This document shows, piece after piece, positions 1 to 62,922 of a stretch of DNA of 62,922 nt. The notes under the pieces were generated by a model, which searched no databases, was not told where the DNA came from, and saw only the letters and a program-made list of their open reading frames with translations. This DNA comes from Anaerolineae bacterium (GTDB lineage Bacteria; Chloroflexota; Anaerolineae; J102). The stretch is from positions 1 through 62,922 of the forward strand of contig JALXCB010000080.1 in assembly GCA_026991225.1 (NCBI GenBank), written 5' to 3'. Each line of letters starts with the position of its first letter. The stretch's first letter is position 1. The translations under genes and the position numbers were made by a program.

Positions 1-127
1 CGCCAGTGGTCGACCTTCGTCGACCTGTTGCATACGGTGAAAATGGACGGCGGAGGCCGTCCACTGGCCGCAGGCCTGAAGCGCCCGACTTGAGTCGGCT
101 AGTGCGCCCCATTTTTGAAACGCACCC
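1..127. mobile_element. Right part of a GGGTGCGT-ended non-autonomous element (cut by window start)
   Basis: The end reads TTGAAACGCACCC at 115-127 and matches the right terminus of the complete copy at 33525-33738. The interior has the same short palindromes, for example GGTCGAC-CTTC-GTCGACC and GGACGGC-GGAG-GCCGTCC. The nine bases 128-136 should be one half of a target duplication; the other half lies outside the window. No coding sequence is visible. Confidence 0.8.
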
Positions 128-166
128 CCGCCCCCGGAACCGGTGGCTCTTTCGGGGCGTTTCTGG

Positions 167-172
167 TATAAT
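167..172 (+). promoter_or_regulatory. Extended -10 promoter of ftsH
   Basis: TATAAT preceded by TGG (extended -10 form), about 60 bases before the ftsH start. No good -35 hexamer is visible, which is usual for extended -10 promoters. It lies just outside the mobile element ending at 127. Confidence 0.6.
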
Positions 173-230
173 ATCTCCAAATACCCTTTGAACAAACCTC
201 ATTCCGCAGGGATGAGCGCTGGAGGATTTC

Positions 231-2174
<1,944 letters not shown>

Positions 2175-2180
2175 TGATAG

Positions 2181-2280
2181 TGTTCAGTAATCAGTGTTCA
2201 GTAATCAGTGTTCAGTAATCAGTCGGACGAAGGAACCACTTCAGCCCCACTGAAAACTGAACACTGAAAACTGAATACTT
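2181..2280. repeat. Word-array hairpin (GTTCAGTAATCA family) between convergent ftsH and thrS
   Basis: Three tandem copies of GTTCAGTAATCAGT are followed, after a 24-base loop, by inverted-sense words (ACTGAAAACTGAACACTG). The arms can fold into a long imperfect stem. It lies between two convergent genes and could act as a two-way terminator, although no U-tract is obvious. Related arrays occur at 52716-52770 and 58005-58070. Confidence 0.75.
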
Positions 2281-2296
2281 TCCCCGCGTTATTCCA

Positions 2297-4120
2297 TTAG
2301 ATAGCGACCTTCTTCTCAATCGCCTCCTTCGCCAGGGCGATGAAATCCTCCAGGGACATGGCGCCCAGGCGTTTGCCGTTGCGCAGACGCACATTCACCT
2401 GGCCCGCGTCCATCTCTTTCGCACCCAGCACCAGCATGTAGGGGATCTTTTCGAGCTGGGCGTTGCGGATCTTGGCGTTCATACGGCTGTCGCTGTCATC
2501 CACCTCGACGCGCAGCCCGGCCTCTTTCAACTTCCGGGCGATGTCGTAGGCGTAATCGTTCTGATCGTCGGTGATGGGGATGAGCTTCACCTGCACGGGC
2601 GTAAGCCAGACGGGGAAGGCGCCGCCGTAGTGCTCGATGAGCACGCCGAAGAAGCGTTCCATGCTGCCCATGAGCGCCCGGTGGATCATGTAAGGCCGGT
2701 GGGGCTGGCCGTCCGGGCCGATGAAGGTGAGGTCGAAGCGTTCGGGCAGGTTGAAGTCGAATTGAATCGTGCTGAGCTGCCAGGGGCGCTCCAGCGCGTC
2801 GGTGACGTAGATGTCGATCTTGGGGCCGTAAAACGCGCCGTCGCCCTCGTTGATGTCGTAGGGATGGCCGCTGCGCTTCAGCGCTTCCAACAGCGCGTCC
2901 TCGGCCGCGTCCCACTTGGCTTCCTCGCCCACGCGCTTCTCGGGCCGGGTGCTGAGATAGAGCTGGAAATTCTCGAAGCCGAAGTCCTTGAGCAAGTCGA
3001 TGCTGAAGTTGAGGACCATGTCGATCTCTGCGGGCATCTGGTCGGGCGCGCAGAAGAGATGCGCATCGTCCTGCGTGAACCCGCGCACCCGCGTCAACCC
3101 ATGCAGGGTCCCCGATCGCTCATAGCGATAGACCGTGCCCCACTCCGCCATGCGGATGGGTAGATCGCGATAGGAGCGCACCCGGCTCTTGTAAATTTGC
3201 ACATGGAAGGGACAGTTCATGGGCTTCAGGTAGTATTCCTGATTGTCGATCTCGATGGGCGCGTACATGCTCTCTTTGTAGAAGTCCAGATGCCCGCTGG
3301 TCTCCCACAGCACCGAGCGCCCGATGTGGGGCGTGAACACGAACTCGTAGCCGCCCTCCAGGTGCATTTTCTTGGCGTGCTCCTCCATGAGATAGCGGAT
3401 GAGGCCGCCCTTGGGATGCCAGAGGATGAGACCGCCGCCCACCATTTCGTGGTTCGTACTGAACAGGTCCAGCTCCTTGCCCAGCTTACGATGGTCGCGC
3501 TTTTTGGCCTCTTCCAGCCGCTGGAGATACGCCTTGAGCTGTTTCTTGTTCTTCCAGGCCGTGCCGTAGATGCGCTGAAGCATGGGGCGGTTCTCATCCC
3601 CGCGCCAGTACGCGCCCGCCACATGCAGCAGCTTGAACGCATCGGGCGGGATCTGGCCCGTGTGTTCCACGTGGGGCCCGCGGCACAGGTCCACGAAGCC
3701 ATTGTGCCGGTACACCGATATCTCGGCCGCGCCTTCGATGGGCTCGCCGTTCTCGTCGACCCCGCCCTGCTCCAGTCCGTCGATGAGCTCGAGCTTGTAG
3801 GGCTGGTCCTTGAACAGCTCGCGGGCCTCGTCCGCGGTGACGACGCGCTTCTCGAAGGGGTATTTGGCCGCGATGATCTGGCGCATCCGTTTCTCGATGG
3901 CTTCCAGGTCCTCGGGCGTGAAGGTCTTGAGATTGCCTTCCTCATCCCGGCCCAGGTCGAAATCGTAGTAGAAGCCATCCTTGATGGGCGGGCCGATGGC
4001 CAGCTTGGCCTCGGGATAGCGCTCCAGCACGGCCTGCGCCATGATGTGCGCGGCGGAGTGACGGATCTTGTAGAGTTGTTCGTCGTAATCGTTGTTGTGT
4101 TTTTGTTTGGGAGAACCCAT
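2297..4120 (-). CDS. thrS: Threonyl-tRNA synthetase, TGS-less form
   Basis: Charges tRNA-Thr. The 607-residue protein is a class II synthetase. It starts directly with the N2 editing domain, whose metal-site motif HSAAH is near residues 21-25, with the matching CRGPH motif later. The class II catalytic core follows (NCPFH zinc-site cysteine, motif 2 RYERSGTLHGLTRVRGF, motif 3 ending HRALMGSMERF) and then the anticodon-binding domain. The roughly 60-residue N-terminal TGS domain found in most bacterial ThrS is absent, as in some other lineages. A GGAGG lies about 12 bases before the ATG. A threonine-type T-box on the same strand lies upstream at 5518-5773, separated by a small membrane gene, a MITE and an opposing gene. 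Confidence 0.97.
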   Translation of the reverse strand: MGSPKQKHNNDYDEQLYKIRHSAAHIMAQAVLERYPEAKLAIGPPIKDGFYYDFDLGRDEEGNLKTFTPEDLEAIEKRMRQIIAAKYPFEKRVVTADEARELFKDQPYKLELIDGLEQGGVDENGEPIEGAAEISVYRHNGFVDLCRGPHVEHTGQIPPDAFKLLHVAGAYWRGDENRPMLQRIYGTAWKNKKQLKAYLQRLEEAKKRDHRKLGKELDLFSTNHEMVGGGLILWHPKGGLIRYLMEEHAKKMHLEGGYEFVFTPHIGRSVLWETSGHLDFYKESMYAPIEIDNQEYYLKPMNCPFHVQIYKSRVRSYRDLPIRMAEWGTVYRYERSGTLHGLTRVRGFTQDDAHLFCAPDQMPAEIDMVLNFSIDLLKDFGFENFQLYLSTRPEKRVGEEAKWDAAEDALLEALKRSGHPYDINEGDGAFYGPKIDIYVTDALERPWQLSTIQFDFNLPERFDLTFIGPDGQPHRPYMIHRALMGSMERFFGVLIEHYGGAFPVWLTPVQVKLIPITDDQNDYAYDIARKLKEAGLRVEVDDSDSRMNAKIRNAQLEKIPYMLVLGAKEMDAGQVNVRLRNGKRLGAMSLEDFIALAKEAIEKKVAI

Positions 4121-4183
4121 AGACGTAAAAGCCTCCAGAGGATTTTGAAATCATCAAAACCGCAGATGAAATGAAATAAGCTG

Positions 4184-4435
4184 TTACTTGAACAGATTAA
4201 CAACAGCTAGAGCAATGATGAATAATGTGAGTCCGAACGAGAATGCTGCCAAAAGGGCGTTCATTCCCACGCGGAAAGGCGTGGTGTTGGTCATTTGCAC
4301 CACGGGTTGTTGTCGGAAATAGGCGCGAATGAGTTGTATCCAGTGAGCCATCTGGAAAACGCTAAAACCGAGAATCCCGGCAACAAACAAACCCAAAAGA
4401 AAGCCGCTTTGGAAAGAATTGAGAGCCGCCCCCAT
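4184..4435 (-). CDS. Small two-helix membrane protein, unknown function
   Basis: An 83-residue protein with two hydrophobic helices (about residues 10-27 and 55-78) and a short hydrophilic middle. I do not recognise a family. An in-frame extension exists upstream, but the start at 4435 is chosen because GGAGG stands six bases before it. It lies 63 bases upstream of thrS on the same strand and may be co-transcribed with it. The 5' side is bordered by a MITE at 4482-4728, so its promoter may lie in or next to that element. Confidence 0.75.
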   Translation of the reverse strand: MGAALNSFQSGFLLGLFVAGILGFSVFQMAHWIQLIRAYFRQQPVVQMTNTTPFRVGMNALLAAFSFGLTLFIIALAVVNLFK

Positions 4436-4481
4436 GATGAACCTCCTTTTTGGGGATAAAAGAAAAGATTCGGACGACAAT

Positions 4482-4728
4482 TAAACTAAACGCATTTTGA
4501 AATCAGGTGTTTTCGGCCTCGGCCACCCGGAGCTGAAGCTCCGGGCTACGAAACGACGCCGGGTGAACCCGGCTTCCTGCGGCGAGCGACCTGCGCCGTA
4601 GCTCCATTTATGGGGCGTCGTTTTTAGCCCGCAGGTGAACCTGCGGGCGGCGGCGCGGCCAGAGAATCGCCTTTCACTGATGATCCAATGCGAACCAAAA
4701 GCCTTGGTTTCAATTTGCTTTCAGTTTA
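4482..4728. mobile_element. 243-bp MITE copy 1, TA target duplication (Tc1/mariner-IS630 type)
   Basis: A TA lies on each side (4482-4483 and 4727-4728). The terminal inverted repeats are AACTAAACGCATTTTGAAA and, from the other end, AACTGAAAGCAAATTGAAA. The copy at 56213-56459 has exactly the same length and nearly the same sequence. The inside carries small hairpins with TGAA loops, such as GCCGGG-TGAA-CCCGGC. There is no reading frame for a transposase, so it must be moved in trans. Confidence 0.85.
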
Positions 4729-4750
4729 GCGAGAAAAGAGGGCGAGAGGG

Positions 4751-4779
4751 TTGACACGGGGTTGGGACGTGTGTATAAT
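4751..4779 (+). promoter_or_regulatory. Consensus sigma-70 promoter of the 4823 gene
   Basis: TTGACA at 4751-4756, 17-base spacer, TATAAT at 4774-4779: a perfect consensus promoter. An in-frame ATG at 4787 lies seven bases past the -10, so a leaderless mRNA starting at that codon is possible as well as initiation at 4823. Confidence 0.85.
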
Positions 4780-4822
4780 AGAACAAATGTTGCGTTCTTG
4801 GGATTGCCTATTAGGAGCGATT

Positions 4823-5284
4823 ATGAATCAGACAGAGAAATCCAGCGATCTTAAACGTATTTTTTTTGACAGCCTTGCTCAGCTTGATTTTGTCGACCGT
4901 TTGGACCGCATTTTGGGCGTCTGGTTTCACCGCCGTTGGGGGCGCATTCTGGAACGCTATGGCGTATTGGGTTTGTTCAAAGAGCTGATTCGTACGGCCA
5001 CGGGCCAGAGTTCCTGGCGATTCGCTGTGCCCCGCGATGGCGGGCTTTCGGGATGGGAGATCGAAAAGATGCTGGCCCAATATGGCGTGAGCATCTGGGG
5101 CCGTTGGTTCGACAGCGAAAATCTGTATTTCAACGTCAAGCTCGAGCAGGCCAATTGGGCGGAGTATCTGCTGAAGCGTCGGGGCGTCGCCGTGATGACC
5201 ACGCCTTACAATCCGCTCAACGACCTGTATCCCCAGCGGCATCCGCCGGGAAGCATGCCCACGCCATGGAACGAGCAGAAATAG
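4823..5284 (+). CDS. Hypothetical soluble protein, 153 residues
   Basis: No family recognised. The product is soluble, rich in Trp and Arg, with a helical N-terminal half and a C-terminal tail rich in Pro. The ATG at 4823 has AGGAG at 4813-4817. A second in-frame ATG at 4787 would fit leaderless initiation from the consensus promoter and would add 12 residues. The gene sits alone on the plus strand, between the minus-strand T-box leader and its probable target thrS, so its arrival may be what separated them. Its stop codon touches the 8-bp target duplication of the next element. Confidence 0.75.
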   Translation: MNQTEKSSDLKRIFFDSLAQLDFVDRLDRILGVWFHRRWGRILERYGVLGLFKELIRTATGQSSWRFAVPRDGGLSGWEIEKMLAQYGVSIWGRWFDSENLYFNVKLEQANWAEYLLKRRGVAVMTTPYNPLNDLYPQRHPPGSMPTPWNEQK

Positions 5285-5291
5285 CCGGGAA

Positions 5292-5508
5292 GTAACTGTA
5301 AGGTAGTCTGGTTCGGCATCGAAAATGCCTTGCCACGAAGGCTTGAAGGGACGAAGACAATGTAGGTTTGCAGGTTTGCACGTCGCAAGTGGCAAGTCTT
5401 TCTGGCTACGGCGTTTTCACCTGCCACTTGCAACCTGCCACCCGCCACTTTTTCTCCTTCGTGTCGTCGTGTCTTCGTGGTTTTCGACCTTGCTACGTTA
5501 GTAGTTGC
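5292..5508. mobile_element. IS66-type MITE with 8-bp duplication GCCGGGAA
   Basis: Flanked by GCCGGGAA at 5284-5291 and 5509-5516. The ends are GTAACTGTAAGG and, inverted, GCAACTACTAACG. The interior holds inverted word arrays (GCAAGTGGCAAG against CTTGCCACCTGCC, and CACGAAG against CTTCGTG). IS66-family ends start 5'-GTAA and make 8-bp duplications, so mobilisation by an IS66-like transposase is inferred. No transposase is encoded. Confidence 0.85.
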
Positions 5509-5517
5509 GCCGGGAAA

Positions 5518-5773
5518 CAAAAAACGCCGTCGTCCCAAGGGACGCGGCGTCGCGCGGTTCCACCCTCGTTGACCGACCGCAGTCGGCCCACTCGACGGAT
5601 TGATAACGGCTTCCAGCCGGGAGAAGTTACTGGCCCGAGGCGTTCCCTTCTCCGCTCCCGAGGGGTTTTCACAGGCCCGATGCGATGGAGGCTTCCAGCC
5701 GCGACCCCCATTCTCTGGCGCTCAGACGACCTGCTACTCGTCTCGGTCGACGCTTTCATGCTATCACTTGACA
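5518..5773 (-). promoter_or_regulatory. T-box leader, predicted threonine specificity
   Basis: Read on the minus strand, the canonical T-box AGGGTGGAACCGCG (5566-5553) is followed by a strong terminator (ACGCCGCGTCCC stem and a run of T at 5524-5518). Stem I is recognisable: CCGAG (5746-5742) pairs with CUCGG, CAGG pairs with CCUG, and the enclosed internal loop has AGUAG on one side and UGAAA-ACC-C on the other. This gives ACC (Thr codon, 5666-5664) as specifier. Stem II (GGAGAAG/CUUCUCC) and Stem III (GGCCGAC/GUCGGUC) follow. The A in UGGA predicts a discriminator U in the tRNA, which fits many Thr tRNAs. It has its own promoter. The nearest downstream gene on this strand is the small membrane gene and then thrS, 1.4 kb away. 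Confidence 0.85.
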
Positions 5774-5779
5774 GAATCT

Positions 5780-5808
5780 ATTGTAGCACCATGTCCATGC
5801 GCTGTCAA
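5780..5808 (-). promoter_or_regulatory. Promoter of the T-box leader
   Basis: On the minus strand TTGACA (5808-5803), 17-base spacer, TACAAT (5785-5780), placing the start near 5773, just before Stem I. Confidence 0.85.
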
Positions 5809-5811
5809 CAG

Positions 5812-5848
5812 AGAACCCCGCGGGCCAGTGGTTGCCTGCGGGGTTCTG
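5812..5848 (-). terminator. Hairpin after tRNA-Val
   Basis: AGAACCCCGC pairs with GCGGGGTTCT immediately downstream of the tRNA CCA end and upstream of the T-box promoter. The U-tract is poor, so terminator function is only probable. Confidence 0.5.
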
Positions 5849-5850
5849 CG

Positions 5851-5927
5851 TGGTGGGCGGTACAAGACTTGAACTTGTGACCTCCACGATGTCAACGTGG
5901 CGCTCTAGCCAACTGAGCTAACCGCCC
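5851..5927 (-). tRNA. tRNA-Val (anticodon GAC)
   Basis: All four arms fold. The acceptor GGGCGGT pairs with ACCGCCC, the D arm is GCTC/GAGC, the anticodon stem CCACG/CGTGG encloses loop TTGACAT with anticodon GAC, and the T arm ACAAG/CTTGT encloses TTCAAGT. The discriminator is A and the CCA end is encoded. The length is 77 bases including CCA. Confidence 0.97.
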
Positions 5928-6009
5928 TTGCGATTTGAAATTATACCAAAATCGGGCCGCGGATGCCAAATCATGCAGGCGACACGAGCAGCAACTCGCC
6001 CATACCAAT

Positions 6010-6180
6010 GAAAATGCTTCGCGGCCAGGGCGGCGCGGGAAGCCAAGCACGTAATGCGTAATCCGTGATGCGTAAGGTTCTCACGTTTCACGTTTTCACG
6101 CATCACGCCCGTGGCAGACTCGGCCAACGTCGCCTTGGCGATCCTCAATCCTGATCCGAATCCTATTTTCAAAGCAGAAG
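6010..6180 (-). repeat. Composite intergenic repeat C, copy 1 (reverse orientation)
   Basis: Contains the shared parts of family C, read on the minus strand: GGATTCGGATCAGGATTGAGG, a conserved 30-base block (CGCCAAGGCGACGTTGG-like, then GAGTCTGCCACGG), a hairpin of GTGATGCGTGAAAACGTG against GCATCACGGATTACGC, and the tail GCTTCCCGCGCCGCCCTGG. Nine copies occur in this window. No target duplication is visible. Confidence 0.8.
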
Positions 6181-6195
6181 AGACCGATGCACTGG

Positions 6196-6256
6196 TTGCG
6201 CTGAAAATGATCTTGCGATACAATAAGCGTACGTTTCTATCAGAACCAACGTACGC
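6196..6256 (+). promoter_or_regulatory. Toxin-antitoxin promoter with 9-bp palindromic operator
   Basis: TTGCGC at 6196-6201, 17-base spacer, TACAAT at 6219-6224. Directly downstream a perfect 9-bp inverted repeat, GCGTACGTT (6227-6235) and AACGTACGC (6248-6256), covers the transcription start. Antitoxins of this kind repress their own promoters, so this is a likely autoregulatory operator. Confidence 0.7.
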
Positions 6257-6268
6257 ACTGAGGCGATC

Positions 6269-6493
6269 ATGATAAGTCCCACCGAACTCCGGAAAAACAT
6301 TTACAAAATCCTGGATCAGGTGCTCGAAACCGGGCAGCCGGTCGAGATCAAACGACGGGGAAGCGTGCTTCGCATTGTTCCGGCGGAGCCGGTGGACAGA
6401 TTTCAACGACTGGCGTCCCGCCCAGAGATCATCAAAGGCGATCCGGAAGAGCTGGTGCATCTCGAATGGGAGGTCGATCTTGATCTACCTTGA
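6269..6493 (+). CDS. Antitoxin, Phd/YefM-like
   Basis: A 74-residue protein opening MISPTELRKNIYKILDQVLETG, the usual beginning of Phd/YefM-type antitoxins (DNA-binding fold with an N-terminal segment acting as dimer and operator reader). It is followed by a short acidic tail that would wrap the toxin. The stop codon overlaps the toxin start by 14 bases, so the two are translationally coupled. It is expected to neutralise the PIN toxin encoded next. Confidence 0.85.
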   Translation: MISPTELRKNIYKILDQVLETGQPVEIKRRGSVLRIVPAEPVDRFQRLASRPEIIKGDPEELVHLEWEVDLDLP

Positions 6494-6857
6494 CACCCAT
6501 GTCGTGATCTGGCTTTACGCGGGCCTGGAGGAGAAGTTTAGCCAACAAGCCCGGGCCCTCATCAACCAACACGACCTCCTCATCTCCCCCATCGTGCGCC
6601 TGGAGGTGCAATATCTGTATGAAGTCGGCCGCATCACCGTCGATGCTCGGGCCATCATCGATGATTTGGAGGAGCGCATTGGGTTGCAGATCTGTGATGC
6701 GCCCTTTGATCAGGTTGTCTCTCGCTCCATGGCCCTCTCATGGACACGCGACCCTTTCGACCGGTTGATTGTGGCCCAGGCGCAGGTGGGGTGGAAACCG
6801 CTTCTGACCAAAGACGAAACCATCCGAAGCCACTTTCCCAACGCCATCTGGCCATAG
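6480..6857 (+). CDS. Toxin, PIN-domain ribonuclease (VapC-like)
   Basis: A 125-residue PIN-domain protein. The conserved acidic residues are visible: Asp5 in YLDTH, Glu in RLEVQ (about 42), Asp in RDPFDRL (about 92-96) and Asp in TKDE near the end. These would hold Mg2+ for RNA cleavage. The start is TTG at 6480: GGGAGG stands six bases before it, and it places the PIN motif at the N terminus as in the family. A longer in-frame opening upstream would run through the antitoxin gene in another frame and is rejected. Confidence 0.87.
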   Translation: MIYLDTHVVIWLYAGLEEKFSQQARALINQHDLLISPIVRLEVQYLYEVGRITVDARAIIDDLEERIGLQICDAPFDQVVSRSMALSWTRDPFDRLIVAQAQVGWKPLLTKDETIRSHFPNAIWP

Positions 6858-6868
6858 GGATGTCTCTC

Positions 6869-6903
6869 CCGGTCTACGGGTCTACCGGTTTCCCGGTTTA
6901 CCG
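6869..6903. repeat. CCGGTTTACC word array
   Basis: Short degenerate tandem words (GGTCTACGGGTCTACCGGTTTCCCGG). The same words occur at 22785-22860 and briefly at 44828-44842. Confidence 0.6.
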
Positions 6904-6924
6904 TGATTTTCAGCGCCCAAGGCA

Positions 6925-7045
6925 GGGTGCGTCCCAACTTTTTGGCAAGACCTCCGGGAGGTGGCGTCAAACGCTTCATTTTGACCCAAACCCTGTTGCC
7001 ACCTCCCGGAGGTCGTCTACGGCGCCAATTTTCTGGGACGCACCC
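6925..7045. mobile_element. GGGTGCGT-ended MITE, 121 bp, 9-bp duplication CCCAAGGCA
   Basis: CCCAAGGCA flanks the element at 6916-6924 and 7046-7054. The terminal inverted repeats are perfect over 12 bases (GGGTGCGTCCCA). The inside is a second long palindrome (GACCTCCGGGAGGTGGC paired with GCCACCTCCCGGAGGTC), so the whole element can fold into one hairpin. It shares ends, but not interior, with 33525-33738 and 62313-62633. Confidence 0.88.
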
Positions 7046-7084
7046 CCCAAGGCATCGGCGAGCGCTCTCCGACCCAACCCGTGT

Positions 7085-7090
7085 TATAAT
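7085..7090 (+). promoter_or_regulatory. -10 hexamer of a leaderless promoter (mtnA)
   Basis: TATAAT ends six bases before the ATG at 7097. There is no ribosome binding site, so the mRNA probably begins at or next to the start codon. No clear -35 is seen. Confidence 0.55.
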
Positions 7091-7096
7091 ACTCCC

Positions 7097-8122
7097 ATGC
7101 ACTCTTCTTCCAACCCCGCCATCCTCGCCGACCGCTTCAAAACCCTCTACTACGACCCCGACCAGGACGCGGTCATCCTTCTCAACCGCGCCAAATACCC
7201 CCACGAAACCGAATATGTGGCCTGCCGCACGGTGGAAGACGTGGCCCGGGCCATCGAAGACATGATCGTCCAGGGCGGGCCGCCTCTGGCCTACGCCGCG
7301 GGCCTGGGCATGGCCCTGGCCCAGCCCGATTCATCGGGCTTTCGAGCCGCTTTCAAGCGGCTTATCGCCACCCGCCCCACCGCAGACGACCTCCACCACA
7401 TCCTGCCCGAGGCCCTGAAGCGGGCCCTGGCCGCCCTCGACGCAGGCCGCGATCCCAAACAAGCCGTGCTTGACTATGTCAACCGCGAGATCGAACGGGG
7501 TAATCGGGTGAGCCAACGATGCGGGGAACACGCGGCGGAATTATTGGAGGACGGTGACCGCGTGCTCACCCACTGCATCGCCGGCGCCGCCCTCTGCTGG
7601 ATGCTGTGGATTGCGAAGCAGCAGGGCAAAACCATCCACCTCATCGCCACCGAGACTCGCCCCTATCTGCAAGGCGCCCGCCTCACCGCCCAATGCGCCA
7701 AAGAACTGGGCGTCGAGGTCACCGTCATCACCGACGGCATGCCCGCCCACCTCATGAGCCAGGGCATGATCGACACATTCATCTGCGCCGCCGACCGCAT
7801 CACCCTGGACGGCCACATCACCAACAAAGTGGGCACCTTCCAGATCGCCATCGCCGCCCACTACCACGGCATCCCCTTCTACGTCCTGGGCTACGACGGC
7901 CCCGACCCCCACACCGAGAGCGCGGACGGCATTGAGATCGAATGGCGGGATGGGGGGGAAGTGCTCCACTGCGCGGGCCAGCGCACCGCGGTCGAGGGAG
8001 CAAAAGCCCTCTACCCCGCTTTCGACATCACCCCGCCTCACCTCATCACCGCCATCGTCACCGATCGCGGCGTCTACCCGCCCACCCTCATCCGCCGCTA
8101 CTGGTCTCAAGATCAACGATGA
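7097..8122 (+). CDS. mtnA: S-methyl-5-thioribose-1-phosphate isomerase / eIF-2B alpha-like sugar-phosphate isomerase
   Basis: A 341-residue protein of the MtnA/eIF2B fold. It would convert methylthioribose-1-phosphate to methylthioribulose-1-phosphate in methionine salvage. Seen motifs include THCIAGA with the catalytic-type Cys (about 158-164), the conserved ETRPYLQGARLTA, ITDGM and AADRITLDG with the catalytic-type Asp, and the closing ITAIVTDRG. The family usually has THCNAG; here Ile replaces Asn, so a related ribose-phosphate isomerase role is possible. No other methionine-salvage gene is nearby. The start is placed at the ATG just after TATAAT. Confidence 0.75.
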   Translation: MHSSSNPAILADRFKTLYYDPDQDAVILLNRAKYPHETEYVACRTVEDVARAIEDMIVQGGPPLAYAAGLGMALAQPDSSGFRAAFKRLIATRPTADDLHHILPEALKRALAALDAGRDPKQAVLDYVNREIERGNRVSQRCGEHAAELLEDGDRVLTHCIAGAALCWMLWIAKQQGKTIHLIATETRPYLQGARLTAQCAKELGVEVTVITDGMPAHLMSQGMIDTFICAADRITLDGHITNKVGTFQIAIAAHYHGIPFYVLGYDGPDPHTESADGIEIEWRDGGEVLHCAGQRTAVEGAKALYPAFDITPPHLITAIVTDRGVYPPTLIRRYWSQDQR

Positions 8123-8123
8123 A

Positions 8124-8265
8124 GAAGCTTGCCAGCCAGATTGGCGCGGGAAGCCAGATCCGTAATGCGTAATTCGTGATGCGTAAGGTGCTCACGTTTC
8201 ACGTTTTCACGCATCACGCCCGTTGCAGATTCGTCCAACGTGGACCTAACGATCCTCAATCCTGA
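8124..8265 (-). repeat. Composite intergenic repeat C, copy 2 (reverse orientation)
   Basis: Same blocks as copy 1: GGCGCGGGAAGCC, GTAATGCGTAATTCGTGATGC, TCACGTTTCACGTTTTCACG, CCAACGT, and the closing CCTCAATCCTGAT. It fills the gap after mtnA. Confidence 0.78.
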
Positions 8266-8393
8266 TACGAGAACGCAGATTCACATCAGATACAACGCTG
8301 ATCCCCGCAGGTAATCTTTAGTCTTCAATCATTTTCCCTTTGCGCCCTTTGCGTCTTTGCGTGAGACCAATCCTCAAAACAGGAGACTTTCCC

Positions 8394-9134
8394 ATGGCCC
8401 GAAAACCCCAATCCCGCGGCAAATGCGCCTATTGTGGCAAAGAATACAGCAAAGCGGGCATGACCCGCCATCTCAAAACCTGCGCCGCCCGGCAGAAAGC
8501 CATCGCCAAAGCCAACAAGCGCCGCGGTCGCGATATCACCATCTACCATTTGCAGGTGCTGGACGCCACCCCGCCCTACACCCCCTTCCATCAAATGTGG
8601 TCGCCCAACTTCTGGCTGCACCTGGAAATGAAAGGCAACGCCACCCTGTACGATCTGGACCAATATCTGCGGGCCATCTGGCTGGAGTGTTGCGGGCATC
8701 TCAGCGGCTTCGAAATCGGCCCCGTCTTCTACACCCAAATCTTCGACGACGGCATGGGCTGGCGTGAAGAGCGCAGCATGAACGTGCGCGTCGACAAACT
8801 CTTCCGGCCGGGCATGACCATCCCCTACCAGTACGACTTCGGCACGACTTCCGAAGTGATCATCAAAGTCCTGGGCGAGCGACGGGGCAAGCCCATCACC
8901 TCCCATCCCATCGAGCTGATGGCCCGCAACAACATGCCCCAGGTGGCCTGCCAGGTCTGCGGCGAACCCGCCACCGAGCTCTGTTCGGAGTGCCTGTGGG
9001 GCTATGAAGAGCCCTATCTCTTCTGCGAAAAGCACGCGGAAGAGCATGAACATGACGATATGCTGATGCCAATCCTCAACTCGCCCCGCACGGGCCTGTG
9101 CGCCTACCTCGGCCCTGACGAACCGCCATATTGA
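8394..9134 (+). CDS. Zinc-finger protein with plasmid pRiA4b ORF-3-like domain
   Basis: A 246-residue protein. The N terminus has a C2HC-like finger (CAYCGKEYSKAGMTRHLKTC). The middle (about 45-170) looks like the pRiA4b ORF-3 domain, with IYHLQVLD, the LYDLDQYLRAIWLECCGHLSGFEI helix and a metal-site-like region. The C terminus has further Cys pairs (CQVCGEPATELCSEC) and a His/Glu-rich HAEEHEHDD stretch. The biochemical function of this family is not established; metal binding is clear from the residues. AGGAG lies eight bases before the ATG. It ends three bases before the next gene and is probably co-transcribed with it. Confidence 0.7.
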   Translation: MARKPQSRGKCAYCGKEYSKAGMTRHLKTCAARQKAIAKANKRRGRDITIYHLQVLDATPPYTPFHQMWSPNFWLHLEMKGNATLYDLDQYLRAIWLECCGHLSGFEIGPVFYTQIFDDGMGWREERSMNVRVDKLFRPGMTIPYQYDFGTTSEVIIKVLGERRGKPITSHPIELMARNNMPQVACQVCGEPATELCSECLWGYEEPYLFCEKHAEEHEHDDMLMPILNSPRTGLCAYLGPDEPPY

Positions 9135-9137
9135 TCC

Positions 9138-10685
9138 ATGCCCGACCCCCAGTCTCGTTCACTCCCCCTCGGCCGCCTGGCCGCGGCCCTGCGCCTGCCC
9201 TGCGCCCACCCAGAGATCGCCATCACCCACATCAGCGCCGACTCCCGAAAAATCGGGCCGGGCGGACTGTTCGTCGCTTATCGCGGCGTGCATGTGGACG
9301 GGCATCGCTTCATCCCCCAGGCCATCGCCGCGGGGGCCAGCGCTGTCGTGGGGGAGCAGGCGATGGCGGGGCTTCCCATCCCCTACCTGCGCGTGGGCGA
9401 CGCCCGCCACGCGTTGGGGGTTTTATCCGCGGCCTGGGAGGGCTTTCCCAGTCGCAGGCTGGGCGTCATTGGTGTCACCGGCACCGACGGCAAAACCACC
9501 ACCAGCAACCTCGTCCACAGCATCCTCACCGCGGCGGGGCTGCGCGCGGGCCTGCTCACCACCGTCAACGCCCGCATCGGCGACGACGCCTACGACACCG
9601 GGCTCCACACCACCACCCCCGACGCCCCCGCTCTCCAGGGCTACCTGCGCCGCATGGCCGACGCATCCAGCGATTGGGCTGTGCTGGAAACCACGTCGCA
9701 CGGGCTCAGTCAATGGCGCGTGGCGGGCGTGGATTACGATATCGCCGTGGTCACGAATATCACCCACGAGCATCTCGATGAGCATGGGGATTACGAGGGG
9801 TACCTGCGGGCCAAGGGACGCCTGCTGGAGATGCTCAACTGCGCGCCGCCCAAGCCCGGCATCCCCAAAGCCGCCATCCTCAACGCGGACGACCGTTCTT
9901 TTTCCAGACTGCGCGGCTACCCCGCGCCGCGGCTGCTGACCTACGGCGTGGATGCCGGGGATGTGCGGGCGGAGAACATCCGCCATCGCCCGTCCGGGCT
10001 CAGCTTCGACGCGGTGTGGGAGGGTGGACGTTTGGCCATCGAAACGCCGCTCATGGGCCGATTCAACGTCTACAACAGCCTGGCCGCCATCGCCGCGGCC
10101 CTGGCCATCGGCCTGGATGAGAAAGCCATCCGCCAGGGCCTGGCCCAGGCCCCCGCCATCCCCGGCCGCATGGAGCGCATCGACCGCGGACAGGACTTCA
10201 TCGCCATTGTCGATTTCGCGCATACGCCCTTCGCCCTGGCCGCGGCCCTGGACACCGCGCGGGCGATGACCGATGGCCGGGTGATTGTGGTCTTCGGCTC
10301 CGCCGGCTTGCGGGATGTGGCCAAACGTCGCATGATGGGCGAGGTCGCAGGCCGCCTGGCCGACCTGGCCATCATCACCGCCGAGGACCCCCGCACCGAA
10401 GACCTGGCCGCGATCATGGCGACCAGCGCCCGCGCCTGCGAGGCTGCAGGGGGCGTCGCCATCCAGGTCCCCGACCGCTATCGAGCCATCCAGCGGGCGC
10501 TGGCCGAAGCCCGACCCGGCGACGTGCTCATTATCTGCGGCAAGGGCCACGAGCAATCCATGTGCTTTGGCGAGATCGAATATCCCTGGGATGATCGCGT
10601 CGCCCTGAGCCACGCACTGGAGGTGTATCTGGGCCTGCGGGATGACGGACCGCCATTCATCCTGCCCACCTACGGAGACGATTGA
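9138..10685 (+). CDS. murE: MurE-type UDP-MurNAc-tripeptide ligase
   Basis: Adds the third residue of the peptidoglycan stem peptide to UDP-MurNAc-Ala-Glu using ATP, in the cytoplasm. The 515-residue protein has the three Mur-ligase domains: the substrate-binding N-terminal domain with DSRKIGPGGLFVA (about 35-48), the central ATPase with GTDGKTTT (115-122) and TNITHEHLDEHGDYEGY (about 202-218), and the C-terminal domain with GKGHEQ. The third-residue specificity motif is EDPRTED in place of the DNPR of diaminopimelate enzymes, so the amino acid added (diaminopimelate, ornithine or lysine) cannot be fixed. It is isolated from other mur genes. Confidence 0.85.
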   Translation: MPDPQSRSLPLGRLAAALRLPCAHPEIAITHISADSRKIGPGGLFVAYRGVHVDGHRFIPQAIAAGASAVVGEQAMAGLPIPYLRVGDARHALGVLSAAWEGFPSRRLGVIGVTGTDGKTTTSNLVHSILTAAGLRAGLLTTVNARIGDDAYDTGLHTTTPDAPALQGYLRRMADASSDWAVLETTSHGLSQWRVAGVDYDIAVVTNITHEHLDEHGDYEGYLRAKGRLLEMLNCAPPKPGIPKAAILNADDRSFSRLRGYPAPRLLTYGVDAGDVRAENIRHRPSGLSFDAVWEGGRLAIETPLMGRFNVYNSLAAIAAALAIGLDEKAIRQGLAQAPAIPGRMERIDRGQDFIAIVDFAHTPFALAAALDTARAMTDGRVIVVFGSAGLRDVAKRRMMGEVAGRLADLAIITAEDPRTEDLAAIMATSARACEAAGGVAIQVPDRYRAIQRALAEARPGDVLIICGKGHEQSMCFGEIEYPWDDRVALSHALEVYLGLRDDGPPFILPTYGDD

Positions 10686-10687
10686 AA

Positions 10688-11210
10688 GTGACTGCTAAGT
10701 GAGCGTCAAAAAATAACTTCCCTTTTTCGCCGCAACACTGGCCGAGTGAACTCGGGCTCTTTAGGCGCAAGCCCCCTCCTTTGCTTCCTCCCCCGCTTCG
10801 AGACGGGCGGGGGAGGAAATAAGGAAGGAGGATTCGATGGCGCCGGAGGTCGCCCTTCGGTGACCCTTTTGTGTGTCGTCGTTTTGGACGGCGGAGGCCG
10901 TCCACTGGCCGCAGGCCTGAAGCGCCCGACTTGAGTCGGTGAGCACAAAAACGGGAACTAATTTCTGGACGCGTACTAAGGCAGCCTGATTCGATCTCGA
11001 AAATGCCTTGCCACGAAGACTCGGCCCCCTCCGACTCCCCCCGAGCTACGCTCAGGGAGAGGGGGCGAAGACAAAGCAGGTTTGCAAGTCGCAAGTGGCA
11101 AGCGCCTCTGGCGGCGAAGTTTTTCACCTGCTACTTGCCGCCTGCCACCTGCCACCTGCCACTTGTCCCCTTCGCTCCTTCGTGGTTTTTGACCTTGCTG
11201 CGTCAGTTAC
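10688..11210. mobile_element. Composite IS66-type element, 8-bp duplication GATTGAAA, with nested insert
   Basis: GATTGAAA stands at 10680-10687 (overlapping the murE stop) and 11211-11218. The ends are GTGACTGCTAAG and, inverted, GTAACTGACGC. The right half (about 10975-11210) matches the 5292-5508 element. The left part (about 10700-10970) is a second element rich in palindromes (ACTGGCCGAGTGAACTCGG, CCTCCCCCGC with its partner, GGACGGC-GGAG-GCCGTCC) that also appears inside 62313-62633. No transposase gene is present. Confidence 0.8.
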
Positions 11211-11355
11211 GATTGAAAAAGATTTGAGAGCCCAGAAGGGCGATAGAATCATCGGAGAAAGTTCATAAATGGGGCATTTGAGGGAAGATTGTTAAATTGA
11301 AGGCATCTTACAAAGAAAAATTTTCCAAATTTGGGATTTTGTGGCAAAAATGCAA

Positions 11356-11390
11356 TTGTTGGCTGATGATATATCCGGATAATCGGATAT
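11356..11390 (+). promoter_or_regulatory. Promoter of the SQR-like gene with a palindrome around the -10
   Basis: TTGTTG (11356-11361), 16-base spacer, GATAAT (11378-11383). The -10 is exactly bracketed by ATATCCG (11371-11377) and CGGATAT (11384-11390), a perfect 7-bp inverted repeat that is a plausible operator. Confidence 0.5.
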
Positions 11391-11470
11391 GTGTCACCTT
11401 CCTTGCGATCATCTCCTTTCCCGCCCCACTTTGAACTCATCTTGTCCATCAGGGACACGGAGGTTGCACC

Positions 11471-12904
11471 ATGGCAAATGTCGTTCTCATTGGCGCCGGC
11501 TTTGCCGGGCAGACCGCGGCGCTCTATCTGGGTGACGCTCTGGGCAAAAAGCACAATATCACGGTCATCAACAGGTATGATGTCTTCGGATACACGCCAT
11601 CCTGGGTGTGGGTGGGCGTGGGGCAGATGGAGCCCGAGAAGACCACCTTCAAGCTCAAGCCGGTTTACGACAAATTCCATATCAATTTCGTGCAGGGAAC
11701 CGCGAAATCCATTTATGTGGATGACCAATACGTATTGGTGGACAAGGCTGATGGCAGCGGCGAGACGAAAGTTCCCTACGACTATCTGCTCATCGCCACC
11801 GGCGCCAAGTTGAACTTTGCAGGCACGCCCGGTCTGGGCCCGCACAACGGTTACACCACCTCGATTTGCTCTCTGCCCCACGCCATCGACGCTCGCGACA
11901 GGCTTTTCCAGCTCATGGAGCGCATGGAAAAGGGCGAGAAGGTGAAGATCGTCGTGGGGACCGGGCATCCCGGCGCCACCTGCCAGGGCGCGGCCTTTGA
12001 ATATCTCACCAACATCCACAAGGTGCTGCTGAAGCGGGGGCTGCGCGACAAAGCGGAGTTGCTTTGGCTATCCAACGAGCCCGCGTTGGGCGATTTCGGC
12101 GTGCGGGGCTTGCGCGTGCGCAAGGGTGGACAGATTATTACCAGCGAGGATTTCATCCGCGCCATTTTCGAGCTGTACGACATCAAGTGGCAGGTGCAAA
12201 CGGGCGTGCGCAAAGTGGAGCCTGGGAAAATCTATTGGGAGAATTACGAAGGCGTGGAGGGGGAAACCGAGTTCGATTTCGCCATGCTCATCCCTCAATT
12301 CCTGGGGCCCGGCTTTACCTATTTCGACAAGGACGGGAATGACATTACCGACCAGATGGCCAACAAAGGCGGCTTCGTCCTGGTGGACGCCATCTACGGA
12401 CTGGACTGGGATACGCTGGCTGAAACGCCCGAGGCCTGGCCCGCGGTCTATCAGAACCGCAAGTACAAAAATATCTTCGCCGCGGGCATCGCCTTCGCCC
12501 CGCCCGGCTCCATCTCCCGGCCCTTTGTCAACCCCAACGGCCTTTCCATCACCGCGGCTCCGCCCCGCACAGGCATGATCTCGGGCATTATCGGGCGTAT
12601 CGTCGCCCTGAACATCATCGACCTGGTCAAACGCGGTCGCATGACCCACTCCGAACGCATGACGGAGATGTTCGCGGCCTGTATTGCCTCCATGGGCGAT
12701 TCCCTGTGGGATGGCAGCGCCGCTACGATCGTCATCTATCCCGTCGTACCCGACCCCCGCACCTATCCCAACGAGGAAGGCCGCGACCTCTTCGTCACCG
12801 ACATGGAGATGGGCCTGGCGGGCGCATGGATGAAGCGCATGATCCACACGACATTCATGCACAAACTGCAAGGCCGCATCGGCTGGAAGTTCATCCCCGA
12901 ATAA
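11471..12904 (+). CDS. FAD-dependent pyridine nucleotide-disulphide oxidoreductase, sulfide:quinone reductase-like
   Basis: A 477-residue flavoprotein with the FAD-binding GAGFAG (8-13), the second dinucleotide region ([15 protein letters not shown], 160-174) and the late FAAGIAF motif. Overall order and length fit the SQR / flavocytochrome c sulfide dehydrogenase group. Cys133 and Cys171 are placed like two of the SQR redox cysteines. The third is not found at the usual FAAG site; Cys404 is a distant candidate. So the substrate (sulfide or another reductant) is open. An amphipathic C terminus ([12 protein letters not shown]) could bind the membrane. Electrons would pass to quinone, which fits the oxidase operon 2 kb away. 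GGAGG lies eight bases before the ATG. Confidence 0.75.
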
Positions 12905-12911
12905 ATAGGAG

Positions 12912-12939
12912 TTGACAAATCCTTCTGTTTACATATTCT
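12912..12939 (+). promoter_or_regulatory. Promoter upstream of the 41-residue ORF
   Basis: TTGACA (12912-12917), 16-base spacer, TATTCT (12934-12939), eight bases after the stop of the SQR-like gene. Confidence 0.55.
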
Positions 12940-12981
12940 TTATTGGCTCCAGGCAACCTACGACCACTCCCGAGGTGACTT

Positions 12982-13107
12982 ATGACCACATTTCAGATCA
13001 CCGACAAAGAAAAGAAGAAGATGCAGAACAAGATCGTGCAGGCGTGGCGGTTCATCGTCCTCAACCTGAAGATTCTGAAGGCGGTGGATCACAGCAAACG
13101 ATCCTGA
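12982..13107 (+). CDS. 41-residue basic small protein
   Basis: A short frame opens at ATG 12982 with GAGGTGACTT before it, and encodes MTTFQITDKEKKKMQNK followed by a hydrophobic-basic helix (IVQAWRFIVLNLKILKAV) and ends DHSKRS. It looks like an amphipathic membrane-surface peptide. It has its own promoter and ribosome binding site, which supports a real gene despite the length. Function unknown; its position next to the SQR-like flavoprotein suggests a partner role, which is inference only. Confidence 0.55.
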   Translation: MTTFQITDKEKKKMQNKIVQAWRFIVLNLKILKAVDHSKRS

Positions 13108-13108
13108 G

Positions 13109-13266
13109 ATAGGATTCGGATCAGGATTAGGATTGAAGATCGCCAGGCCGACGTTGAGCGAGCCTGCAACGTGCGTGACACGTGATGCGTGAAACGTGAG
13201 GGCTTTACGAATCACGCATTACGCATTACGTGATCGGCTTCCCGCGCCGCCCTGGCCGCGAGATAT
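13109..13266 (+). repeat. Composite intergenic repeat C, copy 3
   Basis: Forward copy: GGATTCGGATCAGGATTAGG, GATCGCCAGGCCGACGTTG, GCCTGCAACGTGCG, the hairpin GTGATGCGTGAAACGTG with GAATCACGCATTACGC, and the tail GGCTTCCCGCGCCGCCCTGG. Confidence 0.8.
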
Positions 13267-13358
13267 GTTCATCGGCATCGGCGTCCGTCACCGGAAAACC
13301 CTGTCCGCGCGCGGATGGGATTTTGGCGTTTTGGGAAAGGATGCGGGACAATATCGGC

Positions 13359-13817
13359 ATGAGCAAGAAATCTGTTGTCCTCATCATCCTCCTGCTTTCG
13401 ACAGCGCTGTTGGCCAGCGGATGCCGTAACAAGGGCGTCATCCAGGGCCAACCCGCCGACCCCAACCACCTGCCCGATCTGGCGGGAACTTACGCGGTCA
13501 ATGGTGTGGATCCCGCCGGAGAGAATTACGGCGGCACCCTGACCATCGAGCCGGGCGACGGGCCCAACGCCTACAAACTTCACTGGATCGTCACCGGCGC
13601 CATCCAGGAGGGGGAGGGGCGTATCGAAGGGAACCAGCTTGTTGGTCGGTGGTGGACGCTGGAGGGCATTACCGCGGCCAAAGGGGAATTGAAATACACC
13701 ATCACCACTCTGGGCGAGCTGGATGGCGAGCGCACGGTGGAGGGTTTTGAGCAAACAGGCTGGGAAAAAGCCTTTCCCAATGATGAAAAATGGGGCAGCT
13801 TCAAATTGGGGCATTGA
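13359..13817 (+). CDS. Small secreted lipoprotein, unknown function
   Basis: A 152-residue protein with a signal peptide and lipobox LASGC, with Cys22 as the lipid-modified residue. The mature part looks like a small beta-rich domain (LAGTYAVNGVDPAGENYGGTLTIE, then IVTGAIQEGEGRIEGNQLVGRWW), of the kind seen in extracytoplasmic fibronectin- or lipocalin-like proteins. I cannot name a family. A GACAAT hexamer ends six bases before the ATG and there is no ribosome binding site, so initiation may be leaderless. It faces the cytochrome operon across a convergent gap. Confidence 0.75.
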   Translation: MSKKSVVLIILLLSTALLASGCRNKGVIQGQPADPNHLPDLAGTYAVNGVDPAGENYGGTLTIEPGDGPNAYKLHWIVTGAIQEGEGRIEGNQLVGRWWTLEGITAAKGELKYTITTLGELDGERTVEGFEQTGWEKAFPNDEKWGSFKLGH

Positions 13818-13828
13818 TCAAAACGCAA

Positions 13829-13981
13829 GTAACTGCTAACACACTTAACTTCAGGCCGCAAGTAGCCACGAAGGCTCGAAGTTTTGCGAAGACACGAAGT
13901 AAAATTAAAGAAAAAGGCTTCGTGCCTTCGTCTTCGTCGTGTCTTCGTGGCAAAAAGTGATGGCGAGACCTTGGTAGTTAC
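13829..13981. mobile_element. IS66-type MITE with 8-bp duplication AAACGCAA
   Basis: AAACGCAA at 13821-13828 and 13982-13989 flanks a 153-bp element with ends GTAACTGCTAAC and, inverted, GTAACTACCAAGG. The inside is an inverted array of CACGAAG words. It lies in the convergent gap between the lipoprotein gene and the cytochrome c gene. Confidence 0.88.
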
Positions 13982-13990
13982 AAACGCAAC

Positions 13991-14020
13991 AAAAAAGCCC
14001 CCGGCGTCGAACCGGGGGCT
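13991..14020 (-). terminator. Intrinsic terminator of the cytochrome operon
   Basis: On the minus strand GCCCCCGG-TTCGACG-CCGGGGGC is followed by TTTTTTG, 22 bases after the cytochrome c stop. Confidence 0.85.
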
Positions 14021-14041
14021 TGACTTTTTGCCGCGTCCTGC

Positions 14042-14425
14042 TTACTTCAACGTCATCAGGTATTTGACCAACTGATTGATCTGCTCGTCCGAGAGTTTCT
14101 CACCGTAGTCCGGGGGCATGGTGCCGGCAGGGAATCCCTCGGTCACATCGGCGTCAGGATTGATGATGGATTCGCGAATGAACTCCTCGCCTTTGCTGGC
14201 AATGCCTGCCAGGGAGGGGCCGACGACGGTCTTGCCGGGCTCGACGGAATGACAGGTGACGCAGCCAGCATTGCCTTCCAGGGTGGTCTGTTCGAACAGG
14301 GCCTTGCCCGCAGCCACGTCGGGGTCGGTGCTGCCGCTGGAAGAGGACTTGTCGCCGCCGCCGCAGGCCGCGACCAGGGCCACGGTCAGGACAAGAATCA
14401 AAACCAGGAATGCCATCTTCTTCAT
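14042..14425 (-). CDS. Lipoprotein cytochrome c, monoheme
   Basis: A 127-residue protein with signal peptide and lipobox VAAC (Cys21), a short Ser/Gly linker, then a class I cytochrome c domain with CVTCH (heme c attachment) and a late MPPDYGEKLSDEQINQLVKYLMTL, in which Met is the probable distal heme ligand. It would be tethered on the outer face of the membrane and carry electrons to the CuA site of the ba3-type oxidase. It resembles the C-terminal domain of the fusion protein encoded just upstream (both end in VxYLMTLK/VAFLMTLK), which suggests gene duplication. GGAGG lies eight bases before the ATG. Confidence 0.92.
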   Translation of the reverse strand: MKKMAFLVLILVLTVALVAACGGGDKSSSSGSTDPDVAAGKALFEQTTLEGNAGCVTCHSVEPGKTVVGPSLAGIASKGEEFIRESIINPDADVTEGFPAGTMPPDYGEKLSDEQINQLVKYLMTLK

Positions 14426-14514
14426 AAGATTTCCTCCAGATGTTAAGAAAAAGTGAGAGAGGGAGTAAATGCTGCCGTTGCAACGCCCTTTTATGAGGGA
14501 CGCATAGCAAACGC

Positions 14515-14543
14515 ATTATAATCCAGCAGGAAAGAGGAATCAA
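14515..14543 (-). promoter_or_regulatory. Promoter of the cytochrome c gene
   Basis: Minus strand: TTGATT (14543-14538), 17-base spacer, TATAAT (14520-14515). This gives the cytochrome c gene its own start inside the respiratory cluster. Confidence 0.75.
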
Positions 14544-14561
14544 CGCCCGGTCTGAAAGGGA

Positions 14562-14577
14562 TGTAACAGGCGTTACA
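14562..14577. promoter_or_regulatory. CRP/FNR-like palindrome
   Basis: TGTAACAGGCGTTACA, a perfect TGTAA-N6-TTACA palindrome 18 bases upstream of the -35. It has the spacing of CRP/FNR-family binding sites, which suggests activation of the cytochrome c gene by such a regulator. Confidence 0.5.
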
Positions 14578-14579
14578 CT

Positions 14580-17003
14580 TCATTTCAGCGTCATCAGGAA
14601 AGCGACCAGGTCATCCAGGTCCTGGGGCGAGAGGCCTTCGGAAATGTAGGCGGGCATCTTGTTGTCGAAGCCCGGCACGATGTAGGCGTCGGGATGGAGG
14701 ATGGATTCGCGGATGTACTCCTCCGCCGCCATGCCCGGCACGCGCGTCGCCGCGCGGGTGGCGATGCCCGCCAGTGAGGGGCCGACCTTGACTTCATCCG
14801 GTTTGAGGGAGTGACACAAGCGGCAGCCCGTGCCTTCGCCGATGCTGCTGGCGAAGAAAATCTCCTTGCCCCGGGCCGGGTCCGCCCCCGCGATCACTGC
14901 ATCCTTGATGATCAGCGGGAATATCTGCCGCCCCTGCAAGGAAATCTCGCCATCGAAAATCACCTGCGGGGGCGATTGCCCGGCCTGATCAGTCAGGGTG
15001 ACGGTGAGATGGTGTTTGCCCGAGGTCGTAGGCAGATATTCATACGCATAAGCAATGCCTTCTTCGCCCTTGCGGGGATACACTTTGTCCACCACGGTCT
15101 CGCCGTCCAACGCGATCACGAGATGGGGATCCGCCGCGTTGGTGAAGTCCAGAGCATCGGCCTCCACCGTCTTCTGCTCGGGCGTCCAGATGGGCACGCC
15201 GCTCTGATGCTTCATCTGCACCTCGATGGCGGCGTCGCCATCCCCGAACGGGGTGTAGGGCGTCAGGCTCAGGCCCACGGTGATGGCCATGAACAGGGCC
15301 AGCAGCGCGAACGCGGGCAGGAGTTTACCCCAATTCGCCCCGCGCAAGGTAAATCGGTAGGAAGTCGCCTCGGTCTGGTGTTCGTCGGCGTGCAGCGTCT
15401 GGGTGAAGTCATTGGGTGGGACCCAATCCATGCTGATGGGCGCGCCTGCGAACCGCCGCTTGAGCTTGGGCTGCCGCTCCCGCTCCAGACGCAGCTCCTC
15501 CCACACATTGCCCTCCCGATTGGCGCAATCTTCGGGCGGGCAGCCGATGACCTGCACCTCGGACGCGCCCGCTTCCAGCGCCCGGGCGATGAGGTTGGGA
15601 TGGGCCATGGCCGCGCAGGTGAGGGGAACGATCTCCACCCGCTGGTCATCCTCCTCCACAGCGCCGGGATGTTCGGAATCGAACATGAATTTCTTGGCCC
15701 CGTGGAAGAGATGGCGCTCGCAGGCGAATACGACCTTGACCGGTTTCTCGCTCGCTTGTGACGCCCGGGCCACGGTGTCCAGCCACAGGGCCTCCACCGG
15801 CTGGTCGCCCAGGGTGAGGGCGTCGGTGGGGCAACTGCCGATACAGACCCCGCAGGAGACGCACATCTTCGGGTTCACCACGGCCACATATTTGTGCGGC
15901 TTGCCGTCGGTGCGCTCCACCATGGTCAGGGCGTTGTAGGGACAATCCTTGGCGCACAGGGTGCAGCCAATGCACTTATCCTCGTGCACGACGATGGGCT
16001 CCAGCCTGGGCCGCACCAGATTCCCCAACAGCCAGGGGATGGCCGTGACCACGCCCAAAACCAGGAAATTCAGCGCCCAGAACAGGGTGGGGTTCATGTG
16101 CAGAGCCGTGGGCAGCGCCGCCAGATACCACAGATCGATGTTCATGCGGCCCGGAAGCTGCACCAAATTGTGCTTGGGCAGCATCCCCACCGGAATCAGA
16201 ATGGCCGCAATCGCCGTGAACCCCAGCGACAGCCAGATCCAATAGCGCGGCGGCAGGATCTTGCCCCGCTGCAACCGCTTGATGTGCAGCCACATGAAGA
16301 GGATGATGGACAGGGGCAGGCCGATATGGATGAAGAACAGGGTGACGAACAGCACCCAGCCCGAGGTTTCACTGATGGGCGTCAGGTGATTGAGGATGAT
16401 GGCGTCGCCATTGGGAAGCCGTCCGATCAGGTCGACGAAAACCTGGTTCAACGCCTGCGCCCGGATATCCGCCACCATCCAGTAGCCTGTCACCCCGGTG
16501 AACCAGATGGCGACGGCCATGACCACGCCCGTGACCCAGGCCAGCCAGCGGGGCCCGCGAAAGCGGTCCATAAAGAACATGCGCCAGGCGTGAAGCAGGG
16601 CCATGATGATGGCCAGGTCCGAGGCGTAGCGGTGCGCCGCCCGGATGACGCGCCCCACCAGACTGCGCTCCACATTGGAGACGGCCAGATAGGAGACGTC
16701 GAATCCGAACTGGTAGAACATGAGCAGGTACACGCCCGTGATGGAGATGAAGATCAACAACCACACGGTGATGGTGCCTGTGTGATACAGAGGATTCAGA
16801 TGCGGATTTTTGGCGATGCGGTTGACCGGTTTCTCCAGCGCCAGAGAGAAGCGCTCCAGCAGATTCAAAAAGCTCCTGACCCAATTCCCCTCCCGTTTGG
16901 GCCAATCCACCGAACGGTGAAAGGCCGACCAACGTCCCGAAAATCGGGGCGATGGCTCGTTTTCAGCGTCTTGCGTTTTTGCTTCCACGTCGAGGTCGGA
17001 CAT
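14580..17003 (-). CDS. Fusion protein: cytochrome b, 2x[4Fe-4S] ferredoxin, MvhD-like [2Fe-2S] domain, cytochrome c
   Basis: An 807-residue membrane protein that joins four redox modules. Residues 60-330 are a cytochrome b/b6 N-terminal domain with two bis-His pairs (H124/H138 and H226/H240, each 14 apart). Residues 340-395 hold two [4Fe-4S] motifs (C344-C347-C350-C354 and C381-C384-C387-C391). Residues 420-500 match the MvhD/HdrA-type [2Fe-2S] domain (C428, C463, C488, C493, GCPPEDCANREGN). A single membrane helix (562-580) leads to an extracytoplasmic domain and a C-terminal cytochrome c with CRLCH (727-731). A quinol- or ferredoxin-linked electron path across the membrane to the oxidase is inferred. 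I know of no named complex with this order. It is the main oddity of the respiratory cluster. Confidence 0.9.
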   Translation of the reverse strand: MSDLDVEAKTQDAENEPSPRFSGRWSAFHRSVDWPKREGNWVRSFLNLLERFSLALEKPVNRIAKNPHLNPLYHTGTITVWLLIFISITGVYLLMFYQFGFDVSYLAVSNVERSLVGRVIRAAHRYASDLAIIMALLHAWRMFFMDRFRGPRWLAWVTGVVMAVAIWFTGVTGYWMVADIRAQALNQVFVDLIGRLPNGDAIILNHLTPISETSGWVLFVTLFFIHIGLPLSIILFMWLHIKRLQRGKILPPRYWIWLSLGFTAIAAILIPVGMLPKHNLVQLPGRMNIDLWYLAALPTALHMNPTLFWALNFLVLGVVTAIPWLLGNLVRPRLEPIVVHEDKCIGCTLCAKDCPYNALTMVERTDGKPHKYVAVVNPKMCVSCGVCIGSCPTDALTLGDQPVEALWLDTVARASQASEKPVKVVFACERHLFHGAKKFMFDSEHPGAVEEDDQRVEIVPLTCAAMAHPNLIARALEAGASEVQVIGCPPEDCANREGNVWEELRLERERQPKLKRRFAGAPISMDWVPPNDFTQTLHADEHQTEATSYRFTLRGANWGKLLPAFALLALFMAITVGLSLTPYTPFGDGDAAIEVQMKHQSGVPIWTPEQKTVEADALDFTNAADPHLVIALDGETVVDKVYPRKGEEGIAYAYEYLPTTSGKHHLTVTLTDQAGQSPPQVIFDGEISLQGRQIFPLIIKDAVIAGADPARGKEIFFASSIGEGTGCRLCHSLKPDEVKVGPSLAGIATRAATRVPGMAAEEYIRESILHPDAYIVPGFDNKMPAYISEGLSPQDLDDLVAFLMTLK

Positions 17004-17092
17004 GATGTGCGCCCCCTATGAACGGTTTTCGCCCCGGCGTCGTTGTGGGAAACGAGCCGGGGCGGTGGAAACCTGTGAGAGGATGATGGCGG

Positions 17093-18757
17093 TTAGCCGC
17101 CGAAGATATTGGTGATGGGCGGCGAGGTGAACTGCGCCGTGGAGATCTGATAAACAAGCTGCGGGCCGTAGGCAATGACCAGCAGGATGACGACGCCCAC
17201 CAGCCAGGGAACCCAGCGATCCAGCCAGCGGGGCGTGGTCTGCGGGTCCAGCAACGATTCGGCCACCGGCGGTTCCGGCTCCTCGCTGAGCTTCTTCTTG
17301 GTGACCAGCGAGCCGATCATCACCGCCACGAACAGATAGACGGAGATGAGCAGGATGAAGCCGCCGATGCCCACGCGCAACAGGTGGCCTGCCCATTCTT
17401 CGGGAATGTAGGGAGCCGCGCCCAGAGGCGTGCGCCGTGGCGCGCCCAGCAGGCCCACCACGTGCATGGCATTGGAGAAGATGGTCATGCCGATGAACCA
17501 CAGCCACACCTGGATCACGGCGCACTTCTTGCACCAAAGCGGTTTCTTGGTGAGATAGGGAACCAGCCAGTAGAGGATGCCCATGAACGTCAGGGTGACG
17601 CCGGTGGCGACGGTGAGATGGAAGTGGCCGGGAACCCAGGCGGTGTTGTGCACCACCAGGTTGATGTTGTAAGAGGCGTTGATCAACCCGCCGATGCCGC
17701 CGAAGAAGAAGAGGATGCCCGCCAGCAACTGCGCCAGGACGCTGGGATCATTCCAGGGCAGTTTCGTAATCCAGCCCAGCAGCCCCTTGCCCCCGCGATT
17801 GCGGCCCGCGTTTTCCAGCGACGCCACCACAGTGAAGGCCGTAAGCATGGAAGGGAAGAAGACGGAGTAGGTGAGCAGGGAGTGGACCATCTTCCAGCCT
17901 TCTGGCACGCCGGGATCCACATATTGATGGTGGAAGCCCACAGGCACGGAGAGCAGCAGGAAGAGCCAGAAGGAAAAACGGGCCAGCGAATCGCTGAAGA
18001 GCTTGCCCCCGGCCTGGCGGGGCAGGAACGCATACCAGGACATGTAGGCGGGCAGGAGCCAGAAGTAGACCAGGGGATGGCCCGTCCACCAGAAGTAGGT
18101 GCGGTCGAGCTGCGGGTCCAGCCCGGCGCGCAGCCCCAGGGACCAGGGGATCAGGTCCACCAGCAGCTCCGCGGCCGCGCCCAGGGTGGCCACCTGCCAC
18201 ATAACCATGGTGATCAGCGACATGAAGGAAATGAGCGGGGTGCGGACGCCGGGATTTTCCTTGCGCCATTGATAATACGTGAGGTAAAACCCGTAGCCCT
18301 CGATCCAGCTCCCCACCACCACCAGGGTAACGCCGATATAGAAGGCGGGATGCGCCTTCATGGGGGGATAGAAGGTGTAGAGCACGCTGGCCTGGTTCAG
18401 CAGGATGGGCACAGCCGCGATCAGCAACCCCACCACCATCATCCAGAAACCGAGGGCGTTGAGTTTGGGATAGCGCAGGGGGCGCTTGAGGCCGTAGATG
18501 ATGGTGAAGGTGAGGAAGCCAGTAATGAAGAATGTGGTCCAGATGAGGGCGTTGAGCACGCCATGCAGCGTCAGCCCTTCATAATAGGAATGGAAGATGG
18601 GATTCAGGAACTTGTCATAGAAGTTCCAGCCCGCATGTTCCATGGCCTGGAAGGGCCCAAACAGGCTGCCAATCGAAAGCGCCGCAATGGCAAAGATGAA
18701 ATGCCAGCCAATGAAGCGTTTCTCCTTGGCTGTCAGTTGATAGGTGTTCGCAGTCAT
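17093..18757 (-). CDS. cbaA: Cytochrome c oxidase subunit I, ba3 type
   Basis: Heme-copper terminal oxidase catalytic subunit, 554 residues, about 13 membrane helices. Visible ligands are His65 (LHGVLNA, low-spin heme), GHPLVYFWLLPAY (CuB His and the cross-linked Tyr), the HH pair in GFHHQYVDPG and the HFH heme ligands in VPGHFHLT. The YS-type proton pathway pattern and the short subunit II place it in the B (ba3) family rather than the aa3 type. The start at 18757 is supported by GAGGAGA before it; an in-frame extension of 13 residues is rejected. It forms an operon with the genes at 18809, 19293 and 14580. Confidence 0.93.
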   Translation of the reverse strand: MTANTYQLTAKEKRFIGWHFIFAIAALSIGSLFGPFQAMEHAGWNFYDKFLNPIFHSYYEGLTLHGVLNALIWTTFFITGFLTFTIIYGLKRPLRYPKLNALGFWMMVVGLLIAAVPILLNQASVLYTFYPPMKAHPAFYIGVTLVVVGSWIEGYGFYLTYYQWRKENPGVRTPLISFMSLITMVMWQVATLGAAAELLVDLIPWSLGLRAGLDPQLDRTYFWWTGHPLVYFWLLPAYMSWYAFLPRQAGGKLFSDSLARFSFWLFLLLSVPVGFHHQYVDPGVPEGWKMVHSLLTYSVFFPSMLTAFTVVASLENAGRNRGGKGLLGWITKLPWNDPSVLAQLLAGILFFFGGIGGLINASYNINLVVHNTAWVPGHFHLTVATGVTLTFMGILYWLVPYLTKKPLWCKKCAVIQVWLWFIGMTIFSNAMHVVGLLGAPRRTPLGAAPYIPEEWAGHLLRVGIGGFILLISVYLFVAVMIGSLVTKKKLSEEPEPPVAESLLDPQTTPRWLDRWVPWLVGVVILLVIAYGPQLVYQISTAQFTSPPITNIFGG

Positions 18758-18808
18758 AAATCTCTCCTCGAAAAGTGCAAACCAATGGATGTGCAAACCA
18801 ACGGACGA

Positions 18809-19300
18809 TTACGGAACGACGATGACCTTGCCGTACATGGTGGCGTGGGCGATGCCGCAGTATTCCGTGCAGATGAAATCATATTCGCCCGGCTCGTCGA
18901 ACTTCACTGCCAGGCTGGAGACCTGGCCCGGAACGATCTGCATGTTCACGTTGGTGTTTTGCAGCTTGAAGCCGTGTTGAACGTCCCGGCTGGTGACATA
19001 GAATTTGACAATCGAACCGGCGGGAACCGTGATCTCGCGCGGATTGAAAGACCAGGTTTGGGCGACGATGTAAGCTTCGTAGCGTTTGGGGGCCACCTCT
19101 TTCAGGCCCGGTTCCGCGAAGGTGCCGCTGGCCTGCAAGTCGGTGGGATTCACTCGGGCCACTGGATCGGGCACGCGCACGCCAAAGGAGAGGCCCGCCA
19201 CGGTGATGGCGCCAAAGAAGACGGCAAGCATCAGAATGCTGACAATAATCCAGGTCTTCTCGTACGGATCAATGTGCATGGATTCGTGTTTGTTAGCCAT
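18809..19300 (-). CDS. cbaB: Cytochrome c oxidase subunit II, ba3 type (CuA)
   Basis: A 163-residue protein with one N-terminal membrane helix (16-37) and a cupredoxin domain outside the membrane. The CuA ligands are complete: His109, Cys144, Cys148, His152 and Met155 (CTEYCGIAHATM). It receives electrons from cytochrome c. The single helix and short length are typical of ba3 oxidases. Its start overlaps the stop of the small subunit by eight bases. Confidence 0.95.
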   Translation of the reverse strand: MANKHESMHIDPYEKTWIIVSILMLAVFFGAITVAGLSFGVRVPDPVARVNPTDLQASGTFAEPGLKEVAPKRYEAYIVAQTWSFNPREITVPAGSIVKFYVTSRDVQHGFKLQNTNVNMQIVPGQVSSLAVKFDEPGEYDFICTEYCGIAHATMYGKVIVVP

Positions 19301-19448
19301 AGAACGTCACTCCTCGGGAAAGCATGATCAGGTAAACGGAGCCCCAGAGAATGATGATGAGCAGGAAGAAGATAGCCAGAATCACGGCCGCCCCCTTCGG
19401 GTGCTCGAACTGTTCATTCCCGCTGTCGGGCAATTTCTCGTTGGACAT
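19293..19448 (-). CDS. 51-residue single-helix oxidase subunit (subunit IIa-like)
   Basis: A short gene encoding a soluble N terminus (MSNEKLPDSGNEQFEHPKG) followed by one membrane helix (about 20-42) and the tail SRGVTFYG. A tiny one-helix subunit encoded just before subunit II is a known feature of ba3 oxidases (CbaD/subunit IIa), where it replaces a missing helix of subunit II. GGAGG stands eight bases before the ATG. Its stop TAA lies within the start region of subunit II (ATGGCTAAC), so translation is coupled. Confidence 0.8.
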   Translation of the reverse strand: MSNEKLPDSGNEQFEHPKGAAVILAIFFLLIIILWGSVYLIMLSRGVTFYG

Positions 19449-19481
19449 ACTTGTGTACCTCCTCTGTGGAATGGAAAGGCG

Positions 19482-19817
19482 TTATAAGACCTCGATGAGT
19501 CGATCGATGGTGATATCGGTGATCTGTCGTCTTTTGTAGAGGATAACTTTGTTTTCGTCTAAAATGACGAATAGAATCCTGTCTGGAATAAGATCGTTGT
19601 CATGGGCTGCAATCCGTTCCAGATCCGCCATCATCTCTTCAGCGTAGTGATAGTCGGCAATAAGCACATCCGGGTGAGCCTCCTCCATCATCCCTTTGGC
19701 TTCCGCCCAGCTTTCGGCGGAGCCGATGATCTCGACATCCGCGGGGCGATCCTCCAGAACGCGCACAAGGCCGTCGTGAAACATGCCGCGACTGACCAGA
19801 AGGACCCGAATGCTCAT
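19482..19817 (-). CDS. Stand-alone REC-like response regulator domain
   Basis: A 111-residue single domain with a receiver-like fold: MSIRVLLVSRGMFHDGLVRVLED, then the probable phospho-acceptor Asp in DVLIADYHY. It has no output domain and the C-terminal half is poorly conserved, so it may be a degenerate receiver that works by protein contact. It lies immediately upstream of the oxidase genes and downstream of the NarL-type regulator, so it may be the first gene of the oxidase operon. TATAAT ends six bases before the chosen ATG, which suggests a leaderless mRNA. Confidence 0.7.
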   Translation of the reverse strand: MSIRVLLVSRGMFHDGLVRVLEDRPADVEIIGSAESWAEAKGMMEEAHPDVLIADYHYAEEMMADLERIAAHDNDLIPDRILFVILDENKVILYKRRQITDITIDRLIEVL

Positions 19818-19909
19818 ACTCCCATTATAAAAGGAAACAACGCCCCACGTCGTCACCCCGCCCGACACAATCCCCTACCCCCACGGATACAAATTTCCAC
19901 CCAAATGGA

Positions 19910-20566
19910 TTACGCCATTGGGCTATTGCCCGTCAATCCGTGCCGTTCGGCCCAGGCCGCGGCCTGGGCCCGGCTGCGCAACCCCAGCTTGTCCAGGATA
20001 TGGCGCAAATGGGCCTTGACCGTGTGCGGGGAGATGGCCAGGGCCGCTCCGATCTCTTTGTTACTCATGCCACTGGCTACATAGCGCAGGATATCTCGCT
20101 CCCGATCGGTGAGGATATCCTCGGGCCGCTGCCGCTTGCCCTGGGAGAGGGCCACGAATTCATCCAGCAGTTTGGCCGACATGGCGGGCGAAATAACCGC
20201 CTCCCCGCGGCGGATGCGATGAATGGCGTCCACTAGTTCGTCGCTGGTGCTGCTCTTGAGCAGATAGCCGCGCACGCCCGCCTGCACCGCCCGAAACAGC
20301 GTCTCCCGATCCTCCGACACCGTCAGCAACAGGATGGTCAGGTCAGGGTGGCGCTCCTTCAGGCGACTGGCGGTCTCGATGCCATCCATGCCGGGCATGT
20401 TTACGTCCAGCACGACGACATCGGGCCGGTAATTATGGAAGGAGGCCAGCACCTCCTGGCCGCTACGCAGACTGGCCACGACTTCGATATCCTCCTCATC
20501 GTCCAGCAGCCGCGTCAGGCCTTCGCGAAAGAGATGATGGTCATCCGCCAGCAATACGCGAATCAT
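19910..20566 (-). CDS. NarL/FixJ-family response regulator
   Basis: A 218-residue two-domain regulator. The N-terminal receiver has the acidic pair (LADDHHLFREG), the phospho-acceptor Asp54 in VVLDVNMPGMDG and Lys in YLLKSS. The C-terminal LuxR-type helix-turn-helix is LTDRERDILRYVASGMSNKEIGAALAISPHTVKAHL. It pairs with the kinase gene three bases upstream (20570) and stands next to the oxidase operon, so control of respiratory genes is likely. Confidence 0.93.
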   Translation of the reverse strand: MIRVLLADDHHLFREGLTRLLDDEEDIEVVASLRSGQEVLASFHNYRPDVVVLDVNMPGMDGIETASRLKERHPDLTILLLTVSEDRETLFRAVQAGVRGYLLKSSTSDELVDAIHRIRRGEAVISPAMSAKLLDEFVALSQGKRQRPEDILTDRERDILRYVASGMSNKEIGAALAISPHTVKAHLRHILDKLGLRSRAQAAAWAERHGLTGNSPMA

Positions 20567-20569
20567 CGC

Positions 20570-22525
20570 TTAGCGTCCCTCCTCCACAAGATTGGGCGTG
20601 GTTTCTCGCGAGACGTCAATCAACTCGTAGGAGGCTTCGGCCGGCACGGGCGCGGTGACGATAATGGCGGCGCCTCGGTCCGGGCCCGTCATCACCGAAA
20701 GCTGGCCCCCGATGCTTTCCGCCCGCTCCCGCATGGAAGTCAATCCAAAACCTGATGTGCGGTCGTCCGTCTGGCTGGATGTGGCGGGGAACCCAATGCC
20801 GTTATCCGAGACGCGCAGTTCCAGCCATCCTTCCGCCAGGGAAAGCTGCACATCCACGTGGTCGGCGCGAGCGTGTTTGCGCACGTTGGTCAGGGCTTCC
20901 TGGGCGATGCGCAAGAGCTGGAGGGAGACTTCGGCGGGGGCCATGAGCTCTTCGGGATGCGCGGTGAAGGTCACGTCGATGCCGGTCTGGAATGCGAAGT
21001 CTTCCACATAATTCTCCAGGTTCTCGGCCAGACGGGTGGGATCATCCCAGCGCAGGCGCAGTCCCTCGATGGCTTCGCGTACGTCCATGTAGGCGGAGCG
21101 CACCACCTGACGCATTTCGGGCAGCTCTCGCTCGACTTTCTCATATTGCCCTTTCTGCAAAAGGCGGTCCACGCGTTCGAGCTGAAAGCCCAGATAGCCC
21201 AACGTCTGGGCCAGACCATCGTGGAATTCCCGGGCCAGGCGATAGCGCTCGCGCAGCATGGCCGTCTGCTGCAATTCCTGGGAGAGCTGGGCGTTGCGCA
21301 GGGCCAGCGCAATCTGATGGGCGAAGGTCTGGAGCAGATCCGCATGTTGGGGATTGAGCCCCTGCGGGCGCTTTGTGCCCAGGAAAAGCGCGCCGAAGGC
21401 TTCGCCTTCGCTGAGCAACGGCAGGGCCGCGGCGCTGCGCAGATCATGCGACTGCCGGGCGGGCAGCGCCCGGATGATGATGGATTGGTCGGCGAAAGCC
21501 TGTTGTGCGAGTTGTTGGGCGAAGCCGAACCGCGCTGAAGAAAAATCGCCCAGACCCTGCTGGGAAAGACAAACCCACTGGTCTAACGCCTCGTCATAAA
21601 GGAAGATGGCCCCCGCCTGGGCCTTCCAGCCCATGATCGCGGTCTGGAGAGTTTGCGAGGCCAGTTCGGACAGGGATTTGTGGGTGCGAGAGGCGTCGTC
21701 CAGGGAGTGTAGGGCCTCCATCTGGCGCTCGCGGGATCGCAGACTATCGACGGCGAAGGCGATGACGCCGCCCAGGATGTTGAGCAGATGGGCCTGCTCT
21801 TCCTTGGGCCCGTCGGCCGACGGGAAATAGGCGGTGAGGATGCCGATGCGCTCCTGGTCGGTGTGGATGGGCAGACACATGAGGGACTGCACGCCATCCT
21901 GTCGGGCTGCGTCGGCCACGCCAACGAACAGGGGACAATCGCCATCTACATGGGCGTGCAGCGTGCTGCAAGTGCGACACCGCTCTGCGGCCACGCCTTC
22001 CCCCAGATAATTGCGAAAGGCCTGGGCGTAATCGTCGCTCAAGCCCCAGGCCATGGCCAGATTCAAGGTCTGTTGGTCTTCATCGAAGGTGACCAGGGTG
22101 GCGGCCTTGGCGCCGACCAGTTCGGTGGGAGCCTGCACTGCGACCTTGTACACCTCATCTTCATTGGGAGCCGAGGCGATGTACTGGCCCAGACGATCCA
22201 GCGCCAGCAGTTTCTTGTGGCTGTCCTCCAATTCGGCGAAAGCCTTGCGCAACTCCTGTTCGGTCTCCGATTGTTTGGCCGCGTTGCGGGCGATGTACGT
22301 CAATCCCCACCATGCCACAATACTCCCGGTGACGGCGTAGACCAGCACCTCCAGCCACCAGCCCACCGGCGAGTTGCGGGGTCGGATCACCGTCTGCACG
22401 AAGAGCTGATGGAGCGCAGCCAGAGCCAGCACGATCATGGGCGCGTTCCATCGCAACAGCCGCAGTTGCTTGTGCAATGGCTGTTGGCGGAGATGCTGCC
22501 AGAGACTGGCGATCTTCCCTTGCAT
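20570..22525 (-). CDS. NarX/LiaS-type sensor histidine kinase with GAF domains
   Basis: A 651-residue kinase. Two membrane helices (about 29-47 and 55-78) are followed by a short coiled linker, a first GAF domain (about 110-265) carrying CRTC (183-186) and Cys197, a second GAF domain (about 285-410), a HisKA_3 dimer domain with the phospho-acceptor His435 in REFHDGLAQTL, and an HATPase domain (NVRKHA, DNGIGF, GFGLTSMRERA). The Cys cluster could bind a metal or iron-sulfur centre and sense oxygen or redox state; this is inference. The start at 22525 is preferred over a 49-residue extension that is encoded in repeat DNA. Confidence 0.88.
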   Translation of the reverse strand: MQGKIASLWQHLRQQPLHKQLRLLRWNAPMIVLALAALHQLFVQTVIRPRNSPVGWWLEVLVYAVTGSIVAWWGLTYIARNAAKQSETEQELRKAFAELEDSHKKLLALDRLGQYIASAPNEDEVYKVAVQAPTELVGAKAATLVTFDEDQQTLNLAMAWGLSDDYAQAFRNYLGEGVAAERCRTCSTLHAHVDGDCPLFVGVADAARQDGVQSLMCLPIHTDQERIGILTAYFPSADGPKEEQAHLLNILGGVIAFAVDSLRSRERQMEALHSLDDASRTHKSLSELASQTLQTAIMGWKAQAGAIFLYDEALDQWVCLSQQGLGDFSSARFGFAQQLAQQAFADQSIIIRALPARQSHDLRSAAALPLLSEGEAFGALFLGTKRPQGLNPQHADLLQTFAHQIALALRNAQLSQELQQTAMLRERYRLAREFHDGLAQTLGYLGFQLERVDRLLQKGQYEKVERELPEMRQVVRSAYMDVREAIEGLRLRWDDPTRLAENLENYVEDFAFQTGIDVTFTAHPEELMAPAEVSLQLLRIAQEALTNVRKHARADHVDVQLSLAEGWLELRVSDNGIGFPATSSQTDDRTSGFGLTSMRERAESIGGQLSVMTGPDRGAAIIVTAPVPAEASYELIDVSRETTPNLVEEGR

Positions 22526-22532
22526 GTCCAAA

Positions 22533-22561
22533 ACTTTACTAAAATCGCGCTTTTCTGTCAA
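22533..22561 (-). promoter_or_regulatory. Promoter of the kinase-regulator pair, leaderless
   Basis: Minus strand: TTGACA (22561-22556), 17-base spacer, TAAAGT (22538-22533). The ATG at 22525 lies seven bases beyond the -10, so the transcript should start at the codon itself. Confidence 0.75.
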
Positions 22562-22599
22562 TTGCTGTTCCGAAAATAGCGTTGCGTTGGTTTGTAAAA

Positions 22600-22745
22600 G
22601 CAACTCGAAACCCGCGTTGGGCGAGTCTGCAACGGGCGTAAAACGTGAAAACGTGAAACGCCATGTCCTCACGCATCACGTTTCACTCGTCATGTCTTCG
22701 GCTCCCCGCGCGGCCCTGGCCGCGAGACGTTTTCATCGGTATGGG
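22600..22745 (+). repeat. Composite intergenic repeat C, copy 4
   Basis: Forward copy: CGCGTTGGGCGAGTCTGCAA, hairpin of AAAACGTGAAAACGTG with CACGCATCACGTTTCAC, then GCTCCCCGCGCGGCCCTGG and TTCATCGGTATGGGCG. The same tail follows copy 1 (in reverse), so the element extends past the GCCCTGG block. Confidence 0.78.
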
Positions 22746-22784
22746 CGAGCGGCCGCGCGTGGCGCCTGCTATGAAAATAGATTT

Positions 22785-22860
22785 GGTGGACCGGTACACC
22801 AGTAGACCAGGAAGGCGGCCCGGTTTTTCTGGTTTCCTGGTTTACCGGTTTACGGGGCTA
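22785..22860. repeat. CCGGTTTACC word array
   Basis: GGACCGGTACACCAGTAGACC is followed by the words CCGGTTTTTCTGG, TTTCCTGG and TTTACCGG TTTACGG. Related to 6869-6903. Nothing else is seen between it and the next gene. Confidence 0.6.
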
Positions 22861-22945
22861 CATAGCCCCCCCATTTTCACCGCCTCGGCGCGGACTTGTC
22901 CCCGGCATTTTCCCAAAAATCCCCACTCTGCGGTAGACTAACCCC

Positions 22946-23488
22946 ATGCTTCCCACGTATTCTCCCAAACTTCCCGGCCTGAATATCAGTGTGGGCTCAT
23001 TCCTGCCCCGCATTCTCCTCCCCAGCTCCGAAGAGCTGGAACTGGCCCCCATCGACATGGTGGAGCCGGGCGCGCTGGCCGTGTGCATCTACAACCCCGC
23101 TCCGGTCAATCCCTTTCCCTTGCCTCCGCCCGGTCTCGATTATCCCGCCCGCCTGGCCATGCTGGATGCGCGGGGGGTGGGAATCTACGTCATCAGCGGC
23201 CTGCCCCTGCCCAAGCTGGCGAGCTGGCGCGAGCTGGTGGGACTGGAGATTCCCTATCTGAGCGATGAAAAGGGCGCATTCGCGGTCGAGGTCGGCATTC
23301 CCATCAAACAGGTGGATGAGCGCAACTTCCGCACCCACGCCGCGTTCGTCCTGCACGAGGATCGGGTGCTGGCCATCCTGCTGGAGACGGACCTGGCGCA
23401 CAATTTCGAGGGCTTGCTGGCCGCGCTGGATGTGGCCGAAGGCCGCGAGCCGGGGCGTTATGAGCTGCCCGACAAACCGACTTACTGA
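22946..23488 (+). CDS. Peroxiredoxin/redoxin-fold protein lacking the catalytic cysteine
   Basis: A 180-residue protein with the order of an AhpC/TSA domain: a strand at GALAVCIYNP, then MLDARGVGIYVISGLPLPKLASWRELVGLEIPYLSDEKGAFAVEVGI, which parallels the peroxiredoxin stretch after the active site, and a late strand HAAFVLHEDRVLAILLE. The place of the PxxxTxxC motif reads NPAPVNPFP, with no Cys. The only Cys is in the preceding strand (AVCIYN). So peroxidase activity is unlikely. A TAGACT hexamer ends six bases before the ATG, with no ribosome binding site. Confidence 0.65.
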   Translation: MLPTYSPKLPGLNISVGSFLPRILLPSSEELELAPIDMVEPGALAVCIYNPAPVNPFPLPPPGLDYPARLAMLDARGVGIYVISGLPLPKLASWRELVGLEIPYLSDEKGAFAVEVGIPIKQVDERNFRTHAAFVLHEDRVLAILLETDLAHNFEGLLAALDVAEGREPGRYELPDKPTY

Positions 23489-23627
23489 ACCGCGTTGCCA
23501 GTTACGCCAAAGTTCGTTCACTTATAATACGGATGAAAGGCCACAGATAGGAATAAGTATCATTCCAGAGGATGTCGTTTTTTATCCGTGTTTTCCCCGC
23601 CAGGCGTATTGCGTTGGTTGATGCGTT

Positions 23628-24383
23628 ATGTCTCTGCCTCGATTGATCGGTCTGCGCACCTACGTGCGCGATGTGGATGCGGCCAGGGCCTTCTGGCGGC
23701 GGCATTTTCGGATGGATTTCGCGACCAGGGACGGGATAGGATGGAGCCATGTGGGGGATGTGGCCTGGGAGCTTTGGCCCGGGGGGAGGTTCTGCGGGAC
23801 GCGCGGGCCGCATCACGCCCTGCCCGTCTTCGCCATCGACGATTTCGGCCGCGCCCGCGGCTATCTGCTGGCCCATGACATTCCCATCGTCTTCGAGGAG
23901 ATGATTCCGGGCCTGAATCTGGTCGTCTTTCTGGACCCGGACAGCAATCCCTTCGAACTGGCGCAGGAGACGGCCCCGGACGCCTGGGATATCGCCCAAC
24001 GCAAGGCATTGCGCACAAAGCGCCGTCAGGATGCGCCTCAGGATGAGCCCATCGCTCTGCAAGGTCTGGCCGAACTGACCATCTACACCCACGACATCAC
24101 CGCCAGCGTGCATTTCTACCGCGATCTGGTGGGCCTGCCCGTGGGCCTCTCCTACTTCGCGCATGTGCATCTGGCCGCGGAGAACGTCCCGGTGGTGCTG
24201 CGCACGACGCGGTGGCGGTGCAAATCGCCCCATCAGCTTCATGGCTCCGAACCTATCTTTGGCGGGATGGATTTGGAGGCGCTGGCGGGGCGTCTGCTGG
24301 CGGAGGGGGTCTCGCCGGAGCCTGAGGAGGATGGCGTCGTCGCGCGTGATCCCGCGGGCGTCCGGGTGCATTTTCGGGCGTGA
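23628..24383 (+). CDS. Two-domain VOC (glyoxalase/bleomycin resistance) protein
   Basis: A 251-residue protein with two vicinal-oxygen-chelate modules. Residues 1-120 open GLRTYVRDVDAARAFWRRHFRMDF and close LVVFLDPDSNPFELAQE. Residues 145-251 open ELTIYTHDITASVHFYRDLVGLPVGL and close VVARDPAGVRVHF. Both show the beta-alpha-beta-beta-beta order. The metal-ligand pattern is incomplete, so the reaction (lyase, dioxygenase or binding only) cannot be named. It stands alone just upstream of the ATP synthase promoter. Confidence 0.8.
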   Translation: MSLPRLIGLRTYVRDVDAARAFWRRHFRMDFATRDGIGWSHVGDVAWELWPGGRFCGTRGPHHALPVFAIDDFGRARGYLLAHDIPIVFEEMIPGLNLVVFLDPDSNPFELAQETAPDAWDIAQRKALRTKRRQDAPQDEPIALQGLAELTIYTHDITASVHFYRDLVGLPVGLSYFAHVHLAAENVPVVLRTTRWRCKSPHQLHGSEPIFGGMDLEALAGRLLAEGVSPEPEEDGVVARDPAGVRVHFRA

Positions 24384-24402
24384 AATTTTTACTCTGTGCA
24401 AT

Positions 24403-24432
24403 TTGGCGCGAAATCCGTTCTTGGGGTATACT
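24403..24432 (+). promoter_or_regulatory. Promoter of the ATP synthase operon
   Basis: TTGGCG (24403-24408), 18-base spacer, TATACT (24427-24432), about 48 bases before atpI. Confidence 0.7.
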
Positions 24433-24480
24433 CTAGCCCGTTCGAGCAGGCTTCTACGCGCTTTCCTTTTTGGCAATTCC

Positions 24481-24750
24481 ATGCGACGTCAGAATGCAAC
24501 GACGCATCCTGATTGGGTGCATCTCACAATCAAGCTCATCATTCTCGTCGGTTTGACCCTGCTCTTGCCGCTCTTTTTGGGCGTGGTTTTCGATATCCTT
24601 GCTGATTCCGCTCCCCTGGGAACGTTGTTTGGCATGCTCTCAGGGATATTTCTGGCGACCATACTGATAATTCGCACTATCCAAACGCGCTATCTGACCC
24701 TTGCTCCGGTTTCTGAAGCCGAAAACGAAGAAAAAGGAGAATCGTCCTGA
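24481..24750 (+). CDS. atpI: ATP synthase protein I (AtpI-like)
   Basis: An 89-residue protein with two membrane helices (about 17-40 and 46-66), of the AtpI/AtpQ type that assists assembly of the membrane rotor. The motif GVVFDILADSAPLGTLFGMLSG matches the family's G-x-x-x-D-x8-P pattern between the helices. Its stop codon TGA shares its A with the ATG of atpB (24750), so the two are coupled. A longer in-frame opening that would run into the VOC gene is rejected. Confidence 0.8.
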   Translation: MRRQNATTHPDWVHLTIKLIILVGLTLLLPLFLGVVFDILADSAPLGTLFGMLSGIFLATILIIRTIQTRYLTLAPVSEAENEEKGESS

Positions 24751-25781
24751 TGAGCACATTGCTCAAGCCGAAAACCCTTGCCATCATCATTGGGACCATC
24801 GCTTTGGTGGTCATCGCCATTTTATTCTTCCGGGTGCCGCTGCCGACCATCCTGCTCCCCGGCGAAGCTATCCCCGGATGGAAGATCGGCAGCTTCCAGA
24901 TCACGAACACCTTCGTCGCCACCATCATTGCGGATATCATCGTGTTGGCGTTGAGTTTTCTGGCTGTGCGGAAGATGCAGGAAGTGCCGGAAAGCAAACT
25001 CCAGAATATCTTCGAATGGGTGTATGAGATTTTCGAAGGCATGTTGATGGACATTGGGGGCAAGGAAAAAGCGAAGGCCTGGGTGGGCGTCTTCCTGACA
25101 TTGTTGCTGTTCCTTCTTTTCGCCAACTGGATGGAGTTGGTGCCGGGCATCGACAGCATTGGGGTCATTGAACCTTTGGAAGTGGCTTACGCTGAGAAAG
25201 GCGTCACCGTGGGCTACAATATCAAGCATATCGGCCCGTTTATTACTTTGACTTCGGAGCAGGTCAAGTTGACGGATGAAGAACGGGCGTCGATTGTCGA
25301 GGAGGCGGAAAAGGCGGAAGCTGCGGGACACGAATATCATCCTGAAAATCCCAAGGGGTATGTGTTGACGCCGTATGTGCGCGCGGCCACCACGGATTTG
25401 AATCTGACCATCGGTCTGGCGCTGTTGGTCATTATCTGGAGTCAGATTGTCGGCTTCCGCCGTCTCGGATTCAAATATATCCGCCGTTTTGCCATGCCGC
25501 ACATCACCGGCATGAAGCCTGTCGATATAATCGTGGGTCTGTTGGAGTTCATCTCGGAATTCGCCAAGATTATCAGCCTCAGCTTCCGGTTGTTTGGCAA
25601 CATCTTCGCCGGACAGGTGCTGCTGTTCGTCATGGCGTTTTTGATTTCCTTCCTCCTGCCTTTGCCTTTCTTTGGCCTGGAGCTCTTCGTTGGCTTCATG
25701 CAGGCGTTCGTGTTCGCCCTCCTCACGTTCATCTATTTCGAGCAGGCCACCCATAGCTACGCGGGCGACGAGCATCACTAA
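24750..25781 (+). CDS. atpB: F-type ATP synthase subunit a
   Basis: Stator channel subunit of Fo. The essential Arg is in SFRLFGNIFAGQ, and the family's last helix GLELFVGFMQAFVFALLTFIYF is present. At 343 residues it is long for the family (usually 230-290). The excess is a hydrophilic, Glu-rich segment (about 130-210, with EQVKLTDEERASIVEEAEKAEA) that would lie between two membrane helices. The neighbours atpI and atpE confirm the call. Confidence 0.95.
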   Translation: MSTLLKPKTLAIIIGTIALVVIAILFFRVPLPTILLPGEAIPGWKIGSFQITNTFVATIIADIIVLALSFLAVRKMQEVPESKLQNIFEWVYEIFEGMLMDIGGKEKAKAWVGVFLTLLLFLLFANWMELVPGIDSIGVIEPLEVAYAEKGVTVGYNIKHIGPFITLTSEQVKLTDEERASIVEEAEKAEAAGHEYHPENPKGYVLTPYVRAATTDLNLTIGLALLVIIWSQIVGFRRLGFKYIRRFAMPHITGMKPVDIIVGLLEFISEFAKIISLSFRLFGNIFAGQVLLFVMAFLISFLLPLPFFGLELFVGFMQAFVFALLTFIYFEQATHSYAGDEHH

Positions 25782-25784
25782 TCA

Positions 25785-25868
25785 AAGGTCAATGACTAAA
25801 GATTAAGAAAATCAGGAGTTTTTCTTGCTGAACAGATTAATCTTTGGTCTTCAATCTTTCGGCTCTTT
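25785..25868. repeat. TAAAGATTAA word hairpin between atpB and atpE
   Basis: ATGACTAAAGATTAAG on one arm and GATTAATCTTTGGTCTTC on the other, with an unrelated loop. It would fold in the polycistronic mRNA. Confidence 0.7.
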
Positions 25869-25878
25869 TTATCATTGA

Positions 25879-26157
<279 letters not shown>

Positions 26158-26208
26158 GACCGCGGATGAGCTATCGCTTTCGCCTTCACAGCACAAGGAG
26201 GTTGATGT

Positions 26209-26700
26209 ATGGCGGCTTTAGGCCTGAATCTTAATTATCTGATATCGTATATCGTCAATTTCTTCCTGCTCTACTTCCTGCTGAAGAAGTTCGTCTTCCC
26301 GGCGGTCTCGCAGATGCTGGAAGACCGCAAGAAGCGGATTGCGGAAGGATTGGCGGCCGCGGATGTGGCCCGTCGCGAGGCGGAAGAGGAGCGCAAGAAG
26401 CTGATGGCGCAGCTCGAAGCGGAGCGGGCCGAGGCCCAGAAGCGCGTCGCCGCGGCGTCGGCGCAGGCCGAGAAGGTGCGGGAGGAGATCCTGGCCCAGG
26501 CCCGTCGCGAGGCCGAGGAGATCAAGACCCGCGCCATCGAGGAAGCCGAGGCCGAGAAGCAGCGCATCCTGGCCGAAGCGCACAAGCAGATCGCGGAGCT
26601 GGCGCTGCTGGCCGCGGAACGCGTCGTGCGGGAAGGGCTGGATGAAACCGTCCAGCACAAGATCATCGAAGACTTCCTGTCTCAAGTGAGCCTGAACTGA
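26209..26700 (+). CDS. atpF: F-type ATP synthase subunit b
   Basis: A 163-residue peripheral stalk subunit with one N-terminal membrane helix (LNYLISYIVNFFLLYFLLKKFVFP) and a long Ala/Glu/Arg-rich coiled coil from about residue 40 to 145. A strong ribosome binding site AAGGAGG lies before the ATG. Confidence 0.95.
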   Translation: MAALGLNLNYLISYIVNFFLLYFLLKKFVFPAVSQMLEDRKKRIAEGLAAADVARREAEEERKKLMAQLEAERAEAQKRVAAASAQAEKVREEILAQARREAEEIKTRAIEEAEAEKQRILAEAHKQIAELALLAAERVVREGLDETVQHKIIEDFLSQVSLN

Positions 26701-26702
26701 TC

Positions 26703-27224
26703 ATGGAACGAACGCCCGAAGCGTACACCCGAAGCATCCTGGCCATCGCCCTGGAACCCTGGCTGGATGGCCTGACCGCGGTCAAAACCGCGTATGAGAC
26801 CGACGCCAAGCTTCGGGGCAAGCTGGATAATCCCACCATCGAGATCAAGGACAAGCTGGCGCTTCTGGAAGGCGTGCTGCCCGAAGGCTCACCCCCGGAG
26901 CTGCGCAAGTTCCTGGGCGTGCTGCTCACCCATAACGACTTCGGGCTCATCGATGAGATCGTCGAGGCGTTGAGTCGGACGTTGGTGGAGGAAGCCGCAG
27001 GCCCGCAGAAAGCGGTTATCACCACCGCGGTCGAACTCACCGACGAGGAACGCGAGAAGCTCGAAAAGCGCCTCATGGAACGCTTCGGCGCCAATATCGA
27101 GTTCACCTACCAGGTGGACCCGGACATCCTGGGCGGCGTCATCGTTCAGGTCGGCGACAAGCTCATCGATGACAGCGTCCGCGGGCGGTTGCAAGCCCTG
27201 CGCCAGAAGCTCGGCGTGTCGTGA
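26703..27224 (+). CDS. atpH: F-type ATP synthase subunit delta
   Basis: A 173-residue stalk subunit linking b to the alpha3beta3 head. It has the usual helical N-terminal domain and the conserved C-terminal part EREKLEKRLMERFGANIEFTYQVDPDILGGVIVQVGDKLIDDSVRGRLQALR. It starts two bases after the atpF stop. Confidence 0.94.
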   Translation: MERTPEAYTRSILAIALEPWLDGLTAVKTAYETDAKLRGKLDNPTIEIKDKLALLEGVLPEGSPPELRKFLGVLLTHNDFGLIDEIVEALSRTLVEEAAGPQKAVITTAVELTDEEREKLEKRLMERFGANIEFTYQVDPDILGGVIVQVGDKLIDDSVRGRLQALRQKLGVS

Positions 27225-27227
27225 TCG

Positions 27228-27298
27228 TGAATCGTAAAACGTGAACCGTGAGGATGCTCGCGTCATGTTTCACGTATCACGTTTCACGGCTGGCCCTG
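27228..27298. repeat. CGTGAA word hairpin between atpH and atpA
   Basis: ATCGTAAAACGTGAACCGTG pairs with CACGTATCACGTTTCACGG. This is the hairpin core of family C without its flanking blocks. Confidence 0.7.
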
Positions 27299-27364
27299 GC
27301 AAATGACTTTTTCGAGTGAGAAAGCTGGGGGCCAGCATCCCATTTCAATTGAGGAAAGAAACCT

Positions 27365-28870
27365 ATGGCAGTCGGATTCGACGATTACACCCGACAGTTA
27401 AAAGAACAAATCCTGGAGTTCGAGGCTCCGCCCAGCGTGGTGGATGTGGGAACCGTGGTCGAGGTGGGCGATGGCATCGCCCGCATCCACGGTTTGCAGA
27501 ACGCCATGGCCAGCGAAATTCTCGAATTCTCCACAGGCACCCTGGGCATCGCCCTGAACCTGGATGAGGATTCGGTGGGCGCCATCATCATGGGCGACTA
27601 CTCCGGCATCCAGGAAGGGGATATCGTGCGCAGCACGGGGCGCATCGCATCCGTGCCTGTGGGCGACGCGCTCATCGGTCGCGTTGTCAACGCCCTGGGC
27701 CAGCCTATCGATGGCAAAGGCCCCATCGAGACCGATAAGTTCCGGCCGGTGGAGCGCATCGCGCCCGGCGTCGTCTATCGCAAGAGCGTGGACACCCCGG
27801 TGCAGACGGGCATCAAGGCCATCGACGCCATGATCCCCATCGGTCGCGGCCAGCGCGAGCTCATCATCGGCGACCGTCAGACCGGCAAGACCGCCATCGC
27901 CATCGACACCATCATCAACCAGAAGGGCCAGGACCTGATCTGCATCTATGTGGCCATCGGCCAGAAGCGGTCCAGCGTGGCCCAGGTGGTGGCGACGCTG
28001 GAGAAGTACGGGGCCATGGACCACACCATCATCGTGGCGGCCACCGCGTCCGAGCCCGCGGCCTTGCAATATCTCGCCCCCTATGCGGGCGCAGCCATGG
28101 GCGAGGAGTTCATGGAGCAGGGCAAGGACGCCCTCATCGTCTACGACGATCTGAGCAAGCACGCCTGGGCTTATCGCCAGGTCTCCCTGCTGCTGCGCCG
28201 CCCTCCTGGCCGTGAGGCTTACCCCGGCGACGTCTTCTACCTGCACAGCCGTCTGCTGGAACGCGCGGCCAAGCTGGCTCCGGAATATGGCGGCGGCTCC
28301 CTCACCGCCCTGCCCATCATCGAAACCCAGGCCGGCGACGTGTCCGCCTACATCCCCACCAACGTCATCTCCATCACCGACGGGCAGATCTACCTGGAGG
28401 CCGACCTCTTCTACGCGGGCATCCGCCCCGCCCTGAACGTGGGCCTCTCCGTCTCCCGCGTGGGCTCCGCAGCCCAAACCAAGGCCATGAAGCAGGTGGC
28501 GGGCAAGATGAAGCTGGAGCTGGCCCAGGGCCGCGAGCTGGCCGCATTCGCCCAGTTCGGCTCCGACCTGGACCCGGCCACCCAGCGCCAATTGGACCGC
28601 TTCCAGCGCCTGACCCAGCTCCTCAAGCAGCCTCAGTACCAGCCCCTTTCCCTGGCCCGAGAGGTCATGGTCATCTACGCGGGCACCCACGGCTACATCG
28701 ACCACATCGACATCGAACGCATCCCCGAATGGGAGCAGCAGTTCTATCAGTTCATGGATGCGAACTATCCCGATGTGGGCAACGCCATCGAGCGGGAGAA
28801 GAAGCTCACGCCCGAGATCGAAGAAAGCCTGAAACACGCCATTGAGGAATTCAACAAGCAGTTTGTCTAA
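27365..28870 (+). CDS. atpA: F-type ATP synthase subunit alpha
   Basis: A 501-residue non-catalytic nucleotide-binding subunit with GDRQTGKT (P-loop), the alpha signature [17 protein letters not shown] (here [17 protein letters not shown]) and full length. Preceded by GAGGAAAG. Confidence 0.98.
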
Positions 28871-28945
28871 AGATTAAAGACTAAAGATTAAAAAGACGGC
28901 GAGTTTGAGCGCGGCAACTTAATCTTTAGTCATTAGTCTTTTTCC
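28868..28945. repeat. TAAAGATTAA word hairpin between atpA and atpG
   Basis: TAAAGATTAAAGACTAAAG starts on the atpA stop codon; the inverse arm AATCTTTAGTCATTAGTC ends 15 bases before the atpG start. Confidence 0.72.
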
Positions 28946-28959
28946 CTAAGGAGTCTCCA

Positions 28960-29868
28960 TTGGCTACCACACGTGAGATCAAGCGACGCATCCGCAGCGT
29001 CAAAAATATCGCCCAGGTGACCAAGGCCATGGAGGCGGTGTCCGCCTCGAAGATGCGGCGCGCGCAGGAGCAGGTGCAGGCCACCCGGCCTTACGCCACC
29101 AAAGCCCAGGAGGTGCTGGCCTTTCTGGCCCGCATCCGCCCCGCCTACGCCTCCTCCCAGCCCCTGCTTCAGCAGCGGGAGGAGCGCAGCATCGGCATGT
29201 TGCTCATTACCGCGGACCGCGGCCTGGCGGGCGGCCTGAATCACAACATGATCATGCACGCCGCCCGGCAGATCACCGCCTGGCAGGATGAAGGCAAGTC
29301 GGTGGAGCTGGTGACCGTGGGCAAGAAGGGCCGCGACTGGATGCGCAAATATGGCCCGCCCATCCGCGCGGAGTTCGTGGGTATCGGCGACCGACCCGCC
29401 AGCCAACATCTCCAGGCCAAGTTTCGCAGCAAGGCCACGACCGAAGTCGGGCCTATCGCCCGCATCCTCATGGATGATTTCGCCGCGGAGCGGTATGACG
29501 CGGTCTATGTGGCCTACACCAAATTCATCAACACGGTGAAGCAGGAGCCGGTGGTGGAGAAAATCCTGCCCATCGTGCCCGATGAGACCGCGCCCGCCGA
29601 CATGGCCATTGATTACATCTTCGAACCCGACGCCGAAACGGTGTTGAGCCAGATCTTGCAAAGCCTGCTGGAGATCGAAATCCTCCAGGCGCTTTTCGAG
29701 GCCATCGCCAGCGAGCATTCCGCCCGCATGGTAGCCATGCGCAACGCCACCGACGCCGCGGAGGAGCTCATCAGCGATCTCACGCTTACCTACAACAAAG
29801 CCCGACAGCATTCCATCACCATGGCCTTGCTCGATATCGCAGGCGCGGTGACGGCGTTGGAGAAATAA
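28960..29868 (+). CDS. atpG: F-type ATP synthase subunit gamma
   Basis: A 302-residue central stalk. The N-terminal helix REIKRRIRSVKNIAQVTKAMEAVSASKMRRAQ and the C-terminal ASEHSARMVAMRNATDAAEELISDLTLTYNKARQ are the conserved coiled-coil halves. The start is TTG at 28960, fixed by AAGGAG before it. Confidence 0.97.
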   Translation: MATTREIKRRIRSVKNIAQVTKAMEAVSASKMRRAQEQVQATRPYATKAQEVLAFLARIRPAYASSQPLLQQREERSIGMLLITADRGLAGGLNHNMIMHAARQITAWQDEGKSVELVTVGKKGRDWMRKYGPPIRAEFVGIGDRPASQHLQAKFRSKATTEVGPIARILMDDFAAERYDAVYVAYTKFINTVKQEPVVEKILPIVPDETAPADMAIDYIFEPDAETVLSQILQSLLEIEILQALFEAIASEHSARMVAMRNATDAAEELISDLTLTYNKARQHSITMALLDIAGAVTALEK

Positions 29869-29931
29869 TTTGGGCTAAATATAGCCATTCTCCCTGACAT
29901 TGACCTGAAACGAAGTTTCATTCCCAAGCAC

Positions 29932-31439
<1,508 letters not shown>

Positions 31440-31483
31440 CGCCAGCCGCCTGATCCCTCGCCGCTTCATGGTCATTCAAACTT

Positions 31484-31567
31484 CTCAAGATGAATGATTA
31501 AAGATTGAGCATCTCACCCTGGCATAGCGGATGCGTTCCTTTAATCTTCGATCTTTAATCCTTTAAT
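31484..31567. repeat. TAAAGATTGA word hairpin between atpD and atpC
   Basis: AAGATGAATGATTAAAGATTG against TTTAATCTTCGATCTTTAATC. The second arm ends nine bases before the atpC ATG, which has no recognisable ribosome binding site. Confidence 0.72.
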
Positions 31568-31575
31568 TTCGACCC

Positions 31576-32055
31576 ATGGCAAAAACCCACTTCTCCCTCA
31601 TCGCCCAGGACCGCATCGTCTACGAAGATGATGTGGACATGGTCATCCTGCCCGGCTCGTCTGGCGTCTTTGCGGCGCTGTCCAAACACGCGCCCCTGAT
31701 GGCGACGCTGCAGCCGGGCGAAATTCTCGTGCGCAAGGAAGGCGAGGAAGACCGCTATTTCGCGGTGGGCGGCGGCTTCGCCGAAGTGCGTCCCGACGAG
31801 GTCATCGTCCTGGCCCGCTCGGCGGAATCCGCCGAGGAAATCGACATCCAGCGGGCGGAAGAAGCCATGCGCCGGGCCCAGGAATATCTGGCCAGCCCCG
31901 AAAAGGATCGGGACCTGGAACGCCGTCTGGCCATGGAAGCCGCGTTGCGCCGCTCCCTGGCCCGCATGAAGGTGGCCCGCAAGCGAGCGGATGTACGCGC
32001 TCGCGGGGTCGAACGCGGTCCGCTCCCTCCCCAACGGGAAGAAGAGCGGGAATAG
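31576..32055 (+). CDS. atpC: F-type ATP synthase subunit epsilon
   Basis: A 159-residue rotor subunit: an N-terminal beta barrel (FSLIAQDRIVYEDDVDMVILPGSSGVFAALSKHAPLMATLQPGEI) and a helical C-terminal part (AEEAMRRAQEYL onwards). It is longer than the usual 130-140 residues through a charged tail (KRADVRARGVERG). It has no visible ribosome binding site. It ends the operon and is followed by a terminator. Confidence 0.94.
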   Translation: MAKTHFSLIAQDRIVYEDDVDMVILPGSSGVFAALSKHAPLMATLQPGEILVRKEGEEDRYFAVGGGFAEVRPDEVIVLARSAESAEEIDIQRAEEAMRRAQEYLASPEKDRDLERRLAMEAALRRSLARMKVARKRADVRARGVERGPLPPQREEERE

Positions 32056-32100
32056 ACAACCTTCCCCAAACGGCTCATCCTTCTGAATTTCATCCCATCC

Positions 32101-32131
32101 GCCGGGCGTTTCCCCTAACGTCCGGCTTTTT
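32101..32131 (+). terminator. Terminator of the ATP synthase operon
   Basis: GCCGGGCGTT pairs with AACGTCCGGC (one mismatch), followed by TTTTT, 45 bases after atpC. Confidence 0.8.
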
Positions 32132-32145
32132 CATGGGAATGGGGA

Positions 32146-32175
32146 TTGTTGATCCTTCCCGTTCTGCACTATAAT
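32146..32175 (+). promoter_or_regulatory. Promoter of mreB
   Basis: TTGTTG (32146-32151), 18-base spacer, TATAAT (32170-32175). A repeat lies between it and mreB. Confidence 0.55.
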
Positions 32176-32194
32176 CCGTTCGTAAATAACGTTG

Positions 32195-32335
32195 CGTTCG
32201 TCTGCAAGAACAATTCGAAGTCCATTTGGGCGAGTCGGCAACGGACGTAATGCGTAATGCGTAATTCGTGACGACCTTACGCATCACGCATTACGCATTA
32301 CGTGACCGGCTTCCCACGCCAGATCGGCTGGCATA
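32195..32335 (+). repeat. Composite intergenic repeat C, copy 5
   Basis: ATTTGGGCGAGTCGGCAACGG, hairpin of CGTAATGCGTAATGCG with CGCATTACGCATTACG, tail GGCTTCCCACGCC. It forms part of the mreB 5' leader. Confidence 0.75.
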
Positions 32336-32363
32336 TTTCATCTTTCATTCGAGGCTTTATTGT

Positions 32364-33368
32364 ATGTTCGAAAAACAAATCGGCATTGATCTAGGCACAG
32401 TCAACGTCCTGGTCTACGTGGTGGGCAAGGGCGTGATGTTGCAGGAACCCAGCGTGGTCGCCATCTCCACGCGGGACAATAAGATCGTGGCGGTGGGCAG
32501 CGACGCCGCCGATATGATCGGTCGCGTGCCAGAAAGCATTCGCGTCTTCCGGCCCGTGCGCGATGGCGTCATCGCCGACTATTTCGTCACCACGGCCATG
32601 CTGCGTCACTTCATCCGCAAAGTCGTGGGCCGCAACCCCCTTTTCCGCCCTCAGGTGATGATGAGCTCTCCCAAGGGCATCACCAGCGTGGAACGCCGCG
32701 CGGTGTACGACGCGGCCATCAGCGCCGGAGCCAAGGAAGCCTACCTTATCCCCGAGCCCCTGGCCGCAGCGTATGGCGTGGGCCTGCCCATCCACACCCC
32801 CACCGGGAACATGGTGGTGGATATCGGCGGCGGCACCACCGAAGCCGCGGTCGTCTCCATGAATGATATCGTCGTGTGGAGCAGCATCCGCGTGGGCGGC
32901 AACCGCATCGACCAGGCCATCATCAACTACATTCGCAAGAAATACAACCTGATCATCGGCGACCAGACCGCCGAGCAGTTGAAGATACAGATCGGCTCCG
33001 CCTTGCCTCTGGAAGATGAACTCACCCTGGAAGTGCGCGGGCGCAATCAGGTCTCCGGCCTGCCCAAGACCATCACCGTCACCTCGGAGGAGGTCATGGA
33101 GGCCATGACCGAGCCCCTGCGCCAGATCGTGAACACGGTCAAGCAGACGTTGGAGAAAACCCCGCCCGAACTGGCTTCTGATATCATCGACCGGGGCATC
33201 GTGCTCACCGGCGGCACGGCTCAACTCCACAATATCGACAATCTTCTCACTCGCGAAACGGGCGTGCCCTGCTATGTGGGCGACAATCCCGTGGCGGCCG
33301 TCGTCATTGGCGCAGGCAAAGCCATCGAAAACCTGGATATCATGCGCCGTTTCCTGCCGGAAGTCTAG
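32364..33368 (+). CDS. mreB: Rod shape-determining protein MreB
   Basis: A 334-residue actin-like ATPase that organises cell-wall growth. Seen are the phosphate-1 motif [14 protein letters not shown] (6-19), phosphate-2 [15 protein letters not shown] (about 152-166) and the adenosine motif [15 protein letters not shown], all at family spacing. No mreC or mreD follows, so it stands alone. The start ATG 32364 has GAGG nine bases upstream; the in-frame extension would be repeat DNA. Confidence 0.95.
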
Positions 33369-33524
33369 CGCGTTCGAAGACCATGCGCGCGCAGGTTTCG
33401 CCTTCAGATCGATGACCAGATGACCTGTTTCACCCATGCTGGCGACGGCGGCCCCTCACGAAACGATGGATTTTTCTGACAACAACGCACTTTGTCTCCA
33501 AATTGGAATGCACTCCACCCGTGC

Positions 33525-33738
33525 GGGTGCGTTTCAATTTGGGGGCAAAAAATCATCGTCGATTCGTCGCCAAGCACTGGCCGAGTAAACTCGAGCTTTT
33601 TGGGCGCTTCGCGCCAGTGGTCGACCTTCGTCGACCTGTTGCATACGGTGAAAATGGACGGCCTCCGCCGTCCACTGGCCGCAGGCCTGAAGCGCCCGAC
33701 TTGAGTCGGCTAGTGCGCCCCATTTTTGAAACGCACCC
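33525..33738. mobile_element. GGGTGCGT-ended MITE, 214 bp, 9-bp duplication CACCCGTGC
   Basis: CACCCGTGC at 33516-33524 and 33739-33747. Terminal inverted repeats are perfect for 13 bases (GGGTGCGTTTCAA). The interior has a chain of small palindromes: GGTCGAC-CTTC-GTCGACC, GGACGGC-CTCC-GCCGTCC, GGCC-GCA-GGCC, CGAC-TTGA-GTCG. It is the complete counterpart of the copy at 1-127. Confidence 0.9.
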
Positions 33739-33754
33739 CACCCGTGCCGCCTGC

Positions 33755-33784
33755 TTGGTTGTGGCGCGGCCTTTGTGCTAAAAT
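33755..33784 (+). promoter_or_regulatory. Promoter of metG
   Basis: TTGGTT (33755-33760), 18-base spacer, TAAAAT (33779-33784), giving a leader of about 220 bases. Confidence 0.5.
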
Positions 33785-33790
33785 GCGCAT

Positions 33791-34009
33791 GTCATCATCC
33801 CCTGCAATATCCTGACATCATGCACACGCCATTCATTTTGCTCGTTGGCAAATCGGGCCTGGTTCATGGCCGGTGGGGTTCGGCGGCGAAGGGCGCGATG
33901 GGGGGCTTCCCCCAAAACGCCTGATCTCCTCCGAACCTGTTGACTCGTGCGAAGCGCGATCGTTCCGCCGTCATACCTTGTCCCGATCTTCGTCCAAGGA
34001 GCTTTTCTT
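33791..34009 (+). other. Long unassigned 5' leader of metG
   Basis: About 220 bases without a gene, ending in a good ribosome binding site (AAGGAG). An ATG near its start opens an eight-codon frame (MSSSPAIS). I see no T-box core sequence and no SAM-riboswitch pattern that I can defend. GGGGGGCTTCCCCC and GCGAAGCGC are possible small hairpins. Confidence 0.35.
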
Positions 34010-35788
34010 ATGCCCAAAAACACTCCCCGTTACCTCGTTTGCGTCGCCTGGCCCTACGCCAGCGGCGATCGGCATCTCGGCCACGTGGCCGGAGCCTATC
34101 TCCCTCCCGACATCTTCGCCCGCTACCAGCGTCTGCGCGGCCACGACGTCCTCATGGTCTCCGGCTCCGACACCCACGGCACGCCGGTGATGCTGCGCGC
34201 CCAGGAGGAGGGTGTCACGCCGCAGGAGATCGTGGCCCGCTACCACGGGCGGTTTGTGGAATCCTTCCGGCAGTTAGGATTGAGCTTCGACCTCTTCACC
34301 CACACCGACACCCAAAACCATTGGGACACGACCCACGAACTCTTCCTCAACCATCTCAACAACGGCTATATCTACAAAGACAAACAGCTCCAGCCCTACT
34401 GCCTTATCGATCAGCAATTCCTGGCCGACCGCTATATCGAGGGGACATGTCCCATCTGCGGCTATCCCCACGCCCGCGGCGATCAGTGCGATAACTGCGG
34501 CAACACGCTGGATCCCATCGAACTGATCCACCCCCACTGCAAGATCTGCGGCCAGAGCGAGATCGAATTTCGCGAGACCGAGCACTTCTTCTTCGATTTG
34601 GGCAAAGCCAGTCCTGCGTTGGCCGCATGGCTGAACGAAGACAAGGAGCACTGGCGGCCCCACGTCATCAACTACGCCCGCCAGCAGGCCGAAAGCGGCG
34701 AGCTGCGGGGGCGGGCCGTCACCCGCGATATCGATTGGGGCGTTAACGTGCCCGTGCCGGGCTATGAGGATAAGGTCATCTATGTCTGGTACGATGCGGT
34801 CATCGGCTATCTCAGCGCCACCCGCGAAGCCGTCGCCCTGGATGGCGACCCCGAGGCGTGGAAGGACTGGTGGTTCGATGAGCATGTTCGGTCGTATTAC
34901 TTTATCGGCAAGGACAATATCCCCTTCCACGCCATCTTCTGGCCCGCCATGCTCATTGCAGATGGCCGCGGCATGAATTTGCCGTATGACGTCCCTGCCA
35001 ACGCCTACCTCAACATCGAGGACAAGAAGATCAGCACCAGCCGACGCTGGACGATTGATCTGCCCGACTTCCTCTCCCGCTACGATCCCGATCCCTTGCG
35101 CTACGCCCTGACCATCAACGCGCCCGAAACCCGGGACGTGAACTTCACCTGGGAGGAGTTCGTCCGCCGAAATAACGACGAGCTGGTCGCCACCTGGGGC
35201 AATCTGGTCAACCGCACATTGGGCTTTGCCTACAAGCGCTTCGACAAACAGGTTCCCCAGCCGGGTGAATTCGACGACCTGGACCGGGCGCTGCTCAAAC
35301 AGTCGGAAGAAGCTTTCGCGCGGGTGGGGGCGGAGATCGACGCCGTGCGGCTGAAGATTGCGTTGAGCAAGGCTATGGAGCTGGCCCACGCCGCCAATCG
35401 CTATCTCAACGAGAAGGCTCCCTGGACTCAGATCAAGACCGATCCCCAGGCCGCGGCCACGACCATTTACGTCACCCTCCAGGTCATCGACCGGCTCAAG
35501 ATCATCCTGCATCCCTTCCTGCCCTTCACCACCCAGCAGCTTCATCGCTTCATGGGCTACGAGGATGATCTCTTCGGCGAACTCGTCATCGAGGAGGTGG
35601 AGGACGCCCGCGGCGTGCACAAGGTCCTGCGCTACGACGGCTCGGGCGTGAAAGCCCGCTGGGAGCCTGCGACTCTGCCCCCCGGCCAGTCTCTCCAAAA
35701 GCCCCAAGTCCTCTATAAAAAACTCGACGAGTCAGTTGTCGAAGAAGAGCGAGCCCGGCTGATGGCCCGTCTCGCTCTGAGCGAGTAA
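34010..35788 (+). CDS. metG: Methionyl-tRNA synthetase
   Basis: A 592-residue class I synthetase charging tRNA-Met. The HIGH signature appears as HLGH in [16 protein letters not shown] knuckle with four Cys pairs ([17 protein letters not shown] and CKICG) is the zinc-binding connective domain. The KMSKS loop reads KISTSR, which keeps the Lys and Ser pattern. The Trp-rich anticodon-binding helical domain follows ([21 protein letters not shown]). No C-terminal dimer domain is present. It is followed by a clear terminator. Confidence 0.96.
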
Positions 35789-35803
35789 CTTCTCCCCAGC
35801 CCC

Positions 35804-35843
35804 AACGCTGGCCATCCATCCTGGTTGGCCAGCGTTTTTCTTT
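35804..35843 (+). terminator. Intrinsic terminator of metG
   Basis: AACGCTGGCC pairs perfectly with GGCCAGCGTT, followed by TTTCTTT. Confidence 0.9.
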
Positions 35844-35902
35844 GTGAATCATAAATGGATGCGATAAAAACTGCCGTTGATCCGAAGTTTTTGCTATAAA
35901 TT

Positions 35903-36210
35903 GTAACTGCTAACGCACCCCGGTTAGTAACTGCTAAGGTATCGCCACCACTTTTTGCCACGAAGACACGAAGAAAAGCCAAGGCACGACGTATTTTTCT
36001 TGATTTTTCCTTCGTGTCTTCGAAAAACTTCGAGCCTTCGTGGCTTTTGGCGGCCTAAAGTCAAGTACGTTAGCAGTTACCCCGGTTAACAAACCACAAA
36101 GGACACAAAGGCGCCAAGAACACGAAGAAAAAATGAATAAATTTCCCTTTGTGTCTTAGTGTTCTTAGTGGTTTTTAGATAACGACCGGTGACGACCTTA
36201 GTCGTTGCTA
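35903..36210. mobile_element. IS66-type MITE (host copy), interrupted by another
   Basis: Begins GTAACTGCTAACGCACCCC, resumes after the insert as CCCGGTTAACAAACCAC, and ends CCTTAGTCGTTGC. The interior pairs AACCACAAAGGACAC words with GTGTCTTAGTGTTC words. The intact equivalents at 39072 and 40979 show the uninterrupted sequence. Confidence 0.82.
35927..36080. mobile_element. IS66-type MITE nested in the preceding one, 8-bp duplication CCCGGTTA
   Basis: Flanked by CCCGGTTA at 35919-35926 and 36081-36088. Ends GTAACTGCTAAGG and, inverted, GTAACTGCTAACG (11 identical bases). Interior arms are CACGAAGACACGAAG and CTTCGTGTCTTCG. 154 bp, no gene. Confidence 0.92.
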
Positions 36211-36280
36211 TAAATTGGCTCGCGTTCTTTGTGAATCTTCATAGATAAGCCATTTGTAAGCAATCTCTCACCACCATTTT

Positions 36281-36308
36281 TGACGCATCAACGGTTTTCC
36301 TTTACAAT
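36281..36308 (+). promoter_or_regulatory. Promoter of dctP
   Basis: TTGACG (36281-36286), 16-base spacer, TACAAT (36303-36308). Confidence 0.65.
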
Positions 36309-36388
36309 TGTCCACCATCTATCACTGCCGGATCTGCCGGCGTCGAACTTTTCTCACCCACTCATTCCCGACAGGAGGAGAATTCGAT

Positions 36389-37558
36389 ATGAAACGGAGA
36401 GAATTTCTGAAGGTCGCCACAACTGGCGCTCTGGGCGCAACCGCCCTGGCTCTGGTGGGGTGCGGCACGAAGGAGGAGGCTGCGCCAACAGAGGCCGCCG
36501 TCGCCGGAGAAAAGGAGCAGGAACTGAAGGAGGAAGTGGCCAAAGATCAGGCTCTGCCCGAGCTCAACTGGCAGATGGCGACAAGCTGGCCCGTGGCGCT
36601 GGACACCATCTACGGCGGCGCTCAGACCTTCGCCGAGCGGGTCACGGCCATGACCGGCGGCAAGTTCAAAGTCACCGCCCGCGCCGCGGGCGAGCTCGCT
36701 CCGGGCCTGGAAGTGCTGGATGTCGTTTCTCAGGGCGCGGTGCCTCTGGGGCACACCGCCTCCTACTACTATGTGGGCAAGACCAACGCGGTGGCTTTTG
36801 GCACGGCGTTGCCTTTCGGCCTGCTGGCCAGCCAGCAGAATTCCTGGCTGTACGAAGGCGGCGGGCTTGATCTCATGCAGCAACTTTACAAGGATCGCTT
36901 CAATGTCATCCAATTCCCGGCCGGGAACACGGGCGCACAGATGGGCGGCTGGTTCAACAAGGAGATCAACACGCCCGAAGACCTGAAAGGTCTGAAAATG
37001 CGCATCCCTGGCCTGGGCGGCAAAGTGATGAACAAGCTGGGCGTCACCGTGCAGGTGCTCCCCGGCGGCGAGATCTTCCAGGCCTTGCAGACCAACGCCA
37101 TCGACGCGGCCGAGTGGGTGGGCCCCTATGACGATGAGAAACTCGGCTTCCACAAGGTGGCGAAATACTACTACTATCCCGGCTGGTGGGAGCCCGGCCC
37201 CTCTCTGGAAGTTCAAGTCAATCTGGACGAGTGGAACAAGTTGCCCGAGGTCTATCAGGAGATCATCAAGACCGCGGCCTATCAGGCTAACATGACCATG
37301 CTGGCTCGCTACAACGCCAAGAACAACGAAGCCCTGCAGCGCCTGCTGGATTACGGCATCGAACTGCGTCGCTATAGTGATGAGATTTTGGCCGCTGCGG
37401 AAGCCGCCGCCAATGAACTCTACGACGAATACAAGCAGCAGGACGCGGATTTCAAAGCCATCTTCGAACAGTGGGACGCCTTCCGTCAGCGCATCTGGCA
37501 GTGGAACAGCCTCAACGAAGCCAGTTTCATGGATTACATCGCCACCAAGTTCAAGTAA
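36389..37558 (+). CDS. dctP: TRAP transporter solute-binding protein (DctP family), Tat lipoprotein
   Basis: A 389-residue binding protein. The N terminus [25 protein letters not shown] combines a twin-arginine signal with a lipobox (Cys25), so it is exported folded and lipid-anchored. The mature domain matches the DctP/TakP fold, with [40 protein letters not shown], the substrate-carboxylate Arg region [20 protein letters not shown] and [32 protein letters not shown]. The latter resembles the alpha-keto acid-binding TakP branch. Partner membrane subunits are encoded on the other strand directly downstream. Confidence 0.92.
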
Positions 37559-37617
37559 ATTGGCGCCAAAAGACCATCGAAGTCCGCCAGACTTCAAAGG
37601 TCTCTTTCGTCGGACGC

Positions 37618-37656
37618 GACAAGGCCCCGAGACGCACAACCGTCCGGGGCCTTTGT
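37618..37656. terminator. Bidirectional terminator between dctP and dctM
   Basis: GACAAGGCCCCG against CGGGGCCTTTGTC with one bulge; T-rich on the plus side and the mirrored arrangement on the other, fitting two convergent genes. Confidence 0.65.
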
Positions 37657-37691
37657 CATGGGCGGCGCTGAAAGACCTTCAAGGTCTGCCA

Positions 37692-39038
37692 CTAATGAGC
37701 CGAGAGATTCACCAGCCAGGTCACCGTCTGCGGGAACAACATGACGATGATCAACCCCACGCCTTGTAGGACCATGAAGGGAAGCGCCCCTTTATGGATG
37801 TCGATAGTCTTCACTTCCGGCGGTGCGACGCTTTGCAAATAGAACAGAGAGAATCCCACGGGCGGGGAGATGAACGCCATATTCAGATTGATGGCCATCA
37901 TCACCGAAAACCACACCAGGTCCACGCCCAGCTCGCGAGCGGCGGGCACCAGCAAGGGCATGGCGATGAAACTGATTTCGATGAATTCCAGGTTGATGCC
38001 CAAAAGGAAGATCGCAATGTTCGCGACGATGATGAAGCCCCAATAGCCGCCGGGCAGGTCCGTGAGCAAGGATTTCACATACTCCTGACCTCCCAGACCA
38101 TCGAACACGATGCTGAAATAGGTGGAAGCGAAGAGGATCATCAACACCAGGGCAGTGATATTAGCCGTGGACCGGGCAGCCTTTTTGACCAAATCCCAGG
38201 TAAGATTACCATTCGCAGCCGTGAGCACGGCCGCGCCGAACGCGCCCACCGCGCCCGCCTCGGTGGGCGTGGCGAAACCGAAGAAGATGGAGCCCAGCAC
38301 GGCGAAGATGAGGATCAACGGGGGAACCACGGCCACCAGCACCCGTCGGAATAGAGCCCAACCCCGATAGGTGCGGGCCTCGGGGGGCAGAGCGGGCGCT
38401 TTTTCAGGACGAAGCCAGGCGACAACCAAAACATACAACGCGTAAAGTCCGGCCAGAATCAAGCCCGGAATCAATGCGCCCATGAACAAGTCGCCCACAC
38501 TGATGCCCACCTGGTCGCTCAACACCACCAGCACCAGGCTTGGGGGCAGCAATTGGGCCAGAGTGCCGGAGGAGATGATGGCTCCGGTAGCCAACTGATG
38601 ATCATACTTGTATTTCACCATGATGGGCAGCGACATCAGCCCCATGACGATGACCGTGGCCGCCACCACGCCCGTAGCCGCAGCCAGCAGCGTGCCCACG
38701 ATGACCACCGTCAGGGCCAGACCGCCGCGCAGGGGGCCCAGAAGAATGCCAATGGTGGTGAGAAGCTGTTCGGCCAGGCCCGATTTTTCGAAGATCGCGC
38801 CCATGAATACGAAGAAAATAATGGCCAGCAAAGTGAAATTATTCATACTCCCAAACCAGCGGCTGGGTAGCAGTTTCAGCAGGTTGGGATTGAAAGCCCC
38901 CAGAGCAATGCCGATGATAGTGAAAATCACCGCAGTGCCGGCAAAGGAAAATGCAACCGGATATCCGACCAGAATCAAAATGAAGAAAAAGACAAACATG
39001 GAAAGGGCGAGCAGGCCCAACAGCGTTGCGGATGCCAT
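37692..39038 (-). CDS. dctM: TRAP transporter large permease DctM
   Basis: A 448-residue protein with about 11-12 membrane helices, the ion-driven transport subunit. It has family marks such as [58 protein letters not shown] and [16 protein letters not shown]. It lies downstream of dctQ, with an IS66-type MITE between them. Confidence 0.95.
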
Positions 39039-39071
39039 AATCGTTCTCCCGATGAAAAATAGACTGCAATG

Positions 39072-39213
39072 GTAACTGCTAACGCACTCCGATTAACAAA
39101 CCACAAAGGGCACAAAGGCGCTAAGAATACGAAGAAAAAATGTATCAATTTCCCTTTGTGCCTTTGTGTCTGCGTGTTCTTAGTGATTTTCGGGCGACGA
39201 CCTTAGTAGTTAC
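39072..39213. mobile_element. IS66-type MITE between dctQ and dctM, 8-bp duplication CTGCAATG
   Basis: CTGCAATG at 39064-39071 and 39214-39221; ends GTAACTGCTAACG and, inverted, GTAACTACTAAGG; 142 bp; interior AACCACAAAGGGCAC words against GTGCCTTTGTGTC words. It separates two genes of one operon, so dctM must be read through it. Confidence 0.92.
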
Positions 39214-39225
39214 CTGCAATGAATG

Positions 39226-39831
39226 CTATTCGATGCGCAGGGGCTCTTCGTGTTCCTTCTCCTCGAGTATCTCTTCGGAAACCTTGCCGCGGAGATACCA
39301 CCAATACTTGATCTGTTCCGAAATCGATTGCAGCAGCAAAGTAAAAAAGCCGAAGATGATCATCGACTTGATGGGCGCGCGGGGCAAACCGCTGGGGTCA
39401 GGCGACCACTCCATCGCGCCCCAACTGCCATCGGGCCGCAGCCCCCACGATTGTAGGATCGCGGGCCAGGCGATATAACTGCCCAGAATGAGAAAAGGAA
39501 TGAGAAAGAAGAAGTTGCCGATGAAATCAAGCCACACTTGCCGTCGCTTGGGCCATTGCCCGTAGAGGAAATCCACCCGCACATTGATATCATACTTCAA
39601 AATGTAAGGGAAACTGAAGATAAACACCAACGAATACAAATACCATTGCAACTCGATAATCATGTTCGACGTGAGACGCACGCCGATCATGAATCCCGTA
39701 TACCGTAGCACGACATTCGCAAACCCGATAATCACGACCAAAATCGTGAGCATCTGCGACAGCCACCCCAGCCATTCTGTGAGGCCGTCGATGCTCTTCA
39801 CATACTTCTCAGCGAATGTGGACACAAACAC
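39226..39831 (-). CDS. dctQ: TRAP transporter small permease DctQ
   Basis: A 201-residue subunit with four membrane helices, including the family marks ELQWYLYSLVFIFSFPYILKYDINVRVDFLYGQWPKRRQVWLDFIGNFFFL. The C-terminal tail is longer than usual and charged (SEEILEEKEHEEPLRIE). It pairs with DctM and the DctP lipoprotein. Confidence 0.93.
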   Translation of the reverse strand: MFVSTFAEKYVKSIDGLTEWLGWLSQMLTILVVIIGFANVVLRYTGFMIGVRLTSNMIIELQWYLYSLVFIFSFPYILKYDINVRVDFLYGQWPKRRQVWLDFIGNFFFLIPFLILGSYIAWPAILQSWGLRPDGSWGAMEWSPDPSGLPRAPIKSMIIFGFFTLLLQSISEQIKYWWYLRGKVSEEILEEKEHEEPLRIE

Positions 39832-39861
39832 CTCCTTAACAAAGCGTTGGGTTGGAGAGAG

Positions 39862-40773
39862 TCAGGCGATGTGAGTTCGGGGCTTGAGTTGATTGAATAG
39901 AAAGGCGATGCCTTGAAACAGCTTTTTGAACAACCAGACAAAGGGGAGAAGCAACAGATCGACGAAGCCGTTGATATAATAAAACAGTTTTCGGAAAACG
40001 TTAAAGACCGGGCCAAAGAGACGCTGCAAGAGAGACGAATGCGCGTATATCACGGATAACGTCAGAATCGCCACCGAGACGCTAAACTTTTGCCAGCTTT
40101 TGAAATCAAATTCATGTCCCATGAGTAACGCAATGTCGGAAATGAGCACCTCGACGCCAATTGCCAGCACCAATAGATAGGCCGCCGTGGAAAGCACGGG
40201 TTCTCTCTCGATGAGAATGGTGAAAATCTGGGCAGCGAACCGCATGATCAAAATGCCGATAGCCACCCCCAGAAAAACCACCCAAAAATCTTTGCTCAAC
40301 GCCACCGCCGCCACCACATTATCCAAACTGAACGCCATATCCGCCAGATTGACCAGCAGCACCACCGTCCAAAATCCTTTCCCCTGCACCCTTTTGGCCA
40401 TCTCCTCGGCCTCTTCTTCCTCCTCCCAGGCCTCATGCGGCGCCCCCAAATGCTCGATGGCAAGCTTGAAAAGATACGCCGCGCCCAGCAGCCGCAGCCA
40501 GGGATTGGCAATGATGAACGTGGCCAGCAACAGCATCAACGCCCGGCCTGCATACGCGCCAATCAACCCCACTGTCAAGGCCGCCTTGCGCTGTGGCCCA
40601 AACACCCGGTCCCCCCACTTCGACATGAAATGCAGCCAATGAGGCCAGGGAATGGGCTCCGTAGCCGGAAGTGGGGCCACCATTGCCCCCAACACCGCGG
40701 CGTTGTCGATAGAGAGAATGCCTTCCAGGAAGATCAACTGCAAAACGATGATGACGACTTCAACGAACGTCAT
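39862..40773 (-). CDS. TerC/Alx-family integral membrane protein
   Basis: A 303-residue protein with about 8 membrane helices. The two acid motifs of the family are present: FLEGILSIDNAAVLGAMV near residue 16-33 and LVNLADMAFSLDNVVAAVALSK in the middle. The Glu-rich EEEEEAEE loop sits between the halves. Members have been linked to tellurium resistance and to manganese export; which applies here is unknown. No ribosome binding site is visible. Confidence 0.88.
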   Translation of the reverse strand: MTFVEVVIIVLQLIFLEGILSIDNAAVLGAMVAPLPATEPIPWPHWLHFMSKWGDRVFGPQRKAALTVGLIGAYAGRALMLLLATFIIANPWLRLLGAAYLFKLAIEHLGAPHEAWEEEEEAEEMAKRVQGKGFWTVVLLVNLADMAFSLDNVVAAVALSKDFWVVFLGVAIGILIMRFAAQIFTILIEREPVLSTAAYLLVLAIGVEVLISDIALLMGHEFDFKSWQKFSVSVAILTLSVIYAHSSLLQRLFGPVFNVFRKLFYYINGFVDLLLLPFVWLFKKLFQGIAFLFNQLKPRTHIA

Positions 40774-40906
40774 GGCTCAGTGTTAGCTTTCTAAGAGGTA
40801 AACAGAAGATTTCGGCGTCGGCTCAAAGACGCGATACAATCTGGAAGCCTGCGCCACAGCAGGAGGGAGGGGGAACCCCCTCCCTGACGACAAAAGCGAA
40901 CGGAAA

Positions 40907-41177
40907 GCAACTGCTATCGTCGCTCTGTTCACTCGACACGGATACGAGGAAACGCGGAAAAATCTTTTTTGAATGACTGTAACTGCTAACGTACCCCGGT
41001 TCACAAACCACAAAGGGCACTAAGGCACCAGGAACACGAAGAAAAAATGTATGAATTTCCCTTTGTGCCTTCAGTGGTTTTCGGGCGACGACCTTAGTAG
41101 TTACGAATGACTTCTCGTTTCCTTCGTATCCTCGTGGCAAAAGAGGGACGATTGGGGCCAACCGCCTTAGCAGTTAC
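40907..41177. mobile_element. IS66-type element (outer), with degenerate ends
   Basis: Starts GCAACTGCTATCG and ends CCTTAGCAGTTAC. The flanks AACGGAAA and AACAGAAG agree in six of eight bases. The interior arms ACACGGATACGAGG and CCTTCGTATCCTCGTGG pair. A younger element is inserted inside it. Confidence 0.65.
40979..41104. mobile_element. IS66-type MITE nested in the outer one, 8-bp duplication GAATGACT
   Basis: GAATGACT at 40971-40978 and 41105-41112. Ends GTAACTGCTAACG and, inverted, GTAACTACTAAGG; 126 bp. Confidence 0.92.
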
Positions 41178-41322
41178 AACAGAAGTCTGACATAGCCTCC
41201 GCGTCCGGCGCAAACCGCTTTTTGTTTTTCCACAGGCGGCCACTATAACATGAAATTCTTCTGTAAGCAATCTTGAAGCCCCATCAAAACGTAGGATTTC
41301 TTCACTTTCCGAGGAGACGCTC

Positions 41323-42426
41323 ATGTCCCATCCCAAGCTCTTCATCCCCGGCCCCACCGAAGTCGCTCCCGAGGTGCTGGAGGCCCAAACCCGCCCTATG
41401 GTCGGGCATCGCAACAAAGACTTCGCCGACCTTTTCTACCACATCCTCCCTCGGCTTAAACAGGTGCTTCTCACCGACCAGCATGTCTACATCACCGCGT
41501 CTTCGGGCACGGGCCTGCAAGAGGCCGCGGTGCGCAACGCCGTGCGCCCGGGCCGCAAAATCCTCAACATGGTCGCGGGCGCGTTCGCCGACCGCTGGAA
41601 TCAGGTGTCCGCCAGCAACGGCAAAGACGCGGTGCGGGTGGACATCGCCTGGGGCCAGCCCATCCGCCCGGAGGACGTGGACGCGGCCCTGGCCGCGGGC
41701 GGCTTCGACGCGGTCACCATCGTCCACAACGAGACCAGCACCGGCGTCATGAGCGACGTGGGCGCCATCGCCCGCCTTGTGCGCGAAAAATACCCCCACG
41801 TCCTCATCCTGGTGGACGCGGTCTCCTCGGCCTCGGGCGTGCGCATCCCCTTCGACGAGTGGGGCCTGGACATGCTCCTTACCTCCAGCCAGAAAGCCTT
41901 CGCCCTGCCCCCGGGCCTCGCCTTCGCCGCGGTCTCCGATCGGATGCTGAAACGGGCGCAGGAGGTCCCCCATCGGGGCTGGTACTTCGACCTGCTCACC
42001 CTGGAGAAATACCTGGCCGCGGGCAAGACCACGCCCGCCACCCCCGCCATCAGCCTGCTTTATGCTCTAGACGTCCAACTCGACCGCATCCTGGCCGAGG
42101 GGCTGGAAAACCGCTGGGCCCGGCACGAAACCAGCATGAAGCTGACCCACGCCTGGGCCCAAAAACAAGGCTTCGAGCTCTTCCCCGCGCCCGGCTACGA
42201 ATCCCGCACCGTCACCTGCGTGCGCAACACCCGCGGCGTCGACGTCCCCGCCATGATCGCGTTCGCCCGCGAGCATGGCATGATCATCGGCAACGGCTAT
42301 GGCGCGCTCAAGAACCAAACCTTCCGCATCGCCCACATGGGCGAACTCGGTCCCGACGACATGCGGATGCTGTTCGACGTGCTTGACGATTTCTGTTCCG
42401 AAAATGGGATTAGGGGACGCAGATGA
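41323..42426 (+). CDS. Class V aminotransferase, serine-glyoxylate / alanine-glyoxylate type
   Basis: A 367-residue PLP enzyme. The opening HPKLFIPGPTEVAPEVLEAQTRPMVGHRNKDF and the catalytic Lys in LLTSSQKAFALPPGLAF are typical of the AGXT/serine-pyruvate branch. The TIVHNETSTGVMSDVGAI stretch before it contributes to substrate binding. It would transfer an amino group between serine or alanine and glyoxylate or pyruvate. A TATAAC lies upstream and GAGGAG precedes the start. It heads the envelope gene set, though a link to it is not shown. Confidence 0.9.
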   Translation: MSHPKLFIPGPTEVAPEVLEAQTRPMVGHRNKDFADLFYHILPRLKQVLLTDQHVYITASSGTGLQEAAVRNAVRPGRKILNMVAGAFADRWNQVSASNGKDAVRVDIAWGQPIRPEDVDAALAAGGFDAVTIVHNETSTGVMSDVGAIARLVREKYPHVLILVDAVSSASGVRIPFDEWGLDMLLTSSQKAFALPPGLAFAAVSDRMLKRAQEVPHRGWYFDLLTLEKYLAAGKTTPATPAISLLYALDVQLDRILAEGLENRWARHETSMKLTHAWAQKQGFELFPAPGYESRTVTCVRNTRGVDVPAMIAFAREHGMIIGNGYGALKNQTFRIAHMGELGPDDMRMLFDVLDDFCSENGIRGRR

Positions 42427-42455
42427 CGCAGATTGAAACGGATGAACGCAGAAAA

Positions 42456-42708
42456 ATGACTATACAGGCATCCAGCAAAATACGCTACCACGAAGGCTCG
42501 ACCCCCCTCCGGCTCTCCCGAGCTACGCTTAGGGGGAGGGGACGAAGACAATGCAGGTTTGCAAGTTTGCAGGTTGCAGGTGGCAAGTCCTTCCGGCTGC
42601 GAGGTTTTTCACCTGCTACTTGCCACCTGCCACCTGCCACTTTTCCTCTTCGCGCCTTCGTGTCGTCGTGGTTTTTGCCTTGCTATGAGAGGATGCGTGT
42701 ATAGCGAC
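42456..42708. repeat. GCAAGTGGCAAG-type element with TGACTATACAGGCATCC ends
   Basis: Left end TGACTATACAGGCATCC and right end, inverted, TCGCTATACACGCATCC form a terminal inverted repeat. The interior resembles 5292-5508 (GCAGGTTGCAGGTGGC against CACCTGCCACCTGCC), but the ends differ from the GTAACTG type. No target duplication could be confirmed. It runs 42 bases from the end of the aminotransferase gene to the next start. Confidence 0.65.
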
Positions 42709-42732
42709 AAAATCTTTACTCATCGAAAACGC

Positions 42733-44076
42733 ATGATATCTCGAGACAAACCATCTATTCGGCGCTGGTGGCTGATGCTGGGAGCGATCCTCCTCCTGGC
42801 GTTGGCGATTCGCCTGGCGTTCATTTTCATCTTCCCCCAGGCCGAGAACCAGACCGGCGATTCTTTGGAGTTCGATTTGCTGGCCCGGAATCTGCTGGCC
42901 GGCCACGGGTTGAGCTACAAGCCCCCCTGGCCGCCTTCCGCCCGCAAGACTCCCCTCTATCCCTGGCTGCTGGCGCAAACCTACCGGCTCTTTGGTCTGG
43001 GAAACGCGACGCCGCTGTTGGTCTTGCAGGCGGTGGCGGACACGCTGCTGGCGGTGATGTTGGCCTGGCTGGGAGCGTGGGCCTGGCGCGACCGACGCCT
43101 GGGCCTGTTGGCTGCGGGCATGTGGGCCTTGTATCTGCCCGGAGCGCAGCTTTCCGCCCGGCTGTTGGCCGATTCCCTGTTCGCATTCTTGCAGGTGGCC
43201 GGCGCGTTTTTCTTTTTCCTGACCACGCTGAGCCTACAAAGAGGAAGACGCGCGTGGGGCTTCGCCGCGGCGGCTGGTTTGTTGTTGGGGCTGGCCACCC
43301 TCACCCGCCCCACCTCCCTCTATTTCCCCCTGCTTCTGGGGTTGGCTCTGGCAGGCTGGTGGGCATGGTCCCGACGACGCCGGGTGCAGTCCGCTGTGCG
43401 GAACGCCCGCGTCGTTTGGGCGTTCTCGACGCTGATTTTGGTCATGGCGTTGGTGGTCGCGCCCTGGTTCGTGCGCAATTATCGGGCCTTCGGCCAGGTG
43501 GTCATGGGCAGCACGCTGGTGGGATTCAATTTCTTCCAGACCCATTATCGCCTCGACCAGCCCGATTACTGGCGATTGCCCGGCGTGACCCTTTCGTTGC
43601 GGGCTATCCATCAGTTGGCCGATGCACGCGGCCTGGATTTGAACGAAGCGGAGCTCTTTCAATTGGGCATGCGCTATGGGCTGGAAAAGGTCAAAGCCCA
43701 TCCTGGCCGCTTCCTGGCGCTCTCAGGGCTCCGCACCCTGCAACTCTGGTTCAATCTGGGCTTCACATGGCATCCGTCTAAGGCGACGTTGTTTTTCGCA
43801 GCCGTGAATCTGACGCTGCTCCTGATGGCCGTCTGGGCGGAATGGCGGGCCTGGCGACGACGCCAACGGTTGTTTACGCCCGAAGGAGGGTTTCCCCTTC
43901 TCATCCATCTGACCGTCATTCTCATCCTGGCGTATTATACCCTCAGTCATGCCGTGGTCATCGCCGCGGGCCGCTACATCATCCCCGCCATCCCCTTCCT
44001 CATCATCCTCGCCGCGGGTGCGCCATGGTCCTGGATGAAGCCGGCCGAGGTGTCAAAATCCCGGAAAATGATGTAA
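42733..44076 (+). CDS. GT39/ArnT-like membrane glycosyltransferase
   Basis: A 447-residue protein with about 10-12 membrane helices. The first outside loop has the acidic motif AENQTGDSLEFDLLARNLLAGHGLSYKPPWPPSARKTPLYPWLLA, matching the catalytic DxEY-type loop of ArnT/PMT-fold (GT-C) transferases. LATLTRPTSLYFPLLL and APWFVRNYRAFGQVV are usual in this family. It would use polyprenyl-phosphate sugars to modify lipids or proteins outside the cell. The start at 42733 is set by the first ATG outside the repeat. It is followed after 50 bases by the acyltransferase gene. Confidence 0.85.
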   Translation: MISRDKPSIRRWWLMLGAILLLALAIRLAFIFIFPQAENQTGDSLEFDLLARNLLAGHGLSYKPPWPPSARKTPLYPWLLAQTYRLFGLGNATPLLVLQAVADTLLAVMLAWLGAWAWRDRRLGLLAAGMWALYLPGAQLSARLLADSLFAFLQVAGAFFFFLTTLSLQRGRRAWGFAAAAGLLLGLATLTRPTSLYFPLLLGLALAGWWAWSRRRRVQSAVRNARVVWAFSTLILVMALVVAPWFVRNYRAFGQVVMGSTLVGFNFFQTHYRLDQPDYWRLPGVTLSLRAIHQLADARGLDLNEAELFQLGMRYGLEKVKAHPGRFLALSGLRTLQLWFNLGFTWHPSKATLFFAAVNLTLLLMAVWAEWRAWRRRQRLFTPEGGFPLLIHLTVILILAYYTLSHAVVIAAGRYIIPAIPFLIILAAGAPWSWMKPAEVSKSRKMM

Positions 44077-44126
44077 AATGGGCATCCATTCCCGGTACGT
44101 CGCACAGGATCTCGCCACTTTCTCCC

Positions 44127-44747
44127 ATGAACGCCGACACGGAATTCACACGCGCCCTGCTGGGCGACCATGTCCTCATCCAACCGCACGCCATTGTAGG
44201 GCTGATTTATCGCGCAGACTGCGGGCCCGCCCGGTTGGGCGATCATGGCGTCGTGCGCGCATTCACCATCATCTACGGCGACGTGACCATTGGCGAAGGG
44301 TTCAAGTCGGGCCATCACGCCCTGATTCGAGAGCACACCCGCATCGGCGATTACGTGCTGGTGGGAACTGCATCCATTCTGGATGGGCATGTGACCGTCG
44401 GCGACTTCGTCAGCATCCAGAGTCAGGTTTACGTCCCCGCCTACACCACCATTGGCAGCTACGTCTTCATTGGCCCGAACGCCACCCTGACCAACGACAA
44501 ATACCCCTTGCGCCAACGGGAATCCATGAAGCTGGAAGGCCCTATCATCGGCGATCACGCCACCATCGGGGCCAACGCCACCCTGCTGCCCGGCGTGCGC
44601 ATCGGCGAGGGCGCGATGGTGGCGGCTGGTGCGGTCGTCACCCGCGATGTGCCGCCGTGGACGCTGGCCGTGGGCGCGCCCGCCCGCATCCAACCTTTGC
44701 CCGAACGTCTTCGCGAACCCAACATTCCCATCTTCGGGCCACGCTGA
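44127..44747 (+). CDS. Left-handed beta-helix (hexapeptide) acyltransferase
   Basis: A 206-residue protein made of hexapeptide turns (VTIGEGFKSGHHALIREHTRIGDYVLVGTASILDGHVTVGDFVSIQSQVY and later IGDHATIGANATLLPGVRIGEGAMVAAGAVVTRDV). This is the WbbJ/PglD/NodL-type sugar O- or N-acetyltransferase group; the GHHALIREHTRIG turn contains the probable catalytic His. It would decorate a nucleotide sugar or polysaccharide. The neighbouring Gfo/Idh/MocA gene makes a WbpD/WlbB-like role in N-acetylated sugar synthesis possible. Confidence 0.88.
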   Translation: MNADTEFTRALLGDHVLIQPHAIVGLIYRADCGPARLGDHGVVRAFTIIYGDVTIGEGFKSGHHALIREHTRIGDYVLVGTASILDGHVTVGDFVSIQSQVYVPAYTTIGSYVFIGPNATLTNDKYPLRQRESMKLEGPIIGDHATIGANATLLPGVRIGEGAMVAAGAVVTRDVPPWTLAVGAPARIQPLPERLREPNIPIFGPR

Positions 44748-44963
44748 GGCCCCGTTTGAACATTCCTTCATCCATTTCGATGGCATTTTCACACCGTTTT
44801 CATCCGGGTTTGCTATACTGATTTGGGAACCCGGTAGACCGGTCGCCCCGTCGGACGAAAGGCTGGCATTTTCCGTGCAGGCCGAAAGAATGACGCCCTT
44901 TTACGGATTCGCGATGACATCACCAACCATCCCACATCCATTCACCTTTCCCGAGGTGATCGC

Positions 44964-46019
44964 TTGACCCAACATCTCCGAGCCGCCGTCATCGGCGTAG
45001 GCGCCATGGGGGCGAACCACGCCCGCGTGTACGCCCGCATGCCCCAGACCACGCTGGTCGCCATTGCCGATCTGGATCCCGTCCAGCGAGACCGCGTTGC
45101 GCGCACATACAAAGCCAGGGCGTATGAAGATTATCGGGAGATGATAGCGAAAGAAGCGCTGGATGTGGTGACCATCGCCCTGCCCACGCATTTGCACCGA
45201 CAGGCGGCTATCGACGCCATTGCCGCGAATATCCATACGTTTGTGGAAAAACCCCTGGCGGATTCTGTGGCCGCCGCTCAGGAAATGATCGTCGCCAGCG
45301 AGCAGCATGGCGTGCTTCTGGGCGTGGGGCATATCGAACGATTCAATCCCGCGGTGATCGCTCTGAAGGAGCGCCTGGAAGCGGGACAGCTGGGTCAGAT
45401 TTATCAGATTCACGCCCGACGCATCGGGCCATTTCCGCCGCGCATCAAAGACGTTGGCGTCGTCTTCGATCTGGCCACGCATGAACTGAACATCCTGGAA
45501 TATCTCACCGGGTCGGGCATCCGCAGCATCGCCGCCGAGGCCAAACAGACCCTGCATGATAGTCACGAAGATATGGTTTCCAGCATCCTTCGTTTCGATA
45601 ACGGCGTCATCGGCATGATCGATATCAACTGGCTAACGCCCACGAAGATCCGAGAGCTGACGGTGCTGGGAGAGCGGGGCATGTTTCTGGTGAACTATTT
45701 GACCCAGGAGCTTTGGTTCTATGAAAATCGTTCCGCCCAGGATCACTGGCTGGGTCTGGTGACCGTGGGGGTGACGGAGGGAGCCGTTACGAAATATGAA
45801 CTCACCCGAATCGAGCCCTTGCGCATGGAGCTGGAAACCTTTGTGAACGCCATCAAACGCGGCTACAACGGCCTTGTCAATGGCGAAGAGGGGTTGAGAG
45901 CGGTGTTCCTGGCGGAGCAGGTGTTGCGAGCCAGCCAGGAGCGACAGGTCGTCACCCTGCCGCCCTACACGCCCGTCCCCGCCCGTTACGGAAATCATGG
46001 ACCAAACTCCTCCCATTGA
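44964..46019 (+). CDS. Gfo/Idh/MocA-family sugar dehydrogenase
   Basis: A 351-residue NAD(P)-dependent oxidoreductase. The Rossmann motif GVGAMGANHARVYARM (12-27) and the family's EKPLADSVAAAQEM (about 92-105, with the catalytic Lys of EKP) are clear. The DLATHELNILEYLTG region fits the catalytic Asp/His of this group, as in WlbA/WbpB. The start is TTG at 44964 with GAGGTG before it. It overlaps the next gene by 23 bases and forms an operon with it. Confidence 0.9.
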   Translation: MTQHLRAAVIGVGAMGANHARVYARMPQTTLVAIADLDPVQRDRVARTYKARAYEDYREMIAKEALDVVTIALPTHLHRQAAIDAIAANIHTFVEKPLADSVAAAQEMIVASEQHGVLLGVGHIERFNPAVIALKERLEAGQLGQIYQIHARRIGPFPPRIKDVGVVFDLATHELNILEYLTGSGIRSIAAEAKQTLHDSHEDMVSSILRFDNGVIGMIDINWLTPTKIRELTVLGERGMFLVNYLTQELWFYENRSAQDHWLGLVTVGVTEGAVTKYELTRIEPLRMELETFVNAIKRGYNGLVNGEEGLRAVFLAEQVLRASQERQVVTLPPYTPVPARYGNHGPNSSH

Positions 46020-46536
46020 CGTTCGCGCCGGGCCGCCGCGGCAGCGCGTGTTGGTGGTGCTGGGCGCGGGCGGACACACTCGTCAAATGTTGCGGCTGGT
46101 GGATCTGCTGGGGCCTGACTACGATTACAGTTATGTCGTGCCGGATTACGATCGCGTTTCCGAAACGAAGATACGCATACCGGGCCCTGTCTATCGCATC
46201 AAGCAGCCGCGGGAAAAGAAGCAGGGGCGCACGGATGGGCCGTTGCAGGTGATGCTGAAGATGCCGGGGGCCCTCAAAACCGCATGGGATATCCTTGGCA
46301 AGGCTCAGCCTGATCTGATCATCGGGGCCGGGCCCAGCCTGCAAATTCCCATCGCGATCATGGCCAAACTGCGCGGCGTCCCCCACATCTTCATCGAAAC
46401 CGCGTCCAAGATCGAATTCCTCAGCTTCACGGGGCGCATCATTTACCGACTTCGGCTCTACGACCGCTTCTACGTGCAATGGGAATCCCTGACCGAGCAA
46501 TACCCCCGGGCCCGCTATGCGGGGAGGTTGCTATGA
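45997..46536 (+). CDS. Alg14-like glycosyltransferase subunit (membrane-anchoring half)
   Basis: A 179-residue protein with the GT-B N-terminal half fold. VLVVLGAGGHTRQMLRLVDLL is the Alg14/CpsF/EpsF glycine-rich motif, and DLIIGAGPSLQIPIAIMAKLRGVPHIFIETASKIEF is the family core. In the split GT28 systems this half binds the lipid acceptor and recruits the catalytic half. Its stop overlaps the start of the next gene (ATGA), as expected for a stoichiometric pair. Confidence 0.9.
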   Translation: MDQTPPIDVRAGPPRQRVLVVLGAGGHTRQMLRLVDLLGPDYDYSYVVPDYDRVSETKIRIPGPVYRIKQPREKKQGRTDGPLQVMLKMPGALKTAWDILGKAQPDLIIGAGPSLQIPIAIMAKLRGVPHIFIETASKIEFLSFTGRIIYRLRLYDRFYVQWESLTEQYPRARYAGRLL

Positions 46537-47006
46537 TCTTTTGCACCGTGGGCACGACCGATTTCGATGACCTGGTGCGGGCTGTGGACGCGCTCGCGCC
46601 CAGATTGGGCGAACCCGTCATTTTTCAGATTGGACAGGGATTGTATCAACCCGAAAACGGCGAGTGGTTCCGTTTTCAGCCCGATATCTCCCACTACATC
46701 AAAAACGCCAGCGTGGTCATCGCTCATGGCGGCTTCGGCACCACGGTCGAGGCGCTCTATGCGGGCGCGCGGCTGATCAGCGTGCCCAACCCCGATCGGT
46801 TCGACAAGCACCAGGAGCAGATCATCCGTCGATTTGGCGCCGAGGGCTATCTCATTCCCTGCTTTCACCTGGACGAATTGCCCCAGGCCATCGAAAAAGC
46901 CCGCACTCAGCGCCTGCGTCCTTACGAACCGCCGCAGACGACGCTGCATCTGGAGATCCGGGAGTTTTTGGACGCCAGACATCAGGGTCGTTCCAGAACC
47001 ACGTAG
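46533..47006 (+). CDS. Alg13-like glycosyltransferase subunit (catalytic half)
   Basis: A 157-residue protein with MIFCTVGTTDFDDLVRAVD and the nucleotide-sugar-binding ASVVIAHGGFGTTVEALYAGARLISVPNPDRFDKHQEQIIRRF typical of GT28 C-terminal halves (Alg13, EpsE, CpsG). Together with the Alg14-like partner it would add one sugar to a polyprenyl-diphosphate-linked acceptor. The 3' end overlaps the 3' end of the opposing methyltransferase gene by 25 bases. Confidence 0.9.
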   Translation: MIFCTVGTTDFDDLVRAVDALAPRLGEPVIFQIGQGLYQPENGEWFRFQPDISHYIKNASVVIAHGGFGTTVEALYAGARLISVPNPDRFDKHQEQIIRRFGAEGYLIPCFHLDELPQAIEKARTQRLRPYEPPQTTLHLEIREFLDARHQGRSRTT

Positions 47007-47728
47007 AGATTGAAGGTGAAGTATTCGCGCAGAAAGGGAATGCGGGCGGGTAGAGACAGGAGGCGGGAAAGGAGTTTATCGCTGCGATTTGTCTGTAGAG
47101 AAAGGATGGTCAAGCCCGATTGGGCGAAAATACGCTCATAATCGGCCAACGCCAGACCATTCAGCCCCAAGTCGCCCAGGCTGTGGATCTCCAATTGCGG
47201 CCAGCGCGCTCGGGTGCGGGCCAGCACGCCCTCTTCCCCCAGCATGAGGTGTCGCCAGGGGATGCGGGATTGCGAGTATCCGTGGTCGCCCAGAGGGCTG
47301 TTGTAAAGCGGCCCAAAGCCTGCGTAAATGCGCCCGCCCCGCTTCAAGCGCTTCTTCATCTCCGCCAACATGCCTGGCAGATCAAGGATGTGTTCGAAAC
47401 TGTCCTTGGAAAGAATGAAATCGAACGTCTCATCCTCGGGATAATCCTTCAAATCCTGACAGAGGAAGGTCACCCGATCGGCCACGTCCCCGTGATTCTG
47501 AATGAGGTTGGCGTTGGCGAACTCGATGAGTCGACAGTTCAGGTCCAGTCCCACCACACTCGCTGCGCCCGCCCGGGCCACGTAGATAGCCATGCTACCG
47601 TGGCCGCAGCCCACATCCAGCACGCGTTTGCCGGTGAAATCGGGCTGGCCGCCAAAGCGTCGCCAGAACTGGGGATTTTGCCACTCGCCGCGGGCGAAAT
47701 AGTCGAGATCAGCTTGCTTTAATTTCAT
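46982..47728 (-). CDS. SAM-dependent methyltransferase (class I)
   Basis: A 248-residue enzyme with motif I VLDVGCGHGSMAIYVA (about 36-51), the acidic loop VVGLDLN, and the post-motif region DFILSKDSFEHILDLPGMLAEMKKRLKRGGRIY. Substrate unknown; a sugar or lipid is likely from the context. The start at 47728 is preferred: a CATAAT hexamer ends six bases before it and no ribosome binding site precedes it. A longer frame upstream would overlap that hexamer. It is convergent with the Alg13-like gene and divergent from the radical SAM cluster. Confidence 0.85.
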   Translation of the reverse strand: MKLKQADLDYFARGEWQNPQFWRRFGGQPDFTGKRVLDVGCGHGSMAIYVARAGAASVVGLDLNCRLIEFANANLIQNHGDVADRVTFLCQDLKDYPEDETFDFILSKDSFEHILDLPGMLAEMKKRLKRGGRIYAGFGPLYNSPLGDHGYSQSRIPWRHLMLGEEGVLARTRARWPQLEIHSLGDLGLNGLALADYERIFAQSGLTILSLQTNRSDKLLSRLLSLPARIPFLREYFTFNLYVVLERP

Positions 47729-47835
47729 GGCTGCATTATGCCACAATTCTTTCAGGGAAGCTGAAAAGCGCGTGGGCTGTCCCGCCGTGATGCCGTCGGT
47801 AAGAGGGCAATTTTTATGAAATCTTTCATAAAAAT

Positions 47836-47864
47836 TTGACAACTCTCAGAGCAGCGCATATAAT
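47836..47864 (+). promoter_or_regulatory. Consensus promoter of the radical SAM cluster
   Basis: TTGACA (47836-47841), 17-base spacer, TATAAT (47859-47864): a perfect consensus. The leader of about 300 bases contains repeat C copy 6. Confidence 0.8.
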
Positions 47865-47924
47865 GGCGACGCATCCATTGGTTTGCCTGCCAGGAATGTT
47901 GTAAACTTATTGGTTGCATCTCGC

Positions 47925-48100
47925 TGCTTTGAAAATAGGATTCGGATCAGGATTAGGATTGAGGATCGCCAGGTCTCCATTGAGCGAGTCTGCAACGGGC
48001 GTGATGCGTGAAAACGTGAAACGTGAGATCGTTACGCATCACGCATTACGCATTACGTGCCTGGCTTCCCGCGCCGCCCTGGCCGCGAGGCATTTCCGTC
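47925..48100 (+). repeat. Composite intergenic repeat C, copy 6
   Basis: The fullest copy: CTTTGAAAATAGGATTCGG, ATCAGGATTAGGATTGAGG, GATCGCCAGG, CGAGTCTGCAACGGGCGTG, hairpin GTGATGCGTGAAAACGTG against GCATCACGCATTACGC, and GGCTTCCCGCGCCGCCCTGG. Confidence 0.82.
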
Positions 48101-48171
48101 CGTATCGGCGCAGGCTCACCTGCCGTCATCCTCCCTCTCACCTATGCTTTTCCCAACGAGGTTTCACGTCC

Positions 48172-49674
48172 ATGCGCGTTTTACTCATCAATCCCCGTTT
48201 TCGCCTTCCCATCGACACCCGCACCAGCCCCCATCTCGGCCTCGCCTACCTGGGCGCCGTCTCCGAAGAGCGCGGCGACGAAGTCGTCGTCTTCGATGCA
48301 GATGTGGAAGACCAACCTTTGAGCGAATTCGTTCAGGAATACAAACCCCATCTCGTGGGCATCACCGCCAACACGCCCCAGGTGAAACAGGCGTGGCGTC
48401 ACGCCAAGGAGATCAAGAATGTGTGGGATGTGCCTATCGTCATCGGCGGCCCGCACCCCAGCGTGGTCTCCGAAGACCTGGACTACGAATCCCTGACGCA
48501 GGGGCCTATCGATATCGTCGTGCGGGGCGAGGGCGAGGAAACGTGGATCGAGATTTCGGAGAAGGTCGAGGATTTCCTCAAGCATCATCCCACCTTCTCC
48601 ACGGATGAATTGATGGACCCGGCCAAGGGCATTTGGGATGAGGTGCTGGGCATCACCTACAAAACATCGGATGGCGAATTGCATCGCAACCCCGACCGTC
48701 CCGCCATCAACGATCTGGACAGCCTGCCCTGGCCCGCGTACCACCTCTTCAAGATGGATCGATACACGAACTTGCAGCCCGCCACCGACGCGGTGGACGG
48801 GGCCAAGAGCTTCAGCATCCTCACCAGCCGTGGCTGCCCCTATCGCTGCACCTTCTGCTCCCAATCCATCATGCCCGTCAAATGGCGCAGCCGCACGCCC
48901 GAGAACGTCATCGCCGAGTGGGAGCACCTGGTGCGCAACATGGGCGCACAGGAGATCGGCGTGCTGGACGACAGCGCCAACATTCGCAAAAAGCGCCTGC
49001 ATCAGATCGCGGACCTGCTCATCGAGAAAGAGCTTAATCACGTGCCCTGGATTTTCGTCAACGGCATCCGGGCGAATCTGGTCGACCGGGAGCTCATGTT
49101 CAAGCTGAAAAAGGCCGGGCTCAAGCGCACCGCGTTCGGGGTGGAGACGGGCAATCCGGAGATTCTGAAGACCATCGACAAGCGCATCGACCTGGACACC
49201 ATCCGCGAGGCGTTCAAGATCACCAAGGAGGCGGGCATCGAGACCATCGCCTTCATGATCATCGGCCTGCCGGGCGACACGCGCGAAACCATGCAGGACA
49301 CCATCAACTTCGCCATCGAGCTGGACCCCCTCATCGCCAATTTCAGCATGATGACGCCCTATCCGGGCACCGCGGTGTGGGAGCAGGTCAAACGCAATGG
49401 CCGTCTCCTGATTCAGGATTGGGAGGATTACGTGTTCTTCGAGCAGAAGGCCCGCTTCGAGATGGGCGATCTCACGGCCGAGCTCATGGAAGAAATGTAT
49501 CGCCGCGCCTACCGCCAGTTCTATCTGCGTCCGGGGCCCATCTGGCGGCGGGTGAAACAGAAGGATTTCTGGGTGAATCTGCCGCGCAACCTGCGCATCG
49601 CCGCCCGCACCTTCCTGCCCAAGAAGGAAAAGACCGGTCTGCGCAAGCAGATGGAAGCGCAAGCGCTGTCTTGA
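48172..49674 (+). CDS. B12-binding radical SAM enzyme 1
   Basis: A 500-residue protein. Residues 1-130 form a Rossmann-like cobalamin-binding domain (MRVLLINPRFRLPID, LGLAYLGAVSEE, VIGGPHPSVVSEDL, VRGEGEET) without the DxHxxG His, as in class B radical SAM methylases. The radical SAM core has C222-C226-C229 (CPYRCTFC) and later GVETGNPEILKTIDKRIDL and IIGLPGDTRETMQDTINF. The tail FYLRPGPIWRRVKQKDFW is of the BchE-like type. The reaction is probably methylation or cyclisation of an unreactive carbon on a lipid or natural product; the substrate is unknown. First of seven radical SAM genes. Confidence 0.9.
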   Translation: MRVLLINPRFRLPIDTRTSPHLGLAYLGAVSEERGDEVVVFDADVEDQPLSEFVQEYKPHLVGITANTPQVKQAWRHAKEIKNVWDVPIVIGGPHPSVVSEDLDYESLTQGPIDIVVRGEGEETWIEISEKVEDFLKHHPTFSTDELMDPAKGIWDEVLGITYKTSDGELHRNPDRPAINDLDSLPWPAYHLFKMDRYTNLQPATDAVDGAKSFSILTSRGCPYRCTFCSQSIMPVKWRSRTPENVIAEWEHLVRNMGAQEIGVLDDSANIRKKRLHQIADLLIEKELNHVPWIFVNGIRANLVDRELMFKLKKAGLKRTAFGVETGNPEILKTIDKRIDLDTIREAFKITKEAGIETIAFMIIGLPGDTRETMQDTINFAIELDPLIANFSMMTPYPGTAVWEQVKRNGRLLIQDWEDYVFFEQKARFEMGDLTAELMEEMYRRAYRQFYLRPGPIWRRVKQKDFWVNLPRNLRIAARTFLPKKEKTGLRKQMEAQALS

Positions 49675-49741
49675 TGAATGCATTGACATCTTGCCCGGCG
49701 GCCACGTTCAACACGCTTTCATCTTCATGTGCTAAACTGCT

Positions 49742-49885
49742 TTGAAGATAGCGTTGGCCGCGGTTGCGAAAGGATCGCCAGGCCAACGTTGGGCGAGTCT
49801 GCAACGGGCGTGATGCGTAATCCGTAATCCGTAACGACCTTACGCATCACGCATCACGCATTACGTGCCTGGCTTCCCGCGCCAA
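49742..49885 (+). repeat. Composite intergenic repeat C, copy 7
   Basis: GGATCGCCAGGCCAACGTTG, CGAGTCTGCAACGGGCGTG, word hairpin CGTAATCCGTAATCCG against GCATCACGCATCACGC, tail GCCTGGCTTCCCGCGCC. Sits between radical SAM genes 1 and 2. Confidence 0.8.
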
Positions 49886-49951
49886 GAGATTCATCAAAGC
49901 TCGCACTCTTCCCCCGGCCCTTCCCACACATCCCGCCTGGAGGATATATCG

Positions 49952-51424
49952 ATGAAAATCGCTCTCATCGGCCCCAAATGGAACGAACTCGTCAACGCCT
50001 ACCCCTCGCTGGGGCTGGGCTATCTGGCCGCGGTGGCGGAGCAGGAAGGGCATGAGGTCGCCATTTTCGACTTCGGCCTGAAGCCCTGTCGCCCCATCGA
50101 GGAGGAGGTGCAGGACGTGATCGATTTCAGGCCCGATCTGGTGGCCTTCACCTCCATGACCACCAGTTTCGCCAGCGTGGAGCAGGCTGCGGCCATGCTC
50201 AAAGACGCGTTGGGCGTGACCATCCTCATCGGCGGGCCGCACGCCACCTCGTTGCCCAACGAGACCCTGAAGAATCCGAACATCGACTATCTCATCTACG
50301 GCGAGGGCGAAGAAACCTTCATCGAGTTCCTGCGGGCGCTGGAGAATGGCAATCGCCAGTGGGACGGCTTTGGGGGGCTGTGGTACAAGGAGGATGGCCG
50401 GATTTTGAACAATCCACAGCGCGGGTTGATCAAAGACCTGGATGCGCTGCCCTATCCCGCCCGCCATCTCTTCCGCCTGGACGAATATCCCCTCTACGCG
50501 CCCACGGGCGAGCAGATGCTGACCGTGCTCAGCAGCCGCGGCTGCCCCTACAACTGCTCCTTTTGCTTCAAAGGCATCGTGGGCCGCACCTACCGCCAGC
50601 GCAGCCCCGAAAACATCGCGGATGAGCTGGAGCACCTGATGAACGCCTATGGCGTGCGCAATTTCTATTTCATCGACGATCTGTTCACCATCGACGTGCG
50701 CCGCCTGGACAAGATTCTGGACCACTTCATCGAACGCAAGATGGACATTCGCTGGCAGTGTCTGGCCCGGGTGGACCGGGTGAATCCGGAACTGCTGGGG
50801 AAAATGTATCAGGCCGGGTGCCGCGAGATCCACTACGGCATCGAGAGCGGCAATGAAGAGGTGCTGAAACGTACGGCCAAACACATCGACCTGAACCGGG
50901 TGCGGGACGCGGTCACCTGGACGGAAGAAGCGGGCATTCGGGCCAAGGGCTACTTCATTCTGGGGCTGCCCGGCGATAACGAGGAGACCATCGAAGAGAC
51001 CATCGAATTCGCGGCCAGCCTGCCCCTGACCGAGGCCATGTTCTCCATCGCCACCCCCTTCCCGGGCACGCAGCTTTGGAATGAGCTTTTACGCCGGCAT
51101 CCCGACCTGGTGTACAATGCCGACTTCACCAAGAGCTACTACTACAACAGCTATCAATCCTCCATCGCCCCCTTCATGAACGTCTCCGACGTGCCCGACG
51201 ACGTGCTCAGCCAGAAGGCCATCGAGGCCCGCCAGCGCTTCATCGAGGCCAAGAAGCGCCGCATCTACCGCGAGAGCTTCGGGCCCAAGGTGGGGGATCT
51301 GTTGTGGAATGTGGCGCAGATCACGCCCGTGCGCAAGGTGGGCAGCGCGCTCACCCATGCGGGCCTGTTCAAGAAATTCCAGCGCACCAAAGGCGAACTC
51401 TTCGGCCCCGTCTCCTGGACCTGA
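49952..51424 (+). CDS. B12-binding radical SAM enzyme 2
   Basis: A 490-residue relative of gene 1. The cobalamin-binding half is MKIALIGPKWNELV to IYGEGEETFIEFL (about 1-128), again with no DxHxxG. The iron-sulfur motif is C198-C202-C205 (CPYNCSFC), followed by CLARVDRVNPELLGKMYQAGCREIHYGIESGNEEVLKRTAKHID and LGLPGDNEETIEETIEF. It has a longer basic C terminus (EAKKRRIYRESFGPKVGD). TGGAGG stands ten bases before the ATG. Confidence 0.9.
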   Translation: MKIALIGPKWNELVNAYPSLGLGYLAAVAEQEGHEVAIFDFGLKPCRPIEEEVQDVIDFRPDLVAFTSMTTSFASVEQAAAMLKDALGVTILIGGPHATSLPNETLKNPNIDYLIYGEGEETFIEFLRALENGNRQWDGFGGLWYKEDGRILNNPQRGLIKDLDALPYPARHLFRLDEYPLYAPTGEQMLTVLSSRGCPYNCSFCFKGIVGRTYRQRSPENIADELEHLMNAYGVRNFYFIDDLFTIDVRRLDKILDHFIERKMDIRWQCLARVDRVNPELLGKMYQAGCREIHYGIESGNEEVLKRTAKHIDLNRVRDAVTWTEEAGIRAKGYFILGLPGDNEETIEETIEFAASLPLTEAMFSIATPFPGTQLWNELLRRHPDLVYNADFTKSYYYNSYQSSIAPFMNVSDVPDDVLSQKAIEARQRFIEAKKRRIYRESFGPKVGDLLWNVAQITPVRKVGSALTHAGLFKKFQRTKGELFGPVSWT

Positions 51425-51429
51425 GAAAT

Positions 51430-51505
51430 GGCTAATTGTCAATTGTCAATGGCTAATTGTCATTCACTCATCCCCCAATCCCAATCCTAATCCTAATCCC
51501 GCCTC
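51430..51505. repeat. Word arrays GGCTAATTGTCAATTGTC and CCTAATCC
   Basis: Two unrelated word runs fill the gap: GGCTAATTGTCAATTGTCA repeated twice, then CCCAATCCCAATCCTAATCC. The next ATG follows directly, without a ribosome binding site. Confidence 0.65.
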
Positions 51506-51509
51506 CCCC

Positions 51510-52679
51510 ATGCCCAAACGCCAGCTGACCTTCCGCGAGAAACTTCGCAACAAATCGAAAATCTACCGCAACAAGGCGCTGGGGCCTGTCAAGTACCTGG
51601 CTTATGAAACCGGCCAGACCAGGCATGTGCCCCCGCCCGACCGCATGTACATCGAATCCACCAACGTCTGCAACCTGCGGTGCGTCATGTGCCCCACGGG
51701 CCGGGGCGAGATCACCCGCGTCAATGGCTACATGAAGTGGGAGGTGTTCAAGCAGATCGTGGACGAGATGGCCCCGCTGGTCAAGGCCACCACCCTGCAC
51801 ATCTGGGGCGAACCCCTGCTCCATCCCCGCATCTTCGACATGGTGGCCTACTGCTCGGAAAAAGGGCTGCGGTCGGAGATCAGCACCAACGCCACCCTCC
51901 TCACCGAGGAGCGGGGCCGCAAGCTGCTGGACGCGGGCCTGAGCGTCATCTACCTCTGTCAGGATGGCGTCCGCCCGGAGACCTATGAGAACGTGCGGGT
52001 GAATGCCGACTTCGAGCGCACCAACGCCAACATCCGCCGATTCGTGGAAATGAAGCACGAGGGCGGCTATCAGACCTTCGTCAACCTGCAAATCATCGAG
52101 ATGGAGCACACCAAGGACGAGACCGACGCGTTCGTCGAGTATTGGAAACAGGTTCCGGGCGTCGATCTCGTTCACATCAAGCCCTTCGACTCCTGGGGCG
52201 ACCAGATCGAAGAGATCAGCGCCCTGCGCCCGCAAGAAGAACTGAACCTGCCCAAGCGTTACGCCTGTCCCAACCTGTGGTACCACGTCCACATCTACTG
52301 GGACGGCTCCATCGCCATGTGCGACCGCGATTTCAACCTCGACTTCGACCTGGGCAACGTCATCGACGAGGACGGCGTGGTGCGGGTGATGAAGAACTGG
52401 AACGGGCCCAAGATGCAAAAGCTGCGCCAGATGCACGTCGAAGGCCGCTATGATGAGGTGTCGCCTTGCAACACCTGCGTGGAATGGGCCTGGTGGAAAC
52501 CCACGCCCTTCGAATCTTACGGCAACCGCCCCGCGGAGGACTCGCACGAGACCTTTGGCGGGGATCGCGTCTACATCAAAGACGAGCGGAAGCATCGTGA
52601 CAACGGCGCGAATGGCACCTCTAACGGCGCTTCCGCCATCCCTCTGATCCTTCCCGAAGAGACGAAAGCTAAAGACTGA
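51510..52679 (+). CDS. Radical SAM/SPASM enzyme 3 (no B12 domain)
   Basis: A 389-residue protein. After a basic N terminus (KRQLTFREKLRNKSKIYRNK) comes the radical SAM core with C54-C58-C61 (CNLRCVMC), HIWGEPLLHP in the position of the usual GGEP motif, and STNATLLTEERGRKLLDAGLS. The C-terminal part has a SPASM-like cysteine set (ACPNLW, AMCDRD, PCNTCVEW) that would hold auxiliary iron-sulfur clusters. Such proteins modify peptides, sugars or lipids. The Asn-rich tail (DNGANGTSNGAS) looks flexible. The start ATG is preceded by CCTCCCCC rather than a ribosome binding site. Confidence 0.88.
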   Translation: MPKRQLTFREKLRNKSKIYRNKALGPVKYLAYETGQTRHVPPPDRMYIESTNVCNLRCVMCPTGRGEITRVNGYMKWEVFKQIVDEMAPLVKATTLHIWGEPLLHPRIFDMVAYCSEKGLRSEISTNATLLTEERGRKLLDAGLSVIYLCQDGVRPETYENVRVNADFERTNANIRRFVEMKHEGGYQTFVNLQIIEMEHTKDETDAFVEYWKQVPGVDLVHIKPFDSWGDQIEEISALRPQEELNLPKRYACPNLWYHVHIYWDGSIAMCDRDFNLDFDLGNVIDEDGVVRVMKNWNGPKMQKLRQMHVEGRYDEVSPCNTCVEWAWWKPTPFESYGNRPAEDSHETFGGDRVYIKDERKHRDNGANGTSNGASAIPLILPEETKAKD

Positions 52680-52770
52680 AGACTAAAGATTAAAGACTAA
52701 AGCTTTTATCGTCTTCCAGACAGTTGTTCACTGAACACTGATTACTGAATACTGAATACTGATTACTGAA
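52680..52770. repeat. TAAAGACTAAAG and GTTCACTGAACACTG word arrays
   Basis: AGACTAAAGATTAAAGAC, then TGTTCACTGAACACTG and ATTACTGAATACTG words run up to the next start codon; the first words overlap the end of the previous gene. Confidence 0.7.
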
Positions 52771-52773
52771 ACC

Positions 52774-54180
52774 ATGGCCACCTTCTTCCCCTGGGGCAAA
52801 AGCAAACGCTCGAACATCCTCTGGCTCGACCTGGGCGACCTGGGCGACCTGGTGAACCCCGGCGGGCCCCACGAACAATGGCAGGACCACGGTTTGGGCC
52901 TGCTGCGTACCATCCTCCACCAGAACGGCATTCAGACCGATCTGGCGTCCACCCGCGCGGTCACCTCGTGGGATCAGCTCGCGCCCAAACTTCAGGGCTA
53001 CGACATGTTGCTGATGAACGTCCGCAGCTACACCTATCCGCCTGCCAAGAAAGCGGCCGAGCTGTTCAAGGAAATCAATCCCAACGGCCTCGTGCTGGTG
53101 GGCGGCATGCACGCCACCGTCGCGCCCGATGAGATGCTCTCGGTGGACGCGTTCGATAAAATCTGCATGGGCGCGGGCGAGCAAGTCATCGTCGACCTGG
53201 TGAAAGATCCCCACAGCTTCCCCCGCGTCTTCTCGGGCGAAAGCGCCAAAAGCATGGCCGAATGGCCCATGATCGACCGGGAGCTGTGGCCCAAGCCCGC
53301 GGGCGGCTGGCGCATGCGCCGTTATTGGAAATGGAAATGGCCTCTGGAGCCGGAATGCGGCTGGGGGCCCGGGCCCGTCGCCACCATCATCACCAGCCGG
53401 GTCTGCCCCTGGAAGTGCGTCTTCTGCAACGAAAGCTCCTACATCCCCCTGATGGGCCGCCGCCCGGTGGACATGGTCATCGACGAGCTCAACTACCTGG
53501 ACCGCAAATACGGCGTCGGCTCCGTGGTCATCCACGACTCCATGTTCTTCCAGAACCCAAGCTGGCTGGAGGAATGGCTGGAGAAATACCCCCGCAAGAC
53601 GAAACGCTGGACCTACTGGGCCGCGGCCCGGGCCGACACCGTGGTGCAATGGCCCGAGCTCTTCATCGCCCTGGTCAAAGAGACCAACTGGCGCACCATC
53701 TCCATCGGCTTCGAATCGGGCAGCGACCGCGTCCTCAAAATCCTGAACAAAGAAGTCACCGAGGAAGAAAACTTCTTCGTCATCGACCTGGTCAACCGTC
53801 TGGGGGATGAGTTGGAGGCCAAGGGCGAGCAGCCGCCCGTGTTCTGGTCCAACATCATGCTGGGCATCCCCGGCGAGACCCGCGAAGACGCGTTCAAAAC
53901 CATGCGCATGCTCAAGACCATGAAGCGGGTCATGCCCTCCATCTCCTTCTACGCGCCCTACCCCGGCTCCGCGCTGGGCTACCAGCTCATCGCCGAGGGC
54001 AAGAGCCTCATGTCCAAGGACAACTACCATCGCTTCCCGGGCGATGAGAAGGTCAAGGGCATCGACTACCAGTTCTACCGCGACCTCATCGCCGGCAAAT
54101 ACGACGACGAAGTCAACAAGGGCCTGGACACGGTCATGCACGGCGCCGAGCTCTACCGCGGCTCTCTGGTCAAAGCCTAG
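52774..54180 (+). CDS. B12-binding-like radical SAM enzyme 4
   Basis: A 468-residue enzyme, the most diverged of the set. The N-terminal half has the nucleotide-fold pattern of B12 domains (ILWLDLGDLGDL, LVLVGGMHATVAPDEML, CMGAGEQVIVDLV). The core motif is C211-C215-C218 (CPWKCVFC). SIGFESGSDRVLKILNKEVTEEENFFVIDL and LGIPGETREDAFKTMRML match the radical SAM barrel. The segment before the core is strikingly aromatic (RRYWKWKWPLEPECGWGPGP). No ribosome binding site is visible; the start abuts a word array. Confidence 0.85.
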   Translation: MATFFPWGKSKRSNILWLDLGDLGDLVNPGGPHEQWQDHGLGLLRTILHQNGIQTDLASTRAVTSWDQLAPKLQGYDMLLMNVRSYTYPPAKKAAELFKEINPNGLVLVGGMHATVAPDEMLSVDAFDKICMGAGEQVIVDLVKDPHSFPRVFSGESAKSMAEWPMIDRELWPKPAGGWRMRRYWKWKWPLEPECGWGPGPVATIITSRVCPWKCVFCNESSYIPLMGRRPVDMVIDELNYLDRKYGVGSVVIHDSMFFQNPSWLEEWLEKYPRKTKRWTYWAAARADTVVQWPELFIALVKETNWRTISIGFESGSDRVLKILNKEVTEEENFFVIDLVNRLGDELEAKGEQPPVFWSNIMLGIPGETREDAFKTMRMLKTMKRVMPSISFYAPYPGSALGYQLIAEGKSLMSKDNYHRFPGDEKVKGIDYQFYRDLIAGKYDDEVNKGLDTVMHGAELYRGSLVKA

Positions 54181-54219
54181 CGACGCCGCGCCTGACGACG
54201 TGTTAAGCCGAACGAAAGC

Positions 54220-54345
54220 GCCTCGCAGCCATATTGGCGCGGGCAGCCGACTTCGTAATGCGTAATGCGTGATGCGTAATGACCTCACGGATTACGGATT
54301 ACGCATCACGCCCGTGGCAAACTCGCCCAACGTGATCTTTAAGTC
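54220..54345 (-). repeat. Composite intergenic repeat C, copy 8 (reverse orientation)
   Basis: GGCGCGGGCAGCC, CGTAATGCGTAATGCGTGATGC, ACGGATTACGGATTACGC, GCCCGTGGCAAACTCGCCC. Confidence 0.78.
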
Positions 54346-54382
54346 ACCTTTGCAAACAAGCACAGCCTTCTGAACACAAACC

Positions 54383-54589
54383 ATGAGCAGCTTCGACCAT
54401 CCCACCCACATGTTCCTCTTCAAAATGAAGAACGGCAAGAACAAACTCGCCTATGGCGAGACGCCCGAGGACGCGCTGGAAATCCTGCGATGGCGTTTGA
54501 CTGAAGAGGAAATGGCGCAGATCATCCCTGACGACTACGTCAAATTCCATCCCCGCCAGCTTCAGAAATACATCGACAATCTGGGATGA
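54383..54589 (+). CDS. 68-residue protein of unknown function within the radical SAM cluster
   Basis: Encodes MSSFDHPTHMFLFKMKNGK, then ETPEDALEILRWRLTEEEMAQIIP and a Lys/Gln-rich end (HPRQLQKYIDNLG). It reads like a small folded alpha/beta protein with no Cys, no signal peptide and no membrane helix. I recognise no family. It lies between radical SAM genes 4 and 5, so an accessory or carrier role is possible; a peptide substrate role is less likely. Confidence 0.7.
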   Translation: MSSFDHPTHMFLFKMKNGKNKLAYGETPEDALEILRWRLTEEEMAQIIPDDYVKFHPRQLQKYIDNLG

Positions 54590-54700
54590 CGGGATCAGGA
54601 TTAGGATTAGGATCAGGATTGGGAATGGTTGCGCCCAACCACAATCCTAATCCTGTTCCTAATCCTAATCCTAATCCTAATCCTCAATCCCAACCCTCGC
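54590..54700. repeat. AGGATT word hairpin
   Basis: AGGATTAGGATTAGGATCAGG is followed after a 24-base loop by runs of TAATCC words over 50 bases. It is the purest word-based hairpin in the window. An ATG upstream of it gives a long frame of Leu-Ile-Leu, rejected as repeat translation. Confidence 0.8.
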
Positions 54701-54748
54701 CCCCTCGCCCTTTCGCCCCCTCGCAATCTCGCCCCTCGCCCTGCCTCC

Positions 54749-56173
<1,425 letters not shown>

Positions 56174-56181
56174 CATGAAAG

Positions 56182-56212
56182 GTAACTACTAAGATCGTCA
56201 CCCGAAAACCAC
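56182..56212. mobile_element. Remnant of an IS66-type MITE, cut by MITE copy 2
   Basis: GTAACTACTAAGATCGTCACC and the following bases match the inverted end of 59895-60010, and stop exactly where the TA-inserted MITE begins. The rest of the element is absent on the far side, so a deletion followed or accompanied the insertion. Confidence 0.65.
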
Positions 56213-56459
56213 TAAACTAAACGCATTTTGAAATCAGGTGTTTTCGGCCTCGGCCACCCGGAGCTGAAGCTCCGGGCTACGAAACGACGCCGGGTGAACC
56301 CGGCTTCCTGCGGCGAGCGACCTGCGCCATAGCCCCATTGATGGGGCGTCGTTTTTAGCCCGCAGGTGAACCTGCGGGCGGCGGCGCGGCCAGAGAATCG
56401 CCTTTCACTGATGATCCAATGCGAACCAAAAGCCTTGGTTTCAATTTGCTTTCAGTTTA
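56213..56459. mobile_element. 243-bp MITE copy 2, TA target duplication
   Basis: TA at 56213-56214 and 56458-56459; same 243-bp length and terminal inverted repeats as copy 1 with very few differences, which implies recent movement. Confidence 0.88.
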
Positions 56460-56511
56460 GTCTTTAGTCTTTGATCCCCACCAACCCACCACTCCACAAG
56501 CACACCTCCCC

Positions 56512-57996
56512 ATGCGCGTTATCCTCGCAAGTCCCGAATCCAAAGTCTGGTCCTCTCGCAAGCACATTCCTCTCGGCCTGGGATATCTGGCCGCGGTGCT
56601 GCGCGAGGCGGGCCACGACGTCATGATATACGACGCTTCCATCGAAGATTACCCCATCGAAACCTACCTCGACCAGGCGGAAGCGGAAGGCAAACCGTAC
56701 AAAGTCCTGGGCATCACCGCGGCCACGCCTCTCATCGAGGACGCGTGGGACATGGCCAAGATCGGCAAGAAGTACGGTATGACCACGATTTTGGGCGGGC
56801 CGCATCTCACCATCATGCCCGCGGAAAGCCTGGGGCCCGACCATCCCGAGGTGGATTACACCTTCAAGGGCGAGGCCGAAGAGGGCATCGTCGCCTTCGT
56901 CGATGCTCTGGAGCAGGGCAAACGCCCGGAGGATTTGGGCATTCCGGGCCTGAACTTCCGCGTGGGGGACGACATCTACGTCTCGCCCGAATCCCCCATG
57001 ATCCAGGACCTGGACGCGCTGCCCTTCCCCGCCCACGACCTGTTCAAAATCGACAAATACACCAACCTCCAGCCCCTGACCGACGGCCTCGACCCCCACG
57101 CCCGCTCCTTCACCATCCTCACCAGCCGGGGCTGCCCCTACCAATGCACCTTCTGCTCCAAGCCCGTCACCGGCAACACCTGGCGCGGGCGCAGCGTGGA
57201 AAACGTCATCGCGGAGTGGCGCTGGCTGGTGAAAGACCTGCACGCCACCGAAATCGGCGTCACCGACGATATCTGGAATCTGAAGCTGCCTCGGGCCAAG
57301 AACCTGTGCCGGGAACTGGTGCGCGAGGGGCTGAACACCGTGCCCTGGGTCACCGTCCACGGCATGAAGGTGAACCACACCGACCCTGAGCTCTTCCACC
57401 TGATGAAGGCCGCGGGCGCGAAGCGCGTGGGCTTTGGCGTGGAAAATGGCGATCCCTGGATGCTGAAAAACGTCATCCGCAAGGGCCAGACCATCGACCA
57501 GGTGCGCAACGCCTTCAAATGGGCCAAGGCCGCGGGCCTGCAAACCATGGGCTTCTTCATCTTCGGCATGCCCCGGGAGACCGAGGAAAGCATGGAGAAG
57601 ACCATCCAACTGGCCCTGGAGCTGGACCCCGACCTGGCCAACTTCATGCTGGCCGCGCCCTTCCCCGGCACAGCCATGTGGGATTTGATTCAGTCGGAGG
57701 GGCATGTGTTCGCCTCCACCTGGCGCGACCTGGCCATTCACGATGAAAAACCGCGCTTTACCATCTACGATGGCGACTACGACCCCGACCTGGTCATCCG
57801 CAAATGGCGGGAAGCCTATCGCCGCTTCTACCTCTATCGCCCCAAGCGGGTGTGGGAGAAGGTCTCCAACAAGCGGTTCTGGCTGGAGCTGCCCACGACC
57901 CTGGCCACGGCCAAGCGTTTCTTCATCGGCGATAAGGTGCAGACGCCGCCCGCGACCGCGCCCGACGCATCCCACTCGCCCCAACCCGCCTCGTAG
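56512..57996 (+). CDS. B12-binding radical SAM enzyme 6
   Basis: A 494-residue close relative of enzyme 1. B12-like domain at 1-130 ([53 protein letters not shown]), cluster motif C208-C212-C215 (CPYQCTFC), [42 protein letters not shown]. The C-terminal part [39 protein letters not shown] aligns with the end of enzyme 1, so the two probably arose by duplication and act on related substrates. Preceded by CACCTCCCC rather than a ribosome binding site. Confidence 0.9.
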
Positions 57997-58004
57997 TGAA
58001 GTGT

Positions 58005-58072
58005 TCAGTATTCAGTGTTCAGTGTTCAGTTAGCCTGCACGCTACCCTTACTGAACACTGAAAACTGAAAAC
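58005..58072. repeat. GTTCAGTATTCA word hairpin
   Basis: GTTCAGTATTCAGTGTTCAG against CTGAACACTGAAAACTG, directly before the TTG start of the next gene. Confidence 0.72.
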
Positions 58073-58075
58073 TTA

Positions 58076-59173
58076 TTGACTCAAACTGTGTCACTCCTCA
58101 CCCTCGCCCCCAAACTGCCCCTCTACTGGGCCTTTCGACGCTTTGGCTGGCCGCCCATTCACCCCTTTTCGGTGGTGGTGTCGGTCAGTTATCGTTGCAA
58201 CAGCAAATGTCGCACCTGCGACGTGTGGCGCAAGCCCAACGACGATATGACGGTGGAGGAGTGGGATAAGGTCTTCGCCAGCATCGGCAAGTCGGTGGAA
58301 TACCTCACCTTCACCGGCGGCGAGCCCTTCCTGCGCAAGGACCTGGACGAGCTGGTCATCCGCGGGTGGCGGCGCACCCGGCCCACCTATATCACCATCC
58401 CCACCAACGGCCTCCTGACCAAACGCATCCTGGAGGCGACCGACCACATGTGCACCGAATGCAAGGGGGCGGATATCGGCATCAACCTCTCGCTGGATGG
58501 CGTGGGCGCGGAGCATGATGACATTCGGGGCGTGCCCGGCAATTGGGAGCGGGCCATGGCCACCTGGCAGGGGCTGAAAGCGCTGCAAGAGAAGCATCCC
58601 AACCTGGTGCTCACCGTGCACACGGTCATCAGCCGCTTCAATATCCACCGCTTTCGGGAGATCTACGAGGGGTTGCAGTTTCTGGACCCGGACAGCTACA
58701 TCACCGAGGTGGCGGAGGAGCGGGTGGAGCTGGACACGGTGGGGTGGGGCATTACGCCCCTGCCCGAGGATTACGCACCCGTGGCCGATTTCCTTTCCGA
58801 GCAGGCCCGCCAGCGCCCGGCCCGGGGCTTCGCCCGCATCACGCAGAGCTTTCGGGCGCAGTACTACCAGATCGCCAAGCGCACCCTGTTCGAGCGGCGG
58901 CAGGTCATCGACTGCTACGCCAGCTGGGCCAGCGTCCACATCGCGCCCAACGGCGACATCTGGAGCTGCTGCATCCGGGCGGAGCCAGTGGGGAATCTGC
59001 GGGAGGTGGGGTATGATTTCGACGTCATCTGGCGCAGCCCGGCCATGCAAGCCATGCGAGAGAGCATCTACAACAAAGAATGCGCCTGCCCCATGGCCAA
59101 CGCCACCTACGCCAACATGCTCTTTCATCCGCCCACCCTGGCCCGGGCGACGAAGGACTTGATTCGGCGATAG
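58076..59173 (+). CDS. Radical SAM enzyme 7 (MoaA/SPASM-like, no B12 domain)
   Basis: A 365-residue protein with cluster motif C41-C45-C48 (CNSKCRTC), the classical [17 protein letters not shown], and [31 protein letters not shown] in the barrel. Late cysteines ([23 protein letters not shown]) form a shortened auxiliary-cluster region, as in twitch/SPASM proteins. The N terminus has a hydrophobic helix-like stretch ([12 protein letters not shown]), perhaps for membrane contact. The TTG start is chosen because no ATG allows a complete core. It closes the radical SAM series. Confidence 0.88.
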
Positions 59174-59209
59174 TGAGACCGTCGCGGTTGATTTGTTGGG
59201 GATGAAAAT

Positions 59210-59238
59210 TTGGTGTTCGGGGATGGCGTCGCTACAAT
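59210..59238 (+). promoter_or_regulatory. Promoter of the DUF1905 gene
   Basis: TTGGTG (59210-59215), 17-base spacer, TACAAT (59233-59238). Confidence 0.65.
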
Positions 59239-59302
59239 TGGAAGACATCATCCTTCCATTGTCGCATTCCCCCACTTTTCCATTACGCAGGCTGGAGACA
59301 TC

Positions 59303-59611
59303 ATGGCGGACATCCACTTCATCGGCCCATTGGTGCGCAGGGGCAACTACTATTGCGTCGAATTCCCCCGGTTCATCAGCGCTGAACTCAACAGCCGGTC
59401 CCGCATCAAAGTCAAAGGTACCATCAACGGCGGCGATTATGACGGCTCCGCATTTCCCACAGGCGATGGCCGCCATTTCATCATGATCAACGCCCGGCTG
59501 CGCCAGAAGCTGGGCATCGAGGTGGGCGAGGAGGTCGTCGTCATTCTCGACGCCATCGATGACAAGGCGGAATCGGAAATCCGGGCGGGAACAGAAACGA
59601 CGGCGGGATAA
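59303..59611 (+). CDS. DUF1905-like small beta protein
   Basis: A 102-residue protein with FIGPLVRRGNYYCVEFPRFISAELN, RIKVKGTINGGDYDGSAFP and LRQKLGIEVGEEVVVILDAIDD, the pattern of DUF1905 (a small double-psi-type beta barrel, often fused to YdeI-like domains). Function not established. TGGAG lies before the ATG. It is independent of the radical SAM genes, with its own promoter. Confidence 0.8.
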   Translation: MADIHFIGPLVRRGNYYCVEFPRFISAELNSRSRIKVKGTINGGDYDGSAFPTGDGRHFIMINARLRQKLGIEVGEEVVVILDAIDDKAESEIRAGTETTAG

Positions 59612-59650
59612 ACGCGCTGTCCGGGGGCGCCGCGGCTTCTCTCCGCGGCG

Positions 59651-60010
59651 GTAACTACTAGAGGCTGTTATGCACTTTCCCGCCCTCAAAGGTCAGGATC
59701 GCCGCATCGGAGGTTGAAATTCGCCGCAGATAACGCGGATAAAGCAGATTTCCGCGGATTTTTTCAAAAGGATGCCATCTTTTTTCCGTAACAATCCGTG
59801 TTGATCCGTCGCATCAGCCTCATCCGTGGCGAATTGAAACGCACGTCACCCACAAAATCACGCCAAATTGGCGATAAGTTCATAACAGGCTCTAAGGTAT
59901 CGCCGCCACTTTTTGCCACGAAGACACGAAGAAAAAATGTATAAATTCCCCTTTGTGCCTTTGTGTCTTCGTGTTCTTAGTGGTTTTCGGGTGACGACCT
60001 TAGTAGTTGC
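59651..60010. mobile_element. IS66-type MITE interrupted by a second TA-inserted element
   Basis: Starts GTAACTACTA at 59651, continues at 59893 as TAAGGTATCGCC, and ends CCTTAGTAGTTGC at 60010. The interior words CACGAAGACACGAAG and GTGCCTTTGTGTC are as in the other copies. No clear outer duplication. Confidence 0.7.
59661..59892. mobile_element. 232-bp MITE of a different family, TA target duplication
   Basis: TA at 59659-59660 and 59893-59894. Terminal inverted repeats GAGGCTGTTATGCACTT and, from the other end, GAGCCTGTTATGAACTT. The interior has words CCGCAGATAACGCGGAT and ATCCGTGTTGATCCG. Joining the flanks restores a normal IS66-type end (GTAACTACTAAGG). Confidence 0.82.
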
Positions 60011-60028
60011 GAAAAAACTGATGACTGG

Positions 60029-60796
60029 TTATCTTGGTCCCATGCGCAATGCGCCATCCAGACGGATGACTTCGCCGTTGAGCAGGACGTTTTCGATGAT
60101 GTGTTGGACCAGGAACGCGTATTCAGGGGGCTGGCCCAGACGGGAGGGGAAGGGAATCTGCCTGCCCAGCTCGTTGCGCACCTGATCGGGCAGGCCCGCC
60201 AGCAAGGGCGTGTCGAACAGGCCCGGGGCAATGGTGACCACGCGGATGCCCCATTTGGCCAGATCCCGGGCCGCGGGCAGCGTGAGCCCCACCACGCCGC
60301 CCTTGGACGCGGCATAGGCGGCCTGGCCGATCTGCCCCTCGTAGGCGGCGATGGATGCGGTGTTGATGATGACGCCCCGCTCGCCGTCGGCCATCGGTGC
60401 GTTCCCCTGCATCGCGGCCGCGGCCAGACGCATGACATTGAAGGTGCCGATGAGATTAACCGCGATGACCTGGGAGAACGTCGCCAGGGAAAGCGGGCCG
60501 CTTCGGCCCAGGATGCGTCCGGGCGTGGCGATGCCCGCCGTGTTCACCGCGATGTGCAGCCCGCCGAAGCGCGTCAACGCCTCATCCACGGCCCGCTGCG
60601 CGTCCGCCTCCTCGGTGACGCTGCCGGGAATGAACGCGAAGCCTTCGCCCAACTCCCCGGCCAACGCCTCACCCCGCTCGGCGTTCAGATCGAATACGAC
60701 GACGTTCGCTCCCAACTGATGCAATCGCCGGGCCGTGGCCTCGCCCAAACCGGACGCGCCTCCGGCGATGAGCGCTGTTTTGCCTTGAATGTCCAT
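60029..60796 (-). CDS. Short-chain dehydrogenase, 3-hydroxyacyl-CoA dehydrogenase type II-like
   Basis: A 255-residue NAD(P)-dependent SDR. Coenzyme motif [15 protein letters not shown] (11-25), structural NTAG in [11 protein letters not shown], and the catalytic Ser-Tyr-Lys in [23 protein letters not shown]. The pattern [13 protein letters not shown] and the C-terminal [27 protein letters not shown] are characteristic of the HSD17B10-like 3-hydroxyacyl-CoA dehydrogenases. It probably acts in fatty-acid or branched-chain acyl-CoA oxidation. AGGAGG lies before the ATG. Confidence 0.9.
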
Positions 60797-60814
60797 GAAA
60801 TCCTCCTTGCCTGT

Positions 60815-60965
60815 AAATAGGATTCGGACCAGGATTAGGATTGAGATCGCCAGGCCGACGCTGGGCGAGGCGGCAACGGGCGTGATGCGTGAAAACGTGA
60901 AACGTGAGAGCGTTACGCATCACGCATGACGCATTACGTGCTTGGCTTCCCGCGCCAACGTGGCT
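60815..60965 (+). repeat. Composite intergenic repeat C, copy 9
   Basis: AATAGGATTCGGACCAGG, GATCGCCAGGCCGACGCTGG, hairpin GTGATGCGTGAAAACGTG against GCATCACGCATGACGC, tail GCTTGGCTTCCCGCGCCAACG. Confidence 0.8.
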
Positions 60966-60998
60966 GTCGAGCTTGCCAGGGTGCGAGCGCGTTCTCGC

Positions 60999-62252
60999 TC
61001 AAGCCTCCTGAATGATGCGCTTCGCATCTTGAAGCAGGGCTTTTTTATCTTCTTCGGGCGTTTGTAAATTATCGAAATACCGTTCGAGCAGCTCCAGCGG
61101 CGTCGCCTTCTCGAAATCCACTGCGCCCAGACGGCTGCGCACATGCCAATCGATCTGGCGGATGATCCCGGCCACCGAGAACGCTTCCGCCAGCGCCGCC
61201 CGAATCTGCCGGTCGCTGATATGTCGATCCTGATCCTCGCGTAGCTTCAGGCGCACCCGCACGATGGCGTCCCGGACGCCTCCCTCTTCCTGACGGCGGC
61301 GGATGCGCTCGAGGATGGTCTCCATGGGGTCATCCTCTTTGCGGCAGTCGCAATCGATGGTGGTGAAGCGGCGGGCTTCGCGGCGGTAATGGGGGATGAA
61401 TTCATAGCTGGCGTGGCCGGGGCTCACTTCGACCAACACCCAGCCCTTGGGCTCCTTCTCCTCGCCGAAATCGATGCGCTCGATGCTGCCGCTATACACC
61501 ACCGGCGGCTGCGCGCCCGCGTTCAAATCCTGATGCTTGTGAATATGCCCCAGCGCCACATAATCCCAGGCGTCATCCACCAGCACCGACCGGGGGACCA
61601 GAATATCTCGCCCCACCATGACGCTGCGCTCCGAGCTGAACATGGCCCCATCCACCGAGAAATGCCCCACCAGCACGGCGGGAATCTCGGGCCGGGAGCG
61701 CACCTCCTCGGCCATGGCCCGGATGATATCGCTCATGAACTCGGTGTAGCGCCGGTCCAGGTCCTCCAGGCTGGCGGCCCGGAACGCCTCGCGGCTGGCC
61801 AGTTCCGACGTGTAGGGGTAGGGCGCAGGCGCGATCTGCACCGGGCCGTGACGGGTCTCGATGATGGTGACGCCGCTGTCCTGGTCCAACACATGGATGT
61901 TGGGCACGCGCAGGGTGTCGAAAATCTCGATGGTCGAGGCCCGCTGGCTCACAGGCGGCAGATCATGATTGCCCGCCACCATGACCACGGGGATGCCCTG
62001 ATCGGCGATGGCCTTGATGCGCCAGGAAAACTCGCGACGGTAGGTGGAGTTGGGATTGCGGGTTTTGTAGGCGTCCCCGGCGAAGATGACCAGGTCCACC
62101 CGCTTTTCGACGGCGAAGTCCGCCAGATCGGAAAGCCGCCGCAGATAATCCATGACGCGGCCGTTGATGCCGGTGGCGGGATCGACCCGGCCATAACGCT
62201 CCATGCCGATGTGAACGTCGGCGAAATGCAGAATGCGGATGGGCTCAGCCAT
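60999..62252 (-). CDS. sbcD: SbcD/Mre11-type metallophosphoesterase exonuclease
   Basis: A 417-residue nuclease subunit for DNA-end processing. The metallophosphoesterase motifs are visible in order: FADVHIG (Asp, His), FAGDAYKTRNPN, GNHDLPP, and ALGHIHKHQ. The C-terminal half is the capping and coiled-coil-binding domain. It usually works with SbcC/Rad50, but no sbcC gene follows here; the next gene on the strand is the SDR. The start at 62252 is supported by a promoter whose TATAAT ends seven bases upstream; longer in-frame openings run through repeat DNA. Confidence 0.9.
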   Translation of the reverse strand: MAEPIRILHFADVHIGMERYGRVDPATGINGRVMDYLRRLSDLADFAVEKRVDLVIFAGDAYKTRNPNSTYRREFSWRIKAIADQGIPVVMVAGNHDLPPVSQRASTIEIFDTLRVPNIHVLDQDSGVTIIETRHGPVQIAPAPYPYTSELASREAFRAASLEDLDRRYTEFMSDIIRAMAEEVRSRPEIPAVLVGHFSVDGAMFSSERSVMVGRDILVPRSVLVDDAWDYVALGHIHKHQDLNAGAQPPVVYSGSIERIDFGEEKEPKGWVLVEVSPGHASYEFIPHYRREARRFTTIDCDCRKEDDPMETILERIRRRQEEGGVRDAIVRVRLKLREDQDRHISDRQIRAALAEAFSVAGIIRQIDWHVRSRLGAVDFEKATPLELLERYFDNLQTPEEDKKALLQDAKRIIQEA

Positions 62253-62259
62253 AGCTCCC

Positions 62260-62288
62260 ATTATACTGAAGGGGATGGGGCGTGGCAA
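62260..62288 (-). promoter_or_regulatory. Leaderless promoter of sbcD
   Basis: Minus strand: TTGCCA (62288-62283), 17-base spacer, TATAAT (62265-62260), seven bases before the ATG. Confidence 0.75.
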
Positions 62289-62312
62289 TGACGCCGAGGG
62301 CGCAAATGGAAG

Positions 62313-62633
62313 GGGTGTGTCCTTTTTCGGTTGAGGAGTCTCACCGCAGTACTCGCCGACTGAAGTCGGACTCTTCTGGCCTACGGCCATCCCCCTCTTC
62401 ATCTCCCCCGCAAGCGGGGGAGAATAGCGGAAGGGAATAAGATGACGGCCTCCGCCGTCCAGTTTTCCGGTCGACGAAGGTCGACCATCGGCGCCATCGA
62501 ATCCTCCTTCCTTATTTCCTCCCCCGCCCGTCTCGAAGCGGGGGAGGAAGCAAAGGAGGGGACTTGCGCCTAAACAGCCCGAGTTCACTCGGCCAGTGCG
62601 TCCGGCTAACGCCAACTCATTTAGGACGCACCC
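62313..62633. mobile_element. GGGTGCGT-ended element, 321 bp, 9-bp duplication AAATGGAAG
   Basis: AAATGGAAG at 62304-62312 and 62634-62642. Ends GGGTGTGTCC and, inverted, GGGTGCGTCC. The interior is a chain of palindromes (CCGAC-TGAA-GTCGG, GGCC-TAC-GGCC, GGTCGAC-GAAG-GTCGACC, CCGAG-TTCA-CTCGG). Its right half is the inverted copy of the insert within 10688-11210. Confidence 0.88.
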
Positions 62634-62649
62634 AAATGGAAGTGTATGA

Positions 62650-62751
62650 GTGACTATACAGGTATCCAGCAAAACGATCTGCCACGAAGGATCGAAGGGA
62701 CGAAGACAACGCAGGTTTGCAGGTTTGCAAGTCGCAAGTGGCAAGTTCTTC
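62650..62751. repeat. GCAAGTGGCAAG-type element, cut by MITE copy 3
   Basis: Begins TGACTATACAGGTATCCAGC like 42456-42708, continues CACGAAGG, GGTTTGCAGGTTTGC and CGCAAGTGGCAAG, and stops at the TA where the MITE starts. The missing half should lie beyond the window. Confidence 0.72.
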
Positions 62752-62922
62752 TAAACTAAACGCATTTTGAAATCAGGTGTTTTTGGCCTCGGCCACTGAA
62801 GCTCCGGGCTACGAAACGACGCCGGGTGAACCCGGCTTCCTGCGGCGCGCGACATGCACCGTAGCCCCATTCATGGGGCGTCGTTTTTAGCCCGCAGGTT
62901 CACCTGCGGGCGGCAGCGCGGC
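62752..62922. mobile_element. 243-bp-type MITE copy 3, cut by window end
   Basis: TA at 62752-62753, then AACTAAACGCATTTTGAAA as in copies 1 and 2. A seven-base deletion removes one arm of the first TGAA hairpin. The far end lies outside the window. Confidence 0.82.

Follow-up and report, generated by a model that had tools for sequence, protein, structure and literature searches.

A bc1-type cytochrome b with an inserted ferredoxin-MvhD block, associated with ba3 oxidases and eNOR-like reductases in Chloroflexota and Acidimicrobiia: a possible transmembrane electron conduit

Analysis of a 62,922-nucleotide stretch of Anaerolineae DNA (here called the window) has indicated that one minus-strand gene, at 14580..17003, encodes a cytochrome b-ferredoxin-FlpD-cytochrome c fusion of 807 amino acids. 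An earlier note on this DNA, made from the sequence alone, had presented the protein as one odd fusion; it is instead a member of a large, conserved family whose genes accompany those of ba3 oxidases and eNOR-like NO reductases. The reading we favor, tentatively and at not quite an even chance, is that the protein is a single-subunit transmembrane conduit, in which electrons from a cytoplasmic donor would pass first through Fe-S clusters, next over b hemes, and reach the neighboring oxidase by way of cytochrome c.

The reading frame starts with an ATG at 17003, stops at 14580 and contains no internal stops, and the plus strand of 14580-17003 is closed, with no open frame there; the single protein of 807 residues claimed in the earlier note is real as a gene. 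Pfam matches above the curated cut-offs run along it as Cytochrome_B (residues 65-244, 1.1e-15), a Fer4 dicluster (337-397), FlpD (PF02662; 453-533, 2.8e-10) and Cytochrom_C (710-807, 7.2e-8); no NCBIfam model scores over its cut-off against the protein. These matches, the MvhD-type cysteines and the predicted b-type bundle bear out the four-domain reading proposed from the sequence, and all the ligand positions that had been named (H124, H138, H226 and H240; C344/347/350/354; C381/384/387/391; C428/463/488/493; C727-R-L-C730-H731) are correct. An assembly artifact or a frameshift that joined separate genes is rejected, because full-length relatives at ~43-86% identity have the same domain order in many independently assembled genomes.

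The AlphaFold2 model of the fusion protein has a mean pLDDT of 85 and a pTM of 0.81. By fold match and Pfam, residues 65-333 (16005..16811, minus strand) form a bc1-type cytochrome b of helices A-F, which aligns with mycobacterial bc1 cytochrome b over 258 residues (VIA-align Z 23.5, rmsd 3.0); helices A-H are named here as in bc1. The heme-ligand histidines form one pair on helix B and another on helix D, the members of each lying 14 residues apart, as a bc1/b6f-type cytochrome b requires. Counted over 96 aligned relatives, they are fully conserved apart from two gapped rows: His124 (16632..16634) and His138 (16590..16592) on helix B are each present in 94 with a gap in 2, and His226 (16326..16328) and His240 (16284..16286) on helix D are present in 96/96 (all minus strand). 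In many rows the fold alignment extends to model residue 585, facing the end of bc1 helix G, and a seventh membrane helix (residues 558-579, 15267..15332, minus strand) lies in the model at the helix G place. With the match running on to residue 585, the chain is read, on the model, as helices A-F, a ferredoxin-MvhD block within the cytoplasmic F-G loop, and helix G; on this reading helix H has been lost and the chain ends outside the membrane. Structure prediction, which the earlier note had proposed as a check, gave the anticipated b-type bundle, and it also placed the Fe-S block inside the cytochrome b fold, an insertion which that note had not seen. Helices E-F do not match subunit IV significantly by sequence (hhalign E 0.066; reversed control 0.041), so that this correspondence is carried by the fold comparison.

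The quinol-site region of this cytochrome b is partly retained. In place of the bc1 PEWY motif, the ef loop has IDLWY (residues 289-293, 16125..16139, minus strand; placed by alignment and fold), and the family reads D-[PL]-[FW]-[YF]-L; a PEWY-type Qo motif is absent from the loop, its glutamate having been replaced. Among the aligned relatives residue 290 is Asp in 93/96 and Asn in 3/96, and D179, near the expected quinol pocket, is invariant. Since Asp290 is conserved and a cd1 helix occupies the bc1 quinol-site position in the outside loop, quinol chemistry may persist. In the alignment, His74 occupies the position of b6 Cys35, the residue that carries heme ci.

The inserted block begins with a 2x[4Fe-4S] ferredoxin domain in the cytoplasmic F-G loop (residues 337-398, 15810..15995, minus strand; Pfam, alignment and model), whose eight cysteines are present in 96/96 aligned relatives. 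It continues with an MvhD/FlpD [2Fe-2S] domain (residues 421-537, 15393..15743, minus strand) that, in comparison with PDB profiles, matches F420-non-reducing hydrogenase subunit D (9.3e-11) and MvhD (6.8e-8), cysteine on cysteine; Cys 428, 463, 488 and 493 are found together in 95/96. A degenerate relative (L073:8441-10555, minus strand) has lost all four MvhD cysteines and retains the heme and ferredoxin ligands. Loop charges follow the positive-inside bias, with K+R contents of 0.18, 0.26, 0.32 and 0.29 for inside stretches as against 0.04-0.06 for outside ones, and a weaker value of 0.11 just before helix G. This bias puts the Fe-S domains in the cytoplasm and the cytochrome c outside, in agreement with the topology already suggested from the sequence; the opposite placement, with the Fe-S domains outside the membrane, is unsupported.

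Beyond helix G, the model and the loop charges predict an outside beta-sandwich domain (residues 587-705, 14889..15245, minus strand), for which comparison returned only generic sandwich matches, with Z at most 7.5. It contains His599 (15207-15209, minus strand), which is invariant in the branch with fused cytochrome c (65/65), present in 6/7 of a deep branch and absent from the branch with a separate cytochrome c; a metal or heme ligand is a possible role. The C-terminal domain (14583..14885, minus strand), with C727-x-x-C730-H731, is a class I cytochrome c by Pfam and by fold match (Z 13 to proteins of this class, among them the cytochrome c domain of a caa3 oxidase). The candidate distal ligand, Met783, is found in 59/65 sequences, which completes the CxxCH plus Met pair of this class.

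Relatives at E < 1e-30 occur in 53 of 298 Anaerolineae genomes, and among the matches listed from those genomes ~19 reach the cytochrome c end. A survey of the phylum at a stricter profile cut-off found the family in 12/400 genomes, all of them Anaerolineae. A scan of named genomes yielded at least 532 relatives, the best 80 of which come from Chloroflexota (Anaerolineae, Caldilineae and others) and from Acidimicrobiia/Actinomycetota. At these 80 named loci, 64 proteins have the fused cytochrome c, and the sequences indicate that it joined the cytochrome b protein once: on the core tree the cytochrome c label needs two changes, versus a shuffled mean of 26.5, and the 64 fused domains form one clade (support 100/93). 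In relatives lacking the fusion, a cytochrome c gene commonly lies between COX1 and the cytochrome b gene; genomes G061, G179 and G223 have two copies each, one of each branch (fused and separate cytochrome c). The domain is fused in one branch and encoded by a separate gene in another, a 'Rosetta stone' pattern that hints at cytochrome c as the partner of this protein.

The placement of the gene given in the earlier note, between a cytochrome c gene and a ba3-type oxidase, is also right. Downstream lies a separate cytochrome c of 127 amino acids with a lipoprotein-like start (14042..14425; ORF and Pfam), and upstream lie COX1 of a B-family (ba3-type) oxidase (17093..18796), with the GHPLVY, HHQ and PGHFH motifs of the B-family O2-reductase set, and a COX2 cupredoxin (18809..19300; Pfam and motif) with the CuA-type motif CTEYCGIAH, all on the minus strand. 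COX1 is located <1.2 kb upstream of the fusion gene in 63/80 loci (a contig end cuts 4 more), and the distances among COX1 proteins correlate with those among fusion proteins (Mantel r 0.75; 0/999 permutations as high), as expected for genes of one operon. GHPLVY or GHPIVY, with the active-site Tyr, is present in 75/76 COX1 partners including that of the window, a count that describes the main branches only, as the set was partly picked by its GHPxVY motif. SCO genes adjoin in 50/80 loci. On the plus strand of the window are a small lipoprotein-like gene with no Pfam match (13230..13817), which is a neighbor in 43/80 loci, and a gene for a sulfide:quinone-reductase (SQR)-like flavoprotein (11471..12904), a neighbor in 14/80; the recurrence of the latter near the oxidase operon is a hint of a sulfide link. 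Upstream of COX2, at 19482-22672 (minus strand), a histidine-kinase-like gene and two response-regulator-like genes are retained in close relatives, and other relatives have SCO and Rrf2 genes in their place.

In the deep branch (L056 and L072-L077), most loci of which include a CopA-like ATPase gene, the COX1 partner has GHPAQQ in 7/7 cases, with Gln replacing the active-site Tyr. Gln at this position is the defining signature of eNOR (PMC8756737). A cytochrome cd1 gene lies near 3/7 of these loci (L056, PF02239; L074; L075). Within the operon, no cytochrome c is seen at most loci of the branch.

The earlier note had also suggested an unusual bc1 substitute, and this idea is weakened by the genomes that carry the family. 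The window genome, which is 97% complete, yields zero Rieske (PF00355) matches and no Cytochrome_B match besides the fusion; it does have complex I genes and an operon for alternative complex III (ACIII) with an A-family COX1 (ActD at 3.7e-63). (At L105, on C130 of the window genome, a COX2-cytochrome c fusion lies close to the ACIII operon and its A-family COX1.) ActD was found in 22 of the 35 carrier genomes checked, and the other 13 all have an extra Cytochrome_B match besides the fusion, which in G288 is partial only. The fusion as the sole complex III of the organism is consequently rejected, since ACIII or another bc-type cytochrome b is present in 35/35 carriers; this argues that the protein is an additional input and that the oxidase does not rely on it for quinol electrons. 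Rieske genes occur in 14/80 loci, mostly inside a set that encodes a GltD-like flavoprotein, cytochrome b6, subunit IV, Rieske and a triheme cytochrome c. This cluster, in which the GltD-like protein has ferredoxin clusters, is found at L057, L120, L124, L141, L169, L170, L182 and others.

Within the conduit that we favor, electrons from reduced ferredoxin, or from NAD(P)H via a flavoprotein, would enter on the cytoplasmic side at the [2Fe-2S] cluster of the MvhD type and the pair of [4Fe-4S] clusters, and the two b hemes would carry them across the membrane to the outside face. There they would pass to cytochrome c, either the fused domain or, where relatives lack it, the separate protein, and from it through CuA of the ba3 oxidase to O2; in the deep branch the acceptor would be the eNOR-like NO reductase. 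Such a conduit would work beside complex III and not in its place. MvhD passes on electrons from hydrogenase or formate dehydrogenase, and this known role in electron entry (PMC6019823), together with the pairing with a cytochrome c oxidase, suggests the inward-to-outward direction. No donor gene is consistently linked to the family; the GltD-like NAD(P)H flavoprotein adjoins it in some loci only. Besides this missing donor link and the retained quinol-site features, further points stand against the conduit: the passage of ferredoxin electrons straight to cytochrome c would conserve little energy, an operon cytochrome c is missing in most of the deep branch, and L073 has no MvhD cysteines. The computation shows the architecture of the protein with its ligand residues, its topology, its conservation and its gene association; which cofactors it binds, which way electrons flow, which donor it uses and whether a quinone is involved are inferences.

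The 'ferredoxin- or quinol-driven cytochrome c reductase' of the earlier note is still the best class of explanation, and its quinol-driven form, a Rieske-free quinol:cytochrome c oxidoreductase, is the next possibility to consider, although a doubtful one. Here menaquinol would be oxidized in the outside pocket, with one electron going to cytochrome c and the second through the b hemes to the inside Fe-S block and on to a quinone, NAD(P)+ or ferredoxin, in a bc1-like Q-cycle or a bifurcation. A true bc1-type cytochrome b, in which helices A-F come with cd1 and ef elements and with D179 (invariant) and D290 (nearly so) by the expected quinol pocket, is what such an enzyme would be built on, and the adjoining ba3 oxidase takes cytochrome c. 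However, Rieske is absent from the window genome and from the vicinity of the gene in most relatives, the PEWY glutamate is replaced throughout the D-[PL]-[FW]-[YF]-L family, and all 35 carriers checked have ACIII or another bc-type cytochrome b.

It is unlikely that the protein is instead a CcoG-like factor of oxidase biogenesis, which would reduce Cu(II) with cytoplasmic electrons and so supply Cu(I) to the CuA and CuB sites. CcoG/FixG cupric reductase is likewise a membrane protein with two [4Fe-4S] clusters and an outside beta domain (a periplasmic Ig-like C-terminal domain), and its gene adjoins a heme-copper (cbb3) oxidase (PMC7558416). Descriptions of CcoG do not include b hemes, cytochrome c or an MvhD domain. 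The SCO neighbors, the CopA-like ATPase of the deep branch and the constancy of His599 in two of the branches would suit this role, but any such oxidase usually has SCO and CopA genes nearby, and His599 is missing from the branch with separate cytochrome c. In addition, searches at E 0.01 gave zero Pfam matches to CcoG domains, and the class I cytochrome c, whether part of the protein or encoded beside it, fits electron transfer to CuA.

Inside-site quinone reduction next to heme bH has been proposed for b6f in cyclic electron flow. A comparable ferredoxin:menaquinone reductase, in which the Fe-S block would be the input, quinone would be reduced at the inside site next to heme bH and the cytochrome c side would be secondary, agrees with the position of the block, inside at heme bH, and with the retention of every inside ligand in relatives without cytochrome c; it is made improbable by the heme-copper oxidases and cytochrome c genes that constantly accompany the family and by the replacement of the heme-ci-carrying b6 Cys35 by His74. 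A Rieske-free, bc1-derived bifurcation, with menaquinol electrons split between cytochrome c/O2 and, via the b hemes, the ferredoxin-MvhD block, would let aerobic respiration yield reduced ferredoxin or NAD(P)H, but it is very improbable, and by our own estimate, with the membrane potential left aside, it is close to energetically neutral at the usually assumed menaquinol and cytochrome c potentials.

Comparison with known systems sets the family apart. The cytochromes b of bc-type are the core of quinol-oxidizing Rieske complexes, and the fusion shares with bc1/b6f cytochrome b helices A-F and a G-like helix, the four heme histidines on B and D, and the cd1 and ef elements; it differs in having no Rieske protein in the window genome, a degenerate PEWY, the F-G ferredoxin-MvhD insert, a C-terminal cytochrome c and no helix H. 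In QmoABC and DsrMKJOP, too, a membrane cytochrome b is connected to Fe-S modules on the cytoplasmic side, with an MvhD-like domain in QmoB, but that cytochrome b belongs to the NarI/HdrE type and the modules are subunits of their own. ACIII, like the conduit proposed here, supplies the cytochrome c oxidases of Chloroflexota with electrons without a Rieske protein, but it consists of unrelated proteins (ActABCDEF), encoded separately in the window genome. The order of a ferredoxin followed by an MvhD domain with four cysteines is that of MvhD/FlpD with the C-terminal ferredoxin of HdrA (HdrA2), where the module is soluble on a flavin subunit, whereas in the fusion it sits within a membrane cytochrome b (PMC6019823). 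No HdrA gene was recognized beside the fusion. The literature searched, which was largely open-access, yielded no paper describing the family; RME88945.1, with a cytochrome c homolog next to it, is listed in an appendix table, undiscussed, as having cytochrome b6, DMSOR-beta-like (Fe-S) and FlpD domains (PMC8756737). The parts are known, and the architecture, the insertion point and the bond with ba3 oxidases and eNOR appear undescribed.

Because the protein is a single polypeptide, the conduit can be tested by expressing one gene. If true, it would give O2 and NO reductases a new electron supply, one that has no Rieske partner. A plausible use would be the high-affinity disposal of O2 or NO by otherwise anaerobic cells, and the family would bear on oxygen handling by anaerobes and microaerophiles in Chloroflexota and Acidimicrobiia.
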